Shown: positions 1 through 64,000 of the stretch, piece after piece | Layout of the letters: each line of letters opens with the position of its first letter | Position numbering within the stretch: position 1 is the first letter of the stretch | NCBI RefSeq assembly: GCF_014268585.2 | Contig: NZ_CP077092.1 | Location: 6,009,515 to 6,073,514, forward strand | DNA from: Pseudomonas iranensis | GTDB taxonomy: Bacteria; Pseudomonadota; Gammaproteobacteria; Pseudomonadales; Pseudomonadaceae | Reading direction: 5' to 3' | Length of the DNA stretch: 64,000 nucleotides | Made by a program: the position numbers and the translations under genes | Notes under the pieces: model-generated | What the model was told of the DNA's origin: nothing | Seen by the model: the letters and a program-made list of their open reading frames with translations, nothing else | Database searches by the model: none

Positions 1-565
1 CCGCAAGGTGAGTGTCGCCAAAGGGCAGCTCGACACGCACCAACGGGTTGCGTTGCAGCTGCTCGATCAGGCTTAACGCACTGGTTTCGCGCGCCAGCAC
101 ATGGATTTCCAGATCCCGCCCGCCGTGGGGTGCCGAAGCCATGGAGAACGCCGACTTCTCACCGCTCTCGCGCTCGATCATCAAATATTGCCCGGCGTGA
201 TAGCGCGGCGGCTTGCCCGCCGGTGCACGCAGACGCACGCGCCAGGTATCGCCGCCGACCTCGCGGCAATCAATGACCTGACACGACAGGCTGCGCACCG
301 GCAGCTCACCCCGTGCGAGCACGCCATCCCATAGCAGCACGCAGTCTTCCAGCGGTGCGGCGATGCAGGTGTAGAACTCGCCATGATCGTGGACTTTGCC
401 GGCCTGCTCGACGCGGCCCTCCACCAGCAGCGCTGCACACACGTGGCAATTGCCGTTGCGGCAGCTTTGCGGGCAGTCATAGCCCAGGCGCCGCGCGCCG
501 TCGAGAATCCGCTCACCGGGCTGTATCTCGAGCACTGCTCCGGAAGGCTGCAGGGTTACACGCAT
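1..565 (-). CDS. CDP-6-deoxy-delta-3,4-glucoseen reductase-like ferredoxin/flavin oxidoreductase (partial)
   Basis: The gene is read from an ATG at 565 and runs off the left edge, so only about 188 N-terminal residues are visible. Residues 1-90 form a plant-type 2Fe-2S ferredoxin domain with the cysteine spacing CRNGNCHVC followed by a fourth Cys (YTC) near residue 67. From about residue 95 a ferredoxin-reductase FAD-binding barrel begins, containing the R/Y-HAGQY motif. This architecture moves electrons from NAD(P)H through FAD to an iron-sulfur centre. The name comes from the usual annotation of this gene beside ubiD in Pseudomonas; the real substrate is unknown. The ATG overlaps the ubiD stop in a TGATG, so the two genes are probably translationally coupled and may cooperate in ubiquinone metabolism (inference). 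Confidence 0.8.
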   Translation of the reverse strand, partial: MRVTLQPSGAVLEIQPGERILDGARRLGYDCPQSCRNGNCHVCAALLVEGRVEQAGKVHDHGEFYTCIAAPLEDCVLLWDGVLARGELPVRSLSCQVIDCREVGGDTWRVRLRAPAGKPPRYHAGQYLMIERESGEKSAFSMASAPHGGRDLEIHVLARETSALSLIEQLQRNPLVRVELPFGDTHLA

Positions 566-2031
566 CAATCTATTCCTAACTGATTCCAGATGGCATCGAT
601 CCGTTGGGTGACGGCGTCGTCCTTGACGATCACGCGGCCCCACTCGCGGGTGGTTTCGCCCGGCCACTTGTGGGTGGCATCCAGGCCCATTTTCGAGCCC
701 AGGCCGGAAATCGGCGAGGCGAAGTCGAGGTAGTCGATCGGCGTGTTGTCGATCATCACCGTGTCGCGCTTGGGGTCCATGCGCGTGGTGATGGCCCAGA
801 TCACGTCGTTCCAGTCGCGGGCGTTGATATCGTCGTCAGTGACGATAACGAACTTGGTGTACATGAACTGTCGCAAAAACGACCAGACACCGAGCATCAC
901 GCGCTTGGCATGCCCCGGATACGACTTCTTCATCGTCACCACGGCCATGCGGTACGAGCAGCCTTCCGGCGGCAGGTAGAAGTCGGTGATCTCCGGGAAC
1001 TGCTTCTGCAGGATCGGCACGAACACTTCGTTCAGCGCCACGCCGAGAATCGCCGGCTCATCCGGCGGACGGCCGGTGTAAGTGCTGTGATAGATCGGTT
1101 TGATCCGGTGGGTGATGCGCTCGACGGTGAACACCGGGAAGCTGTCGACTTCGTTGTAGTAACCGGTGTGGTCGCCATACGGGCCTTCGTCGGCCATTTC
1201 GCCGGGATGAATCACGCCTTCAAGAATGATTTCGGCAGTGGCCGGCACTTGCAGATCGTTGCCACGGCACTTGACCAGTTCGGTGCGGTTACCGCGCAAG
1301 AGCCCTGCGAAAGCGTATTCGGAAAGGCTGTCCGGCACCGGCGTCACGGCACCGAGAATCGTTGCCGGATCGGCGCCAAGGGCCACGGACACCGGGAACG
1401 GCTGGCCCGGATGCTTCTCGCACCACTCGCGAAAGTCGAGAGCACCGCCACGATGGCTGAGCCAGCGCATGATCACCTTGTTGCGGCCGATCACTTGCTG
1501 GCGGTAGATACCGAGGTTCTGGCGTTCCTTGTTCGGGCCTTTGGTGACCGTCAGGCCCCAAGTGATCAGCGGGCCGACGTCGCCGGGCCAGCAGGTCTGC
1601 ACCGGCAACATCGCCAGATCGACGTCGTCGCCTTCGATGACCACTTCCTGACACACCGCGTCTTTGACCACTTTCGGCGCCATCGAAATGATCTTGCGGA
1701 AGATCGGCAGTTTCGACCAGGCGTCCTTCAAGCCCTTCGGCGGCTCCGGCTCCTTGAGAAAGGCCAGCAGCTTGCCGATTTCGCGCAGTTCGCTGACCGA
1801 CTCGGCGCCCATGCCCATGGCCACGCGCTCGGGGGTGCCGAACAGGTTGCCGAGCACCGGAATGTCGTAACCGGTGGGCTTCTCGAACAACAATGCCGGG
1901 CCTTTGGCCCGCAGCGTGCGGTCGCACACCTCAGTCATCTCCAGCACCGGCGAGACGGGAATCTGGATGCGTTTCAACTCTCCGCGCTGCTCAAGCTGCT
2001 GCACGAAATCCCGAAGATCCTTGAATTTCAT
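565..2031 (-). CDS. ubiD: UbiD, 4-hydroxy-3-polyprenylbenzoate decarboxylase
   Basis: A 488-residue protein matching UbiD in length and sequence. UbiD is the prenylated-FMN-dependent decarboxylase of ubiquinone biosynthesis, acting in the cytoplasm with the flavin prenyltransferase UbiX (not in this window). The conserved NLGIYRQQ segment (about 172-179) and the [11 protein letters not shown] block (about 282-292), which carry cofactor and catalytic residues in the family, are intact. The start is set at the ATG at 2031 (MKFKDLRDF), which aligns with known UbiD N-termini; an in-frame upstream start at 2049 would add six residues. It is followed by a 1-nt overlapping reductase gene. Confidence 0.95.
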
Positions 2032-2218
2032 TGACGATGGCACCCTCAAAATAGGCGTACATCCTACCTGCTCTGACGGGCAAACAGCAGCCCGTCATCG
2101 CTCGATTGTGGCGCGCGCTGCGGCGAAGGGGCAGGCGTCCAACTCGGGAGCGCGCTGCCGGCGCCGCAGAATCGGCCCATCAACAGATATCGGCGATGGC
2201 CGTGAGATTTTTCGGAGC

Positions 2219-2250
2219 AAAAAAAACGCCCCCTTGCGGGAGCGTTCTTT
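2219..2250 (-). terminator. Intrinsic terminator of rho
   Basis: On the minus strand an AACGCTCCCGC stem pairs with the following GGGGGCGTT across a GCAA loop and runs into eight T residues. It lies about 20 nt after the rho stop codon. Confidence 0.85.
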
Positions 2251-2267
2251 GTTGAAACGCCAGAGTA

Positions 2268-3527
<1,260 letters not shown>

Positions 3528-3724
3528 ATAGGAATGACGTAATCATTTATGGAGGGGGGAAATTAAGCTTTTGGCTTAATGAGGCCGCGCCGCGGAGAAG
3601 GCGACAGGATCGCGAACTAATTCGAAAAGGAGTGCGTCGGCGACGGCTAGCAGGGGGCATTGGAGAAACCAGTGCGGGGCCGAATGTACCACCTGAATTT
3701 CGGAGCGTCTAGCCCTGAATACGC

Positions 3725-3756
3725 AAAAAGCCCCGCGTTTTGCGGGGCTTTTTTTC
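3725..3756 (-). terminator. Intrinsic terminator after trxA
   Basis: A near-perfect hairpin (AAAAAGCCCCGC paired with GCGGGGCTTTTT) ends about 20 nt after the trxA stop. It is flanked by A and T runs on both sides, so it could work in either direction. Confidence 0.9.
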
Positions 3757-3774
3757 AGCGTTTTACTGCGACGC

Positions 3775-4104
3775 TCAGATGTTGGCGTCGAGGAACGCCG
3801 CCAGCTGCGACTTCGACAGTGCGCCGACCTTGGTCGCTTCAACGTTGCCGTTCTTGAACAGCATCAGCGTCGGGATACCACGCACGCCATGCTTGGCCGG
3901 GGTTTCCTGGTTTTCGTCGATGTTCAGTTTGGCGACGGTCAGCTTGCCTTTGTAAGTCTCGGCAATTTCGTCCAGAACCGGTGCGATCATTTTGCAAGGG
4001 CCGCACCATTCAGCCCAGTAGTCGACCAGGACAGCGCCTTCGGCCTTGAGTACGTCGGCTTCGAAGCTAGCGTCGCTAACGTGTTTGATCAGATCGCTGC
4101 TCAT
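3775..4104 (-). CDS. trxA: Thioredoxin TrxA
   Basis: A 109-residue cytoplasmic thioredoxin with the classic WCGPC active site at residues 33-37 and the cis-Pro segment GIPTLMLF near 75. It reduces disulfides in proteins such as ribonucleotide reductase and is recycled by thioredoxin reductase. The start at 4104 gives the standard length. It lies directly upstream of rho, an arrangement conserved in enteric bacteria and pseudomonads. Confidence 0.97.
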
Positions 4105-4224
4105 GGAATTCTCCAGGTTGTAAGCAAAAAAACGTGGCCCATCATAGCCGCCCTTCCCTTGTTCAGGAAGCCGCAGATGATTGAGTGTTGCTATGGCCCT
4201 TGATGAGTTTGGGTATAGCTCAAC

Positions 4225-4932
4225 TCACGCCGTGGCGGGAGCGATGAAGGCGATTCCGGTACGCAGGGCGGCGTTGCGCACGTGTTCCTGCATGGCTTTT
4301 TGCGCTGCTCCCGACGCACGGCGGGCCAGGGCACGGAGAATCTTGCGGTGTTCCTGCCAGGTTTCCATGGCGCGCTCGGCGCGGATGAACGGCAGTTTCT
4401 GGCTCTCGAGGAAGATCTCGGCGCTGGCGGTGAGGATGCTCAGCATCGCCTGATTGCCGCTGGCCAGCAGGATCCGTCGATGAAATTCGAAGTCGAGTTT
4501 CGCCGCCGCTTCGAAGTCGCCGAGCTTCAATTGCTCGCGCATGGCCGCAACGTTGTCTTCCAGCGCATCCAGATCGAACGTGCTCAACGTCACCGCCGCC
4601 AACCCTGCTGCAAACCCTTCGAGCGCATAGCGCAATTGAAAGATATCCAGCGGTGATGCCTGCGCCGCAAACGACCAGCCTGGCGCGTTGTCGCCGCGCG
4701 ACAGTTCGACCGGCGACTGCACGAACACGCCTTTGCCCGGCTGAATGCTGACCACGCCCAGTGCACTGAGCGACGACAGCGCTTCACGCAACGATGCGCG
4801 GCTGACGCCCAGTTGCAGCGCCAGATCCCGTTGCGAAGGCAACGCGTCGCCGGCACCGAAGCCCTGTTCGGTGATCAGTTTGCGGATCGCTTGCAGCGCC
4901 ACTTCGGGTACGGCGCGGGAGATCGATTTCAT
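4225..4932 (-). CDS. GntR-family (FCD/FadR-type) transcriptional regulator
   Basis: A 235-residue regulator. An N-terminal winged helix-turn-helix (about residues 8-75, including LPSQRDLALQLGVSR and the wing IQPGKGVFV) is followed by an all-helical FCD ligand-binding domain from about 95 onward. FCD regulators usually sense organic or amino acids and often repress the adjacent transporter. This gene is divergent from the amino acid ABC transporter at 5189-8035, which is its most likely target (inference). The start is set at the ATG at 4932 (MKSISRAV); an in-frame TTG at 4995 preceded by a GGGG run would add 21 residues. Its insertion between trxA and ppx is not part of the P. aeruginosa gene order. 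Confidence 0.85.
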   Translation of the reverse strand: MKSISRAVPEVALQAIRKLITEQGFGAGDALPSQRDLALQLGVSRASLREALSSLSALGVVSIQPGKGVFVQSPVELSRGDNAPGWSFAAQASPLDIFQLRYALEGFAAGLAAVTLSTFDLDALEDNVAAMREQLKLGDFEAAAKLDFEFHRRILLASGNQAMLSILTASAEIFLESQKLPFIRAERAMETWQEHRKILRALARRASGAAQKAMQEHVRNAALRTGIAFIAPATA

Positions 4933-5059
4933 GATGTGCGGACGCGTCAGGGCCAAGGTGCGGCTAGTTGTAAAGCTATTCGTCGAGTCCGGCAAGTCGT
5001 GCCCCAGCGGGGTTCGGCGCGTGCAGCCGATGCGCCATCGCAGTGCGAAAACCGAGTTG

Positions 5060-5074
5060 ACTGTTCAGACCAGT
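5060..5074. promoter_or_regulatory. Candidate GntR/FCD operator in the divergent promoter region
   Basis: The sequence ACTGTTCAGACCAGT is an imperfect dyad (ACTG-N7-CAGT; close to the TGGTCAGACCA style seen for FCD regulators). It lies between the regulator and the ABC transporter genes. Position and symmetry are the only support. Confidence 0.3.
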
Positions 5075-5188
5075 AAGACCGAACGAAGCCGCTGCTACCG
5101 CGGCCTGCCGGGGCGAAATCCGCCTGTTGGCACGGCCCATGCTCTGTCCGATCGCAACAACCACTTCCCGCCGATCCGGAGATTGTCC

Positions 5189-5974
5189 ATGACCCAGCGT
5201 TACAGCGCCCTCCTCGCTTCCCTGTTTGCCGGCCTGCTGCTGTGCCAGGCCCCCGCTCACGCCGACGGTCTGGACGACGTGGTCAAACGCGGCACGCTGA
5301 AAGTTGCCGTGCCCCAGGACTTCCCGCCGTTCGGCTCGGTCGGCCCGGACATGAAACCGCGCGGCCTGGACATCGACACGGCGAAACTGCTCGCTGATCA
5401 GCTCAAGGTCAAACTTGAGCTGACCCCGGTCAACAGCACCAACCGCATTCCATTTCTCACCACCGGCAAGGTCGATCTGGTGATTTCCAGCCTAGGCAAA
5501 AACGCCGAGCGCGAGAAGGTCATCGACTTTTCCCGCGCCTATGCGCCGTTCTACCTCGCCGTGTTCGGTCCGCCAGACGCTGCAATCACCAGCCTCGACG
5601 ACCTCAAGGGCAAGACCATCAGCGTTACCCGTGGCGCCATCGAAGACATCGAGCTGAGCAAAGTCGCCCCGGAAGGCGTGACCATCAAACGTTTCGAAGA
5701 CAACAACTCGACCATCGCCGCTTACCTGGCAGGCCAGGTCGATCTGATCGCCAGCGGCAACGTGGTCATGGTGGCCATCAGCGAGAAGAACCCCAAGCGC
5801 GTACCGGCGCTGAAGGTGAAACTCAAGGATTCGCCGGTCTACGTCGGTGTGAACAAGAACGAAGCGGCGTTGCTGGCCAAGGTCAACGACATCCTCAACA
5901 CCGCCAAGGCTGACGGCGCGCTGGAAAAGAACTCGCAGACCTGGCTGAAAGAGCCGCTGCCGGCCGATCTCTGA
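5189..5974 (+). CDS. Polar amino acid ABC transporter, periplasmic substrate-binding protein
   Basis: A 261-residue family 3 solute-binding protein. The first 24 residues form a Sec signal peptide ending AHA-DG. The mature part begins with the family pattern RGTLKVAVPQDFPPFG and contains GLDIDTAKLLADQL and the hinge region VDLVISSLGKNAEREKVIDFS. It captures an amino acid (or related polar compound) in the periplasm and delivers it to the two permeases downstream. The ATG at 5189 is preceded by a GGAG at 5178-5181; the open frame extends upstream without a plausible signal peptide, so this start was preferred. The exact ligand cannot be told from sequence. Confidence 0.9.
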   Translation: MTQRYSALLASLFAGLLLCQAPAHADGLDDVVKRGTLKVAVPQDFPPFGSVGPDMKPRGLDIDTAKLLADQLKVKLELTPVNSTNRIPFLTTGKVDLVISSLGKNAEREKVIDFSRAYAPFYLAVFGPPDAAITSLDDLKGKTISVTRGAIEDIELSKVAPEGVTIKRFEDNNSTIAAYLAGQVDLIASGNVVMVAISEKNPKRVPALKVKLKDSPVYVGVNKNEAALLAKVNDILNTAKADGALEKNSQTWLKEPLPADL

Positions 5975-5995
5975 TCGACTGCGCGGGAGACGTTC

Positions 5996-6664
5996 ATGGC
6001 TTATCAGTTCGATTTTTTGCCGGTGGTGGAAAACACCGACCTGCTACTGCGCGGCGCCCTGTTCACCCTTGAGCTGACTGCCATCGGCGCGCTGCTTGGG
6101 GTCGGCGTCGGGATTGTCGGGGCGCTGGTGCGGGCGTGGCAGATCCGCCCGTTCTCGGCGATCTTCGGCGTCTACGTCGAGTTGATCCGCAACACGCCGT
6201 TTCTGGTGCAACTGTTCTTCATCTTCTTCGGCCTGCCGTCGCTTGGCGTGCAGATTTCCGAATGGCAGGCGGCGGTGCTGGCGATGGTGATCAACCTTGG
6301 CGCCTATTCGACCGAGATCATCCGCGCCGGCATCCAGGCGATTCCGCGCGGGCAACTGGAAGCCGCAGCGGCACTGGCGATGACGCGCTTCGAAGCGTTC
6401 CGCCACGTCGTCCTGCTGCCGGCGCTGGGCAAGGTCTGGCCGGCGCTGAGCAGCCAGATCATCATCGTCATGCTCGGTTCGGCGGTGTGTTCGCAGATCG
6501 CCACGGAAGAATTGAGCTTCGCCGCCAACTTCATTCAGTCGCGCAACTTCCGCGCTTTTGAAACCTACGCGCTGACCACCCTGATCTACCTGTGCATGGC
6601 GCTGCTGATCCGCCAATTGCTCAACTGGTTTGGCCGGCGGTTCATTGCGAGGAGCAGCCAATGA
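5996..6664 (+). CDS. Polar amino acid ABC transporter permease (HisM/GlnP type), first subunit
   Basis: A 222-residue inner-membrane permease with about five hydrophobic segments and the TIGR01726-type His/Glu/Gln permease signature. The cytoplasmic EAA loop is visible as GQLEAAAALAMTRFEAFRHVVLLP (split here for length) near residue 118. It starts 21 nt after the binding-protein gene, with a GGGAGA Shine-Dalgarno. Its stop overlaps the ATG of the next permease (ATGA), so the two permeases are co-translated and probably form a heterodimer. Confidence 0.9.
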   Translation: MAYQFDFLPVVENTDLLLRGALFTLELTAIGALLGVGVGIVGALVRAWQIRPFSAIFGVYVELIRNTPFLVQLFFIFFGLPSLGVQISEWQAAVLAMVINLGAYSTEIIRAGIQAIPRGQLEAAAALAMTRFEAFRHVVLLPALGKVWPALSSQIIIVMLGSAVCSQIATEELSFAANFIQSRNFRAFETYALTTLIYLCMALLIRQLLNWFGRRFIARSSQ

Positions 6665-7311
6665 GCGATTTCACTTTCTGGGACATCCTGCGCAACCTGC
6701 TCACGGGCCTGCAATGGACCCTGGCGCTGTCGCTGGTGGCATTCATCGGCGGCGGCCTTGTCGGCCTGCTGATTCTGGTGATGCGCATTTCGAAGAACAC
6801 CCTGCCAAGCAGCATCGCCCGCACCTGGATCGAGCTGTTTCAGGGCACGCCACTGTTGATGCAACTGTTTCTGGTGTTCTTCGGCGTGGCGCTGGCCGGC
6901 ATCGAGATTTCACCGTGGATGGCCGCCGCGATCGCTTTGACCTTGTTCACCAGCGCCTATCTGGCAGAGATCTGGCGCGGCTGCGTCGAGGCCATTCCCC
7001 ACGGTCAGTGGGAAGCCTCGTCGAGCCTGGCGCTCAATCCGCTGGAGCAGCTGCGCTACGTGATTCTGCCGCAAGCGCTGCGCATCGCCGTGGCGCCGAC
7101 CGTGGGCTTCTCGGTGCAAGTGGTCAAAGGCACAGCGGTGACCTCGATCATCGGCTTCACCGAACTGACCAAGACCGGCGGCATGCTCGCCAACGCCACG
7201 TTCGAACCGTTCATGGTCTACGGCCTCGTCGCCCTCGGCTACTTCCTGCTCTGCTACCCCTTGTCCCTCAGTGCGCGCTACCTGGAAAGGAGACTGCATG
7301 CCTCTGCTTAG
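6661..7311 (+). CDS. Polar amino acid ABC transporter permease, second subunit
   Basis: A 216-residue permease paralogous to the preceding gene. The start is the ATG at 6661, which overlaps the upstream stop codon; a longer in-frame extension is within the upstream gene and was rejected. The EAA loop HGQWEASSSLALNPLEQLRY lies near residue 117 and contacts the ATPase. Its 3' end overlaps the ATPase start by 14 nt, so the operon is tightly packed. Confidence 0.9.
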   Translation: MSDFTFWDILRNLLTGLQWTLALSLVAFIGGGLVGLLILVMRISKNTLPSSIARTWIELFQGTPLLMQLFLVFFGVALAGIEISPWMAAAIALTLFTSAYLAEIWRGCVEAIPHGQWEASSSLALNPLEQLRYVILPQALRIAVAPTVGFSVQVVKGTAVTSIIGFTELTKTGGMLANATFEPFMVYGLVALGYFLLCYPLSLSARYLERRLHASA

Positions 7312-8035
7312 AATTTCCGCCCTGCATAAATATTACGGCGATCACCACGTACTCAAAGGCATCGACCTCAGCGTCGAGGAAGGCCAGGTCGTGGCGATCA
7401 TCGGCCGCAGCGGCTCGGGCAAATCGACTTTGTTGCGCACACTCAACGGCCTGGAGTCGATCAACGACGGCGTGATCGAAGTCGACGGCGAATACCTCGA
7501 CGCCGCCCGCGCCGATCTGCGCAGCCTGCGGCAGAAGGTCGGCATGGTCTTTCAGCAGTTCAACCTGTTCCCGCACCTGACCGTCGGGGAGAACGTCATG
7601 CTCGCGCCACAAGTGGTGCAGAAAGTACCCAAGGCCAAGGCTGCCGAACTGGCGCGGGAAATGCTCGAGCGAGTGGGGCTCGGGGAGAAATTCGATGCCT
7701 TTCCGGATCGCCTGTCCGGCGGGCAGCAACAGCGGGTGGCGATTGCCCGGGCCTTGGCGATGTCGCCGAAGGTGCTGCTGTGCGATGAAATCACTTCGGC
7801 ACTGGACCCGGAACTGGTCAATGAAGTGCTCAGCGTGGTGCGGCAGTTGGCCAAGGAAGGCATGACGCTGATCATGGTCACCCACGAGATGCGCTTTGCC
7901 CGGGAAGTCGGCGATAAATTGGTCTTCATGCACCACGGCAAGGTGCATGAGGTCGGCGATCCGAAGGTGCTGTTTGCCAATCCGCAGACGGCGGAGCTGG
8001 CGAACTTTATTGGTACGGTGGAGGCGACAGCCTGA
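7298..8035 (+). CDS. Polar amino acid ABC transporter ATP-binding protein
   Basis: A 245-residue ABC ATPase of the GlnQ/HisP class. Walker A GRSGSGKST spans about 36-44, the Q-loop lies near FQQFNLFPH (85-93), the signature LSGGQQQ is at 139-145, Walker B VLLCDE is at about 159-164, and the switch His is in MVTHEMRFA. It powers uptake by the two permeases. The start at 7298 has a strong Shine-Dalgarno (GGAAAGGAG); the upstream frame is the tail of the permease gene. It is the last gene of the operon and is followed by a REP pair. Confidence 0.93.
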   Translation: MPLLRISALHKYYGDHHVLKGIDLSVEEGQVVAIIGRSGSGKSTLLRTLNGLESINDGVIEVDGEYLDAARADLRSLRQKVGMVFQQFNLFPHLTVGENVMLAPQVVQKVPKAKAAELAREMLERVGLGEKFDAFPDRLSGGQQQRVAIARALAMSPKVLLCDEITSALDPELVNEVLSVVRQLAKEGMTLIMVTHEMRFAREVGDKLVFMHHGKVHEVGDPKVLFANPQTAELANFIGTVEATA

Positions 8036-8060
8036 AGATTTTCTGAGGCAGTGATGCCCT

Positions 8061-8126
8061 CTTCGCGAGCAGGCTCGCTCCCACATGGGAATGCGGTCAC
8101 CTGTGGGAGCGAGCCTGCTCGCGAAT
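8061..8126. repeat. Inverted REP pair (REPIN), class A
   Basis: Two inverted copies of the core GTGGGAGCGAGCCTGCTCGC are separated by about 18 nt. The pair sits between the ABC transporter operon and ppx. It may act as a weak transcription or mRNA-stability element. The same class recurs throughout this window. Confidence 0.9.
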
Positions 8127-8242
8127 GGCCGCGTCGCGATCCCCAGACTTTCTGCGCTGAATCAACGGTTTGAACCATGCGCGTTGGCGCCAGCGTTTGA
8201 TCGTGGCACGATGTCGGGGTTATCGACCGAGACCCCCTGACC

Positions 8243-9745
8243 ATGCCGCAATCCCAAGCCAAGAATCTGTCCCTGATCGCCGCAATCGACCTGGGCTCCA
8301 ACAGCTTTCACATGGTCGTGGCCAAGGCCCAGAACGGCGAAATCCGCATCCTCGAGCGCCTCGGCGAAAAGGTGCAACTGGCCGCCGGCATCGACGACGC
8401 GCGCCAGCTCAACGAAGAATCGATGCAGCGCGGCCTCGACTGCCTCAAGCGCTTTGCGCAACTGATCAACGGTATGCCGCTCGGTGCCGTGCGCATCGTC
8501 GGCACCAACGCCCTGCGTGAAGCGCGCAACCGTGGCGAATTCATCCGCCGCGCCGAAGAAATCCTCGGCCACACGGTAGAAGTCATCTCCGGCCGTGAAG
8601 AAGCGCGCCTGATCTATCTCGGCGTTTCGCACACACTCGCCGACACCCCAGGCAAACGTTTGGTCGCCGACATCGGCGGCGGCAGTACCGAATTCATCAT
8701 CGGCCAGCGCTTCGAGCCGTTGCTGCGCGAAAGCCTGCAAATGGGCTGCGTGAGTTTCACCCAGCGCTACTTCAAGGACGGCAAGATCACCCCGGCCCGC
8801 TACGCCCAGGCCTACACGGCGGCGCGCCTGGAAATCATGAGCATCGAGCACGCCCTGCATCGCCTGACCTGGGATGAAGCCATCGGCTCCTCCGGTACGA
8901 TTCGCGCCATCGGCCTGGCCCTGAAGGCTGGCGGCCACGGCAGCGGCGAGGTCAACGCCGAAGGTCTGGCATGGCTCAAGCGCAAGCTGTTCAAGCTCGG
9001 CGACGCCGACAAGATCGATTTCGAAGGCATCAAGCCCGATCGCCGGGCGATCTTTCCGGCGGGCCTGGCGATTCTCGAAGCGATTTTCGATGCCCTCGAA
9101 CTGCAACGCATGGACCATTGCGAAGGCGCGCTGCGTGAAGGTGTGCTCTACGACTTGCTCGGCCGCCATCATCACGAAGACGTGCGCGAACGCACCCTGA
9201 CCTCGCTGATGGAGCGCTATCACGTCGATCTGGAACAGGCGGCGCGGGTCGAGCGCAAGGCCCTGCACGCGTTCGATCAGGTCGCCGTCGACTGGGAGCT
9301 GGATGACGGCATCTGGCGCGAACTGCTCGGCTGGGCGGCGAAAGTCCACGAAGTCGGCCTCGACATCGCGCACTATCACTACCACAAGCACGGTGCCTAC
9401 CTGATCGAGCACTCCGATCTGGCCGGCTTCTCCCGTGAGGATCAGCAGATGCTCGCGCTATTGGTGCGCGGGCACCGGCGCAATATTCCCAAGGACAAAT
9501 TCGCCGAATTCGGCGATGACGGCATCAAGCTGATTCGCCTGTGCGTGCTGCTGCGGTTTGCCATTCTGTTCCATCACATTCGCGGAACCCAGGCGATGCC
9601 GCAGGTGGTGCTGCATGCCAATGGCGACCATCTGGATGTGGAATTCCCGGAGAACTGGCTGGATGAAAATCAGCTGACCCAGGCGGATTTCGGGCTTGAG
9701 GCGGACTGGTTGACGCGGGTGGGGATTGTTCTCACGGTGCACTGA
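8243..9745 (+). CDS. ppx: Exopolyphosphatase
   Basis: A 500-residue Ppx/GppA phosphatase that removes terminal phosphate from long-chain polyphosphate. The ASKHA fold shows its phosphate-binding motifs DLGSN (16-20) and DIGGGSTEF (143-151). The C-terminal half contains the HD-like helical domain with [15 protein letters not shown]. It is convergent with ppk, so the polyP-degrading and polyP-making enzymes face each other, as in other pseudomonads. An intrinsic terminator follows. Confidence 0.96.
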
Positions 9746-9760
9746 GTAACTGGCTGGCAT

Positions 9761-9792
9761 AAAAAAGGCGATCCGTTAGGATCGCCTTTTTA
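9761..9792 (+). terminator. Intrinsic terminator after ppx
   Basis: A perfect hairpin with arms GGCGATCC and GGATCGCC, a GTTA loop and flanking A6 and T5 runs. It begins about 15 nt after the ppx stop and could also serve the opposite strand. Confidence 0.9.
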
Positions 9793-9821
9793 TTGGGTTT
9801 GGTTTGAGAGCGGCGGTGTAG

Positions 9822-9973
9822 CTCTCCCCTCACCCCAGCCCTCTCCCGAGGGAGAGGGAGCCGATTTGTACTAGCGTTGAGGCCAGAGTTCGATCAGGTA
9901 TTTCAGGTCAGTGTATGACGCAAGACACCTCGGTCAGTCCCCTCTCCCTCCGGGAGAGGGTTAGGGTGAGGGG
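9822..9973. repeat. Inverted pair of GAGGGAGAGGG-type repeats
   Basis: The left copy reads CCCCTCACCC...CTCTCCCGAGGGAGAGGG; the right copy is its inverted counterpart (CCCTCTCCC...GGGAGAGGGTTAGGGTGAGGGG). Each copy is itself palindromic, and they are about 80 nt apart. This is a different REP-like class from the GTGGGAGCGAG elements. It fills the gap between the convergent ppx and ppk genes. Confidence 0.8.
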
Positions 9974-9990
9974 CTTTTGACCTTCGGCAC

Positions 9991-12216
9991 TTAACTGCTG
10001 ACAGGCAGTATCGGGCTGCCCAACCGCTCCAGCAACGTCGCCTGCGCACTGCGCGGGTTCTGGTTGCCGGTGGGTGTGTTGCGGATGTAGCGGCCGTCCG
10101 ACTGCAGGCTCCAGCTGTGGGTGTTGTCGGTCAGGTACAGCTCCAGCTCCTTCTTGACGCGGGTCAGCAGCTTCTTGCCTTCCACCGGGAAGCAGGTCTC
10201 GACGCGCTTGTCGAGGTTGCGCTCCATCCAGTCGGCGCTGGAGAGGAACATCTGCTCGTCGCCGCCGTTGAGGAAGTAGAACACCCGCGTGTGCTCGAGG
10301 AAGCGGCCAATGATCGAGCGCACATGAATGTTGTGCGAAACCCCGGCGATGCCCGGACGCAGGCAGCACATGCCGCGCACCACCAGATCGATGCGCACGC
10401 CGGACTGGCTGGCCTTGTACAGCGCGCGGATGATCTTCGGATCGGTCAGCGAGTTGAACTTGGCGATGATGTGCGCCGGTTTGCCTTCGAGGGCGAACTG
10501 GGTTTCGCGGGCAATCATGTCGAGCATGCCCTTCTTCAGGGTGAACGGCGCATGCAGCAGCTTTTTCATGCGCAGCGTCTTGCCCATGCCGATCAACTGG
10601 CTGAACAGTTTGCCGACGTCTTCGCACAAAGCGTCGTCGGAGGTCAGCAGGCTGTAGTCGGTGTAGAGCTTGGCATTACCGGCGTGGTAGTTGCCGGTAC
10701 CGAGATGCGCATAACGGACGATCTCGCCAGCCTCACGGCGCAGGATCAGCATCATCTTGGCGTGGGTCTTGAAGCCGACCACGCCGTAGATCACCACCGC
10801 ACCGGCCGCTTGCAGACGGCTGGCCAGTTGCAGGTTGGATTCCTCGTCGAAGCGCGCGCGCAGCTCGATCACCGCAGTGACTTCCTTGCCGTTACGCGCG
10901 GCGTCGACCAGCGCATCGACGATCTCGGAGTTGGCGCCGGAGCGGTACAGGGTCTGGCGAACGGCGAGCACGTGCGGGTCTTTCGCGGCCTGACGCAGCA
11001 AGTCGACCACCGGGGTGAACGACTCGAACGGGTGCAGCAGGAGGATGTCCTGCTTGCTGACCACACTGAAGATGTTTTCGCTGTTTTGCAGCAGTTTCGG
11101 GATCTGCGGGGTGAACGGCGTGTATTGCAGCTCCGGATGGCTGTCCAGACCGGTGATGCTGAACAGGCGCGTCAGGTTGACCGGGCCGTTGACCTGATAC
11201 AGCTCGGTCTCGCTCAGGTTGAACTGCTTGAGCAGGTAGTCCGAGAGGTGTTTCGGGCAGGTGTCGGCAACTTCCAGACGCACCGCGTCACCGTAGCGCC
11301 GCGAGAACAACTCGCCACGCAGAGCGCGGGCCAAGTCTTCGACATCTTCGGAATCGAGCGCCAGGTCGGCGTTTCGGGTCAGACGGAACTGGTAGCAGCC
11401 TTTCACCTTCATGCCCTGGAACAGGTCATCGGCGTGGGCGTGGATCATCGACGACAGGAACACATAGTTGTCGCCGGCGCCGCCGACTTCTTCCGGTACC
11501 TTGATGATCCGTGGCAGCAGGCGCGGCGCGGGGATGATCGCCAGACCGGAATCGCGCCCGAAGGCGTCGATGCCTTCGAGCTCGACGATGAAGTTCAGGC
11601 TCTTGTTCACCAGCAACGGGAACGGGTGAGTCGGGTCGAGGCCGATCGGGGTGATGATCGGCGCGATCTCGTCGCGGAAATAGCGCCGGACCCAGGTCTT
11701 GAGCTTGGTCGTCCAGTTGCGCCGACGGATGAAGCGCACCTGATGCTTTTCCAGCTCCGGCAGGAGGATGTCGTTGAGGATCGCGTACTGGCGGTCAACG
11801 TGACCGTGGACCAGCTCGCTGATCCGCGCCAGCGCCTGATGCGGCTGCAAGCCGTCAGCGCCGGCCTGTTCGCGGGCGAAGGTGATTTGCTTTTTCAGCC
11901 CGGCGACGCGGATCTCGAAGAATTCGTCGAGGTTGCTGGAGAAGATCAGCAGGAACTTCAGCCGCTCCAGCAACGGGTAGGACTCGTCCAGCGCCTGTTC
12001 CAGCACGCGGATGTTGAACTGCAATTGCGAAAGCTCGCGGTGGATGTACAGGCTGCTGTCATCCAGGCCGGGAATGGCGATCGCCGGCACCGCCACAGCG
12101 GTTTCGGCAACCGGCGCGGGTGGCGCAGGCTCCAGTTCCGGCGGGGTTTCGGTGATTTGCTCGACCACCGGCTGAGCTTCTTTTACGGCAACTTCAGTGA
12201 GTCCTTCGGTATTCAT
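9991..12216 (-). CDS. ppk: Polyphosphate kinase 1
   Basis: A 741-residue PPK1 that makes inorganic polyphosphate from ATP, probably at the inner face of the membrane. The family's two key histidines are visible with the correct 19-residue spacing: H485 in KTHAKM and H504 in [10 protein letters not shown]. The N-terminal 50 residues are a Pro/Ala/Glu-rich extension that precedes the usual start of the family homology ([12 protein letters not shown] at about 57). The end is well defined by a TAA before the inverted repeats shared with ppx. Its neighbour upstream is hemB, 18 nt away and on the same strand. Confidence 0.96.
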
Positions 12217-12234
12217 GGAATGTTCCTGGGAGGG

Positions 12235-13374
<1,140 letters not shown>

Positions 13375-13455
13375 TCACGTCGAGACACATTTGGACACTT
13401 TCATGAATGTGTCCGAAGGGTTAGGCTGCGCGTTCATTTCGCCAGCACCCAGACA

Positions 13456-14115
13456 ATGCTCCAACAATTTCTGCACGACTTTGGCTACTTTGCCTTGTTT
13501 CTCGGCACGTTCTTCGAAGGCGAAACCATCCTGGTGCTCGCAGGCTTCCTTGCGTTCCGTGGATACATGGACATCAACCTGGTGGTGGTCGTGGCATTCT
13601 TCGGCAGTTATGCCGGCGATCAGCTGTGGTACTTCCTGGGGCGCAAGCACGGGCGCAAATTGCTCGCGCGCAAACCGCGCTGGCAGATGATGGGCGACCG
13701 TGCGCTGGAGCACATCCGCAAACATCCGGACATCTGGGTCCTGAGCTTCCGCTTCGTTTATGGCCTGCGCACGGTGATGCCGGTGGCGATCGGTCTGTCC
13801 GGTTATCCACCGGGACGTTACTTGCTGCTCAACGGCATCGGCGCGGCGATCTGGGCCACCGCGCTGGCGGCGGCGGCTTACCACTTCGGCGCAGTGCTGG
13901 AAGGCATGCTCGGCAGCATCAAGAAGTACGAGCTGTGGGTGCTCGGCGCATTGCTGATCCTCGGCCTGGGCCTGTGGCTGCGGCGCCGCTTCAAGAATGC
14001 GCAACTGGCGAAGAAAATCTATCAGGACGAGCAACTCGCCAAGGCCGCCGAGGCAGAGCAGTTGCGCTTGGCCGAAACGACCCCTCCTGCCGGACCGAAA
14101 ACGCCAGCCGAATAA
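13456..14115 (+). CDS. DedA family membrane protein
   Basis: A 219-residue polytopic inner-membrane protein of the DedA/SNARE-associated (VTT) family, several members of which act in lipid-carrier (undecaprenyl phosphate) flipping and membrane homeostasis. Visible features are the FLGTFFEGETIL start, GDQLWYFLGRKHG near residue 54 and the hallmark FRFVYGLRTVMPVAIGLSG near 98-116. The C-terminal 40 residues are charged and Ala/Lys-rich and probably cytoplasmic. It is divergent from hemB. Its specific substrate cannot be assigned. Confidence 0.9.
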   Translation: MLQQFLHDFGYFALFLGTFFEGETILVLAGFLAFRGYMDINLVVVVAFFGSYAGDQLWYFLGRKHGRKLLARKPRWQMMGDRALEHIRKHPDIWVLSFRFVYGLRTVMPVAIGLSGYPPGRYLLLNGIGAAIWATALAAAAYHFGAVLEGMLGSIKKYELWVLGALLILGLGLWLRRRFKNAQLAKKIYQDEQLAKAAEAEQLRLAETTPPAGPKTPAE

Positions 14116-14282
14116 GCCATTCGCTGGCGGCTGCCACGTGCAGTCCAGGCAAATAATGAACACCCCGCCGCCGTTGCGATCCATTGAGAGAGCGCTCTGC
14201 CCCCGCGCGCGTCAACCGTGCCCCTATGGCCACGCGCGACGATTTGAGGGACATTGAGCGCCATGAATCTGGAGAGAAGCCC

Positions 14283-14951
14283 ATGAGCAAAAAAGTTGCA
14301 GTGATCCTGTCCGGCAGTGGCGTGTACGACGGCGCCGAAATCCAGGAAAGTGTCATCACCCTGCTGCGCCTCGACCAGCGCGGCGCACAGGTGCAGTGCT
14401 TCGCGCCGAACATCGCGCAATTGCATGTGATCAACCACCTGACCGGCGAAGAAATGCCGGAATCGCGCAACGTGCTGGTGGAATCGGCGCGCATTGCCCG
14501 GGGCAACGTCAAGGATATCCGCGACGCCGACGTCGAAGACTTCGATGCGCTGATCGTGCCCGGCGGTTTCGGCGCGGCGAAGAACCTGTCGAACTTCGCC
14601 ATCGAAGGCGCCGGCTGCACCGTGCAACCCGAAGTGCTGGCCCTGGCCGAAGCATTTGCCGAAGCGGGCAAGCCGGTCGGGCTGATCTGCATCTCCCCGG
14701 CGCTGGCAGCAAAAATCTATGGCCCGGGCGTGACCTGCACCATCGGCAACGACGCCGACACCGCTGCGGCCATGAACAAGATGGGCGCCACCCACGAAGA
14801 GTGCGCTGTGACCGAGATCGTCGAAGACAAGGCGCGCAAACTGGTCACCACCCCGGCGTACATGCTGGCGCAGACCATCAGTGAAGCGGCTTCGGGGATC
14901 AACAAACTGGTCGACCGCGTGCTCGAACTGACTCACGAAAACGACGCTTGA
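14283..14951 (+). CDS. elbB: Isoprenoid biosynthesis glyoxalase ElbB
   Basis: A 222-residue DJ-1/PfpI-superfamily protein matching ElbB (also called YhbL or SCRP-27A) over its full length. It has the start SKKVAVILSGSGVYDGAEIQ, the catalytic nucleophile-elbow region VGLICISPALA (Cys near 138) and TPAYMLAQTISEAASGI near the end. ElbB homologues have weak glyoxalase activity and have been linked to isoprenoid yield. The ATG at 14283 has a GGAGAAG Shine-Dalgarno; a longer frame upstream has no family support. It lies 168 nt downstream of the DedA gene. Confidence 0.9.
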   Translation: MSKKVAVILSGSGVYDGAEIQESVITLLRLDQRGAQVQCFAPNIAQLHVINHLTGEEMPESRNVLVESARIARGNVKDIRDADVEDFDALIVPGGFGAAKNLSNFAIEGAGCTVQPEVLALAEAFAEAGKPVGLICISPALAAKIYGPGVTCTIGNDADTAAAMNKMGATHEECAVTEIVEDKARKLVTTPAYMLAQTISEAASGINKLVDRVLELTHENDA

Positions 14952-14956
14952 AATCA

Positions 14957-14983
14957 AAAGATCGCAGCCTTCGGCAGCTCCTA
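14957..14983 (-). repeat. Class B REP, left half, interrupted by the IS
   Basis: The sequence AAAGATCGCAGCCTTCGGCAGCTCCTA is a REP of the GTAGGAGCTGCCG type in inverted orientation (positions 14957-14983). Its natural continuation CAGG reappears on the far side of the insertion sequence at 16419. It pairs with the inverted copy at 16462-16491. Confidence 0.85.
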
Positions 14984-14986
14984 TGT

Positions 14987-14998
14987 ATGGACTCGCCC
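14987..14998. repeat. Sub-terminal inverted repeat, transposase-distal (right) end of the IS
   Basis: ATGGACTCGCCC is the exact inverted complement of 16400-16411. It sits 3 nt inside the inferred element boundary. Confidence 0.85.
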
Positions 14999-14999
14999 C

Positions 15000-15200
15000 A
15001 CCATTCAACCCGCTTTTGAACACTGCTACCCGGTTGCATCTATGTATAAGGCCTGTTCGAGGAAGCGTTGAGCGGCTTCTGGCCAACATTGGGTTAGCTC
15101 GCGGTATGCCGATTACAGTAAGGCCTCAAGGGCCAGTAGGAGCTCAGGCATCAATCCGCGACGGTCTGACCTGGGGTCAATGTTCTTCAGCATGGGTTGG
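15000..15200 (-). ncRNA. Candidate bridge/seeker RNA of the IS1111-type element
   Basis: This is the non-coding stretch downstream of the transposase, where IS1111-group elements carry their guide RNA. Read on the minus strand it contains, in order: AGCTCCTAC (15136-15144), a hairpin GGCC-CTTGA-GGCC, CTGTA (15114-15118), then CCAAT (15088-15092), a hairpin with arms GAAGC and GCTTC inside GGCC arms, and ATACATA (15041-15047). The first pair matches the two sides of the REP target (CTCC-TA-C and CTG-TA). The second pair matches the two element ends (complement of ATTGG, and ATACA-TA). This fits a target-binding loop followed by a donor-binding loop. The exact ends of the RNA are not defined by sequence. 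Confidence 0.6.
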
Positions 15201-15233
15201 AGCGGTTTACGCCCCGGTGGCAGAACTTTGTTG

Positions 15234-16334
15234 TCAGTGACTCATCGCAGCCTCCTGGCCATCGCCCGGCCGGCGCCGATAAGTCTGGTCGTTTTGCAGC
15301 AGCACCCAGAGGATGCGCAGATTTCGATTGGCTAATCGCACTGCTGCCTGCTTGCGGCCCAGGCGGGAAATCCAGCGCCAAAGACGCCTGTCGTCCGGCT
15401 GCTCTGAATCCGGACGTATCTGTCTTAAAACGGCATGAGCGCCCTGAATCGTTAAACTTCGCAGATAAGCGTCACCGTTCTTGCTCATTCCGCCCAATCG
15501 GTTTTTCTCGCCAGAGCTGTGCTGGCTGGGCACCAATCCGAAGTAGGCGGCGAACAAACGGGCGTTGGCGAAGCGTTCGGGTTCGGTCTGCTTGGCCAGC
15601 AGCGCCGTGGCAATGATCGGACCAACACCGCGCACCGTCATCAGCCGCTTCGCCGTTTCATCCTCATTCGCTGCCGTTTCCAGCCGACCGGTCAGCACGT
15701 TGACGCGCTCACCCAGTTGGCCCCACTCACCCAAAAGTTCGGCGATCAGTTCACGCAGCAAATCAGGTAGCGGCTGAGTGGCATCTTCCAGAACTCGAGG
15801 CACGAGCTGCCTGATCGCTATCTCACCCTGAGCCATGGCTACCCCATGTTCCAACAGCAAGGCGCGTATCTGATTACCCACCGCAGTGCGGCGCCGCACA
15901 TAGCCCTGACGAGCCCTGTGCAGGGCCTGCATCGCCAGCGCCGCAGCACTCTTGATCGGTACTGCCGAAATTTTGCAGTCGCGGCCTGCACGCAAGATCG
16001 CCAATACATCGTTGCGATCATTTTTTGGGCCGCTACGATGACTGGCAACCAGCTGGGCCGGCAGGATGCGGACGGAATTACCCTGCATCTGGAGCAATCG
16101 CGCCCATGCTTGAGCGCCGGGCCCGGTTTCAACTAACACCGTAACGCTCGCGGGAAGCCCACGCAGAAATACCTGAAAGGCTTCTCGCGACTTGATTCGA
16201 TCTTCGAAAATCACCTGACCGAGGGCATCCTCCCCAGCCACCTGAAAAACCCTCTTGGCAAGATCTATCGCAACTGTGGAGCATGCCGACACGTCGGCTG
16301 ACAAGGATTGATCAATCGTCGTATGCTTTTTCAT
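15234..16334 (-). CDS. IS110/IS1111-family transposase (DEDD recombinase)
   Basis: A 366-residue transposase. The N-terminal RuvC-like DEDD domain shows D in IDLAKRVFQV (near 26), E in VETGPGAQAW, and the two Asp of KNDRNDVLAIL. After a coiled middle region, the C-terminal Tnp_20 domain starts with the helix-hairpin-helix-like MTVRGVGPIIATALLA and contains the conserved serine block LVPSQHSSGEK followed by GGMSKNGDAYLRS. These enzymes cut and rejoin DNA using an RNA guide and leave little or no target duplication. The start at 16334 follows a GAGG; a longer frame reaching 16415 would run into the inverted repeat and was rejected. Confidence 0.94.
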   Translation of the reverse strand: MKKHTTIDQSLSADVSACSTVAIDLAKRVFQVAGEDALGQVIFEDRIKSREAFQVFLRGLPASVTVLVETGPGAQAWARLLQMQGNSVRILPAQLVASHRSGPKNDRNDVLAILRAGRDCKISAVPIKSAAALAMQALHRARQGYVRRRTAVGNQIRALLLEHGVAMAQGEIAIRQLVPRVLEDATQPLPDLLRELIAELLGEWGQLGERVNVLTGRLETAANEDETAKRLMTVRGVGPIIATALLAKQTEPERFANARLFAAYFGLVPSQHSSGEKNRLGGMSKNGDAYLRSLTIQGAHAVLRQIRPDSEQPDDRRLWRWISRLGRKQAAVRLANRNLRILWVLLQNDQTYRRRPGDGQEAAMSH

Positions 16335-16399
16335 GGCCTCGCCCTCGCTGTCGTTGGCTTCTATAAGAATGCCACCGTGGCGCACAGACGCCTCGGCTT

Positions 16400-16411
16400 G
16401 GGCGAGTCCAT
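16400..16411. repeat. Sub-terminal inverted repeat, transposase-proximal (left) end of the IS
   Basis: GGGCGAGTCCAT is the exact inverted complement of 14987-14998. It lies 5 nt inside the inferred boundary at 16416. Confidence 0.85.
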
Positions 16412-16461
16412 CCAATTACAGGTTCCGTGTCGCGCCGTGATATTGCGGCATACACCGCCCC

Positions 16462-16491
16462 GGTAGGAGCTGCCGCAGGCTGTGATCTTTT
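16462..16491 (+). repeat. Class B REP, right copy
   Basis: GTAGGAGCTGCCGCAGGCTG and its continuation to GATCTTTT form a REP facing the one at 14957-14983. Without the IS the two would form an ordinary inverted REP pair about 43 nt apart. It touches the stop codon of the YaiI-family gene. Confidence 0.85.
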
Positions 16492-16946
16492 CAGGGCTTG
16501 CGGGTGAGCCGGGTCAGGATCCGATCCAGCGCATTGGCAAACGCCTGCTTTTCACGCTCGCCAAACGGCGCCGGCCCGCCGCTCATCTGGCCCTGCTCTC
16601 TGAGATCGGTGAACAGATTACGCACCGCCAGGCGTTCGCCCATGTTCTGCGCATCGAACTCCTTGCCGCGCGGATCCAGCGCCGCCACGCCCTTCTTCAC
16701 CAGCCGATCGGCCAGCGGAATATCGCTGCAGATCACCAGTTCGCCCGGCACCGCATGCTCGACCAGATAATCATCTGCCGCATCCGGCCCGCTCGGCACC
16801 ACAATCAATTTGACGATCGCCAGCCCCGGCTTGACCTGCGGCTGCCCGGCCACCAGCACCACTTCGAACTGGCGCTTTAACGCGAACTTCACCACCAGAT
16901 CCTTCGCCGCCCGTGGACAGGCGTCGGCATCGATCCATACACGCAT
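16491..16946 (-). CDS. YaiI/YqxD family protein (DUF188, UPF0178)
   Basis: A 151-residue member of UPF0178, recognised by the start MRVWIDADACPRAAKDLV, the VPSGPDAADDYLVE block and ICSDIPLADRLV. The Asp-rich pattern resembles PIN/NYN-like nucleases, but no activity is established for the family. It is a single gene between REP elements, with no obvious operon partner. Confidence 0.9.
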   Translation of the reverse strand: MRVWIDADACPRAAKDLVVKFALKRQFEVVLVAGQPQVKPGLAIVKLIVVPSGPDAADDYLVEHAVPGELVICSDIPLADRLVKKGVAALDPRGKEFDAQNMGERLAVRNLFTDLREQGQMSGGPAPFGEREKQAFANALDRILTRLTRKP

Positions 16947-16964
16947 GTTCTTGCCTCCAAAAAA

Positions 16965-17028
16965 TTCGCGAGCAGGCTCGCCCCCAAAGGATACATACCG
17001 AACCTGTGGGAGCGAGCCTGCTCGCGAA
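16965..17028. repeat. Inverted REP pair, class A
   Basis: TTCGCGAGCAGGCTCG and the opposed GTGGGAGCGAGCCTGCTCGC are separated by about 25 nt, between two minus-strand genes. Confidence 0.88.
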
Positions 17029-17048
17029 TATGAGCGCAGCGAATGCCT

Positions 17049-18947
17049 TTATGCAGCCGAAACCCGACGCTTCTCCGCCACCCAACTGCGCCCATACAGC
17101 ACAGCAATCGCCACAATCGCCACCACCTGCGCGGTCAGCGAATAGGCATCGGCATGGATCCCCAGCCAGTCGAATTCAAAGAACGCCACCGGCCGTGTGC
17201 CGAAGATCCCGGCTTCCTGCAAGGCCTTGACGCCATGCCCGGCAAACACCACCGACAACGCGCACAGCAGCGCGGCGTTGATGCTGAAGAACAGCGTCAG
17301 CGGCAGTTTCGCCGATCCGCGCAGAATGACCCACGCTAGGCCGACCAGCAGCACCAGCGCCGTCGCACCGCCAGCCAGCACGGCGTTGTGCCCGGCAGGC
17401 CCGGCCTGCAGCCACAGGGTTTCGTAGAACAGAATCACCTCGAACAATTCGCGGTACACCGAAAAAAACGCCAGGATCGCAAAACCGAAACGACCACCGC
17501 CGCCTACCAGACTGCTCTTGATGTAATCCTGCCAGGCCGCCGCGTGACGGCGGTCATGCATCCACACGCCGAGCCACAACACCATGACGCTGGCAAACAA
17601 CGCGGTGGCGCCTTCCAGCAACTCACGCTGCGAACCGCTGACGTCGATCACATACGCCGCCAGCGCCCAGGTGCCCAAGCCCGCCAGCAACGCCAGGCCC
17701 CAGCCAACGTTGACACTGCGCACCGCTGACTGCTGACCGGTGTTGCGCAAGAAGGCGAGGATCGCCGCCAGCACCAGAATCGCTTCCAGACCTTCGCGCA
17801 GCAGAATCAGCAGACCGGAGATGAAGCTCAGCGACCAGCTCAGACCATCGCTGCCCAGCAGACCGGCGGACTCCTTGAGTCTGGCCTTGGCCGCGTCCAG
17901 ACGCTGCTCGGTCTGCTCGACCGGCAGACCGTCCTGCAGCGACTGCCGGTAAGCCATCAGCGATTTTTCGGTGTCCTTGCGCACGTTGGCATCGACGTTG
18001 TCCAGCGAGCTTTCGACCAGTTCGAAGCCTTCCAGGTACGCTGCTACCGACAGGTCATAGGCCTGATCATGTTCACCGGCGCGGTAGGCCGCGAGGCTCT
18101 TGTCCAGCGTGGCGGCAGTGTAATCAAGCAACTGTGCCGGACCACGTTTGACCTGCGGCGGTTGCGCGCGCTGAGCCCGGAACGTTGCCGCGACCTCTGC
18201 GCCCTCGGCAGCCTGCACCTCGGCCGGGGTCTGCCGGGCCAGGTCGGCAATGTTGTAGGCCTTGTCGGACTTGACGGCTGCCGCATCGGCACTGAAGCCG
18301 GCGATGTAGGTGGCCAGATCCCAGCGCTGGCGATCATCGAGCTGATCGGCAAACGCCGGCATGTCGGTGCCTTCGACGCCCTGGCCGAGGGTGCTGTAGA
18401 TCGCGTACAGGCTCAGGTGATCCATGCGCGCAGCATCGCGCAGGTTGGCTGGCGCAGGGGTCAGACCGACGCCGGCCGGGCCGTCGCCAGCGCCAGTGTC
18501 GCCATGGCACACCGAGCAGTTCTGCGCATACAACGGCGCACCGCGTGTCGGGTCCGGGGTGATGATCGGTGCCTGGCTGACTTCATAAGCCACCGCCAGT
18601 TTCGCCCCCAGCTGTCGGGCCTGACGGGCGACATCGGCACCGTCCTGCTTTGCAGTGATGGCGGCATGCAAAGATTCGACGCCCTGTTCCAGCGCGGCTT
18701 TTTCCGGTTTGGCCGGTAATGCAGTGATCAAGCCTTGCAGGACCTGAGTGAATTCCAGCTGCTCGCGGTATTCGCCATCGTCGATGACTTTGCCTGCCGC
18801 GACCGTTGGCGGGTAATCGGCACTGATGTAATCGAGCAGGTGCAACGCTTGCGGCGCGCCTTCCACGGTATCGGCCAGCAGCGGCAGGCTGCTCAGGGAC
18901 AATAACGGGAACAGCAGCCAGGCCAGCAATCGGGACGAGGCAGTCAT
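17049..18947 (-). CDS. Cytochrome c / FTR1-family iron permease fusion
   Basis: A 632-residue envelope protein. A signal peptide (1-25, ending LLADT) is followed by a helical periplasmic region. A c-type haem domain has CSVCH at 144-148 and a likely axial Met in DMPAF (196). A second helical region covers about 270-365, and an FTR1 iron-permease domain from about 370 to the end has seven or so membrane segments. Three RExxE motifs occur: REGLE (384-388), RELLE (441-445) and RELFE (499-503). FTR1 proteins move Fe3+ after oxidation of Fe2+; a fused cytochrome could accept the electron (inference). No convincing Fur box was seen in the 251-nt upstream gap. Confidence 0.9.
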   Translation of the reverse strand: MTASSRLLAWLLFPLLSLSSLPLLADTVEGAPQALHLLDYISADYPPTVAAGKVIDDGEYREQLEFTQVLQGLITALPAKPEKAALEQGVESLHAAITAKQDGADVARQARQLGAKLAVAYEVSQAPIITPDPTRGAPLYAQNCSVCHGDTGAGDGPAGVGLTPAPANLRDAARMDHLSLYAIYSTLGQGVEGTDMPAFADQLDDRQRWDLATYIAGFSADAAAVKSDKAYNIADLARQTPAEVQAAEGAEVAATFRAQRAQPPQVKRGPAQLLDYTAATLDKSLAAYRAGEHDQAYDLSVAAYLEGFELVESSLDNVDANVRKDTEKSLMAYRQSLQDGLPVEQTEQRLDAAKARLKESAGLLGSDGLSWSLSFISGLLILLREGLEAILVLAAILAFLRNTGQQSAVRSVNVGWGLALLAGLGTWALAAYVIDVSGSQRELLEGATALFASVMVLWLGVWMHDRRHAAAWQDYIKSSLVGGGGRFGFAILAFFSVYRELFEVILFYETLWLQAGPAGHNAVLAGGATALVLLVGLAWVILRGSAKLPLTLFFSINAALLCALSVVFAGHGVKALQEAGIFGTRPVAFFEFDWLGIHADAYSLTAQVVAIVAIAVLYGRSWVAEKRRVSAA

Positions 18948-19198
18948 GAACGAATCTCAAATGGAAATGCGAAGTTACATATTGTTCACTTCGAAGACAT
19001 TTCTCTCAAGCTTTGTCGGCGTTTCGCTTTGATTGGCAGGAAATACCCGGCAGACGGCAGCAGCGTTTGTCGCCGAGTATTGCCGCACTGCCCGCTGCCG
19101 ATTGAGCATCGACACGTTCGATCAAGATCACAGCCATTTGCCATCATCCACTTTATACTGCCCGCCCCAGAGCATTTGCGCGCAAGGAATCAACCTCA

Positions 19199-20605
19199 AT
19201 GCGGAGTCTTCCGTTCGTTTTGCTGCTTTGCGTCGCTGTTCAGTTGAGCGGTTGTGCCGCCTATCGCAACTACGATCTTGAAATGCAGCAGACCACCGAG
19301 CAAATGACCCGGGGCAATCTGACCGGGGCTCTGGCACTGGTGGAAATGAACAACCCGTGGGAAGACAAGGATCTGCTGTATTACCTGGAAAAAGGCGCGA
19401 TCCTCAGCGCTGGCAGTGCCCTGCCCGACAGCCAGGACGCCTGGCGCAATGCCGACCGGATGATCTTCCAGCGCGAGGAAGCCAACCCGTCCGGCGCGAT
19501 GAAATTACTGGCGCGTTTCGGTGATGAAATGGGCACGATGCTGGTCAACGACAAGCTGCGGCGCTATGAAGGCTACGATTACGAAAAGGTCATGCTGACT
19601 ACGCAAATGGCCTTGAACCAGCTATCCGTCAATGACTTTGCCGGCGCCCGCGCAGACATCAGGAAAACCCACGAACGCGAAGCATTGATCGCCCGCCAGC
19701 GTGAAAAGCAATACGAAGCGGCCGAGGAGCAGGCCAAAGCTCAGGGCAAGATTCCCCATTACAAAGAACTGGAAGGCTACCCGGTCGCCTTGCTTGATGC
19801 GGCGCAGGTTGTTGAGCTGAAAAACGGCTACCAAAGTGCGTTCAGCCACTATCTGGCCGGATTCACCTATGAAGCCCTCGGCGAGCGCGCCCTCGCGGCG
19901 GCCGGTTATCGTCAGGCGATCGAACTGCGGCCGGACATGCCCTTGCTGCAAAAGGCCCTGCGCAATCTCGACAAATCGCCAGCGAAAGCCGATGAAAGCG
20001 ATGTGTTGCTGATTATCCAGAGTGGCCTGGCTCCGGCTCGCAGCTCAGTGCAAGTGCCGATCCCGGTTCGTCTGAACGAAACGCTGGTCATCATCGCGCC
20101 CATTTCATTCCCGGTGATGGTGCCGGACGCAGTTACGCCCAACTTCAGCCATATCACCGTAGACGGTCGCAAACAGCCGTTGGTAGTAATCAACAGCGTG
20201 ACTGACATGTCCATGCGCACACTGCGCGACGACATGCCGCAAATCATCTCGCGGGCGATGTTCCGCGCCAACATGGCCGCCATCGGTCAAGCGCAGGAAA
20301 ACGAGCGCAACCCGGCGAAAGCCTCGTTGATCGTCACTCAGCATGATCCGTTCGAAGAAGCCGACACCCGCACATGGCGAGCGTTGCCGGACAAGACGCT
20401 GGTCGCCCGCCTGCGTTTGAAGAAAGGCCTGCATACCTTCCGTTTTGCGCCTGCGTCCATCGACCACCCTTTTGAAATGCGCGTCGACCAGGACCGCCAG
20501 ATTCTGCACCTGCGGGTATTCCGGGATCAGGTCTATACCGTCGGATCAGCCTTTGTACCGAATCAAAAACCCGCGTCGGATAAACCCGCTACTGCGGAGA
20601 AGTGA
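19199..20605 (+). CDS. COG3014-like outer-membrane lipoprotein, first paralogue
   Basis: A 468-residue lipoprotein. The signal peptide ends in the lipobox LSGC (Cys19). The mature part has TPR-like helices, including a DKLRRYEGYDYEKVMLTTQMALNQL segment (split over the family block), an SAFSHYLAGFTYEALGE block and a C-terminal beta-rich domain (LLIIQSGLAPARSS onward). It is very similar to the next gene, with the same blocks in the same order, so the pair arose by tandem duplication. Genes of this family lie beside ycfL and lpoB in several gammaproteobacteria, which suggests a role in cell-wall synthesis control or envelope integrity (inference). Confidence 0.85.
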   Translation: MRSLPFVLLLCVAVQLSGCAAYRNYDLEMQQTTEQMTRGNLTGALALVEMNNPWEDKDLLYYLEKGAILSAGSALPDSQDAWRNADRMIFQREEANPSGAMKLLARFGDEMGTMLVNDKLRRYEGYDYEKVMLTTQMALNQLSVNDFAGARADIRKTHEREALIARQREKQYEAAEEQAKAQGKIPHYKELEGYPVALLDAAQVVELKNGYQSAFSHYLAGFTYEALGERALAAAGYRQAIELRPDMPLLQKALRNLDKSPAKADESDVLLIIQSGLAPARSSVQVPIPVRLNETLVIIAPISFPVMVPDAVTPNFSHITVDGRKQPLVVINSVTDMSMRTLRDDMPQIISRAMFRANMAAIGQAQENERNPAKASLIVTQHDPFEEADTRTWRALPDKTLVARLRLKKGLHTFRFAPASIDHPFEMRVDQDRQILHLRVFRDQVYTVGSAFVPNQKPASDKPATAEK

Positions 20606-20811
20606 TGGCACCACATCTGAAAATGCACCCAAAAAGCTATTACATAGCCATCACCCCACGTTTATAATGCCGCGCCCTCGCCCAGCGAGCCGGCATCAAA
20701 AGCTCCTCACCCATGAGGAATTGGCAGGAGGCCAGCGCCGCCGTCGATAGGTCACACCAGCCCGACCAGCACACGCGGCTGCAAGTTTTGTTACTCAGGG
20801 AAGAAGTACCC

Positions 20812-22206
20812 ATGGCATTCCGCGCTTCCATGCTGCTCGCGCTCAGCGCTGTCACGCTGTTGTCCGGCTGCGCAGCGTTTCGCAACTACGATTCCGAACT
20901 GGCCCAGACCAATCAGCAACTGGCATCCGGCAACGTCGACGCCGCGCTGACCCTGCTGGAAAAGAACAACACCGGCACCGACAAAGACCTGCTCTATTAC
21001 TTCGAGAAAGGTGAACTGCTGCGCGCCAAGGGCGACCTGTCGGGCAGCCAGAACGCCTGGGGCAATGCCGATCAGGTGGTCGGTCAGTGGGAAGACGCAG
21101 TCAAGCTCGACTCGGCCAAGTACCTGGCACAGTTCGGCAGCTTCATCGTCAACGACAAGGTGCGTCGCTACGAAGGCTATGACTACGAAAAAGTCATGCT
21201 GACCACGCAGATGGCCCTGAACCTGTTGGCGGTCAACGATTTCGATGGCGCCCGCACGGCGATCAAAAAGACCCACGAACGCGAAGCGGTGATCGCCGAC
21301 CTGCGCGACAAGGAATACCTCAAGAGCGAAGAAGAGGCCGAGAAAGAAGGCATCAAGACCCAGTACAAGGATTTGCAGGGTTATCCGGTGGCCAGCCTCG
21401 ACGCGCCGGAAGTGGTCGGCCTGAAGAACAGCTACCAGAGTGCATTCAGCCATTACCTGGCCGGTTTCGTTTACGAAGCTTTGGGCGAGAAGGATCTGGC
21501 CGCGCCGGGTTATCGCAAGGCTGCCGAACTGCGCCCGAACACGCCGTTGCTCGAGCAGGCGCTGGTCAATCTCGACAAGCCTTCCAAATCCGATGACAGC
21601 GACATTCTCATCGTCGTGCAGAGCGGTCTGGCCCCGGCCCGCGACTCGATTCGTGTGCCGCTGCCGCTGCCGATTTCCAACAACGTGGTGATCACTCCGC
21701 TGTCGTTCCCGATCATCAAACCGGACACCTCCACCGCGCCGTTTGCGCAGATCGGTGTCGACGGCAAGCAGGTTGACCTGACCGCGCTGAACAGCACCAC
21801 CGCCATGTCCCGCCGCGCTCTGCGCGATGACATGCCGGGGATCATCGTGCGCACCACCGTGCGCGCGATCACCAAAGGTGTGGCGCAGAAACAGATAAAC
21901 GAAACCAACCCGCTGGCCGGTCTCGCCGTGGGGATTTCTTCAGCGGTGCTCGAAGGTGCCGATACCCGTACATGGCGCACCCTGCCGGACAACACCCAAG
22001 TGGTACGTCTGCGCCTGAAAAAAGGTGAGCATCAGGTTACCCTGCCGAGCGCCGTCGGCGGCTCGGTGGTCAAGGTCACTGTCGACCAGCGCTACCAAGT
22101 GATCAGCCTGCGTGCCGTGGGCAACCAGGTATTCGCTGGCGGCATCGCTGCTCACGTAATGCCGAGCGCTGCCGCGACCAACGTCGCCAGCCTCAAACAA
22201 CCTTAA
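20812..22206 (+). CDS. COG3014-like outer-membrane lipoprotein, second paralogue
   Basis: A 464-residue lipoprotein with lipobox LSGC (Cys19), aligned end to end with the gene at 19199. The start at 20812 gives a clean signal peptide; an in-frame extension to 20713 lacks one. Repeated family blocks are YEGYDYEKVMLTTQMALN, QSAFSHYLAGFVYEALGE and LRDDMPGIIVRTTVRAI. It is followed 16 nt later by the YcfL-like gene, so this copy is the one transcriptionally linked to the lpoB-type genes. The first copy is separated by 206 nt with its own possible promoter. Confidence 0.85.
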   Translation: MAFRASMLLALSAVTLLSGCAAFRNYDSELAQTNQQLASGNVDAALTLLEKNNTGTDKDLLYYFEKGELLRAKGDLSGSQNAWGNADQVVGQWEDAVKLDSAKYLAQFGSFIVNDKVRRYEGYDYEKVMLTTQMALNLLAVNDFDGARTAIKKTHEREAVIADLRDKEYLKSEEEAEKEGIKTQYKDLQGYPVASLDAPEVVGLKNSYQSAFSHYLAGFVYEALGEKDLAAPGYRKAAELRPNTPLLEQALVNLDKPSKSDDSDILIVVQSGLAPARDSIRVPLPLPISNNVVITPLSFPIIKPDTSTAPFAQIGVDGKQVDLTALNSTTAMSRRALRDDMPGIIVRTTVRAITKGVAQKQINETNPLAGLAVGISSAVLEGADTRTWRTLPDNTQVVRLRLKKGEHQVTLPSAVGGSVVKVTVDQRYQVISLRAVGNQVFAGGIAAHVMPSAAATNVASLKQP

Positions 22207-22222
22207 GAACGGAGTCTTTGCA

Positions 22223-22594
22223 ATGCGCTTGAAGATCATCGTCGTCGCCGCCCTCGCCTTGCTGGCAGGCTGCGCCACCCCGCCACCACCTGAGCCGGGC
22301 AGCGCCGCGAGCAAAGTCGTGGCCATGGGCCCGCAGAAACACATCGTCGTCGGCGCCATGCGCGTGGCTCGTGAAAACGGCTTCATGACCGTCAACGTGC
22401 AGTTGAGCAACACCCTCAACAGCAACAAGATTTTCTACTACCGCTTCGCCTGGCTCGGCGCCGAAGGTTTCCCGGTTGCCGAAGAAGAAGTGTGGAAAAG
22501 CCAGATGATGTACGGCGCCCAGACCAGCTTCATTCAGGCTATCGCCCCAACCCCGAAAGCCGTGGATTTCCGTCTGGAAATCAAGACGCCTTAA
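22223..22594 (+). CDS. YcfL-family lipoprotein (DUF1425)
   Basis: A 123-residue small lipoprotein with lipobox LAGC (Cys16) and the DUF1425 pattern (NTLNSNKIFYYRFAWLGAEGFPV, split by the reader, then FIQAIAPTPKAVDFRLEI). In E. coli ycfL lies directly upstream of lpoB, and the same order holds here. The function is unknown; it is probably an outer-membrane partner of LpoB. Confidence 0.88.
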   Translation: MRLKIIVVAALALLAGCATPPPPEPGSAASKVVAMGPQKHIVVGAMRVARENGFMTVNVQLSNTLNSNKIFYYRFAWLGAEGFPVAEEEVWKSQMMYGAQTSFIQAIAPTPKAVDFRLEIKTP

Positions 22595-22630
22595 GCCCGC
22601 CACCCTATTTCTGATTGAGAGAGCTTTCTC

Positions 22631-23218
22631 ATGTTTGCACGCTTTTCCTGCATCGCCGTCATCGCCCTGCTCGCCTCCGGTTGCGCCAACACCTCGCCGA
22701 CCCTGGGCAGCAAGAACATCAGCTACGGCGACACCAAAGCGGTTGAAACCGTGACCAACGAATTCGGTTCGACCGACCTGCAAATGATCGCCGAGTCGAT
22801 GACCCGCTCGCTGGCCCAGTCCGGCATCCTGCAGGGTCGTCCGGTAGTTCAGGTCTACGATGTGAAGAACAAGACCAGCGAGTACATCGACACCCGCGAA
22901 ATCACCACCAGCATCAAGACTCAGTTGATGAAGACCGGTGTTGCGCGCTTCGCCAGCGACAACAATGCGATGCAGAGCCAGGTTGACCAGCTCAAGCTGC
23001 AAAACCAGAGCGGCCTGTACAAGAAAAGCACCGTGGCCAAGACCGGCAACATGGTTGCCGCCAAGTACCGCATCGAAGGCTCGATCAGCTCGATCGTCAA
23101 GCGCAGCAGCGACTACAAGGACGTCTTCTACAAATTCAGCCTGCAGTTGATCGACGTCGAAAGCGGTCTGGCCGAGTGGATGGATGAAAAAGAGATCCGC
23201 AAAACCACGGAGCGTTGA
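22631..23218 (+). CDS. LpoB-like penicillin-binding protein activator lipoprotein
   Basis: A 195-residue lipoprotein with lipobox ASGC (Cys18). The rest matches the LpoB domain: an early STDLQMIAESMTRSL block, a VQVYDVKNKTSEYIDTREI strand-helix, KYRIEGSISSIVKRS and YKFSLQLIDVESGLAEW. LpoB reaches from the outer membrane to stimulate a bifunctional class A PBP (PBP1B in E. coli). Pseudomonas is known mainly for LpoP, so this gene may serve another PBP or another role. The linker between the lipobox and the domain is short compared with E. coli LpoB. Confidence 0.82.
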   Translation: MFARFSCIAVIALLASGCANTSPTLGSKNISYGDTKAVETVTNEFGSTDLQMIAESMTRSLAQSGILQGRPVVQVYDVKNKTSEYIDTREITTSIKTQLMKTGVARFASDNNAMQSQVDQLKLQNQSGLYKKSTVAKTGNMVAAKYRIEGSISSIVKRSSDYKDVFYKFSLQLIDVESGLAEWMDEKEIRKTTER

Positions 23219-23221
23219 TCG

Positions 23222-23968
23222 ATGCGCACATGGATTGGCATGATGGCCCTGGCTTGCGCCTTCAGCGCGCAGGCGGCCCCGAAAGTGGCGGTGACGGATC
23301 TGGCGTATCAGGAGCGCGTGGAGCAATACATCCACATCGTTTCGGCGCAGAGCAATCACCGCGAGAGTTACTACAGCGCCAGCGGTTCTTCGAGCTACAA
23401 CGAGATCGAAGCGACCACCAGCTACATCGAACAGGGCGAGTTGCGCAAATTCACCGGCGACATCAAGGGTGAAATCCTGCGTACCGGCATGTTCCAGCTG
23501 GTGCAGGGCACGCCTTATACCGCCTCATCCAAAGGCGATGTGTATGACGTGATCAAGCGCATCAAGGCCGGCAACTTCAAAGGCGCCGACTACGTGCTGT
23601 TCGGCACTGTGTCCGACATCGACTTCACCCAGGACATCAACGAGCTGGCGCACACCGACAGCTACTCGGCGGTACTGGGCCTGACGCTGGTGGCGGATTT
23701 CAGTCTGATCAACACCAAGACCTACGAGATCACCTCGGCCTTCACGGCGATGGGCGAAGCGCAGGACACCAAACTGGTGAACCATCGCGACATCAAGATC
23801 TCGCTGAACCGTCCGCGGGTGGTGCGTGAGGTGTCGAAGGCTTTGGGCGAAGACGTGGCCGGGCAGCTGAGCATGCAGCTCGGTGGTGGTGACGGTTATG
23901 AGCAGCCGCGTGAAGCGCCGCAGCGCAACAATCTGCCGCGTGATACGGCGCCGGTGATTTTACGCTGA
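23222..23968 (+). CDS. Secreted protein of the lpoB-like cluster
   Basis: A 248-residue protein with a signal peptide ending SAQA-AP rather than a clear lipobox, so it is probably periplasmic. It starts 3 nt after the LpoB-like stop. The segment KVAVTDLAYQERV, then GEILRTGMFQLVQGT and GADYVLFGTVSDIDF resemble the CsgG/LpoB-type alpha-beta fold, so it may be a distant relative of its neighbour. The C-terminus (about 222-248) is polar and Pro/Arg-rich. The specific function is unknown. Confidence 0.8.
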   Translation: MRTWIGMMALACAFSAQAAPKVAVTDLAYQERVEQYIHIVSAQSNHRESYYSASGSSSYNEIEATTSYIEQGELRKFTGDIKGEILRTGMFQLVQGTPYTASSKGDVYDVIKRIKAGNFKGADYVLFGTVSDIDFTQDINELAHTDSYSAVLGLTLVADFSLINTKTYEITSAFTAMGEAQDTKLVNHRDIKISLNRPRVVREVSKALGEDVAGQLSMQLGGGDGYEQPREAPQRNNLPRDTAPVILR

Positions 23969-24002
23969 GCCGGATCTGAGGACTTTTGTGGCGAAGGGCT
24001 CT

Positions 24003-24055
24003 GTGGCGAGGGGATTTATCCCCGTTGGGTCGCGAAGCGGCCCTCGCTATTGATT
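24003..24055. repeat. REP-like element, class C (single)
   Basis: GGCGAGGGGATTTATCCCC followed by a GTTGGGTCGCGAAGCGG tail. The same sequence occurs as an inverted pair at 43601-43695. Confidence 0.75.
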
Positions 24056-24096
24056 CAAGAAAAGCTCGCTTGCCCCGATGTCTCGGTAGAAATGCA

Positions 24097-24126
24097 AAAG
24101 GCGACCTCTTGAGGTCGCCTTTTTTG
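24097..24126 (-). terminator. Intrinsic terminator after the LysE gene
   Basis: The hairpin GGCGACCTC/GAGGTCGCC with A and T runs lies just beyond the LysE stop on minus. It may also end transcription of the lipoprotein cluster coming from the plus strand. Confidence 0.85.
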
Positions 24127-24138
24127 TGCCCGAGCGTT

Positions 24139-24771
24139 TTACGCCGCCGCTTTGCGCAACGTCGCCATGAATGCCGCTGCGCCGATGAACAGCCCGGCAA
24201 AGGTGCGGTTCATGCGTTTCTGCTGCTTGGGCGTGCGCAACAGGCGCAGCACCTTCGACGCCAGTCCGGTGTAGCCGGCCATGACAATCAGGTCGACGAA
24301 CACCATGGTCACGCCGATCACCAGATACTGAATCAGCAGCGGCGCATGGGGATTGATGAACTGCGGCAACACCGCGAGCATGAACACCAACGCCTTGGGG
24401 TTGCTGATGTTCACCAGAAAGCCGCGAAACACCAAAGCCAGCGGCTTGCCGATCGGCCGCACTGCGGCGTCATCGCTCATGTCCATGGGCAGCGCCCGCC
24501 ATTGCTTGATCGCCAGATAAACCAGATAGGCAACGCCGAACCATTTGATCGCATGGAATGCCGTGGCCGAAGCAGTGAGCACAGCGCCAACACCCGCGCC
24601 GACAATCGCGATCTGCACCGCCAGACCGATCTGCAGGCCCAGCGCGTTCCAATAACCGCGCCAGAATCCGTATTGCAAACCACTGGACATCGACGCGATG
24701 GCGCCCGCGCCCGGGGACAGGCTGATCACCCAGCAGGCGGCAAAGAATGCCAGCCATGTTTGAAGCTCCAT
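24139..24771 (-). CDS. LysE/RhtB family amino acid exporter
   Basis: A 210-residue inner-membrane protein with about six hydrophobic segments and the family start LSPGAGAIASMSSGLQYG. A conserved FLVNISNPKALVFMLAVLPQF follows near residue 120. Family members export amino acids or homoserine lactones; the substrate here is not predictable. It stands alone between a terminator and a REP pair. Confidence 0.9.
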   Translation of the reverse strand: MELQTWLAFFAACWVISLSPGAGAIASMSSGLQYGFWRGYWNALGLQIGLAVQIAIVGAGVGAVLTASATAFHAIKWFGVAYLVYLAIKQWRALPMDMSDDAAVRPIGKPLALVFRGFLVNISNPKALVFMLAVLPQFINPHAPLLIQYLVIGVTMVFVDLIVMAGYTGLASKVLRLLRTPKQQKRMNRTFAGLFIGAAAFMATLRKAAA

Positions 24772-24872
24772 CGCACACCTCGGCTGATGCTTGTGACAAA
24801 TGCCTAAGCTAATGCGGCTTCGTGTGGATGACTACCAGTTTTTTGCTAAATATTGCGGGAAGCTGAGGGCCC

Positions 24873-24939
24873 CTTCGCGAGCAGGCTCGCTCCCACAGGG
24901 GGAACGCATTCCAATGTGGGAGCGAGCCTGCTCGCGAAG
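24873..24939. repeat. Inverted REP pair, class A
   Basis: Opposed copies of GTGGGAGCGAGCCTGCTCGC are separated by 19 nt, upstream of the LysE gene and downstream of the MscS-like gene. Confidence 0.9.
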
Positions 24940-24963
24940 GCGTCGGAACAGACGACGTAGAAA

Positions 24964-25545
24964 TTACTTCTCGAACCCGCTCGACGGCAACACATCGGTC
25001 CCGCGCCAACGCCGCACCGATCGCTGGAAGAACAGGCTATTCGGCACCTGCACCATGGCGCTGCCGGTGCCCAACTCTTCGGCCTCGATCAACGTGGTGT
25101 AGAGCAGATTGATCGCGATCACCCGGCCTTTGACGCCAGGCTTGTCGGTGGTGTCGACCAGCTCGACCACGTCGCCGAGGCGGAACGGCCCGACGGTGAA
25201 GATCAGAATGGCACAGAGCAGGTTCGACAGCACGCTCCACATGGCGAAGAACGCCACCGCCGCCACCGCGACAAATCCCGACAGCGCCGTCCACAGCACC
25301 GTGGCCGAAACGCCGAGGCGCTCGAGCACGAAGAGCAGCGCGCTGCCCATGATCAGCCAGCGCAACACGCCGCGCAGCGGCATCAGCAACTGCGGCGGAA
25401 ACGGATAGCGCTCACCCAGGCGAGTCAGGCCTTTGGCGACGAAACGCTGGGTCAGGTAACCGGCCAGCAGAATCAGCAGAATCTGCGCGGTGAACCAGAG
25501 CGGCTCGACCCACACCGCCGAGAAAGGCAGCTTGAAGGCTTCCAT
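24964..25545 (-). CDS. Small MscS-family mechanosensitive channel protein
   Basis: A 193-residue protein with three hydrophobic segments in the first 100 residues and the MscS beta-domain core (ILIFTVGPFRLGDVVEL, then GRVIAINLLYTTL). It is shorter than E. coli MscS (286), lacking most of the C-terminal cytoplasmic cage. That is common for the small MscS-like proteins of this family, so it is not taken as truncation. Its ATG overlaps the stop of the ABC-F gene in a TGATG, implying coupled translation. Confidence 0.85.
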   Translation of the reverse strand: MEAFKLPFSAVWVEPLWFTAQILLILLAGYLTQRFVAKGLTRLGERYPFPPQLLMPLRGVLRWLIMGSALLFVLERLGVSATVLWTALSGFVAVAAVAFFAMWSVLSNLLCAILIFTVGPFRLGDVVELVDTTDKPGVKGRVIAINLLYTTLIEAEELGTGSAMVQVPNSLFFQRSVRRWRGTDVLPSSGFEK

Positions 25546-27455
25546 CAGGACAACGCCTCCAGCTCCGCCTGCATGATTTCCAGGGTTTCCAGGGCTTCCA
25601 TCCAGGCTTCTTCCAGCTCGGCTTCACGCACCTTCAATTTCGCCTGTTCGGCGAGCAGATCACGCAATTCATTCTTGCGTGCCGGCTCGTAGATATCGCT
25701 GTCACCCAGGCTGGCATCGACCTTGGCCAGTTTCTCGTGCAGCTTGCCCAGTTCGGCTTCGAGCTTGTCGGCCTCGCGCTTGTGCGGCGCCAGTTGCTGA
25801 CGCAACGCTGCCGCCGCTTGGCGTTGCGCTTTCTTGTCGGTCTTGTCCGGGTTGACCGGCGTGTTGCTGACCGGCGCATTGCGCTGACGGTATTCCACCA
25901 GCCAGCGTGCGTAGTCTTCGAGATCGCCGTCGAACTCTTCGACCTTGCCGTCGGCGACCAGATAGAAGTTGTCGGTGGTGCTCTTGAGCAAGTGCCGATC
26001 GTGAGAAACCACCAGCACCGCACCGCTGAATTCCTGCAGGGCCATGGTCAGCGCCAGACGCATTTCCAGGTCGAGGTGGTTGGTCGGTTCGTCGAGCAGC
26101 AGCAGGTTCGGCCGCTCCCAAGCGATCAAGGCAAGGGCCAGACGGGCCTTCTCGCCACCGGAGAAATTCAGCACCGGCTCATCGATGCGTGCGCCCCGGA
26201 AGTCGAAGCCGCCGAGGAAGTCGCGCAGGGTCTGCTCGCGTTCACTCGGCGCCAGACGCTGCAAGTGCAGCAATGGGCTGGCCTTGGAGTCGAGCGAGTC
26301 GAGCTGATGCTGGGCAAAGTAGCCGACCACGGTGTTTTCGCCACGGGTCAGGCGCCCGGCCAGCGGTTCGAGCTCGCCGGCGAGGTTCTTGATCAGCGTC
26401 GATTTACCCGCACCGTTCGGCCCAAGCAGACCGATCCGCGCACCCGGGGTCAGTTGCAGCTTGACCTTCTCGAGGATGGTCTTGTCGCCATAACCCAAGC
26501 GTGCATCGGACAGGTCGATCAGTGGGCTGGAGATCTTGGTCGACTCGCGGAAGGCGAAGTCGAACGGCGAATCGACGTGGGCCGCCGACAATTCTTCCAT
26601 GCGCTCCAGCGCCTTGATCCGGCTCTGCGCCTGACGGGCCTTGGTCGCTTGCGCCTTGAAGCGGGCGATGTAGCTTTCCATGTGCGCACGCTGCGCCTGC
26701 TGCTTCTCGTAGGCTTGTTGCTGCTGGGCCAGACGCTCGGCGCGGGCGCGTTCGAACGCGGTGTAGCCGCCCCGGTAGAGGGTCAGTTTGCGCTGATCGA
26801 CATGGGCGACGTGATCGACCACTTCGTCGAGGAAATCCCGGTCGTGGGAAATCAGCAGCAAGGTACCCGGATAACTCTTCAGCCACTCTTCGAGCCAGAT
26901 GATCGCGTCGAGATCCAAGTGGTTGGTCGGTTCGTCGAGCAGCAGCAGATCCGACGGGCACATCAGTGCCTGCGCCAGATTCAGACGCATCCGCCAGCCA
27001 CCGGAGAAATCTCCTACCTGACGATCCATCTGCTCATTGGTGAAACCAAGACCGGCGAGCAGCTTGCGCGCCCGCGCATCGGCGGTGTAGCCGTCGGCGC
27101 TGTCGAGTTCGGCGTGCAGGCGCGCCAGTGCGGTGCCGTCATGGGCCTCTTCGGCAGCGGCAAGCTCGCGTTGCACCTCGCGCAGACGCAGGTCGCCATC
27201 GAGCACATAATCGACCGCCAGGCGTTCGAGCGTGTCGACCTCCTGGCGCATATGCGCGATACGCCAGTCGGCCGGCAGCAGGCAGTCGCCCGAGTCCGGG
27301 TGCAACTCGCCGCGCAGCAGGGCGAACAGGCTGGATTTGCCGGCACCGTTGGCGCCGATGAGGCCGGCTTTGTGGCCGGCGTGCAGGGTCAGCTCGGCGT
27401 CTTCTAGCAGACGTTGCGGGCCACGCTGTAAAGTCAGGTTCTGAAGTCGGATCAT
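25545..27455 (-). CDS. ABC-F family ATPase (YheS type)
   Basis: A 636-residue soluble protein with two ABC domains. The first has Walker A GANGAGKSS near 34-42 and signature FSGGWRMRL near 155. The second has GPNGAGKST near 345 and FSGGEKARL near 440. The two are joined by a charged linker helix, the P-site tRNA interaction motif of ABC-F translation factors. The C-terminal 100 residues form a coiled coil rich in Lys, Glu and Ala. Length and domain order fit YheS rather than Uup or EttA. Such proteins act on stalled ribosomes; no membrane partner is expected. Confidence 0.92.
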   Translation of the reverse strand: MIRLQNLTLQRGPQRLLEDAELTLHAGHKAGLIGANGAGKSSLFALLRGELHPDSGDCLLPADWRIAHMRQEVDTLERLAVDYVLDGDLRLREVQRELAAAEEAHDGTALARLHAELDSADGYTADARARKLLAGLGFTNEQMDRQVGDFSGGWRMRLNLAQALMCPSDLLLLDEPTNHLDLDAIIWLEEWLKSYPGTLLLISHDRDFLDEVVDHVAHVDQRKLTLYRGGYTAFERARAERLAQQQQAYEKQQAQRAHMESYIARFKAQATKARQAQSRIKALERMEELSAAHVDSPFDFAFRESTKISSPLIDLSDARLGYGDKTILEKVKLQLTPGARIGLLGPNGAGKSTLIKNLAGELEPLAGRLTRGENTVVGYFAQHQLDSLDSKASPLLHLQRLAPSEREQTLRDFLGGFDFRGARIDEPVLNFSGGEKARLALALIAWERPNLLLLDEPTNHLDLEMRLALTMALQEFSGAVLVVSHDRHLLKSTTDNFYLVADGKVEEFDGDLEDYARWLVEYRQRNAPVSNTPVNPDKTDKKAQRQAAAALRQQLAPHKREADKLEAELGKLHEKLAKVDASLGDSDIYEPARKNELRDLLAEQAKLKVREAELEEAWMEALETLEIMQAELEALS

Positions 27456-27505
27456 AATGGCGGCGGAGTCTACCAGCTTCGCTCACAACTGGCGCGAGTA
27501 GCACG

Positions 27506-27967
27506 ATGTCCTCTGACCTGTGGAGCTTTGCACTTGATGTCTACGCCCGGCCGGGCGTGGAAGATGCCTGCCTGCAATTGCAAACGGCGGGCGCCAATGT
27601 CTGCCTGCTGCTCTGCGGTTCATGGCTGGAGCAGCGCGCGGTGGCGTGCGATGAACCGCGCGTACGTCTGCTCAAGGCCTTGACCGCGCCGTGGGATATC
27701 GAAGTGGTGCAGCCGCTGCGAAGCCTGCGCCTGCAATGGAAAGCGCGGGCCGTCGACGATGCGGTGGTAGCCGGCATGCGCGAGCAGATCAAATCACTGG
27801 AGCTTGAAGCTGAGCGCACCTTGCTGTCACGGCTCGAAGGTGTGGCGCAGGAGTGGACGCGCAACGATGCAGGTTCGGTGACCTGGCTTGAGGGCTTGGC
27901 CGGCAATGCCGCCAGCCTGAACCGCGACGCGCTGCAAGTGCTGCGCGTCGCGGCAACCGGCACTTAG
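27506..27967 (+). CDS. TIGR02444 family protein (DUF2390)
   Basis: A 153-residue cytoplasmic protein recognised by LWSFALDVYARPGVEDACLQLQ at the start and the VQPLRSLRLQWKAR block in the middle. The function is unknown. It overlaps the 3' end of algP by 4 nt tail to tail and is divergent from the ABC-F gene. Confidence 0.88.
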   Translation: MSSDLWSFALDVYARPGVEDACLQLQTAGANVCLLLCGSWLEQRAVACDEPRVRLLKALTAPWDIEVVQPLRSLRLQWKARAVDDAVVAGMREQIKSLELEAERTLLSRLEGVAQEWTRNDAGSVTWLEGLAGNAASLNRDALQVLRVAATGT

Positions 27968-29184
27968 GAAGCGCTGGTCGGGGTGCTGCTGACGTTCGAC
28001 GAAGCGGCTGGCGCTGGCGCAGTCGAAGGGGTCGAGTGAGTGGCGGACGACGGTGCCGACGCAGCTGGAGCAGCCGGGGTAGCGGCAGTGGCAGGCTTGG
28101 CTGCTGGAGCAGTAGCCGGTTTGGTCGCGGCTGGCTTGGCAGCTGCAGGCTTTTTCAGCGCTGGTTTTGCGGCTGGCTTGGCGGCCGGTTTTGCAGCAGC
28201 GGTCGCAGGCTTGGCAGCAGCGGGTTTCGCAGCTGGCTTGGCGGCCGGTTTCGCAGCGGTTTTTGCCGCAGGTTTTGCTGCCGATGTTGCGGCTGGTTTG
28301 GCAGCCGGTTTTACCGCCACTTTCGCAGCAGGTTTGGCGGCGGCCGGCTTGGCCGCAGTCTTGGCAGCAGGCTTCGCAGCGGCAGTCTTGGCAGCAGGCT
28401 TCGCAGCGGCAGTCTTGGCAGCAGGTTTTGCTGCTGGTTTCGCTGCTGCTTTGGCAGCAGGTTTGGCGGCTGCGGTTTTCGCCGGTGCAGCTTTGCTCGC
28501 GGCCGGTTTTGCAGCGGCTTTGGCAGGGGTGGCTTTCACTGCTGGCTTGGCTGCAGCAGGTTTGGCTGCGGTGGTTTTAGCCGCCGGTTTTGCCGCGCTC
28601 GCCGCCGGCTTCTTCGCTGCAGTTTTCGCCGCTGGTTTGGCAGCCGCTTTCACTGGCGCCTTGGCCGCTGGTTTGGCGGCGGTTTTCGCAACAGCAGGTT
28701 TCGCCGCAGCGGTCTTCGCCGGGGCTTTGCTTGCAGCAGGCTTGGCAGCAACTTTCTTCGCTGGTGCTGTTGCCGGTGTGGCCGAGCGCGACGACAGAAC
28801 TTTGCCCACTGCTTCCTGCACGCGGCCAACACCCTGGGCCAGTTTCAGGCTTTCCTGGGCATCGCGCTTGAGCTGCAGAATGTAGCTGCGGGTTTCGGAC
28901 TGACGATCTTTCAAAGCGTCCAACAGGTCTTCGAGTTCTTTCACGGCAGCCTTGGCTTTGTTCTGTGCCTTGGCTTTGCCGGCGGTGGCGGCGTCCTGCA
29001 ATTTGGTGCGCGATTTGTGCAGTTTTTCCTGCGCCTTGCCACGCTGTTTTTCCAGCTTGGCGAGCAGTTTTTCAGCATCAGCCAAGGCTTGCGAGCAAGC
29101 GTTTTCCAAATGCTCGAGCAGGCTGCCCGACAACTGTTGGAGTAAGTGCAACGGAGTATTTACAGGCTTCTTGGTGGCCGACAT
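27964..29184 (-). CDS. algP: AlgP, histone-like KPAA-repeat protein
   Basis: A 406-residue protein. The first 130 residues are a helical domain (LLQQLSGSLLEHLENACSQAL, coiled-coil rich in Lys/Glu). Residues about 135-370 are an almost pure array of KPAA/KTAA/AKPA tetrapeptides resembling the C-terminal tail of histone H1. The last 35 residues are Ala/Ser/Thr/Pro-rich. In P. aeruginosa AlgP (AlgR3) binds DNA and affects alginate gene expression. The start has a strong AGGAGGT. The repetitive DNA (about 28080-28780) is prone to slippage, so repeat number may differ between strains. Confidence 0.93.
   Translation of the reverse strand: MSATKKPVNTPLHLLQQLSGSLLEHLENACSQALADAEKLLAKLEKQRGKAQEKLHKSRTKLQDAATAGKAKAQNKAKAAVKELEDLLDALKDRQSETRSYILQLKRDAQESLKLAQGVGRVQEAVGKVLSSRSATPATAPAKKVAAKPAASKAPAKTAAAKPAVAKTAAKPAAKAPVKAAAKPAAKTAAKKPAASAAKPAAKTTAAKPAAAKPAVKATPAKAAAKPAASKAAPAKTAAAKPAAKAAAKPAAKPAAKTAAAKPAAKTAAAKPAAKTAAKPAAAKPAAKVAVKPAAKPAATSAAKPAAKTAAKPAAKPAAKPAAAKPATAAAKPAAKPAAKPALKKPAAAKPAATKPATAPAAKPATAATPAAPAASAPSSATHSTPSTAPAPAASSNVSSTPTSAS
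28080..28780 (-). repeat. In-gene tandem repeat coding for KPAA-type units
   Basis: About 12-bp imperfect units (GCNAAACCNGCNGC-like on the coding strand) are repeated through the middle of algP. A longer exact duplication, GCGGCAGTCTTGGCAGCAGG, occurs at about 28379-28423. Confidence 0.8.
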
Positions 29185-29376
29185 GGTTTACCTCCTGGCT
29201 GACGTGAGTGCGGCTCATACTAGACCTCTGCTGATACCGCCGCTAGGGCATGTTGACAGTATCTGCACCGTTGCGTTGCACCGAAGCCGAAATGTTCTGC
29301 GCGCGGGAAAAAGCAGTTCACCGATGCAGACGTTTGCACTGGCATAATCCCCCGCATCCCAGGTCGGAGAGTGCCC

Positions 29377-30042
29377 ATGTCGCGCTACTTTATTTTGTCC
29401 CTCTGCGTGTTTTTTTCGGCGGCGTATGCCGATGAAAAAAACACGGCGAACGATGCTCATGATCTGGCTTACAGCCTCGGTGCCAGCCTCGGCGAACGGC
29501 TGCGCCAAGAGGTGCCGCAGTTGCAGATCCAGGCGCTGATCGAAGGTCTGCAACAGGCGTATCAGGGCAAGCCGCTGGCGCTGAGTGAAGCGCGTATCGA
29601 ACAGATTCTGGCCGACCACGAATCGCGCAATGCCGAGCAGGCATCACTGCAATCGAGCGACGCGGCGATGGAAAACGAGCAACGCTTTCTCAGTGCGGAA
29701 AAAGCCAAACCGGGGGTGAAGGAACTGGCCGACGGCATCCTTCTGACTGAACTGGTTCCGGGCACTGGCGCCAAGGCCGGCCCGGACGGCAAAGTGCAGG
29801 TGCTGTATGTCGGCAAGCTGCCGGATGGCACCGTGTTCGATCAGAACACCCAGCCGCAATGGTTCAACCTCGACAGCGTGATCGCCGGTTGGCGCACCGC
29901 CTTGCAGAACATGCCGGTGGGGGCGAAATGGCGGCTGGTGATTCCATCGGATCAAGCCTATGGCTCCGACGGTGCCGGCGACCTGATCGCGCCGTTCACG
30001 CCTCTGGTTTTCGAAGTGGAATTGCGTGGCGCGACGAGCTGA
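29377..30042 (+). CDS. FKBP-type peptidyl-prolyl cis-trans isomerase
   Basis: A 221-residue protein with a signal peptide (MSRYFILSLCVFFSAAYA) and therefore periplasmic. The N-terminal dimerisation helices (ANDAHDLAYSLGASLGERL) precede a C-terminal FKBP domain (about 110-218) with VQVLYVGKLPDGTVFD, VIAGWRTALQNMPVGAKWRL and IPSDQAYG. This is the FkpA/Mip layout. The canonical aromatic active-site set is partly altered (for example QPQWFNLDSVI), as is common in the group. The start at the ATG 29377 was chosen over a GTG six nt upstream because of GGAGAG spacing. Confidence 0.9.
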   Translation: MSRYFILSLCVFFSAAYADEKNTANDAHDLAYSLGASLGERLRQEVPQLQIQALIEGLQQAYQGKPLALSEARIEQILADHESRNAEQASLQSSDAAMENEQRFLSAEKAKPGVKELADGILLTELVPGTGAKAGPDGKVQVLYVGKLPDGTVFDQNTQPQWFNLDSVIAGWRTALQNMPVGAKWRLVIPSDQAYGSDGAGDLIAPFTPLVFEVELRGATS

Positions 30043-30050
30043 TCAGGCAT

Positions 30051-30086
30051 AAAAAAACGGTGCGCTTTCGGGCGCACCGTTTTTTC
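30051..30086. terminator. Bidirectional intrinsic terminator between FKBP and rsd genes
   Basis: AAAAAAACGGTGCGC pairs with GCGCACCGTTTTTT around a TTTCGG loop, between two convergent genes. Confidence 0.9.
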
Positions 30087-30100
30087 ATGAAGGACGTGGA

Positions 30101-30559
30101 TCAGGCCTGAACCGGATCTTCTTCCTTGTGTGCCGTGTGCAGCACTTCGATCAGGCAGTCTTCAAGTTCGAAGCGCTCATGCAGCAAGCCGCCCAATTCC
30201 TTGAATTTCTCCGCAACGCATTTGCCTTCATCGCACAGATCATTGAACGCGAGCAGCTTCTCGGTAATGACGTCGATGCGCGGGTAGATGGTCTCGGCGA
30301 GTTCCAGACCGCGCTTGTCGTTAAACGCCTTGGCTTCGCCAGTCAGCTGTTCATAGATTTCGAAGTGCCCCGCCGATACGTAATCGACCAGCACGCCGCA
30401 GAATTCCTGCAAAGGCTTGCGGCTCTCGGACAGCGACTCAGGCTGCGCACCGAGCTTGTCGTAGGCGCCGATCAGCTCTTCACGCTCCTGCAACCAGCGG
30501 TCGATCAGCAGATGAACCCCACCCCAACGTTCCTGAGCATTCTGACAACTTTCGAGCAT
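30101..30559 (-). CDS. algQ: Rsd/AlgQ, sigma-70-binding regulator
   Basis: A 152-residue helical protein matching AlgQ/Rsd, which binds region 4 of sigma-70 and frees RNA polymerase for alternative sigma factors. The start [23 protein letters not shown] is at 30559 with GAGAGA upstream; an extension to 30586 is unlikely. In P. aeruginosa AlgQ affects alginate, pyoverdine and virulence genes. Its position in the algP-FKBP-algQ-dsbB order is conserved. Confidence 0.93.
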
Positions 30560-30740
30560 GGCGATCTCTCTTCCCTTGTGGGTCATGCTGCTCTACACCC
30601 GCGCCCCTGTTGTGATTTGACTGGTGGACGATCGGGCAGAGCGTCATCGAGCAACATAAATCCAATGACACGTGCCGGCCAGATTATGCCCGCACGCCTA
30701 TGGCTTCAAGGTACGCAGGAGATAAAGTTCATACAAGTGT

Positions 30741-31292
30741 TTAATCCCTGACCAGCAGGTGGTGCGACGCTTCGTCGCTGACCGGTTGTTGCAGAGCGCC
30801 CCAGATCAGACGCAACAACTGATAAACCGCAAGGATCGACACCCCGACAAAAAACAGCAGGCTCCATTCCGGGATGCTCAGATCGAACAGTGTCCAGGAG
30901 ATGTCCGCACAATCGGCGCCGCCGTTGAACATCCGTTGCAAGGCGCAGATCCACGGCAGGTCGCTGAACAGTGACTCCACGGTTGGCGTGCATTTGACCA
31001 GTTGCAGCATCGAGTCACTCTGGATCAACACCTGCCGCCACGCAGCGGTGGTACCACCCAGACTGGCGCCGAGTGCAAACAGCCAGTACCACCATAAGCC
31101 AACGCGCCGAGGGCCATGCACCGCCGCCACGCCGCAGCCGATGCACAGCAATGTGAGGAACAATCGCTGCACCAGGCACAGACTGCAAGGCGTCAGGCCG
31201 ACCGCATATTCGAGGTAATAGGAAGCTCCCAGAGCAAAGGCCCCCGCAATGAAAGCCATGAAGAACAAGGAGCGTGAGCAGGCCAACGACAT
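30741..31292 (-). CDS. dsbB: Disulfide bond formation protein B (DsbB/DsbH)
   Basis: A 183-residue inner-membrane protein with four membrane segments. It re-oxidises DsbA and passes electrons to quinone. The first redox pair is CSLC (near 36-39) after the YLEYAVGLTP loop. The second periplasmic loop holds KC...IC...DC near residues 100-128, which includes the second redox pair. It corresponds to the second DsbB paralogue (DsbH) located in this neighbourhood in P. aeruginosa. Confidence 0.92.
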   Translation of the reverse strand: MSLACSRSLFFMAFIAGAFALGASYYLEYAVGLTPCSLCLVQRLFLTLLCIGCGVAAVHGPRRVGLWWYWLFALGASLGGTTAAWRQVLIQSDSMLQLVKCTPTVESLFSDLPWICALQRMFNGGADCADISWTLFDLSIPEWSLLFFVGVSILAVYQLLRLIWGALQQPVSDEASHHLLVRD

Positions 31293-31508
31293 GGCTTTTC
31301 CGTAACAGTAGAGACAGACGGTTACGGTAGAGGAAAGCGTGTCAGCCTTTCAAGGCAAGGGCCTGCCGACAGTTCACCGCAGGTGTAGGGAAAACCCGAC
31401 AGGCTCGATAGGAAACGGTGAAGCGCTCTGTAGGACTTTGTCTCTGGAGCGCAAAGAAGGGGAATTTTCGGTCATCAAAGTTCACGAGGGAGCATCCTCC
31501 CCCGCCCT
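31293..31508. other. Gap between dsbB and hemY without a recognised gene
   Basis: 216 nt. It holds a small GGGAGGATGCTCCC hairpin near 31481-31496 just after the hemY stop but no T run, and the probable promoter region of dsbB. No conserved RNA was recognised. Confidence 0.5.
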
Positions 31509-32747
31509 TCAGACCTTTGCCGCAACCGGTAAAGGCGCCGCCAGCAGACGCTCGTCCAGCAGCCCCAGACCTTCCTGGAACAACTGATTGCTGCGCTCGG
31601 TATCGCCAAGCTGTGCAAGCAGACGGGCCAACTCCGCACAGGTCTCCGGATTGCGCTGCACGCGCAAACTGCTCTCCAGATAGTCGCGAGCCTTGCCCCA
31701 CAGGCTGGTTTGCAGACACAAGCGCCCGAGGGTCAGCAACAGACTCGGATCGGCCGGGTGCTCCTTGAGCCAGCCTTCAGCATTCTGCAACTGACGCGCA
31801 GGATCACTGCCACGAACCAGACCATAAAGCCGCGCCAGATGGCTGTCGTACTTGCGTTTGAGCGCTGTGCGCAGCACTTCTTCGGCTTCGACCTGAGCGC
31901 CCAACTGGCGCAGTTGCTCGGCATAGGCCAGCACCAAAGGTGCTTCCTGACGCTGCGCCGAAGTCAGCTGTTCCCACGCCCGCTTGAGCGATTGCAGACC
32001 CACCGTACCGTCTTCTTCGCGATGCGCTGCCAAGGACAGGTTCTCACCCCAGGCGCGACGCTCGAGTTCAGCCAGTTCCGCCGGCGGCAGGACCTTGTCC
32101 TTGCGCAGCTCCGGCAGCAGACGAATCACCGCCGGCCATTCGCCACGCTGCTGATGCAGACGTTGCAATTGACGCAATGTCTGCGCGCTGCGCGGATGCC
32201 GTTCATGCATTGCCTGCAAGGTCACCAGCGCACCGTCGGTGTCGCCACGATCGGTTTGCAGTTGCGCGTGACTGAGGGCGATCGCCAATTCAGCTTGCGG
32301 CTGACGCTCCAGCGCGCGTTCGAGCAAACGATCACTTTCTTCGTACTGACCTTGCTCGTTCGCCGCACGGGCGGCGCCGAGGTAATACAGCAGTGGCTGA
32401 CGCTCGGCTTCCGCTGCGCGGGTCAAATGCCGCTGCGCGCTGGCCCAGCGACCTTCAGCCAGATCCAGTTGGCCGTGCTCGATCGCCACTTGCACGCGGC
32501 GGCTGCGATTGCGCCGCGACCACGGATTGACCACGCCGGTGGAGGTCATCACCAGCTCGACCAGCACCTTGATGCCCCAGAACAGCAGCCACAGCACCGC
32601 GATCACCGCCAGGGTCGCCCACAGGCTCGATTCGTAGCGGAAGCTCTTGTACGCCACCAGCACGTAACCGGAATGCTCGGCAATCGCCAGGCCCAGCGCT
32701 GCCGTCGCGGCGATGACCAGAAACACGATTACATAGAGGCGCTTCAT
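31509..32747 (-). CDS. hemY: HemY, TPR-containing haem biosynthesis-associated protein
   Basis: A 412-residue inner-membrane protein: two N-terminal membrane helices (1-60, with LWLLFWGIKVLVELV), a basic stop-transfer NPWSRRNRSRRV, then TPR repeats to the end. It belongs to the proteobacterial HemY_N family; its exact function in haem biosynthesis is unresolved, and it is not the Bacillus protoporphyrinogen oxidase of the same name. Its start overlaps the HemDX stop by 4 nt (ATGA), completing a coupled hemC-hemDX-hemY operon. Confidence 0.92.
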   Translation of the reverse strand: MKRLYVIVFLVIAATAALGLAIAEHSGYVLVAYKSFRYESSLWATLAVIAVLWLLFWGIKVLVELVMTSTGVVNPWSRRNRSRRVQVAIEHGQLDLAEGRWASAQRHLTRAAEAERQPLLYYLGAARAANEQGQYEESDRLLERALERQPQAELAIALSHAQLQTDRGDTDGALVTLQAMHERHPRSAQTLRQLQRLHQQRGEWPAVIRLLPELRKDKVLPPAELAELERRAWGENLSLAAHREEDGTVGLQSLKRAWEQLTSAQRQEAPLVLAYAEQLRQLGAQVEAEEVLRTALKRKYDSHLARLYGLVRGSDPARQLQNAEGWLKEHPADPSLLLTLGRLCLQTSLWGKARDYLESSLRVQRNPETCAELARLLAQLGDTERSNQLFQEGLGLLDERLLAAPLPVAAKV

Positions 32748-34669
32748 GGGGTCGCCTCCTGCGCAGCATTGGCGGCAGGCTTGGCGAACGGTTTCACCGA
32801 TTCCTCGGCATTGACGTTACGTCGCTCCAGATACCCCTGCACCGCACTCAAGGTGCCGGCCAGATCCGGCGTCTTGACGGTGACCGGTTCCTTGCTCAGC
32901 TCGGCGACCTGTTCCAGCATGACTTTGCTTTGCGGATTGTCCGGGTTGAAATTGCCCTTGAGCACATCGCGTGCCTCGGCCAGCGCCTGGGTGTACACCG
33001 CCGCCTGACCGTTGAGCGCGGCCCACTGCGCCTGCTCCAGCGCCAGGCTCAGGGCCAGGCGCACCTGGCTCAGGCTCTGTCCGGCCAGCAACGGTTTAAC
33101 ATTTTTGTCAGCGTTGAAGTCGATGCGGATATAGCGCGACACCTTGTCCCACCACTGCGCCCAGCGACTGGCGCCATCGCCATCGGCGGTCAGGCCCAGC
33201 AATGACTCGCCGCGATCCTTGTACTCCGGCGCCAGCTCCGTGAGGTCGATGACCTGATCGCGCAGCGCGCCGAGACGCAGGAACAGCCCGGTGCGATCCG
33301 GCTGTTCGGTGCTGCGCAGGGCAACCAGGGTTTTCGCCACTTGCTCGCGCGCGGCGAAGGAGCCCGGATCGTTCTGTTCACGGAGAATCTCATCGGCGCC
33401 TTGCACCAATGCCTGGGCGCTGCTGATGTCCTGCAACGCTGAAAGGCGCAGGCTGGCCAGACGCAGCAAGTGTTCGGCCTCGGCCAGACGCCAGTCCTTG
33501 CGGCTGGCGCCGAGGACGGTTTCCAGACGTTGATTGAGGCGCTGCTGATCGCCCTGCAATTGCGTCACCAGACGCTGGCGTTCGGCGAGTTCGTCAGCAC
33601 CGGGCAACTGCGCCAGACGCTCGGTCAGACGCTGTTCGTTGAGCTTCAGACTCTGCGCCTGATCGTTCAACGCCTGCACCTGACTCGACTGTTGCTGCGT
33701 GTTGTTCTGCAGGTGGCGCACCTGCCAGACACCCCAGCCACCGATGGCGACACCGGCGGCACCGAGCAGCAAGGCGACAATCGCCAGTCCATTGCCTCGG
33801 CGCGGCTCTTTGGCCGGTGGTGGAGTTTCAACCTGGGCATCGAGCGCAGGCTGGACGTCATCTTTTGGCAAGGCTGTTTCGCTCACGTATCCATCCTTTG
33901 CATTAGAAAACGGCACGGGACATTCCCGTAACGCCGTCAGCAAAGCCGCGGCACTTGCGCCGCGGCAATCCACAACTGTTTGAGCCCCGGCGGCACGTGC
34001 CAGCTCGGCGACCCTCGGGCTTGGAACAAACAACGGCAACTGCGCAATCTTCGGCCAGGCATCGCCGGCCATCTGCCGCAGGTGCTCGAAACCCTGTCCA
34101 CTGCTGACCACCAGCCCGTTCAAGCGTTCCGCTTCGATCCGCCGTGGCAGCTCGTTTGACGGGTAGGCTGGCAGATCGCGGCGATACAACTCCAGATACT
34201 CGACACTAGCACCAAGCGCGCGCAGGCGCTCGGCGAGCAGTTCACGACCGCCCTCGCCGCGCAGGATCATCACCTGCGCGCCGGACTGGTCGAGCGCCTC
34301 GCGCAGACGCGGCAATTGCAGCAAGGCTTCACTGTCATCGCCGTCAGCCGGGAAGCTGACATCGAGACCATGCTCACGAAGAATGCCTGCGGTCGCCGCG
34401 CCGACGCTGAACCACGGCATGCTCAATGGCGCTGGGCCTTCGGACTGGAGCAGATCCACCGCGATCCGTGCCGCCGGTTTGCTGACCACAATCACCGCGC
34501 TGCAAGCGGGCAATCGCGAAATCGCTTGGCGAATAGTGTCAGAGAGCGGCAGCGGAACAATGTCCAAAAGCGGCAGGCAACTGCTGAAAATCCCGTGCCC
34601 GGCCAACTGTTCGGCCAGCGCCGTGCAGTCATCCGCAGGGCGCGTCAGCAGCAGGCGCCAGGCCGTCAC
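32744..34669 (-). CDS. hemD: Fused uroporphyrinogen-III synthase HemD / membrane protein HemX
   Basis: A 641-residue fused protein. Residues 1-250 are HemD ([50 protein letters not shown]), which closes and inverts hydroxymethylbilane into uroporphyrinogen III. From residue 262 the sequence is HemX: a cytoplasmic lead, one membrane helix ([22 protein letters not shown]) and a long periplasmic coiled coil of unknown role. In most relatives these are two genes. Here a GTG at 33886 with AAAGGATGG upstream could still start a separate 380-residue HemX. The fused frame starts with a GTG overlapping the hemC stop. Confidence 0.88.
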
Positions 34670-35607
34670 TCGTGCCCCGCCTCGCCGTACACCGCTTTGA
34701 GAATGTCGTCGGCGCCTTGCTTGAGCAGGTCTTCAGCGACCTGCACACCCAAGATTTCCGCGTCGGCACGCGGCGCCCGGGCTTCGGCACTGAGCAGCTT
34801 GCCACCACTCGGCTCGCCGACCAGACCGCGCAACCACAACTGCTCGCCTTCAAGCACGGCGTAACAGGCGATCGGCACTTGGCAGCCGCCGTTCAAATGT
34901 TTGTTGAGGGCGCGTTCGGCGTTCACCCGCGAAGCGGTATCGGCGTGATGCAAAGGCGCGAGCAAGGCGTGGATTTCGTGGTCGGCGCTGCGGCATTCGA
35001 TGCCGACCGCGCCCTGGCCACCGGCCGGCAGGCTGTCATCGACACTGATCGCCGATGTGATGCGCTCCTCGAAACCCAGGCGGATCAGACCGGCCGCGGC
35101 GAGGATGATCGCGTCGTACTCGCCGGCGTCGAGCTTGGCCAAACGGGTGTTGACGTTGCCGCGCAGGAAACGAATTTGCAGGTCCGGGCGACGCGCCAGC
35201 AATTGCGTTTGCCGACGCAGGCTCGAAGTGCCGACGATGGCCCCGGCAGGCAGCGCTTCAAGACTGGCGTAGGTGTTGGAGACGAAAGCATCGCGCGGAT
35301 CTTCGCGCTCGCAGATACAGAACAGGCCCAGCCCTTGCGGGAAATCCATCGGCACGTCTTTCATCGAATGCACGGCGATGTCGGCCTGGTTTTCCAGCAG
35401 CGCGGTTTCCAGTTCCTTGACGAACAGACCCTTGCCGCCGATCTTCGACAGTGGCGAGTCGAGCAGCTTGTCGCCGCGACTGACCATGGGCACCAGCGTC
35501 ACCAGCAGGCCCGGGTGGGCCGCCTCGAGACGGGCTTTGACGTATTCGGCCTGCCAGAGGGCCAGCGCACTTTTACGGGTGGCGATGCGGATTTCGCGAG
35601 GGGACAT
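34666..35607 (-). CDS. hemC: Hydroxymethylbilane synthase (porphobilinogen deaminase)
   Basis: A 313-residue cytoplasmic enzyme polymerising four porphobilinogens. The dipyrromethane cofactor attachment Cys is C242 in [13 protein letters not shown]. The start [18 protein letters not shown] and the catalytic Asp region [16 protein letters not shown] (74-86) are intact. It is the first gene of the hemC-hemDX-hemY operon, 137 nt after algR, with which it shares direction. Confidence 0.96.
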
Positions 35608-35721
35608 GGAACAATCCGTACTGAATAGATACGGCGGATAATAACAGCTCAGTCAATTCCACTTTGACCTGAATCAGAACCGGCGTGCCCTCCCTGGCCA
35701 GCCATGCCGGATAAAAGAACT

Positions 35722-35745
35722 CGAAAAGCCCGGTGAGGACCGGGT
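35722..35745 (-). terminator. Possible weak terminator after algR
   Basis: On the minus strand CCCGGT-CCTC-ACCGGG is followed by CTTTTCGAG, immediately after the algR stop. The T run is short, so read-through to hemC is likely. Confidence 0.5.
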
Positions 35746-36491
35746 CAAAGCCCCTGCATCATCTTGCGCACACCGGCAACATGCCGCCGGCTGACAATCA
35801 GTGCATCGCCATTGAGGCCTTTGAGGAACAACTGGAAATGTCCCAGTGGTGTGCGTTGCAATCGCTCGATGCGATCACGAGCGACCAGCGCATTGCGGTG
35901 GATACGCACAAAGCGTTCGCCGAATTCGTCTTCAAGGGCTTTGAGGGGTTCGTCGAGCAGCACCTCGCCGGCTTCGTGACGCAGGGTCACGTATTTGTGG
36001 TCGGCGATGAAGTAGACCACCTGATCCAGCGGAATCAGCTCGATGCCTTTACGGGTGCGTGCGCTGATGTGGCTGCGTGGGCCGTTGCCACTTTCGGCAG
36101 CGGGACGGGTCAGGGCCGAGAGTTGCGCCCGGTTGGGACGTTCAGCCCGCTTCAGGGCTTCATTCAAGTGTTCGGTTCGCACAGGTTTCACCACATAGCC
36201 CACGGCGCTGGCCTGCAGGGCTTCCACGGCAAATTCATCGGGACTGGTGCAAAACACCACGGCCGGCGGCGTCTCTCGTTCGCACAGTCGGGCAGCAACC
36301 TGCAGGCCATCGAGGCCCGGCATGCGGATATCGAGCAGCACGATATCCGGCTTGTGGCTGTCGATCAGCGCTAACGCCTCCTCGCCATTCGTGGCACTGG
36401 GCTCCAGGACTGTGTAACCCTCGAGCTCGCTCACCATACGGCTTAGGCGCTCGCGAGCCAGGGGTTCGTCATCAACGATCAGGACATTCAT
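35745..36491 (-). CDS. algR: AlgR, LytTR-family response regulator
   Basis: A 248-residue response regulator. The receiver domain (1-120) has DDEP (7-10) and the phosphorylation site D54 in VLLDIRMPG. The LytTR DNA-binding domain covers about 140-245 (GIELIPLDQVVYFIADHKYVTL, FVRIHRNALVARDRI). In P. aeruginosa AlgR controls alginate, twitching and virulence genes together with the sensor AlgZ/FimS encoded just upstream. Here that sensor is only a remnant (36488-36643) and the algR start still overlaps its stop (ATGA). AlgR must therefore be phosphorylated by another donor or work unphosphorylated (inference). Confidence 0.95.
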   Translation of the reverse strand: MNVLIVDDEPLARERLSRMVSELEGYTVLEPSATNGEEALALIDSHKPDIVLLDIRMPGLDGLQVAARLCERETPPAVVFCTSPDEFAVEALQASAVGYVVKPVRTEHLNEALKRAERPNRAQLSALTRPAAESGNGPRSHISARTRKGIELIPLDQVVYFIADHKYVTLRHEAGEVLLDEPLKALEDEFGERFVRIHRNALVARDRIERLQRTPLGHFQLFLKGLNGDALIVSRRHVAGVRKMMQGL

Positions 36492-36643
36492 ATTGCGCTG
36501 GATTCCTGCGTGAGTCTCGCACAAGGATAGCGTAGACAGGTGTAGTGACCTCCGTCACCGCGATCCACGCTAAGACTAGCCCGAGCGCCAAAAAGTGCCG
36601 TACGTCGGCCAGCAATATTTGCCAGCGTCCGGGTCGTACCGCT
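36488..36643 (-). pseudogene. algZ: Remnant of the sensor kinase gene algZ/fimS
   Basis: About 50 codons in frame on the minus strand end in LANIAGRRTALFGARASLSV and then a DGGHYTCLRYPCARL segment. This pattern fits the last part of a LytS/AlgZ-type histidine kinase ATPase domain (usual form LANIRERL...FG...L...G..Y...R.P). The reading frame stops in TGA overlapping the algR ATG, as expected for an operon partner. Upstream of about 36650 no kinase sequence can be followed, and only 470 nt separate algR from argH, too short for a full kinase of about 350 residues. The identification is by pattern, not by alignment. Confidence 0.6.
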
Positions 36644-36960
36644 CGGAGCCCAGTGTTTCCTGCGTTTCTCACGGTGGGTGACCGTTGTACAACTCACCCG
36701 CCCCCTCTTCTTATAGCCAGTGGCCGGACCTTTGCATGATCCGCATTCGCACCGACCCTTATGTCCACTGTAGACGTTCGTCGGAACGATATTGCTCAAT
36801 CAAAAAATATCCTTTTGTAAATTCCTTGCAGACCGCGCCGGACATGTCTGACACATCCGCGAAAAAACGTATCGACCGGTGTCAGCGACAGGATTGGCAA
36901 CCCTGTTATTATCCGCGCCAGCGTTTCACGCCATTTCTTCAAGCCGATACGAGCGAATTC
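36644..36960. other. Gap between the algZ remnant and argH
   Basis: 317 nt with several short frames but no recognised gene. It presumably contains the argH promoter and that of algR. Confidence 0.5.
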
Positions 36961-38355
36961 ATGAGCACTGACAAGACCAATCAGTCCTGGGGCGGCCGCT
37001 TCAGTGAACCCGTCGACGCCTTCGTCGCCCGCTTCACCGCCTCCGTCACTTTCGACCAGCGCCTGTATCGCCACGACATCATGGGCTCGATCGCCCACGC
37101 CACCATGCTGGCCAAGGTCGGCGTGCTGACCGATGCCGAGCGCGACAGCATCATCGATGGCCTGAGGACCATTCAGGGCGAAATCGAGGCCGGCCAGTTC
37201 GACTGGCGCGTCGACCTCGAAGACGTGCACATGAACATCGAAGCGCGCCTGACCGACCGTATCGGCGTCACCGGTAAAAAGCTCCACACCGGGCGCAGCC
37301 GCAACGACCAGGTCGCCACCGATATCCGCCTGTGGCTGCGCGATGAAATCGACCTGATCCTCGCCGAGATCACCCGCCTGCAAAAGGGCCTGCTGGAGCA
37401 AGCCGAGCGTGAGGCCGCGAGCATCATGCCGGGCTTTACCCACTTGCAGACCGCGCAGCCAGTGACTTTCGGGCACCACATGCTGGCCTGGTTCGAAATG
37501 CTCAGCCGCGACTACGAGCGTCTGGTCGACTGCCGCAAGCGCACCAACCGCATGCCGCTGGGCAGCGCCGCGCTGGCCGGCACGACCTACCCGATCGACC
37601 GCGAATACACCGCGCAACTGCTCGGCTTCGACGCCGTCGGCGGCAACTCGCTGGACAACGTTTCCGATCGCGACTTCGCCATCGAATTCTGCTCGGCCGC
37701 GAGCATCGCGATGATGCACCTGTCGCGTTTTTCCGAAGAGCTCGTGCTGTGGACCAGCGCGCAGTTCCAGTTCATCGATCTGCCGGACCGTTTCTGCACC
37801 GGCAGCTCGATCATGCCGCAAAAGAAAAACCCCGACGTGCCCGAGCTGGTACGCGGCAAGACCGGCCGTGTGTTCGGCGCGCTGATGGGCCTGCTGACCC
37901 TGATGAAAGGCCAGCCACTGGCCTACAACAAGGACAATCAGGAAGACAAGGAGCCGCTGTTCGACGCCGCCGACACCCTGCGCGATTCGCTGCGCGCGTT
38001 CGCCGACATGATCCCGGCGATCAAGCCGAAACACGCAATCATGCGTGAAGCGGCACTGCGCGGTTTCTCCACTGCGACTGACCTGGCGGATTATCTGGTG
38101 CGCCGTGGCCTGCCGTTCCGTGATTGCCACGAAATCGTTGGCCACGCGGTGAAGTATGGCGTCGACACCGGCAAGGATCTGGCCGAGATGAGCCTGGAAG
38201 AACTGCGTCAGTTCAGCGATCAGATCGAGCAGGACGTGTTTGCCGTGCTGACCCTCGAAGGCTCGGTGAATGCCCGCGACCATATCGGCGGGACTGCACC
38301 GGCGCAGGTCAAGGCTGCGGTGGCGCGCGGTCAGGCATTGCTGGCCAGCCGCTAG
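36961..38355 (+). CDS. argH: Argininosuccinate lyase
   Basis: A 464-residue tetrameric lyase that splits argininosuccinate into arginine and fumarate, the last step of arginine synthesis. The superfamily signature [12 protein letters not shown] lies near 280-291; the conserved [16 protein letters not shown] near 108 and [13 protein letters not shown] near 160 are intact. The start at 36961 ([17 protein letters not shown]) matches the family; a 92-residue in-frame extension upstream has no support. It is divergent from algR. Confidence 0.97.
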
Positions 38356-38360
38356 AAGCA

Positions 38361-38450
38361 TCGCGGGCAAGCCCGCTCCCACAGGGTTCTTTGTGGAACA
38401 CAATTTTGCGTTCGACCCATAGCCCTGTGGGAGCTGGCTTGCCAGCGATG
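38361..38450. repeat. Inverted REP pair, variant class
   Basis: TCGCGGGCAAGCCCGCTCCC and the opposed GTGGGAGCTGGCTTGCCAGC, about 44 nt apart. This is a related but distinct REP sequence from the other pairs in the window. Confidence 0.85.
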
Positions 38451-38474
38451 ACTGACTTCAGAGCGCTACAAAAT

Positions 38475-39134
38475 TCACTTCTTGGCAGCAATCATCGCCA
38501 AAAACGCCGGCATCGCCGCGTCCTTGTCCGCCGCGATCTTCTGCACGTGCGGATTCTGCTCAAGCCGCTCCAGCAGCGCCTTCGCCTGCGGTATCTCGGC
38601 CAGCAGATCAATGCCGAACAACTTCTGCCCGACCGCACAGGCCAGCGGCACGCTGTAGAGGAAATACAGATCGGCAATGCTCAGGCTGTCACCCGCCACG
38701 TACGGGGCGAACTTGCCATGACGGCCCAGCGCGGCGAAGCCCAGCAACAGTTCAGTCCGGGTCTTCTCCTTGATCGGCTCCGGCAATGTCATACCGAAAA
38801 ACGCCTCGCCATAGCAGGCACGCCCCGGCAACTCGATGTACAACTCGATCTCCTTGGCAATTGCCAATACCTGCGCGCGCTCGAACGGGTCGCTGGGCAG
38901 GAGTGGCGTGCCCTTTGGTGCTTGTTCGAGGTATTCGAGGATGATCGCGGTTTCGTTGATATAACCGGCGTCGACACCCAGCACCGGGACCTTGCCACGC
39001 GGACTGATTGCCAGTGACTCCGGTGTCTGCGTCGGGTAGAAGGTCACCTCTTCGAAGGGCAGGCCTTTTTCCAGCAGTGCCAGTTTGACCATGTTGTAGT
39101 AGTTGCTGACAGCGAATCCGTAGAGCTTGAACAT
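38475..39134 (-). CDS. Glutathione S-transferase family protein
   Basis: A 219-residue GST. The N-terminal thioredoxin-like domain (MFKLYGFAVSNYYNMVKLALLEKG) includes the glutathione-binding turn GKVPVLGVDAGYINETAII near 47-65. The C-terminal helical domain covers about 90-219. The class and substrate are not determined. The start is the ATG at 39134, with GGAGG upstream; a GTG one codon earlier is less likely. Confidence 0.9.
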   Translation of the reverse strand: MFKLYGFAVSNYYNMVKLALLEKGLPFEEVTFYPTQTPESLAISPRGKVPVLGVDAGYINETAIILEYLEQAPKGTPLLPSDPFERAQVLAIAKEIELYIELPGRACYGEAFFGMTLPEPIKEKTRTELLLGFAALGRHGKFAPYVAGDSLSIADLYFLYSVPLACAVGQKLFGIDLLAEIPQAKALLERLEQNPHVQKIAADKDAAMPAFLAMIAAKK

Positions 39135-39257
39135 CACAGAGCCTCCAGGCCGTGCGGGGTGGGCAGTGCCTGTTTATAGATCGCCGCGGCGTTTCCCGCC
39201 AGCAGCATCACGCCGCTGAATGCGGGTAAACTGGCGCCTTTCCCTGAGGAGCCTGCC

Positions 39258-39548
39258 ATGAGCGAGCCGACAGATATCGTCAACGATGACGACGAAGAAG
39301 CATTCACCGAAGCGACCCTGATCGAAGCCATCGAGAACCAGATCGAAAGCGACAACCCGCCGGCGGCCAAGGCGACGTTGAACAAGCTGACTCTGGTCGG
39401 CATGGACCGTGAGGAGATCCTCAATCTGATGGCCCACGTGCTGGCTTTCGAAATTGACGCGATGCTCGATGAAGATCGCCCGTTCGACACCCAGTGGTAC
39501 GAAGCAGCACTGCGCGCTTTGCCAGAGCTGCCACCGGAAAAGCAGTAA
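39258..39548 (+). CDS. Small conserved acidic hypothetical protein
   Basis: A 96-residue acidic protein with GAGGAG Shine-Dalgarno. It is predicted to be all helical (EATLIEAIENQIESDNPPAAK, REEILNLMAHVLAFEIDAML). I recognise it only as a conserved Pseudomonas protein of unknown function. No membrane segment or signal. Confidence 0.75.
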   Translation: MSEPTDIVNDDDEEAFTEATLIEAIENQIESDNPPAAKATLNKLTLVGMDREEILNLMAHVLAFEIDAMLDEDRPFDTQWYEAALRALPELPPEKQ

Positions 39549-39560
39549 CCACATCATTTC

Positions 39561-39589
39561 TGTGGGAGCGAGCAGGCTCGCTCCCACAA
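39561..39589. repeat. Single palindromic REP
   Basis: GTGGGAGCGAGCAGGCTCGC plus its continuation forms one nearly perfect 28-nt palindrome, as if two inverted REP halves had fused with loss of the spacer. Confidence 0.85.
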
Positions 39590-39744
39590 GGTTTGTTACG
39601 CATCCATCCAGCCATCTGCTGCCGCCCGACTACACTGGAATTCGCCTCAAGACAAAATCCCCTGATCCGAGCACTGGACATGCTGCACCAGCGGGTTCAC
39701 CTTAGAGGCGCTGTCGTCCAATTCCTAGAAAGTCTGGAGTCCTT

Positions 39745-39990
39745 ATGTCGCTTACCCCTGAGTTGGTTGCCGAACTGGAAGTCCTTGCACTCTTCAACCT
39801 GGACAGTTCCCAGGAAGGTCTGAAAATTCATCAGACTGCTGCCCCGAAACACATCGCTGCTGCCCAGCGCCTCTTTGAAAAAGAACTCACCGACCAGCCC
39901 GATGGCGGTTATCTGACCAGCCTCGGTCGCGATGCCGCGCAAAACGTGCAGACCGTACTGACGATTTTGAAAGAACAGGAAACCGCCTGA
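39745..39990 (+). CDS. TIGR02647 family protein
   Basis: An 81-residue cytoplasmic protein matching TIGR02647, a family confined to Pseudomonas and relatives. It is recognised by LTPELVAELEVLALFNLDSS and AAPKHIAAAQRLFEKEL. The function is unknown. It has a TGGAG ribosome-binding site 7 nt before the ATG. Confidence 0.85.
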   Translation: MSLTPELVAELEVLALFNLDSSQEGLKIHQTAAPKHIAAAQRLFEKELTDQPDGGYLTSLGRDAAQNVQTVLTILKEQETA

Positions 39991-40171
39991 TTTCTCTGAC
40001 TTTGCCCACGGGAACTCCTGCCACGGGATTTCCGCGGGCTTGCCCGGTCTGCGTCGATAAAAATCTGCCGCCAAAAAACAAATTCAGCTTAAACGTCTTC
40101 CCGCGCAGCGGCTAAACTGCGGCCATTCCGAGACCCTCTACGTCCGAGCCTGCAAGCCGGTTTGAGCTGAC

Positions 40172-43015
40172 ATGACCCGCACCCACGAAATCCGCCCCGA
40201 CCTGGACGAAGGCATCGACCGCAAGGTCCTCAGCCAACTGCGCGCACGTTTTCTCAAACTCAATGAAGGCCGCCTCGGCCGCGCACTTGAAGGTTTGTCG
40301 ACGCGCCAGCAAAGCGTGCTGACGCTGTTGCCGCTGTTCTTCCACGTCAATCATCCGTTGCTGCCCGGCTATGTCTCGGGCAGTACGCCGGCGGGTCTCT
40401 CGAATTATGAGCCGGACGCCAATGCGCTGACCGAGGCGCAGCGCCTGACTCGCTCGTTCTCTTACAGGCCGCGCCATGGCAGTAACCCGCCGCGACCGAT
40501 CCACGGCCTGTTCCTGATGGGCAGCCTTGGCACGCTGGCCCAGGCCGATCAGAGCGATATGGACGTGTGGGTCTGCCATGGGCCGGATCTGAGCGAAAGC
40601 GAGCTCGCCGAGCTGAGCAAGAAGTGCCAATTGCTGGAAGCCTGGGCTGCGAGCCAGGGTGCCGAAGCGCATTTCTTCCTGATCGACCCGGCGCGCTTCG
40701 TCAAAGGCGAACGCGATTCAGAGCTCAGTTCGGACAACTGCGGCAGCACCCAGCACTATCTGCTGCTCGACGAGTTTTATCGCACGGCGATCTGGCTGGC
40801 CGGGCGCACGCCGATCTGGTGGTTGGTGCCGGTCTATGAAGAAACAGCCTACGACGCCTACACCCACACGCTGCTGTCCAAACGTTTCATTCGCGCCGAC
40901 GAAACCCTCGATCTCGGGCCGATGGCGACCATTCCGCCCGGGGAATTCATCGGCGCCGGATTGTGGCAGTTATTCAAAGGCATCGAGTCGCCCTACAAGT
41001 CAGTGCTCAAACTGCTGCTGACCGAGGTGTACGCCAGTGAACACCCGCACGTTCAGTGCCTGAGCCTGCGCTTCAAGAAAGCCGTGTTCGCCAATCAGCT
41101 CGATCTCGATGAGCTTGACCCGTACATGGTCGTGTACCGGCGTATCGAGGAATACCTGCTCGCCCGCAACGAACCGGAGCGTCTTGAACTGGTGCGCCGC
41201 GCGCTGTATCTGAAGGTCAACCGCAAGCTCACCGGCAACAGCCGCAGCCAGGGCTGGCAACGTGCACTGCTCGAACGCCTGGCTGGCGAGTGGCATTGGG
41301 ATCAACGGCAACTGGCGCTGCTCGACAGCCGCAGTCAGTGGAAAGTCCGCCAGGTCAGCGCCGAGCGCCGCGCGCTGGTCAATGAACTCAACTACAGCTA
41401 TCGCTTCCTGACCCAGTTCGCCCGCAGCGAACAGACTGTCAGTCTGATCAACAAGCGCGACCTCAATGTCCTCGGCAGGCGCCTGTACGCAGCGTTCGAG
41501 CGCAAGGCCGACAAGGTCGAGTTCATCAATCCGGGCATCGCCCCGGACCTGGCCGAAGACACCCTGACCCTGGTGCAGTCGCCGAACAAAAAAGAGCCGG
41601 GGCAGACCCAGTGGGGCCTGTACAACGGCAGCCTGACGGCGCTGGAGTGGGAACATTTCGCACCGATCAAGCGCAGTCGCGAGCTGCTTGAACTGCTGAC
41701 CTGGTGCCACCGCAACGGCGTGATCGACAGCAGCACCCGCCTGGCCCTGCACCCGGGCACCAGCGACTTGAGCGAGTTCGAGCTGTTCAACCTGCTCGGC
41801 AGCCTGCAGCAGTGCATCGCCCTGCCCTTGTCCACCGTCGCCGAAGAGCCCTTGCTGCGTGCCGCTGTGCCCAGCGAAGTGCTGCTGCTGATCAACGTCG
41901 GCGTCGACCCGCTCAAGCATCACCGTGATCTGAACATCCTGATGACCACCGAACGCACCGACTCGCTGAGCTATGCCGGTGTGCGCGAGAACCTGGTGCT
42001 GACCCTCGATCAGGTCACGCTCAACAGCTGGAACGAAGTGCTGGTCAATCGTTTCGACGGCCCGCATGCGCTGCTCGATTGCCTGCGCGATTATCTCAAC
42101 AACCTGCCGCGCGGCCCGGTGCAGCCGTCGCTGAAAGTGCGTTGCTTCTGCCACAACCGCGCGCAATTCATTGCCCGCCGCGTCGAGGAAATCGTCGACA
42201 CCGCGCAGACCCTGTTGCTCAGTGACTTGAATCATCGCTACCTGATTCAGGTGCAGCAGCACTACCACGTGCTGGAGCTGGTGCCGGGTCAAGTCAACCA
42301 TGTCGCCCTCGCCACCCTGCCGGCGCTGCTCGATTACCTGGGCGAAGAACAACCGCGTTACAGCCCGCTGCACCTCGACCCGATGGCACTGGAGGACCAT
42401 GACCTGGCGCTGATCCTGCCGATGGGTCAGCCGGAGTGCATTCAGGTGTTCTACCGCATCAGCGAGCAGCAGGCCGAGCTGTACGTGCTGGATGAATTCA
42501 ATGCGCTGTGGCAGCAGCAACTGCCGTACCACGACGAGCAGAGTCTGCTGGTGCCGCTGCAGCGTTTTCTGCAATCGATCCAGTACCGCCGTGAAGCGCA
42601 ATTGCCGATGGACGGTGGCCCTGCGAGCAGCCCCGAGACTTTGTATTACCAGCTGTTGCCGTCAGGCCCGGGGCGCTCGCGCAGGGTCGAGACCCGGCCG
42701 GCACCGCAGACCCCGGTGAACAAACCGTTCTATGACGTACAGGCGATCATCGGTAAAGCCGCGCCCGGCGAAGTGCAGGTCACGCTGTATTGCAATCAGC
42801 GCGAATTCAGCGAGCTGGAGCATGGCGACCAGTTGTTCAGCGTGGTCGCCCGAGAGATCGTCGAGCAGCGCCGCGAGACCGAACGCTATCGCTGCTACAT
42901 CACCGACCTCGACCTCTCGGGGTTGCTCGGTGACGGGCACAGTTCAAGCAATCTGTATCTGCGCTACAAGGCGGACCTGGAGCGCTCGTTGAATGAAGCG
43001 CTCGAACAGGTTTGA
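40172..43015 (+). CDS. cyaA: Class I adenylate cyclase
   Basis: A 947-residue class I (enterobacterial-type) adenylate cyclase making cAMP for the CRP-type regulator Vfr. The catalytic domain lies in the N-terminal half, with the nucleotidyltransferase-like HGLFLMGSLGTLAQADQSDMDVWVCH near 110-135 (GS...DxD). The C-terminal half corresponds to the regulatory region. The length is slightly over that of E. coli CyaA (848). It is convergent with rnk, with only 9 nt between the stops. Confidence 0.95.
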   Translation: MTRTHEIRPDLDEGIDRKVLSQLRARFLKLNEGRLGRALEGLSTRQQSVLTLLPLFFHVNHPLLPGYVSGSTPAGLSNYEPDANALTEAQRLTRSFSYRPRHGSNPPRPIHGLFLMGSLGTLAQADQSDMDVWVCHGPDLSESELAELSKKCQLLEAWAASQGAEAHFFLIDPARFVKGERDSELSSDNCGSTQHYLLLDEFYRTAIWLAGRTPIWWLVPVYEETAYDAYTHTLLSKRFIRADETLDLGPMATIPPGEFIGAGLWQLFKGIESPYKSVLKLLLTEVYASEHPHVQCLSLRFKKAVFANQLDLDELDPYMVVYRRIEEYLLARNEPERLELVRRALYLKVNRKLTGNSRSQGWQRALLERLAGEWHWDQRQLALLDSRSQWKVRQVSAERRALVNELNYSYRFLTQFARSEQTVSLINKRDLNVLGRRLYAAFERKADKVEFINPGIAPDLAEDTLTLVQSPNKKEPGQTQWGLYNGSLTALEWEHFAPIKRSRELLELLTWCHRNGVIDSSTRLALHPGTSDLSEFELFNLLGSLQQCIALPLSTVAEEPLLRAAVPSEVLLLINVGVDPLKHHRDLNILMTTERTDSLSYAGVRENLVLTLDQVTLNSWNEVLVNRFDGPHALLDCLRDYLNNLPRGPVQPSLKVRCFCHNRAQFIARRVEEIVDTAQTLLLSDLNHRYLIQVQQHYHVLELVPGQVNHVALATLPALLDYLGEEQPRYSPLHLDPMALEDHDLALILPMGQPECIQVFYRISEQQAELYVLDEFNALWQQQLPYHDEQSLLVPLQRFLQSIQYRREAQLPMDGGPASSPETLYYQLLPSGPGRSRRVETRPAPQTPVNKPFYDVQAIIGKAAPGEVQVTLYCNQREFSELEHGDQLFSVVAREIVEQRRETERYRCYITDLDLSGLLGDGHSSSNLYLRYKADLERSLNEALEQV

Positions 43016-43024
43016 AGCGGGGAG

Positions 43025-43444
43025 TTATTCGGGAAAGGCGCCGCCGTTGACCGGTTGCGATTCCACTTCCAGCAAGGTCAGTTTCAGCGACTTGCCACCC
43101 GGGGCCGGCCAATCGATGTGCTGACCGACCTTCAGACCCAGCAGCGCACTGCCGACCGGCGCCAGAATGGAAATCTTGCCTTCATCGGCGTTGGCGTCCT
43201 TGGGATAGACCAGCGTCAGGTGGTAATCCTTGCCACTGCCTTCTTCGCGGCAATGCACACGGGAATTCATGGTCACGACATCGGCGGGCACTTCATCGTG
43301 GCCGACCACGGTATCGGCGCGATCCAGCTCGGTTTGCAGCGCAATCACGCCCGGCGCTGCCTGGTCTTTATCGCTCAGGTTGTCGATCAGGCGCTCCAGA
43401 CGTTGCACGTCCAGACGGGTAAGGGTGATGGAAGGTGCGGTCAT
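43025..43444 (-). CDS. rnk: Rnk, nucleoside diphosphate kinase regulator
   Basis: A 139-residue protein with an N-terminal coiled coil (ITLTRLDVQRLERLIDNL) and a C-terminal GreA/GreB-type FKBP-like domain (VTMNSRVHCREEGSGKDYHL, then ISILAPVGSALLGLKVGQ). It binds RNA polymerase and in P. aeruginosa influences nucleoside diphosphate kinase and alginate levels. The start is the ATG at 43444; the longer open frame to 43558 runs through a terminator and was rejected. Confidence 0.92.
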   Translation of the reverse strand: MTAPSITLTRLDVQRLERLIDNLSDKDQAAPGVIALQTELDRADTVVGHDEVPADVVTMNSRVHCREEGSGKDYHLTLVYPKDANADEGKISILAPVGSALLGLKVGQHIDWPAPGGKSLKLTLLEVESQPVNGGAFPE

Positions 43445-43481
43445 GATCCAGGCAGACTCCTTTCTTCTGCACAAAAAAAGC

Positions 43482-43509
43482 AAAACCCCGCCAAAAAAGA
43501 CGGGGTTTT
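43482..43509 (-). terminator. Intrinsic terminator upstream of rnk
   Basis: AAAACCCCG pairs with CGGGGTTTT around a CCAAAAAAGA loop. On the minus strand it ends transcripts from cyaY and the DUF1289 gene before rnk. Confidence 0.8.
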
Positions 43510-43600
43510 CACCGTGCCTCGGTGGTTTGAGGCGTTCGCGGACACTATCACAGCTCAAAAAACATACAAGTCACGCCCTTTTTTGCCTGGGCGAAACCCT

Positions 43601-43695
43601 TGTGGCGAGGGGATTTATCCCCGTTCGGCTGCGCAGCAGCCGTATAGATTTTGCGGCCGCTACGCGACCCAACGGGGATAATCCCCTCGCCACAA
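43601..43695. repeat. Inverted REP-like pair, class C
   Basis: GGCGAGGGGATTTATCCCC and an inverted copy (AACGGGGATAATCCCCTCGC) about 45 nt apart. The spacer itself contains a GC-rich palindrome (GCTGCGCAGCAGC). Confidence 0.85.
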
Positions 43696-43702
43696 TGGGG
43701 TA

Positions 43703-43921
43703 TCAAACAGAATTTTGGCGGGCAGCAGCCTGCTGACAAATCACCCGGCGCCGTTGATCATCGGCCGAGCGCCATTCGCGAATGTCTTCGACGTGACGCG
43801 CGCAGCCGAGGCAGACTTTCTGCTCGTCCAGTCGACATACACCCGTGCACGGCGAAGGCACCGCCGGGCTGACGTTGCTGTAAAGCGGCTTCGGCGGGCG
43901 AACAGGCGCGGCATCCGTCAC
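43703..43921 (-). CDS. DUF1289 family protein
   Basis: A 72-residue protein with the Cys motif PSPCTGVCRLDEQKVCLGCARHVEDI (split at about 24-49), four cysteines likely to bind a metal. The start is a GTG at 43921. It follows cyaY by 3 nt and is probably co-transcribed with it, which fits a role near iron or redox metabolism, though the function is unknown. Confidence 0.85.
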   Translation of the reverse strand: MTDAAPVRPPKPLYSNVSPAVPSPCTGVCRLDEQKVCLGCARHVEDIREWRSADDQRRRVICQQAAARQNSV

Positions 43922-43924
43922 GAA

Positions 43925-44257
43925 TCACAGACCTTCGAAATCGAATTCGGCGCCAGCCTGCTGCTTGACGAGGCGCTGAAGCATTTCGCCCAGCTGCTCT
44001 TCGCTCTTGTCGCACATCCAGCGCTCGCTTTCTTCGTCGTAGTCGAAGTGGAAGCCACCGGACACGGCCGCCAGCCACAGCTGACGCAATGGCTCCTGGC
44101 GGCTGAAGATCAGCTGCGAGCCGTTTTCGAACTTGACGGTCAAGACACCTGCCGAGCTTTCCAGATCGATGTCCAGATCGCTTTCGTCAAATATGTCTTC
44201 CAGTTTTTCCTGGGTTTCATCGACCAGATCGTGGAAACGGGCTTCGGACAAACTCAT
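43925..44257 (-). CDS. cyaY: CyaY, frataxin-like iron-binding protein
   Basis: A 110-residue frataxin homologue that modulates Fe-S cluster assembly through IscS. The acidic first helix (LVDETQEKLEDIFDESDLDIDLE) provides the iron-binding surface, followed by strands with GVLTVKFENGSQLIFSRQEP and LWLAAVSGGFHFDYDEE. Confidence 0.95.
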   Translation of the reverse strand: MSLSEARFHDLVDETQEKLEDIFDESDLDIDLESSAGVLTVKFENGSQLIFSRQEPLRQLWLAAVSGGFHFDYDEESERWMCDKSEEQLGEMLQRLVKQQAGAEFDFEGL

Positions 44258-44571
44258 TGCGGCAACCTCAAAAATGTCTGATCAGGCTCAAGCGCCGAAA
44301 GATACGGACGCTGCCGGCCGATTGCAAAGATTAACGACCAAGCACCTGTCGGCCCATCCAGCACCGCCCCCGTGGGAGCGAGCCTGCTCGCGAAAGCGGT
44401 GTGTCAGGCAACGAGCCTGTTGAATTTGCCGACGCCTTCGCGAGCAGGCTCGCTCCCACAGGGATGATGCGCATCACAGGAGCCCCGCCGGACGGGAACC
44501 CCGTCGCATAGGCAAGCTGCCGGGTGGCCGGTATACTCCGGCGCAATTAACGCATTTTCAAGGATTTCGCC
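44258..44571. other. Gap between cyaY and lptM
   Basis: 314 nt between two divergent genes. It contains one class A REP pair (44372-44460), and a short AT-rich stretch before lptM (GGTATACTCC at about 44531-44540) that is the likely promoter. No gene was recognised. Confidence 0.6.
44372..44460. repeat. Inverted REP pair, class A
   Basis: Two opposed copies of GTGGGAGCGAGCCTGCTCGC with a spacer of about 39 nt. Confidence 0.9.
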
Positions 44572-44742
44572 ATGAAGCGCCTGATCTCTTCCCTTGCTGC
44601 GCTCGTCGCGGTTGCCTGCCTGGTTTCGGCCTGTGGTCAAAAAGGCCCGCTGTACCTGCCCGATGACGACCAGGACCCGGCCGAACAAGCCCAGTCTTCG
44701 CAGAAGCAGCCATCCAAGGCTCACAAGCACGACGTTTACTAA
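44572..44742 (+). CDS. lptM: LptM, small outer-membrane lipoprotein assisting LptD
   Basis: A 56-residue lipoprotein, read directly from the nucleotide sequence. The signal peptide ends in a VSAC lipobox (Cys21) and the mature start [12 protein letters not shown] matches LptM/YifL, which helps the LPS transport barrel LptD fold. The remainder is Gln/Lys/Asp-rich. It starts just upstream of lysA (9-nt gap), as in other gammaproteobacteria. Confidence 0.92.
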
Positions 44743-44751
44743 GGGATCGCC

Positions 44752-45999
44752 ATGGACGCTTTTAACTACCGTGGCGGGGAACTGTTCGCGGAAGGTGTGG
44801 CGCTGTCCGCCATCGCCGACCGCTTCGGCACGCCCACCTATGTCTACTCGCGCGCGCACATCGAAGCGCAGTATCTGGCCTACGCCGATGCGCTGGCCGG
44901 CATGCCGCATCTGGTCTGCTTCGCGGTCAAAGCCAACTCCAACCTCGGTGTACTGAATGTCCTGGCCCGTCTCGGCGCCGGTTTCGACATCGTTTCCCGC
45001 GGCGAGCTGGAACGTGTACTGGCCGCAGGTGGCAACGCCGACAAGATCGTTTTCTCCGGCGTCGGCAAGACCCGTGACGACATGCGTCGCGCCCTCGAAG
45101 TCGGCGTGCACTGCTTCAACGTCGAATCCACCGACGAGCTCGAGCGCCTGCAAGTAGTCGCCGCCGAGCTGGGTGTTCGCGCCCCGGTTTCGCTGCGCGT
45201 GAACCCTGACGTCGATGCCGGCACCCACCCGTACATTTCCACCGGTCTGAAAGAGAACAAGTTCGGCATCGCCATTGCCGACGCCGAAGACGTGTACGTG
45301 CGCGCCGCGCATCTGCCGAACCTGGAAGTGGTCGGTGTCGACTGCCACATCGGTTCGCAACTGACCACGCTGCCGCCATTCATTGACGCCCTGGATCGCT
45401 TGCTCGATCTGGTCGACCGTCTGGGCGATTGCGGCATTCACCTGCGCCACATCGATCTCGGTGGCGGCCTGGGCGTGCGTTATCGCGATGAAGAGCCGCC
45501 GCTGGCTGCCGACTACATCAAAGCCGTGCGCGAGCGTCTCGACGGGCGTGATCTGGCGCTGGTGTTCGAACCGGGTCGTTTCATCGTTGCCAATGGCGGC
45601 GTGCTGCTGACGCAGGTCGAATACCTCAAGCACACCGAGCACAAGGATTTTGCCATCGTTGACGCGGCGATGAACGACCTGATCCGCCCGGCGCTGTATC
45701 AGGCGTGGATGGACGTCACCGCGGTGAAACCGCGCGACAGTGCTGCACGCAAGTACGACATCGTCGGCCCGATCTGCGAAACCGGCGACTTCCTCGCCAA
45801 GGATCGCGAGCTGGCGCTGGAAGAAGGCGACTTGCTGGCAGTGCATTCGGCCGGTGCCTACGGTTTCGTCATGAGCTCCAACTACAACACTCGCGGCCGT
45901 GCCGCTGAAGTGCTGGTGGATGGTGATCAGGTTTTTGAAGTGCGTCGCCGCGAAACCGTGGCCGAGCTGTTTGCCGGCGAAAGCCTGCTGCCGGAGTAA
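44752..45999 (+). CDS. lysA: Diaminopimelate decarboxylase
   Basis: A 415-residue PLP-dependent fold-III decarboxylase converting meso-diaminopimelate to lysine. The PLP lysine is K60 in CFAVKANSNLGVL; HIGSQ, GGGLGVRY and the active-site CETGDFLA near 343 are present. It forms an operon with dapF (3-nt gap), which supplies its substrate. Confidence 0.97.
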   Translation: MDAFNYRGGELFAEGVALSAIADRFGTPTYVYSRAHIEAQYLAYADALAGMPHLVCFAVKANSNLGVLNVLARLGAGFDIVSRGELERVLAAGGNADKIVFSGVGKTRDDMRRALEVGVHCFNVESTDELERLQVVAAELGVRAPVSLRVNPDVDAGTHPYISTGLKENKFGIAIADAEDVYVRAAHLPNLEVVGVDCHIGSQLTTLPPFIDALDRLLDLVDRLGDCGIHLRHIDLGGGLGVRYRDEEPPLAADYIKAVRERLDGRDLALVFEPGRFIVANGGVLLTQVEYLKHTEHKDFAIVDAAMNDLIRPALYQAWMDVTAVKPRDSAARKYDIVGPICETGDFLAKDRELALEEGDLLAVHSAGAYGFVMSSNYNTRGRAAEVLVDGDQVFEVRRRETVAELFAGESLLPE

Positions 46000-46002
46000 C
46001 CC

Positions 46003-46833
46003 ATGCTGCTGCGTTTTACCAAAATGCACGGCCTGGGCAACGACTTCATGGTCCTCGACCTGGTCAGCCAGCACGCGCACATTCAGCCCAAACACGCCAA
46101 GCAATGGGGCGATCGCCACACCGGGATCGGTTTCGACCAGTTGCTGATCGTCGAAGCACCGAGTAACCCGGATGTGGATTTCCGCTACCGGATCTTCAAT
46201 TCCGACGGTTCGGAAGTGGAGCAGTGCGGCAACGGTGCGCGCTGCTTCGCCCGCTTCGTGCTCGACAAGCGTCTGACCGCCAAACGGCAGATCCGCGTCG
46301 AGACCAAGGGCGGCATCATCGAGCTGGACGTGCGTAACGACGGCCAGATCGGCGTGAACATGGGCGCGCCGCGCCTGGTGCCGGCAGACATTCCATTCCA
46401 GGCGCCAGCGCAGGCCAGCAGCTATTCGCTGGACGTCGATGGCACCACGGTCGAACTGGCCGCCGTGTCGATGGGCAATCCCCATGCGGTGATCCGCGTG
46501 GACGACATCAACAGCGCACCGGTGCATGAGCTGGGGCCGAAGATCGAGCACCATCCGCGCTTTCCGGCGCGGGTCAATGTCGGCTTCCTTCAGGTCATCG
46601 ACCGCCATCGCGCGCAACTGCGTGTTTGGGAACGCGGCGCCGGGGAAACCCAGGCCTGCGGCACCGGCGCCTGTGCGGCGGCGGTGGCAGCCATCAGTCA
46701 GGGGTGGATGGATTCGCCGCTGTTGATCGACCTGCCCGGCGGGCGTCTGTCCATCGAGTGGGCCGGCCCGGGCGAACCGGTGTTGATGACCGGTCCGGCA
46801 GTGCGTGTATACGAAGGACAAGTGCGTCTTTGA
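46003..46833 (+). CDS. dapF: Diaminopimelate epimerase
   Basis: A 276-residue enzyme converting LL- to meso-diaminopimelate. The two catalytic cysteines are C75 in [10 protein letters not shown] and C219 in [16 protein letters not shown]. It directly follows lysA. Confidence 0.97.
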
Positions 46834-46846
46834 GCGAGCAGAAATC

Positions 46847-47572
46847 ATGACCGACAAGCCACAGGTACCCGCCCGACCAGTCGACGAATCAGCGTCAGAG
46901 AGCCTTGAGGCGGCCGCGGTTGCCGCCTACCTGGAGGCTCATCCGGACTTCTTCGTCGAGCACGAAGAGCTGCTGCCGTCGCTGCGCATTCCGCACCGAC
47001 GCGGCGACACCGTGTCGCTGGTCGAGCGGCAGATGACCATCCTGCGCGACCGCAATATCGAGATGCGCCATCGCCTTTCGCATCTGATGGACGTGGCCCG
47101 CGACAACGATCGCCTGTTCGAAAAAACCCGCCGACTGATCCTCGCGCTGATGGATGCATCGACCCTGGAAGACGTGGTCATCAGCGTTGAAGACAGCCTG
47201 CGTCAGGATTTCCAGGTGCCCTTCGTCAGCCTGATCCTGCTCGGCGACAACCCGGCCCCGGTCGGCCGCTGGGTTACCCACGCCGATGCGCAAACCGCGA
47301 TCGGTGGCCTGCTCACCGAAGGCAAAAGTGTCAGCGGCAGCCTGCGTGAACATGAGCTGGATTTTCTCTTCGGCGAAGAACAGCGCCAGCAGATCGGCTC
47401 GACCGCCGTGGTTGCCGTCAGCCATCAGGGCATTCACGGCATTCTGGCCATCGCCAGCCGTGACCCGCAGCATTACAAGAGTTCGGTCGGCACCCTGTTC
47501 CTGAGCTACATCGCCGAGGTCATGGGCCGCGTGCTGCCACGGGTCAACAGCTCGCTGCGCTCGGTACGCTGA
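46847..47572 (+). CDS. DUF484 family protein
   Basis: A 241-residue cytoplasmic protein of the DUF484 family, placed as usual between dapF and xerC. Residues 20-90 ([25 protein letters not shown], split) lead into a helical linker and a GAF-like C-terminal domain (about 100-235). No enzymatic function is known. The start at 46847 is preferred; an in-frame ATG upstream at 46805 lies within dapF. Confidence 0.88.
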
Positions 47573-47574
47573 CC

Positions 47575-48474
47575 ATGGAACGACAACTGGACGCCTACTG
47601 CGAACATCTGCGCAGTGAGCGACAGGTGTCGCCGCACACCCTGTCGGCTTATCGCCGCGACCTCGATAAAGTCCTCGGCTGGTGCATCAAGCAGAACATC
47701 GGCAGCTGGGCCGCGCTGGATATCCAGCGCCTACGCAGCCTGATTGCCCGATTGCATGCGCAAGGCCAGTCCTCGCGCAGCCTCGCCCGCCTGCTCTCGG
47801 CGGTGCGCGGGCTCTATCACTATTTGAATCGCGAAGGCCTGTGCGACCACGACCCGGCCACCGGCCTGGCCCCGCCGAAAGGCGAACGGCGTCTGCCGAA
47901 GACTCTCGATACTGACCGCGCCCTGCAATTGCTGGAAGGTGCGGTCGAGGACGATTTTCTCGCCCGGCGCGATCAGGCGATTCTCGAGCTGTTCTATTCC
48001 TCTGGCCTGCGCCTGTCCGAGCTCACCGGGCTCAATCTCGATCAACTCGACCTCGCCGACGGCATGGTTCAGGTGCTCGGCAAGGGCAGCAAGACCCGGC
48101 TGTTGCCGGTTGGCACCAAGGCCCGCGAAGCCTTGGAACACTGGTTGCCGCTTAGAGCCATGACCAACCCGGCGGACGATGCGGTGTTTGTCAGCCAGCA
48201 AGGTCGGCGTCTCGGCCCCCGGGCGATTCAGGTGCGGGTCAAACTGGCTGGCGAGCGCGAGCTGGGGCAGAACCTGCATCCGCACATGCTCCGGCACTCG
48301 TTCGCCAGCCATTTGCTCGAGTCTTCGCAGGATCTGCGCGCGGTGCAGGAATTGCTCGGCCACTCCGATATCAAAACCACGCAGATCTATACCCACCTCG
48401 ACTTCCAGCATCTGGCGGCGGTCTACGACAGCGCCCATCCCCGGGCCAAACGCATGAAAGGCGATGATTCATGA
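47575..48474 (+). CDS. xerC: Tyrosine recombinase XerC
   Basis: A 299-residue site-specific recombinase resolving chromosome dimers at dif with XerD. All catalytic residues are visible: R146 (SSGLRLSEL), K170 (LGKGSKTR), H237 and R240 (HPHMLRHSF), H263 (LGHSD) and the nucleophile Y272 (QIYTHLD). It starts 2 nt after DUF484 and overlaps the HAD gene by 4 nt. Confidence 0.96.
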
Positions 48475-49178
48475 GCATTCAGTTGATCACCTTCGACCTC
48501 GACGACACCCTGTGGGATACCGCGCCGGTGATCGCCAGCGCTGAGACCGTGTTGCGCGAATGGCTGAGCGAGCATGCGTCGAATCTGGGCGCGGTGCCGG
48601 TGGAGCATTTGTGGTCGATTCGCGAGCGAGTGCTGGCGGGCGAACCGGGCCTCAAACACCGCATCAGCGCGCTGCGCCGACGTGTGCTGCTCCATGCGCT
48701 GGAAGAAGCCGGGTATGCCCACGGCGAGGCGTCGGAGCTGGCTGACAAGGCTTTTGAAGTGTTCCTGCATGCGCGGCATCAGATCGAAGTGTTCCCGGAA
48801 GTCGAGCCGCTGCTGGAGCTGCTCGCCAATCACTACGCCCTCGGCGTGGTCACCAATGGCAATGCCGACGTGCGTCGACTGGGGCTGGCGGATTACTTCA
48901 AGTTCGCCTTGTGCGCCGAAGACATCGGCATCGCCAAACCGGATGCGCGGCTGTTTCATGAAGCGTTGCAGCGCGGTGGTGTAAGCCCCGCAGCGGCGGT
49001 GCATGTCGGCGATCATCCTGGCGATGACATTGCCGGCGCTCAGCAGGCAGGCTTGCGCGCGGTGTGGTTCAACCCGACGGGCAAGGTCTGGGAAGCGGAG
49101 CGCTTGCCGGATGCGGAGATTCGCAGCCTGACCGAATTGCCCGCCGTGCTCTCCCGCTGGAATGCTTCCTCGAACTGA
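48471..49178 (+). CDS. HAD-superfamily hydrolase (YigB type)
   Basis: A 235-residue phosphatase with motif [10 protein letters not shown] (8-16), motif [12 protein letters not shown] near 117 and motif [14 protein letters not shown] near 180. The cap domain covers about 20-100. Genes in this place (dapF-xerC-HAD) correspond to E. coli YigB, an FMN phosphatase; the substrate here is inferred. It overlaps xerC by 4 nt. Confidence 0.9.
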
Positions 49179-49189
49179 TCTACAGCCCT

Positions 49190-49277
49190 GTGGGAGCGAG
49201 CCTGCTCGCGAATGCGGTGTGTCATCCAACATGTATGTCGGCTGACATGCCCTCTTCGCGAGCAGGCTCGCTGCCAC
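49190..49277. repeat. Inverted REP pair, class A
   Basis: GTGGGAGCGAGCCTGCTCGC and an opposed copy, which has one change (CTGCCAC instead of CTCCCAC). Spacer about 42 nt. Confidence 0.88.
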
Positions 49278-49318
49278 CGGGGACTGCATTTGTTTTCAAC
49301 GCATTTATTCCAGGCATG

Positions 49319-49347
49319 AAAAAGCCCGCAGCGACGGCGGGCTTTTT
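49319..49347. terminator. Intrinsic terminator between HAD gene and sutA
   Basis: AAAAAGCCCGC pairs with GCGGGCTTTTT around AGCGACG, between convergent genes; it fits either direction. Confidence 0.88.
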
Positions 49348-49367
49348 CAGCAAGCGAGCGACGCGCC

Positions 49368-49694
49368 TCAGATAGGGCGGCTGCCGTACTTGTTGTCCGG
49401 CTTCTTGGGCGGATCGGCGACCACGTTGGCCTCCACTTCCTGCACCTTGCCGCCGCGCGCAAGGAATTCTTCCATGGCCTTGGCCAGGGCGTCACGCTCC
49501 TTGTTCTTGGCTTCGATGCTCGGCAACTCGTCGACCGAGACCGCAGCCTTGGCTTTGCCTTTGGCAGCCGGGGCCGGCGTGTCGTCACCGCCATCATCTT
49601 CGGCAACGTCTTCCGCTGCCGCTTCCAGGCCTTCCTCGGCCTCGTCTTCGTCGCCTACTTCGAGGTCGTCGTTTTCCAGATCATCGTCGCTCAT
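49368..49694 (-). CDS. sutA: SutA, RNA polymerase-binding regulator of slow-growth transcription
   Basis: A 108-residue, highly acidic and mostly disordered protein. It matches SutA: an acidic N-terminal tail (residues 1-40 almost all D/E/A), a central helical part (SIEAKNKERDALAKAMEEFLARG) and the C-terminal KKPDNKYGSRPI. In P. aeruginosa SutA binds the RNA polymerase beta subunit and alters housekeeping transcription during slow growth. Confidence 0.9.
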   Translation of the reverse strand: MSDDDLENDDLEVGDEDEAEEGLEAAAEDVAEDDGGDDTPAPAAKGKAKAAVSVDELPSIEAKNKERDALAKAMEEFLARGGKVQEVEANVVADPPKKPDNKYGSRPI

Positions 49695-49795
49695 GTTCTA
49701 CCTCATGACTTGCCAAAAGCAGATTAGTTATAGACCAGCTTTGGCGACTGTCGAAGCCGCCGTTGAAAAATCTTCTGCCGCTGCCCGGCAGCGGC

Positions 49796-50221
49796 TCATG
49801 CCTGTTCACCGTGCAAGGTTGCGAGGACTTTACGCGCACCGCCATGATCACGGTGCTCGCCCAGATAAATCCCTTGCCAGGTACCCAGGGCCAGCCGTCC
49901 AGCCGCAACCGGCAGACTGATCTGGCAACCAAGCACGCTGGCCTTGAAGTGCGCCGGGAGATCATCCGGGCCTTCGTCGTTGTGCTCGTAGCCGTCCGTT
50001 CCTTGTGGGATCAGACGATTGAAAAATCGTTCGAAGTCGCGACGAACTGCCGGATCGGCGTTCTCGTTGATGGTCAACGACGCCGACGTGTGCTGCAGCC
50101 ACAAATGCAACAGACCGACCCGACAGGTCTTGAGTTCAGGCAAGCCTGCGAGCAACTCGTCCGTCACTAGATGAAAGCCCCGGGGCCTTGCCCGCAGGGT
50201 TATCAGAGTCTGTTGCCACAT
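49796..50221 (-). CDS. YjbQ family protein (UPF0047)
   Basis: A 141-residue protein of the YjbQ family, sometimes named secondary thiamine-phosphate synthase. Conserved parts are [20 protein letters not shown], the [19 protein letters not shown] block and the ending [20 protein letters not shown]. The two histidine-rich loops likely bind a metal. The start is the ATG at 50221 (MWQQTLI). Confidence 0.9.
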
Positions 50222-50391
50222 ACAGTTCTCCGCTCGTTCGGGGCGCATTCTAGCGTGCTCTGAAAAAAAACAAAGGCCCTAATATTCCTGCAGCGATGTA
50301 AGCGATTGCCCGCAGAAAAAGCCTCGTCGTAAAGACGACCAAAGCCGTAAGAAAAATCCTTTCAGCCGCTCCCTGAATGACAAATCCCGGA

Positions 50392-50427
50392 CAAAAAAAT
50401 GCCCGGCGAACCGGGCAATTTTTTTAT
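50392..50427 (-). terminator. Intrinsic terminator after amtB
   Basis: On the minus strand TTGCCCGG and CCGGGCAT arms around a TTCG loop are followed by seven T residues, directly beyond the amtB stop. Confidence 0.9.
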
Positions 50428-50436
50428 CGCGCGTAC

Positions 50437-51774
50437 TTACAGGTTGTAGCCGCGTTCGTTGTGTTGTGCCAGATCGAGGCCGACCGACTCTTCTTCCTCG
50501 GTTACGCGCAGACCCATGACGGCGTCCAGCACCTTGAGGATGATGAAGGTGACGATCGCGGTGTAGATCACCGTGAAGCCGACGCCTTTGATCTGAATCC
50601 AGACCTGCGCGCCGATGTCAGTCACGGTGCCGAAGCCGCCCAGTGCCGGTGCGGCAAACACACCGGTGAGGATCGCGCCGAGGATACCGCCGATACCGTG
50701 CACGCCGAAGGCGTCCAGGGAATCGTCATAGCCGAGTTTGCGCTTCAGGGTGGTGGCGCAGAAGAAGCACACCACGCCTGCGGCCAGACCGATCACCAGT
50801 GCACCCATCGGGCCGACGGTGCCAGCGGCCGGGGTGATCGCGACCAGACCGGCGACCACACCCGAAGCAATGCCCAGCGCGCTTGGCTTGCCGTGGGTGA
50901 CCCACTCGGCAAACATCCAGCCCAGTGCGGCAGCGGCAGTGGCGATCTGGGTAACCAGCATGGCCATACCGGCAGTGCCGTTGGCAGCGGCAGCGGAACC
51001 GGCGTTGAAGCCGAACCAGCCGACCCACAGCATCGCCGCGCCCATCAGCGTGTAGCCGAGGTTGTGCGGAGCCATTGGTGTGGTCGGGAAGCCTTTGCGC
51101 TTGCCCAGTACCAGGCACGCGACCAGACCGGCGATACCGGCGTTGATGTGCACCACGGTGCCGCCAGCGAAGTCGAGCACGCCCCAGTCCCACATCAGGC
51201 CGCCGTTACCGGACCAGACCATGTGCGCGATCGGTGCATAAACCAGAGTGAACCAGATGCCCATGAAGATCAGCATCGCGGAGAACTTCATGCGCTCGGC
51301 GAACGCACCGACTATCAGCGCCGGGGTGATGATCGCGAAGGTCATCTGGAAGGTAATGAACACCGCCTCAGGGAACAGCGCCGCCGGGCCGGTGATGCTC
51401 GAAGGCGTGACACCGGCGAGGAACGCCTTGCCCATGCCGCCGAAGAACGAATTGAAGTTGACGACGCCCTGTTCCATGCCGGTAGTGTCGAAGGCAATGC
51501 TGTAGCCATAAATGACCCACAGGATGCTGATCAGACCGGTAATGGCGAAGCACTGCATCAGCACGGAAAGAATGTTTTTCGAGCGAACCATGCCGCCGTA
51601 GAACAGCGCCAGGCCCGGGATCGTCATGAACAGCACGAGTGCCGTCGAGGTGAGCATCCAGGCGGTGTCGCCGGAATTGAGGACTGGCGCTGCCACTTCG
51701 TCTGCCGCCATGGCGATGCCGGGCATTACGATGGACAACAGGGCGCCTAGCCCTGCGAATTTACGCAGAGTCAT
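50437..51774 (-). CDS. amtB: Ammonium transporter AmtB
   Basis: A 445-residue inner-membrane ammonium channel. Residues 1-23 form a cleaved signal peptide (MPGIAMA-ADE); eleven hydrophobic segments follow. The hallmark MLTSTALVLFMTIPGLALFYGGMVRSKN (split here) is at about 38-65, and the pore histidines lie in GTVVHINAGIAGLV and GVHGIGG. The start is the ATG at 51774. It is co-transcribed with glnK (37-nt gap), whose product gates this channel under nitrogen excess. Confidence 0.96.
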   Translation of the reverse strand: MTLRKFAGLGALLSIVMPGIAMAADEVAAPVLNSGDTAWMLTSTALVLFMTIPGLALFYGGMVRSKNILSVLMQCFAITGLISILWVIYGYSIAFDTTGMEQGVVNFNSFFGGMGKAFLAGVTPSSITGPAALFPEAVFITFQMTFAIITPALIVGAFAERMKFSAMLIFMGIWFTLVYAPIAHMVWSGNGGLMWDWGVLDFAGGTVVHINAGIAGLVACLVLGKRKGFPTTPMAPHNLGYTLMGAAMLWVGWFGFNAGSAAAANGTAGMAMLVTQIATAAAALGWMFAEWVTHGKPSALGIASGVVAGLVAITPAAGTVGPMGALVIGLAAGVVCFFCATTLKRKLGYDDSLDAFGVHGIGGILGAILTGVFAAPALGGFGTVTDIGAQVWIQIKGVGFTVIYTAIVTFIILKVLDAVMGLRVTEEEESVGLDLAQHNERGYNL

Positions 51775-51811
51775 ATTGTTTTCTCCTGGGGCGTTGGGTT
51801 TGTGGCGGCGC

Positions 51812-52544
<733 letters not shown>

Positions 52545-52805
52545 ATGCTCGCGCCCAAAGACTTCCTCGACGCCCTGAGCGGCACCGCCTCCCGCCTGTT
52601 CAGCGGCGACACGCCACTGCCGAAAGCCGAAATCGAAAGCCAGTTCAAGATGCTGCTGCAAAGTGCCTTCAGCAAACTCGATCTGGTCAGCCGGGAAGAG
52701 TTTGATAGTCAGATGGTGGTGTTGGCTCGCACGCGCGCCCGCCTCGAAAGCCTCGAAGCCAAGGTTGCCGAGATGGAAGCGAAGCTGACACCGCCCGCGG
52801 AATAA
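52545..52805 (+). CDS. ubiK: UbiK, accessory factor for ubiquinone biosynthesis
   Basis: An 86-residue protein of the YqiC/BMFP family: an amphipathic N-terminal part (PKDFLDALSGTASRLF) and a C-terminal coiled coil (TRARLESLEAKVAEMEAKL). It forms trimers that bind membranes and UbiJ, supporting aerobic ubiquinone synthesis. It is divergent from glnK, as in other Pseudomonas. Confidence 0.93.
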   Translation: MLAPKDFLDALSGTASRLFSGDTPLPKAEIESQFKMLLQSAFSKLDLVSREEFDSQMVVLARTRARLESLEAKVAEMEAKLTPPAE

Positions 52806-52815
52806 TTCGCGCCCC

Positions 52816-52850
52816 CTGTAGGGGCTGCCGAAGGCTGCGATCTTTTGATC
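52816..52850 (+). repeat. Class B REP (single)
   Basis: CTGTAGGGGCTGCCGAAGGC and its continuation to GATCTTTTGATC, directly after ubiK. It is the same class as the IS target at 14957/16462, differing at one base in GTAGGGGCT. Confidence 0.85.
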
Positions 52851-53017
52851 TATAGACCTTCAACCATCCCCGCAACGTCCTACAACCTTTATGACCGCCG
52901 TCCGATTGCGCCAAAAAGCCCAGGTTTCTAAGCTCATCTGATACTGAATGTTCAGCAGAGGGTTTGGCGACCAGGGCAGGGCCATGGTGGAAAAGGGCTT
53001 CGCGGATGCTGCAATCG

Positions 53018-53287
53018 CTATAAACCCGCATGCCGGAGCTGGGCCCTGCGCAAATCGTAAGTCGATTGGAGATTCATCCAGAACTCAGGCGTAGTGTTGA
53101 GATGAGTGGCAAGGCTGATTGCCAGATCGGCGCAGATCCTGAGCTGGCATTTCACAAGCTTTTCGATCTCACTTTCGGGCCAGTTCGTGGGCATGGCCAG
53201 ATCCATGACAGTCATGCCCAACGGCTCCATGAACTCTTTATTCAGAACCTCGCCCGGATGAATCGGGCGCATACCATTGCGGTTCAT
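53018..53287 (-). CDS. higA: HigA-type antitoxin (orphan)
   Basis: An 89-residue XRE-family antitoxin that starts MNRNGMRPIHPGEVLNKEF, the standard HigA/VapI opening. It continues with PLGMTVMDLA, a HTH region (residues about 25-60) and the conserved TTPEFWMNLQSTYDL. The helix-turn-helix sequence is unusual (AMPTNWPESEIEKLVKC), so DNA binding may be altered. The cognate HigB toxin normally lies just upstream on the same strand. The 150 nt there contain no HigB-like frame. It may be a remnant or act as an anti-addiction module. Confidence 0.85.
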   Translation of the reverse strand: MNRNGMRPIHPGEVLNKEFMEPLGMTVMDLAMPTNWPESEIEKLVKCQLRICADLAISLATHLNTTPEFWMNLQSTYDLRRAQLRHAGL

Positions 53288-53440
53288 TTTTCGCCTCCAG
53301 AGGCTGCGTTGAGTGACCAAACTGGAGCATCCGATTCAGGAAAACAAGACCATCAAAACCGTTTGGCCGGCGTCCTACAACTAATAGGGCATAACCCTAC
53401 GAGAATCAGCGTCTGCGCCTGATTCCGTGAGTTCTTGGCT

Positions 53441-54004
53441 GTGATTAGGCTGGTGGCTTTCGCCTGCGCTGGTCGATCCTATTCGTCGAGTTCCAGGCGA
53501 TACACATTGATCGCCAGACACTCTGGTTCTGGATCCCTCTTGTCTCATTTGCTCAAGCTCAAAGAAAACACGCTGGTTCAGCATCCAGATGGTGGTTACA
53601 TCTTTGGCACGATCCCCGATATGCCAAAATTCGGCTTGCCAGGCGGGAAGATTTATCTGCGGGTAGGTATTCACCGTCGAGCGAATAGTGGTTTTGGCGT
53701 AGTGCACATTTGGGAAGCCCATAGTGCCGATTTGCTCAAGCATGGTTGCCAGACTGCCGATGGGGTAACAGCGATTGTTGCGAAAATGATCGTCCCGGGG
53801 GCACAAATCTATTGTGAGTTCAAAGAACAGCGATGTGGAAACAGGGTCGCGGTACTGAGGACATCTATGGGAACACTGATTCTTGAACCGCGACACGAGC
53901 GCGCCACAGGATTTGGTTACTTCGTGGTGACTTGGTACCCGCAAAAACGTGCACATGGCACGTTAGTGGGGCAGATACCACGAGCACCACCAAATCAGAA
54001 ATAA
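53441..54004 (+). CDS. Unrecognised protein, possibly toxin-like
   Basis: About 187 residues from a GTG at 53441 (a TTG at 53435 is also possible; no good Shine-Dalgarno decides). The first 30 residues are low-complexity and may not be translated. The rest looks like a real globular protein: GGYIFGTIPDMPKFGLPGGK, VHIWEAHSADLLK, MIVPGAQIYCEF and MGTLILEPR, ending in a TW-aromatic strand. The H-x-W-E-x-H start and strand-rich tail recall small secreted nuclease toxins, but I cannot assign a family. Base composition is lower in GC than the core genes, suggesting acquisition. A terminator follows directly. Confidence 0.6.
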   Translation: MIRLVAFACAGRSYSSSSRRYTLIARHSGSGSLLSHLLKLKENTLVQHPDGGYIFGTIPDMPKFGLPGGKIYLRVGIHRRANSGFGVVHIWEAHSADLLKHGCQTADGVTAIVAKMIVPGAQIYCEFKEQRCGNRVAVLRTSMGTLILEPRHERATGFGYFVVTWYPQKRAHGTLVGQIPRAPPNQK

Positions 54005-54030
54005 AAAAAGGCGTCCGATGGACGCCTTTT
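54003..54030 (+). terminator. Intrinsic terminator after the 53.4-kb gene
   Basis: AAAAGGCGTCC pairs with GGACGCCTTTT around a GAT loop, right at the end of the unrecognised gene. This supports that gene being transcribed on the plus strand. Confidence 0.9.
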
Positions 54031-54387
54031 AAGTATTTTTTGAGGAGTAGTCGCAGCGATTCTTTAGCTCCTGGCTTTACGGCCTTGGGTTCAGAATCCG
54101 ACAGGCTAGCCCGTCGTCACTACTTCAGAGAAACCAGCTTTCTCTGCTGCCAAAAATGCGGGGGAGCTTTTGCTGGTGCCCAGTCCCGACGAATGCGCAG
54201 TTGCAGTCCTCGAACGGGATGATCCGTCAATGCCGGTCGAGAGTCAACGGTCCAATTCAGGCAAGCAATGACAGCCCATCGGGTCTTGATACGTCTTGTA
54301 AACCTCTATTTCAGCACTGAAACCCGGCTCAACTACCCTTCAAAAACCCGCAGGAAGCGGCTCCCCGATTCAGCTCAAGGAACGACC
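54031..54387. other. Gap upstream of yifB without a recognised gene
   Basis: 357 nt, lower in GC. A stop-bounded plus-strand frame of about 50 codons (ending near 54269, with ELLLVPSPDECAVAVLERDD) has protein-like composition and may be the tail of a lost gene. The last part holds the yifB promoter. Nothing else was identified. Confidence 0.4.
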
Positions 54388-55881
54388 ATGTCCCTCTCCA
54401 TTGTCCACAGTCGCGCCCAGATTGGCGTGGAAGCCCACGCTGTTACCGTCGAAGTTCATCTGGCCAACGGTCTTCCCTCGCTGACCATGGTCGGCCTGCC
54501 TGAAGCGGCGGTGAAGGAGAGCAAGGATCGGGTGCGCAGCGCGATCATCAATTCCGGGCTGCAATTTCCGGCGCGGCGGATCACCTTGAATCTGGCGCCG
54601 GCGGATCTGCCCAAGGATGGCGGGCGCTTCGATCTGGCGATTGCTTTGGGGATTCTGTCGGCCAGTGTGCAGGTGCCCTGTCTGACCCTGGACGAGGTGG
54701 AATGTCTGGGTGAATTGGCATTGTCCGGTGCCGTGCGGCCGGTGCGTGGCGTGCTGCCGGCGGCACTGGCGGCGCGCAAGGCCGGGCGGGCGTTGGTGGT
54801 GCCTCGAGCGAATGCGGAAGAGGCGTGCCTGGCTTCGGGGCTGAAAGTGTTCGCAGTCGATCACTTGCTGGAAGCGGTGGCGCATTTCAATGGGCACACG
54901 CCGGTCGAGCCTTACGTTTCCGATGGTTTGATGCACGCTGCCAAGCCCTATCCCGACCTCAACGAAGTGCAGGGTCAAACAGCCGCAAAGCGCGCACTGC
55001 TGATTGCCGCAGCGGGGGCGCACAATTTGTTGTTCAGCGGGCCACCGGGAACCGGAAAGACGCTGCTGGCCAGTCGTCTGCCGGGATTACTGCCGCCGCT
55101 TTCCGAATGCGAGGCGCTGGAAGTGGCAGCGATTCAATCGGTCGCCAGCGGGGTTCCCTTGACTCACTGGCCGCAGCGGCCGTTCAGGCAACCGCACCAT
55201 TCGGCTTCAGGGCCGGCATTGGTCGGTGGCAGCTCGAAACCGCAACCCGGCGAAATCACCCTCGCCCACCATGGCGTACTGTTTCTCGATGAGTTGCCGG
55301 AGTTTGATCGCAAGGTTCTGGAAGTGCTGCGCGAGCCCTTGGAGTCCGGGCATATCGTCATCGCTCGGGCCAAGGATCGCGTGCGTTTCCCCGCACGGTT
55401 TCAATTGGTGGCAGCGATGAATCCGTGTCCCTGTGGATATCTTGGCGAACCCAGCGGCAAATGCTCGTGCACACCGGACATGGTCCAGCGCTATCGCAAC
55501 AAGCTGTCAGGGCCGCTGCTGGACCGGATCGATCTGCACCTGACCGTGGCGCGGGAGGCAACCGCGTTGAATCCGGCAGCCAAGCCCGGCGAAAACAGCG
55601 CCAGCGCTGCGGCGTTGGTGGCCGAAGCGCGGGAGCGCCAGCAGAAACGTCAGGGCTGTGCCAATGCCTTTCTCGACCTGCCGGGGTTGAAGCGCCACTG
55701 CACGTTATCCACAGCCGACGAGAAATGGCTGGAGGCGGCCTGCGAGCGATTGATCTTGTCGCTGCGCTCGGCGCATCGCCTGCTCAAGGTCGCGCGCACG
55801 CTGGCGGATCTTGAACAGGCCGATGCGATTACCCGCGAGCATCTGGCCGAGGCACTGCAATACCGGCCGGCGACACCTTAA
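54388..55881 (+). CDS. YifB/ComM family AAA+ ATPase
   Basis: A 497-residue protein with an N-terminal Lon-protease-like domain (about 1-170) and an Mg-chelatase-type AAA+ domain. Walker A GPPGTGKT is at about 219-226 and Walker B LFLDELPEFD near 300. The C-terminal region has the Cys-rich zinc-like pair (NPCPCGYLG...CSC) near 345-365. ComM is a helicase promoting branch migration in natural transformation. The start is the ATG at 54388; upstream in-frame sequence is unsupported. Confidence 0.93.
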   Translation: MSLSIVHSRAQIGVEAHAVTVEVHLANGLPSLTMVGLPEAAVKESKDRVRSAIINSGLQFPARRITLNLAPADLPKDGGRFDLAIALGILSASVQVPCLTLDEVECLGELALSGAVRPVRGVLPAALAARKAGRALVVPRANAEEACLASGLKVFAVDHLLEAVAHFNGHTPVEPYVSDGLMHAAKPYPDLNEVQGQTAAKRALLIAAAGAHNLLFSGPPGTGKTLLASRLPGLLPPLSECEALEVAAIQSVASGVPLTHWPQRPFRQPHHSASGPALVGGSSKPQPGEITLAHHGVLFLDELPEFDRKVLEVLREPLESGHIVIARAKDRVRFPARFQLVAAMNPCPCGYLGEPSGKCSCTPDMVQRYRNKLSGPLLDRIDLHLTVAREATALNPAAKPGENSASAAALVAEARERQQKRQGCANAFLDLPGLKRHCTLSTADEKWLEAACERLILSLRSAHRLLKVARTLADLEQADAITREHLAEALQYRPATP

Positions 55882-57092
55882 TGCTCAGTCAGATCAACCA
55901 GCGGTGCCTGACGCACTTCAGTGTCGCGCCCGGCCTGAATCTCGGTCACGCGCTTCAAAGCGTTATCCACAGCCACCTTGTCCGCGAGGAGGCTGTAGCT
56001 GATCTGGAACTGTTTATGTTCTTTCGGCGCAATGGTCGGCACCAGATTCAACGGCCGCTGATAGCGACGGTTGTAGGAAAAACTGGTTCCCGGCTCCAGC
56101 CCGGTGACGTAGCCCTGCCCTTGGGTGTCGGTGTTTTTCCACAGCGAAAACACTGGCAGCTGCTGAGTGTTGAAGCCAACGGATACGCCGAGGCTACCGG
56201 CCTTGTTGTGCAGCACGGTGAGGGTGTCACCCTTGGGGTCCGCATACGGCACGACGTTGTAGACAGTTTCGTCGTAGTCCTTGGTTGGCCCGCGATAGGT
56301 CTGCCAGTCGGGCAGATCTCCCTTGGCCTTGTCGTTGAACGGCGAAACCTGCTTAACCGGCGCAGCGAATTTTGCCCCTTGCTCAAGAAACGGCGTGCTG
56401 AAATTGCTGTGATACAGCGCCTGATATTCCTTCGCATAGTCGCCGTTGTTGGTCAGGGTGTCGTTGAGGGCGAAGCTGGCGCTGCCCGGTTCGGTGACCA
56501 GTTCGGTCGCTACCGAGAAATCGACTTTCTTGAATGCCTGCTCTTTCAGCTCGCCACGCAGCGTGATGGCATACGGCGGCTTCTCGTCGATGTGCAAAGT
56601 GACGGTGCTGGCCGGGATGTTGGCGGCGCGACCGTGCAAGGTCAGCAATTCGCCGTTGTCCATGCCGGGATGGCCAACCCACTCATAACCGCAACGGGTC
56701 ACCAGCTCATTGAAACCTTCGAGCCAGCCCAGGCCACCGCGACCGTTGAGTTCGATGAACGCCGGGTTGACCACGTCCTTGACCGGCGAATCCCAGCCCA
56801 TCCGCACGTCGCCCACCGAAGCCTGCAACACATTCATGCCACGGGTCGGCACGACCGACAGCTTCATCGTGCCGTTATCGATATCGACAATGCTGACGCC
56901 CTCCTGACGACCGCCATGCAGGGTACGCAGGGTCACGGAAAACGGTTTGGCGGTTTTTACGCCGAGTTGCTCGCTGGTGATCGTCCAGTTTTTTGCCGGA
57001 GTATTGGCGTCGAGCAGGACATAGTCCCAGGCCATGGCATGAGAAGCGGCAGAGAACGCGCCGAGGGCGACGAGGAGTTTGAGCGGGGTCAT
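55878..57092 (-). CDS. Secreted aldose 1-epimerase-like protein (DUF4432)
   Basis: A 404-residue protein with a signal peptide (residues 1-23, ASHAMA-WDYVLL) and a DUF4432 galactose-mutarotase-like fold (VVPTRGMNVLQASVGDVRMGW, GRGGLGWLEGFNELVTRCGYE, YHSNFSTPFLEQG). Related cytoplasmic proteins act on sugars or sugar-like substrates; here the protein is probably periplasmic. The 3' end overlaps yifB by 4 nt tail to tail. The specific reaction is unknown. Confidence 0.85.
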   Translation of the reverse strand: MTPLKLLVALGAFSAASHAMAWDYVLLDANTPAKNWTITSEQLGVKTAKPFSVTLRTLHGGRQEGVSIVDIDNGTMKLSVVPTRGMNVLQASVGDVRMGWDSPVKDVVNPAFIELNGRGGLGWLEGFNELVTRCGYEWVGHPGMDNGELLTLHGRAANIPASTVTLHIDEKPPYAITLRGELKEQAFKKVDFSVATELVTEPGSASFALNDTLTNNGDYAKEYQALYHSNFSTPFLEQGAKFAAPVKQVSPFNDKAKGDLPDWQTYRGPTKDYDETVYNVVPYADPKGDTLTVLHNKAGSLGVSVGFNTQQLPVFSLWKNTDTQGQGYVTGLEPGTSFSYNRRYQRPLNLVPTIAPKEHKQFQISYSLLADKVAVDNALKRVTEIQAGRDTEVRQAPLVDLTEH

Positions 57093-57178
57093 GGCAGCAG
57101 CCTTTATTGGAGTTGTGCCATTTTTATAGCGCTGCGGAAACGTTTCAGCAAGTCCAAAGAAGCTGTCGGTGATAGGCA

Positions 57179-57269
57179 TTCGCGAGCAGGCTCGCTCCCA
57201 CAGGGATTTCGGGCCTTCACAATATTTGTGAATTACGCCGACTACTGTGGGAGCGAGCCTGCTCGCGAT
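57179..57269. repeat. Inverted REP pair, class A
   Basis: Opposed copies of GTGGGAGCGAGCCTGCTCGC with a 45-nt spacer containing a small palindrome (ACAATATTTGT). Confidence 0.9.
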
Positions 57270-57287
57270 AGCTGTTTCAAAGATGCA

Positions 57288-59264
57288 TCAACGGAAGCGG
57301 TCAACCTCGGAACGCAGATCCGCCGCGAGCTTCTCCAGCTCTTTCGCGGTGACAGCCAGGTTCGACACCACCTCGCGCTGCTCGCTGTTGGCCAAGGCGA
57401 TGCTCTGCAAGTTGCTGCTCAGCAACGTTGCAGTGCTGCTTTGTTCCTGAGTGGCGGTGGTGATCGCAGCAAACTGCTGGCCTGCCGAACGGCTCTGCTC
57501 ATCGATCCGCGCCAGCGCCGAGGCGACATTGGCGTTGCGCGACAAGCCTTCCTGCATCAGCACATTGCCCTGCTCCATGGTGCTGATCGCGTTGCCGGTT
57601 TCCTGCTGAATGCTGTGGATCATGCTGGAGATTTCGTCGGTCGCCTGGCGGGTACGCGAGGCGAGGCTGCGCACTTCGTCCGCGACCACGGCAAAACCGC
57701 GACCTTGTTCACCGGCACGAGCGGCTTCGATGGCAGCGTTAAGTGCCAACAGGTTGGTCTGCTCGGCGATCGAAGTGATCACGCCGACAATCCCGCCGAT
57801 TTCCTGAGAGCGCTGCCCCAGCGTGTTGATCACGCTGGCGGTGCTGTTCAGCGCGCCAGCGATCTGCTCCAGCGACGACGACGCTTCTTCCATCGAGCTG
57901 CGGCCAATCTGGGTTTGCTGCGCGTTTTCCTGCGCCAGGCGCTGGGTCGCGCCCATGTTGTCGGCAATGTTCAGCGAGGTGGCGCTGAACTCTTCCACGG
58001 CGCCGGCCATGCTGGTGATTTCGCCCGACTGTTGCTCCATGCCTTCATACGCACCGCCGGACAAACCGGACAGCGCCTGCGCACGGCTGTTGACCTCTTC
58101 CGAAGCGCGGCGGATGTGCTCGACCATGGTCGACAGCGCCTGGCTCATCTGGTTGAACGCGCGGGACAGCTGACCGATTTCATCGTGGCTCGATACGTTC
58201 AGCCGCACACTCAGATCACCCGCGCCCAAGGCTTCGGCCTGACGCACCAGATCGCCCAGCGGTGCGAGTTTGCTGCGCAGCAGCCAGACCACGGAACCGA
58301 CCGCGAGCAACATCGCCAGCAGGCTGCCGATCGCCAGTTGCGTACCGACACTCCAGGTCACCGCGCGGATCTCGGCTTTCGGCATGCTCGCCACCACCGA
58401 CCACGGGCCACCTTCGAACGGCACGGCGATGCTGTAGAAGTCCTCACCCTTGTCGCTCCAGAACTCACCCTTACCCGGGGTTTTCACCAGGTTGTTGATG
58501 GTCGGGGCGGCTTGATCCAGGTTTTCGACGCCGGCAATCGGCACCAGCCATTTGTTCTGCTCGTCGAGCAGCGCCAGCGAGCCGGTCTTGCCAATGCGGA
58601 AGCGCTTGAGATTGGCGAACTGCGCGTTCTGCGCATCGGTGTAGTCGAAGCCGACGTACAGCACGGCGATTATCTTGCCGCCCGCATCGCGCACCGGGGT
58701 GTACTGCGACATGTAGTAGCGCTCGAACAGCAACGAGCGGCCGACATAACTCTGCCCCGCCATCAGTTTCGCGTACGCCGGGTTGGCATGATCGAGCACG
58801 GTGCCGATGGCACGGGTGCCGTCCTGCTTGCTGACGTTGGTGCTGACGCGAATGAAGTCTTCGCCGCTGCGCACGAATACCGTGGCCACACCAGCGGTCA
58901 TCTGCTTGAACTCGTCAACTTCCTTGAAGTTGTTGTTCAGCACCTCGTTGCCCAGATGCAGGCCCGGAGTCTGCACGCCGGCCACGGTCACTGGCTGATC
59001 GGGGTGCACACTCAAACCACTGCCGAAGCGCTTTTCGAACAGCCCGCTCAGGCGCAGGGTGCTTTCACGCAGCGTACCGTGGAAGGTACTCAGCTGATCG
59101 GCCAGCAACCGGGCCTCACTGGCCAGATGCTCTTCACGGGTGGCGAGGTTGGCGGAATCCAGCGAACGCAAGGCGAACACCGTACTGCCGCTGATGACTA
59201 TCGCCAGTATCACAGCAAGGGCAAGGCCCAGCTGCGAGGCGATCCGAGCACGAGGTTGAGACAT
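57288..59264 (-). CDS. Methyl-accepting chemotaxis protein with Cache domain
   Basis: A 658-residue chemoreceptor. The first membrane helix is at about 12-32 and a periplasmic Cache_3/Cache_2-type sensor spans about 40-300 ([34 protein letters not shown]). A second helix lies at about 310-335, then a HAMP domain (about 335-385) and a signalling domain with the hairpin tip [20 protein letters not shown]. No C-terminal CheR-binding pentapeptide is seen. The start at 59264 has AGGAGC. The ligand is unknown. Confidence 0.93.
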
Positions 59265-59451
59265 GAACAGCTCCTGGCCGAGCCACCGAATCCTCCTTGA
59301 TCGCGGTAATTGCCCGGAAAATATTCTAATAATGGGGGTAGCGCAGAACCGGCACGACGGTTCCACATGCTCGTAGTCGGCGGAAAATCCGAATACTTGA
59401 GCGGATTGCGTGGGTATGGCGCAGTAGTGGCATTGTGCCGGCTCGAACGTT

Positions 59452-60372
59452 TCAGCTCAAGCGCTCTACCGCCGGCAATTGCATGGCGCGGACTTCGCCT
59501 TGGAGAAAATCGCTGAGACGGCGCAAACGTTCACCTCCCGGACGCGGTTTCGGCCACACCAGATAATAATTCAGGCCACTGGCGACGGCGGTTGGCCATG
59601 GCAGGCTCAAGCGCCCTTGCGCGACATCTTCGGCGACCATCAATAGATCACCCATCGAAACGCCGTAGCCGCGCGCCGCGGCGATCATGCCCAGCTCCAG
59701 CGTATCGAACACTTGTCCGCCCTTGAGCGAGACCTGATCGGACAGGCCCATGCGCTCCAGCCAACTGCGCCAGTCACGGCGATCCGGGGTCGGGTGCAGC
59801 AGTTCAGCCGTCGCCAGACGCGCCACGTCCCAAGGTTGATCATTGAGCAGGTTCGGCGCGCCGACCGGAATCAATTCCTCGGGAAACAGCAGGCTCGCTT
59901 CCCAGTCCGGCGGGAAATGCCCGTCACTGAGCAAAACGGCGCAATCGAATGGTTCGTTGTTGAAGTCCACCGAATCGATATCCATCCATGCGCTGGTCAG
60001 TTGCACCTCATTGCCCGGCTGCAAATGGCGGAAGCGACTCAACCGCGCCAGCAGCCAACGCATGGTCAGGGTCGATGGCGCTTTCATGCGCAGGATGTCG
60101 TCCTCGGCGCGCAAGGTATTGCAGGCGCGCTCAAGGGCGGCGAAGCCTTCGCGGATACCGGGTAACAGCAGCCGCGCCGATTCGGTCAGTTGCAGGTTGC
60201 GTCCGCTGCGATGAAACAGCCGGCAGGCGAAGTGCTCTTCAAGGGTGCGCATGTGCCGACTGACCGCGCTCTGGGTGATCGACAGTTCTTCCGCCGCGCG
60301 GGTGAACGAGCTGTGTCGCGCTGCCGCTTCGAATGCGCGCAGGGCATACAACGGCGGAAGGCGTCGGGACAT
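59452..60372 (-). CDS. LysR-family transcriptional regulator (GcvA-like)
   Basis: A 306-residue LTTR starting [20 protein letters not shown]. The helix-turn-helix is at about 18-40 ([19 protein letters not shown]) and the effector domain covers about 90-300. The start style resembles GcvA-type regulators. It is divergent from the MATE exporter, a likely target. The frame remains open upstream to 61899 only because the antisense of the MATE gene lacks stops. Confidence 0.92.
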
Positions 60373-60525
60373 ACACAAAGCTCCAATAGCGGGGATACAG
60401 CCAATTCGGCAGGACGATTCAGGATGAGTATTAATCATGCCACCCATCCTTTTTATCCCTTTGTGCAAAGCCTGCCAAGCGCCGAAAATCGACGCTCTTC
60501 TGTTCCCTCTGAAATTTGGGTGGTG

Positions 60526-61926
60526 ATGACCATGCGGCATCCTGTGCGTACCGAACTCTGGGCCATTCTGCGGTTGGCGGGGCCGCTGATTGCTTCGCAG
60601 TTGGCGCACATGCTGATGGTGCTGACCGACACCCTGATGATGGCGCGCCTTAGCCCCGAAGCGCTGGCCGGTGGCGGCCTCGGTGCCGCGAGCTACTCGT
60701 TCGTGTCGATTTTCTGCATCGGCGTGATTGCAGCGGTCGGCACATTGGTGGCAATCCGTCAGGGTGCCGGCGACATCATCGGTGCCGCACGCCTGACCCA
60801 GGCCGGACTGTGGCTGGCCTGGCTGATGGCCCTCGGCGCCGGGCTGTTGTTGTGGAACCTCAAACCCGTGTTGCTGCTGTTCGGCCAAACCGAAACCAAC
60901 GTCAACGCCGCCGGGCAATTTCTCATCGCCCTGCCCTTCGCCCTGCCCGGCTACCTGAGCTTCATGGCCCTGCGCGGTTTTACCAGTGCAATCGGCCGGG
61001 CGACGCCAGTGATGGTCATCAGCCTCGCCGGTACGGTGGCCAACTTCCTGCTCAACTACGCGCTGATCACAGGCATGTTCGGCCTGCCGCAGCTGGGTCT
61101 GACCGGCATCGGTCTGGTCACGGCGATTGTCGCCAACTGCATGGCGCTGGCGCTGGCCTGGCACATTCGCCGGCATCCGGCGTACGACGCTTATCCGTTG
61201 CGCGCCGGCCTGGGGCGGCCGAACCGGCAATACCTGAAAGAGTTGTGGCGCCTGGGTCTGCCGATTGGCGGCACCTATGCGGTAGAGGTCGGGTTGTTCG
61301 CTTTCGCTGCGCTGTGCATGGGCACCATGGGCAGCACGCAAATGGGTGCGCATCAGATCGCCCTGCAGATCGTTTCGGTGGCGTTCATGGTCCCGGCCGG
61401 GATGTCCTATGCCATCACCATGCGCGTCGGCCAGCACTATGGCGCCGGGCAATTGATCGATGCGCGCATGTCCGGGCGTGTCGGCATCGCCTTCGGCGCC
61501 GTGGTGATGCTCGGCTTTGCCTTGGTGTTCTGGCTGTGGCCCAACCAGTTGGTCGGCCTGTTCCTTGACCACAACGATCCGGCGTTTGCCGAAGTGATCC
61601 GTCTGGCGGTGAGCCTGTTGGCAGTAGCGGCGTGGTTCGAGCTGTTCGACGGCACGCAGACGATTGCCATGGGCTGTATTCGCGGGCTCAAGGATGCCAA
61701 GACTACGTTTCTCGTGGGGCTGGCTTGCTATTGGCTGATCGGCGCACCGGCGGCGTGGTGGATGGCTTTCCATCTCAATTGGGGGCCGACGGGTGTCTGG
61801 TGGGGTCTGGCGCTGGGCTTGGCGTGCGCGGCGGTGAGCCTGACGCTGGCGTTCGAATGGAAGATGCAGCGGATGATTCGACGCGAGCCGCAATCTCAAG
61901 GTTTCAACATCCCCCAGGCCGAATGA
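60526..61926 (+). CDS. MATE-family multidrug exporter (NorM type)
   Basis: A 466-residue membrane protein with twelve membrane segments and a NorM-like opening (LAGPLIASQLAHMLMVLTDTLM). The repeat in the second half (LWRLGLPIGGTYAVEVGLF) fits the two-lobe MATE structure. It exports cationic drugs in exchange for Na+ or H+. The start is the ATG at 60526, or the ATG two codons on (60532). It stands divergent from the LysR gene. Confidence 0.92.
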   Translation: MTMRHPVRTELWAILRLAGPLIASQLAHMLMVLTDTLMMARLSPEALAGGGLGAASYSFVSIFCIGVIAAVGTLVAIRQGAGDIIGAARLTQAGLWLAWLMALGAGLLLWNLKPVLLLFGQTETNVNAAGQFLIALPFALPGYLSFMALRGFTSAIGRATPVMVISLAGTVANFLLNYALITGMFGLPQLGLTGIGLVTAIVANCMALALAWHIRRHPAYDAYPLRAGLGRPNRQYLKELWRLGLPIGGTYAVEVGLFAFAALCMGTMGSTQMGAHQIALQIVSVAFMVPAGMSYAITMRVGQHYGAGQLIDARMSGRVGIAFGAVVMLGFALVFWLWPNQLVGLFLDHNDPAFAEVIRLAVSLLAVAAWFELFDGTQTIAMGCIRGLKDAKTTFLVGLACYWLIGAPAAWWMAFHLNWGPTGVWWGLALGLACAAVSLTLAFEWKMQRMIRREPQSQGFNIPQAE

Positions 61927-61937
61927 GGGTTTCCTTT

Positions 61938-62024
61938 GTGGGAGCGAGCCTGCTCGCGAAGACCGAGTGTCAGGCCCAGATCATTCAGCTGACATAACGC
62001 CTTCGCGAGCAGGCTCGCTCCCAC
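61938..62024. repeat. Inverted REP pair, class A
   Basis: Two opposed copies of GTGGGAGCGAGCCTGCTCGC with a 39-nt spacer, between the convergent MATE and GGDEF/EAL genes. Confidence 0.9.
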
Positions 62025-62054
62025 GGGGATTTGTGCCGGCCGCAACAATCGTGA

Positions 62055-63728
62055 TCAACCGACGATTTCCAAAGCCGGCTGCTGGCTCGATCCCGAGGTC
62101 AGATATTCCACCAACTCATCCAGCGGCAACGGTCGGCTGATCAGATAACCCTGTACCTGATCGCAGCCGAACCCGCGCAGCAACTCCAGTTGCTCCGGCG
62201 TCTCGACCCCTTCCGCGACTACTTCCAGGTGCAGGTTGTGGGCGAGGTTGATCATCGCGTGCACCAGTTTGCGATTCTCTTCGCGCTGTTCCATGCCGCC
62301 AACAAAGCTCTTGTCGATCTTCAGCAAGGTAATCGGCAAGCTGTTGAGGTGCACGAACGAGGAGAAACCGGTGCCGAAATCGTCCAGCGAGAAGCGCACG
62401 CCGAGACGGCCGAGGGCGTCCATGGTCTGTTTGACCAGATCGCTGCGCCGCATCACCGCGGTTTCGGTCAGTTCGAATTCCAGCCACTGCGCCTCGACGC
62501 CGCGCTCGGCGATCAGGCGGCTAAGTGTCGGCAGCAACTGGCTGTCCTGAAACTGGCGGAACGACAGATTGATCGCCATGTGCAGCGCCGGCAGCCCCTG
62601 CTCGCGCAAGGCCTGCATATCACGCAAGGCGCGGGAAATCACCCAGTAGCCCAGCGGCACGATCAGACCGCTCTGCTCGGCCAGCGGGACGAACTCGCTC
62701 GGTGGCAACAGACCGCGCTCGCCATGACGCCAGCGCACCAGCGCTTCGAGGCCGACAATCTGGCCGTCTTCAAGATTCAGGCGTGGCTGGTAATGCAGTT
62801 CCAGCTCATCGCGGCGCAAGGCCCGGCGCAGTTCACTTTCGAGGTCGGCCATGCTGCGCGCGTTGCGGTTGATGCGTTCGTTGAAGATATGAAAGGTGCA
62901 GCCCTGCGTGCTCTTGGCCTGCTGCATCGCGATGTGCGCGTGCCACATCAAAGGATCGGCACCGCCATTGGCGCGGGCATGGGCGATGCCGAGGCTGGAG
63001 CCGATCAGCAGGCTCTCGCCGTCGACCCAATAAGGTTCGGCCAATGCCTCAGTGATGCGTTCGGCCATCCACTCGGCGCGTTGCGGTGCACGACGGGTAT
63101 CGATCAGCAGAGCGAACTCATCACTGCCCAGCCGCGCAAGTTGATCGCCGGCCTCCAGCTGACTTTTCAGCCGCGCGACCACTTGCAGGATCAAGCGATC
63201 GCCGGCCTGATGACCGAGAGCGTCGTTGGCATGGCGGAAGTTGTCGAGATCGAGATGGCCGAGGGCGAGGCCGCGACCGTCGCCTTCGGCAAGGCGCGCC
63301 GTGAGCAGGGTCTGGAAGCCCTGACGGTTGGCGATACCGGTCAGCGGGTCCTGCTCGGCCAGGCGCTGGAGAGTGTTTTCCAGCACGCCGCGCTCGCGCA
63401 CATGGCGCAGGCAGCGCTGGAGCATGCCGGCGTCGAGGGCGTCGAACACCAGCCAGTCGCTGACACCGACCGGCGCGGTGGCCGGCTCGTGCTCCAGCAG
63501 CAGAACGGTCGGCAGGCTGCAACGCCCGGGCGGCGGCTGCAACGCTGGCAGGGTCAGCAGTACCGCGTGGCGGTTGTCTTCGAACAGGCGGCTGACCGAA
63601 TCCCAGTTCGGCGCGCTGATCAGCACCGCCGCGCTCCCCATCGGAGCCAGACACTCACGCAACAACGCTGTCCACGCTGGCTCTTCGGCCAGTAGCAGCA
63701 AACGCAAGGGTTCGACAGGCGTAGACAA
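62055..63728 (-). CDS. Cyclic-di-GMP phosphodiesterase with degenerate GGDEF domain
   Basis: A 557-residue protein. Residues 1-110 look like a degraded receiver domain. A GGDEF domain (about 120-285) has the motif changed to LGSDEF (200-205), so it probably cannot make c-di-GMP. The EAL domain (about 305-545) keeps its catalytic set: E328 in GLEAL, NLSF (387-390), ELTE (419-422), DDFGTG (449-454), K470 and E506. It is therefore expected to degrade c-di-GMP, with the GGDEF part possibly binding GTP as a regulator. There is no membrane segment. Confidence 0.9.
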   Translation of the reverse strand: MSTPVEPLRLLLLAEEPAWTALLRECLAPMGSAAVLISAPNWDSVSRLFEDNRHAVLLTLPALQPPPGRCSLPTVLLLEHEPATAPVGVSDWLVFDALDAGMLQRCLRHVRERGVLENTLQRLAEQDPLTGIANRQGFQTLLTARLAEGDGRGLALGHLDLDNFRHANDALGHQAGDRLILQVVARLKSQLEAGDQLARLGSDEFALLIDTRRAPQRAEWMAERITEALAEPYWVDGESLLIGSSLGIAHARANGGADPLMWHAHIAMQQAKSTQGCTFHIFNERINRNARSMADLESELRRALRRDELELHYQPRLNLEDGQIVGLEALVRWRHGERGLLPPSEFVPLAEQSGLIVPLGYWVISRALRDMQALREQGLPALHMAINLSFRQFQDSQLLPTLSRLIAERGVEAQWLEFELTETAVMRRSDLVKQTMDALGRLGVRFSLDDFGTGFSSFVHLNSLPITLLKIDKSFVGGMEQREENRKLVHAMINLAHNLHLEVVAEGVETPEQLELLRGFGCDQVQGYLISRPLPLDELVEYLTSGSSQQPALEIVG

Positions 63729-64000
63729 GCTGACTCCCTAGACTCTGCAATGATGTAGGCGGGGCATTATGCCGGTGTGCTGAACAATGACCAATGCGTT
63801 GTCTGATGACAACGGCATCGAAACGTTATTTTGTGTCACGAATGAGAACATTAGCCGCAAAATCCCCGCGTATCCTGCGTGAAAGTAACAAAAGCGGCAA
63901 ATCTGAATCGCGTGCTGCGTCACAAGTCGGACAGAGCAGCAGAAATCGCTGAGCCTGTTAAAATGCCGGCCCATTTCGTCAACGACTCCCGAATTTTCGT
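63729..64000. other. Upstream region of the next gene, cut by the window edge
   Basis: 272 nt without a supported gene. A GTTAAAATG stretch near 63957 may be a -10 region for a gene to the right; rep helicase lies here in related genomes (inference from gene order). Confidence 0.4.

Follow-up and report, generated by a model that had tools for sequence, protein, structure and literature searches.

What does the non-coding segment behind the transposase gene of an IS1111-type element in Pseudomonas iranensis encode, and what brings this element to the REP repeats in which it lies? It was only in 2024 that RNA-guided insertion by the IS110 family was reported, and the mechanism attracts interest for genome engineering. 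The element is located in a window of 64,000 nucleotides (the whole stretch of DNA analysed; contig NZ_CP077092.1, positions 6,009,515 to 6,073,514), and all coordinates given below are positions of this window. In a preliminary description, the segment was read as two successive guide units, the first matching both sides of the REP target and the second both ends of the element.

An IS1111-type element within REP repeats

The element and its immediate surroundings comprise the following features.

14984..16416, minus strand: IS1111-type element, ATTGG...ATACA, 1433 bp (1435 bp counting one core TA), with ends common to six copies
16417..16418, minus strand: core TA of the left junction, read in the sequence and in an orthologous empty site holding one TA
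14982..14983, minus strand: core TA of the right junction, read in the same two ways
16400..16411, minus strand: left subterminal inverted repeat ATGGACTCGCCC, 12 bp and perfect, reported for copies L002, L004 and L005
14987..14998, minus strand: right subterminal inverted repeat GGGCGAGTCCAT, pairing with the left 12-bp repeat
15234..16334, minus strand: transposase, 366 aa from the ATG at 16334, or 393 aa for the frame opening at TTG 16415
16463..16471, plus strand: GTAGGAGCT in the inverted REP arm adjoining the insertion, the target being part of a REP pair

The element starts with ATTGG at 16416 and finishes with ATACA at 14984, each end adjoined by TA. We consider ATG 16334 the likely start of the transposase. 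The 393-aa frame matches PF01548, the N-terminal DEDD domain (46.4 bits), and PF02371, the C-terminal domain (81.7 bits), each above the curated cut-off, and the transposase scores 262.1 bits against NF033542, the NCBIfam model of IS110 family RNA-guided transposases; a weak match, 34.1 bits under a cut-off of 100, was also found to the NCBIfam model of the TIGR-Tas RNA-guided endonuclease. In a structure search by sequence, the ISCro4 and IS621 transposases were the only solved relatives, the alignment to IS621 spanning 68 residues only. Non-coding DNA amounts to 250 nt downstream of the transposase gene and 82 nt upstream of the ATG, and the terminal extensions outside the repeats are TAATTGG (7 bp, left) and ACA (3 bp, right), counting one TA to the element. 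Subterminal inverted repeats in the IS1111 group are usually 11-13 bp long (PMC11187229). As read from the sequence, the domains, the 12-bp subterminal repeats, the 7- and 3-bp extensions, the downstream RNA region and the guide order described below are all those of the IS1111 group. An Rfam scan gave no match at gathering score inside the element, a result without bearing on IS1111 membership; elsewhere in the window it recovered Pseudomon-Rho (RF01720, 3584-3684, minus strand) and the rnk leader (RF01772, 43474-43579, minus strand), two families that point to Pseudomonas. The promoter and terminator scan of 14900-16500 returned two sites each, none of them directly upstream of the RNA region.

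Six copies of the element with identical ends and differing flanks are present in the genome (G000), five of 1433 bp and one of 1432 bp, and they account for all six PF02371 matches found there. The shorter copy (L006/L182, G000:C1:1533798-1535233) lacks 1 bp and its transposase frame is shortened to 265 aa. Among plasmids, the best 5000 records by score all fell below 60% identity, the highest value among the 30 matches listed being 42.1%.

All six copies are inserted between GTA and TAGGAGCTG of REP repeats, and in all six the REP tail CTGCGATC is reached at most 45 nt into the right flank. The orthologous spacer of another genome (L094) holds an unbroken TGTAGGAGCTGCCGAAGGC with a single TA, from which it follows that insertion leaves TA on both sides. 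The GTAGGAGCT REP is kept at this spot in one of the 13 orthologous loci examined; the other 12 contain different spacer sequence.

Four guide segments and the part of chance

The four segments claimed for the transposase strand in the preliminary description were all found on the minus strand, and in the same order.

15136..15144, minus strand: right target guide AGCTCCTAC, which reads GTAGGAGCT; 73/78 junctions match 8/8 over TAGGAGCT or a variant
15135-15121, minus strand: hairpin TGGCC-cttga-GGCCT of unit 1, between the target guides
15114..15118, minus strand: left target guide CTGTA; GTA alone is constant in the targets
15088..15092, minus strand: right donor guide CCAAT, which reads ATTGG; 5/5 in 9/14 genomes, 4/5 in 2 and 3/5 in 3
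15084-15050, minus strand: longer GGCC...GGCC stem of unit 2, between the donor guides
15041..15047, minus strand: left donor guide ATACATA, identical to the element end ATACA plus TA

The top-strand complement AGCTCCTAC lies 5' of the bottom-strand match CTGTA, as in the IS1111 seekRNA rule. Chance occurrence of these matches was assessed with 40000 dinucleotide shuffles of 234 nt, the patterns having been fixed after the sequence was seen. The exact 9-mer alone arose in 31 shuffles, and 14 had ATACATA no more than 60 nt after CCAAT; the 9-mer followed by CTGTA within 30 nt, and both units together, arose in none (0/40000 each). In a looser test, a match of at least 9 nt to the 27-nt target on either strand appeared in 100/3000 shuffles. 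The nine-base match, regarded earlier as unlikely by chance, is therefore weaker evidence than was claimed, and a lone match of this length was rejected as decisive. The case rests on the two-unit order and above all on covariation.

Conservation of the predicted fold

Folding of the region yields the following predicted features.

14994..15204, minus strand: non-coding region, predicted bridge RNA / seekRNA precursor, with a conserved consensus fold
15100..15160, minus strand: predicted target-binding stem-loop, with helices CGCGG/CCGCG and ATGCC/GGCAT around an internal loop
15036..15098, minus strand: predicted donor-binding loop, with inner stems GGCC/GGCC and GAAGC/GCTTC

In the consensus fold, built from 13 different relatives, all four guide segments are unpaired: AGCTCCTAC and CTGTA occupy the two sides of an internal loop that encloses the GGCC/GGCC hairpin, and CCAAT and ATACATA flank the longer hairpin in the second loop. 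In the fold of the lone sequence, 25 of the 26 guide bases are unpaired, the only paired one being the first A of AGCTCCTAC. The segments thus sit in loops and not in stems, as the guide reading expects. Both helices of the target stem-loop are paired in 13/13 sequences, and in the outer one three pairs have changed on both sides. Over the whole consensus, 97.0% of cells are paired and 17 cells carry changes on both sides, compared with a shuffled mean of 6.7 (0/500 shuffles as high). Two of the five covariation measures do not exceed shuffles: pairs changed in both partners, of which there are 6, were at least as numerous in 143/500, and further pair types, of which there are 19, in 490/500. 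Sliding the partners abolishes pairing; however, this control favours the consensus because the structure was derived from those very sequences, and the both-side changes in helices 3 and 6 are better evidence for the fold. The fold energy of the whole region is ordinary (z -0.78; 48/200 shuffles fold equally well), and it was rejected as evidence for a guide RNA.

Guide and target change together

Relatives 73-92% identical to the element were collected from other genomes, among 398 genomes of a larger genus with at most 4 candidates scored per listed genome; they were delimited by their ends alone, and guide and flank were read. Copy numbers are consequently lower bounds, except in G000, G263, G274, G181, G128, G103 and G046. 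Excluded were duplicates (L044, L045, L048), loci in which no guide block could be recognised (L021, L022, L024-L028, L034, L038, L041-L043, L055-L057) and distant relatives of about 34-42% identity (L058-L073), several of which have related subterminal repeats (ATGGACTC...) and other flanks. The loci L109-L138 and L158-L165 cover places that the counts include under other loci, L008, with just 3 nt of left flank, was omitted from the left-side counts, and G128 and Pseudomonas sp. TH41 were taken as a single genome on the grounds of the flanks common to L048 and L014 and of the six copies in each.

The first set comprised 49 insertions from 14 genomes, that of the window among them; here the right target guide matched its flank at all 8 bases in 45 cases, with one mismatch in three and at 4/8 in one. 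After the addition of more copies from G263, G274 and G181, 63 of 68 insertions were perfect, four matched at 7/8 and one at 4/8. Ten right ends from partial loci, unused in finding the rule, matched 8/8 without exception, four of them coming from GR12-2 and one from ERMR1:02, both genomes already counted. Two new guide classes appeared among these partial loci, TAGGTTGG (one Rhodanobacter and one betaproteobacterial MAG) and TAGGAGGG (P. syringae GR12-2); the TAGGTTGG loci, L023 and L030, adjoin palindromic-looking TAGGTTGGGG repeats. The total is 78 right junctions in 20 genomes and seven guide classes, with 73 junctions at 8/8 and four at 7/8, and when guides were permuted among genomes the observed match was reached in 0/50000. 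The same loop goes with the same target in all six own copies, and across the 20 genomes guide and target change together. Of the two results that the preliminary description named as refuting the guide reading, guide segments placed in stems and equal loops with unrelated targets, neither was obtained.

The five imperfect junctions are L053, L074, L079 and L154, each one base off, and the aberrant L049. In L053, an element of 1375 bp, the guide is TAGCAGCT and the site TAGGAGCT. At the right end of L049, 73 bp of the element end are duplicated, starting at an internal TAGGCC within the donor-guide unit, and the outer flank is TAGGAGCC, as the guide predicts; this would fit an insertion of the element into itself with subsequent loss of one copy.

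Could the agreement merely follow host ancestry or the abundance of repeats in the host? The guide class has switched at least 6 times on the transposase tree of the 14 genomes. To weigh abundance, five site classes were counted in ten host genomes, and in half of them (5/10) the guide class is indeed the commonest site class, as this explanation would have it; in the other 5/10 it is not. In TH41 (G128), TAGCAGCT makes up 154 of 1949 counted sites (a share of 0.079), yet it takes 6/6 insertions. Similarly, the guide class received 12/13 insertions in G274 (host share 0.275), 6/6 in G181 (0.193) and 11/12, at TAAGAGCG, in G263 (0.013). Six hosts gave little power or failed: G000 (P 0.24), G138 (0.65), G254 (0.24), G012 (0.068), G103 (0.19) and G046 (0/1). 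Of the 59 insertions in the ten genomes, 56 belong to a counted class, and 54 of these 56 fall in the guide class, compared with 18.6 predicted from abundance; without G263, 43/45 do so, more than in any of 200000 simulated runs (maximum 30). We therefore regard ancestry or abundance as an extremely improbable source of the agreement.

A related element in another repeat family

The second alternative is that the transposase recognises REP palindromes, by their structure or by protein-DNA contacts, and that the matching RNA segment is incidental. It finds support in the targets, which are mostly REP-type repeats, and in the use of related REPs by related transposases. However, the elements of TH41, P. 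lini and G274 are close neighbours on the tree, the TH41 guide differs by one base, and the TH41 sites differ from those of P. lini and G274 by the same base.

Further data bearing on this alternative come from G263, in which the guide reads TAAGAGCG, two bases from that of the window. All 12 copies found there are inserted in a dispersed repeat of a different kind, ...GTGACTCGCTGTA|TAAGAGCGAAACC... in slightly varying form and not a GTAGGAGC-type REP, and this despite 915 counted sites of four REP-type classes in the genome. Eleven copies are at TAAGAGCG and one at TAAAAGCG, whereas the uninterrupted repeat copies divide into 10 with TAAGAGCG and 11 with TAAAAGCG; occupation by this one-base difference is 11/21 vs 1/12 (Fisher P 0.022). 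Inside two groups of G263 copies the left flanks are alike at 42-50 of 50 bases, so that spread of some copies together with the repeat is conceivable; outer right flanks differ among the seven copies compared. The placement of the G263 copies in a non-REP repeat argues that the guide, and not the REP palindrome, sets the site, and recognition of the palindrome by the protein appears very unlikely.

The conserved stretch of the repeat hit in G263 is about 160 bp long with the core GTGACTCGCTGTAAGAGCGAAACC (L047, L077-L079, L139-L146). Uninterrupted copies of the same core also occur in the window's genome, four exact and one with one mismatch (L166, L169, L172 and L175 among them). Rfam gave no match at gathering score for this repeat; it may belong to the intergenic repeat families described for P. 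fluorescens, e.g., R178 or R200 (PMC2718517).

The left target guide and the donor guides

On the left side, GTA is constant in 68/68 insertions. The base before it matches the left target guide in 53/67 junctions, and in 0/6 in TH41; CTGTA specifies little beyond GTA.

In the window, the second unit matches both element ends as described. ATACATA is invariant across relatives; the CCAAT-type guide agrees fully with the element start in just nine of the 14 genomes. Permuting donor guides among genomes reached the observed value in 230/50000. One clean double change was found, in G103, where the element start ATCGG occurs with the donor guide CCGAT; in the three genomes with ATTAC-ended elements the donor guide mismatches at 2/5. 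The donor-side guide is less well supported than the target guide.

How insertion would proceed

Very probably, the bridge RNA (seekRNA) of an IS1111-group element is encoded in this segment and directs the element to REPs. The anatomy, the insertion sites, the one orthologous empty site, the conservation of the fold and the covariation of target and guide, all observed here, may be joined in one mechanism, in which the transcript, its binding by the transposase, the circular intermediate and the exchange of strands at TA are modelled on studied relatives. The transposase would bind RNA from 15204-14994. One internal loop would pair with the target, its first strand AGCUCCUAC with the top strand of GTAGGAGCT and its second strand CUGUA with the bottom strand as far as the TA core. 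The second loop would do likewise with the element ends as joined in the excised circle, ATACA-TA-ATTGG. Recombination of the two TA cores by the transposase would then place the element between GTA and TAGGAGCT of the REP, with TA on each side. The wild-type guide should lead to insertion into CTGTAGGAGCTG.

Another role has been proposed for the RNA of a related element. In ISPpu9 of P. putida, an sRNA from downstream of the transposase gene, Ssr9, is reported to sponge another sRNA (PMC8450116), and by this example the present RNA might mainly regulate transposase expression. Regulation alone leaves unexplained a complementarity that tracks the changes of the target, and as the main role it has hardly any likelihood; regulatory and guide roles could exist side by side.

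Comparison with studied elements

The REP-directed guide, which the preliminary description had called inferred, gains support from the 73 perfect junctions of 78 and the permutation result, and it is also less novel than it seemed, as such guides have been demonstrated for other elements (PMC11187229, PMC11208160). RNAs from downstream of the transposase gene co-purify with the transposases of ISPa11, ISEc11 and ISKpn4, and their segments are reported to match both target strands, the top-strand complement coming first; for ISEc11, the RNA was shown to be necessary for circle formation and insertion (PMC11187229). The closest parallel is ISPa11, which targets a P. aeruginosa REP and shares with the present element the IS1111 organisation, the RNA downstream of the transposase gene and the guide order (PMC11187229). 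It differs in its point of insertion, described as lying between bases 6 and 7 of its REP (PMC1525189). The ISPa11 RNA was purified with its transposase, whereas the RNA of the present element is predicted from sequence (PMC11187229). IS621, an element of the sister group IS110 found in an E. coli REP, is similar in its bispecific RNA with target and donor loops, its REP target and its short core (PMC11208160). Unlike the present element, the IS110 group is described as having short subterminal repeats and an RNA that precedes the recombinase, within the left end. For ISEc21, of the IS110 family, the reported guide order is reversed (PMC11187229). ISPpu10 and ISPa11 are among six elements given predicted loops (PMC11208160).

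ISPpu9 and ISPpu10 of P. putida KT2440 are, like the present element, IS110-family elements residing in Pseudomonas REPs (PMC1525189, PMC8450116). ISPpu9 also has an RNA region downstream of its transposase gene, there an sRNA (PMC8450116); compared by description, it differs in its AG direct repeat, in a second sRNA upstream of the transposase gene and in the reading of its sRNAs as regulators (PMC1525189, PMC8450116). Relatives of known elements in which guide and site have changed together were reported as ISXne4 and ISMch6 (PMC11187229). Those are single pairs with few copies, whereas seven guide classes, 78 junctions and one-base switches are available here. Titles and abstracts among the matches listed from the open-licence literature name no guide series that tracks REPs. 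REP-directed guides are already known experimentally from ISPa11 and IS621, and the present element is of value for its clean natural retargeting series.

The element family provides natural, replicated evidence on which guide bases matter: on the right these are eight, TA included, and on the left hardly more than GTA. In related bacteria, changes of one or two guide bases evidently re-address the element between chromosomal repeat classes, and even to another repeat family. The tolerance of the guide and its natural retargeting become directly testable.

A mismatch next to the right guide

At position 9 (window 15145), the base next to the 8-nt right guide, complementarity to the target is absent from 77 of the 78 junctions in the 20 genomes, the sole match being the aberrant end of L049. 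The chance of this is about 0.003 (0.75 to the power 20) if the 20 genomes are taken as independent, a value that weakens with fewer independent lineages and belongs to a pattern noticed after the fact. The guide-encoding DNA matches the guide over its full length, whereas in targets the match ends before position 9; pairing at this position could therefore bar self-insertion. That the mismatch is kept as a self/non-self mark, forbidding insertion into the element's own guide, is nevertheless doubtful, and we mention it as a tentative idea. The guide base at position 9 itself changes at least 5 times on the tree of 14 genomes. It is also worth mentioning that the plus strand at 15136-15144, which encodes the guide, is the GTAGGAGCT sequence itself, a potential self-target.
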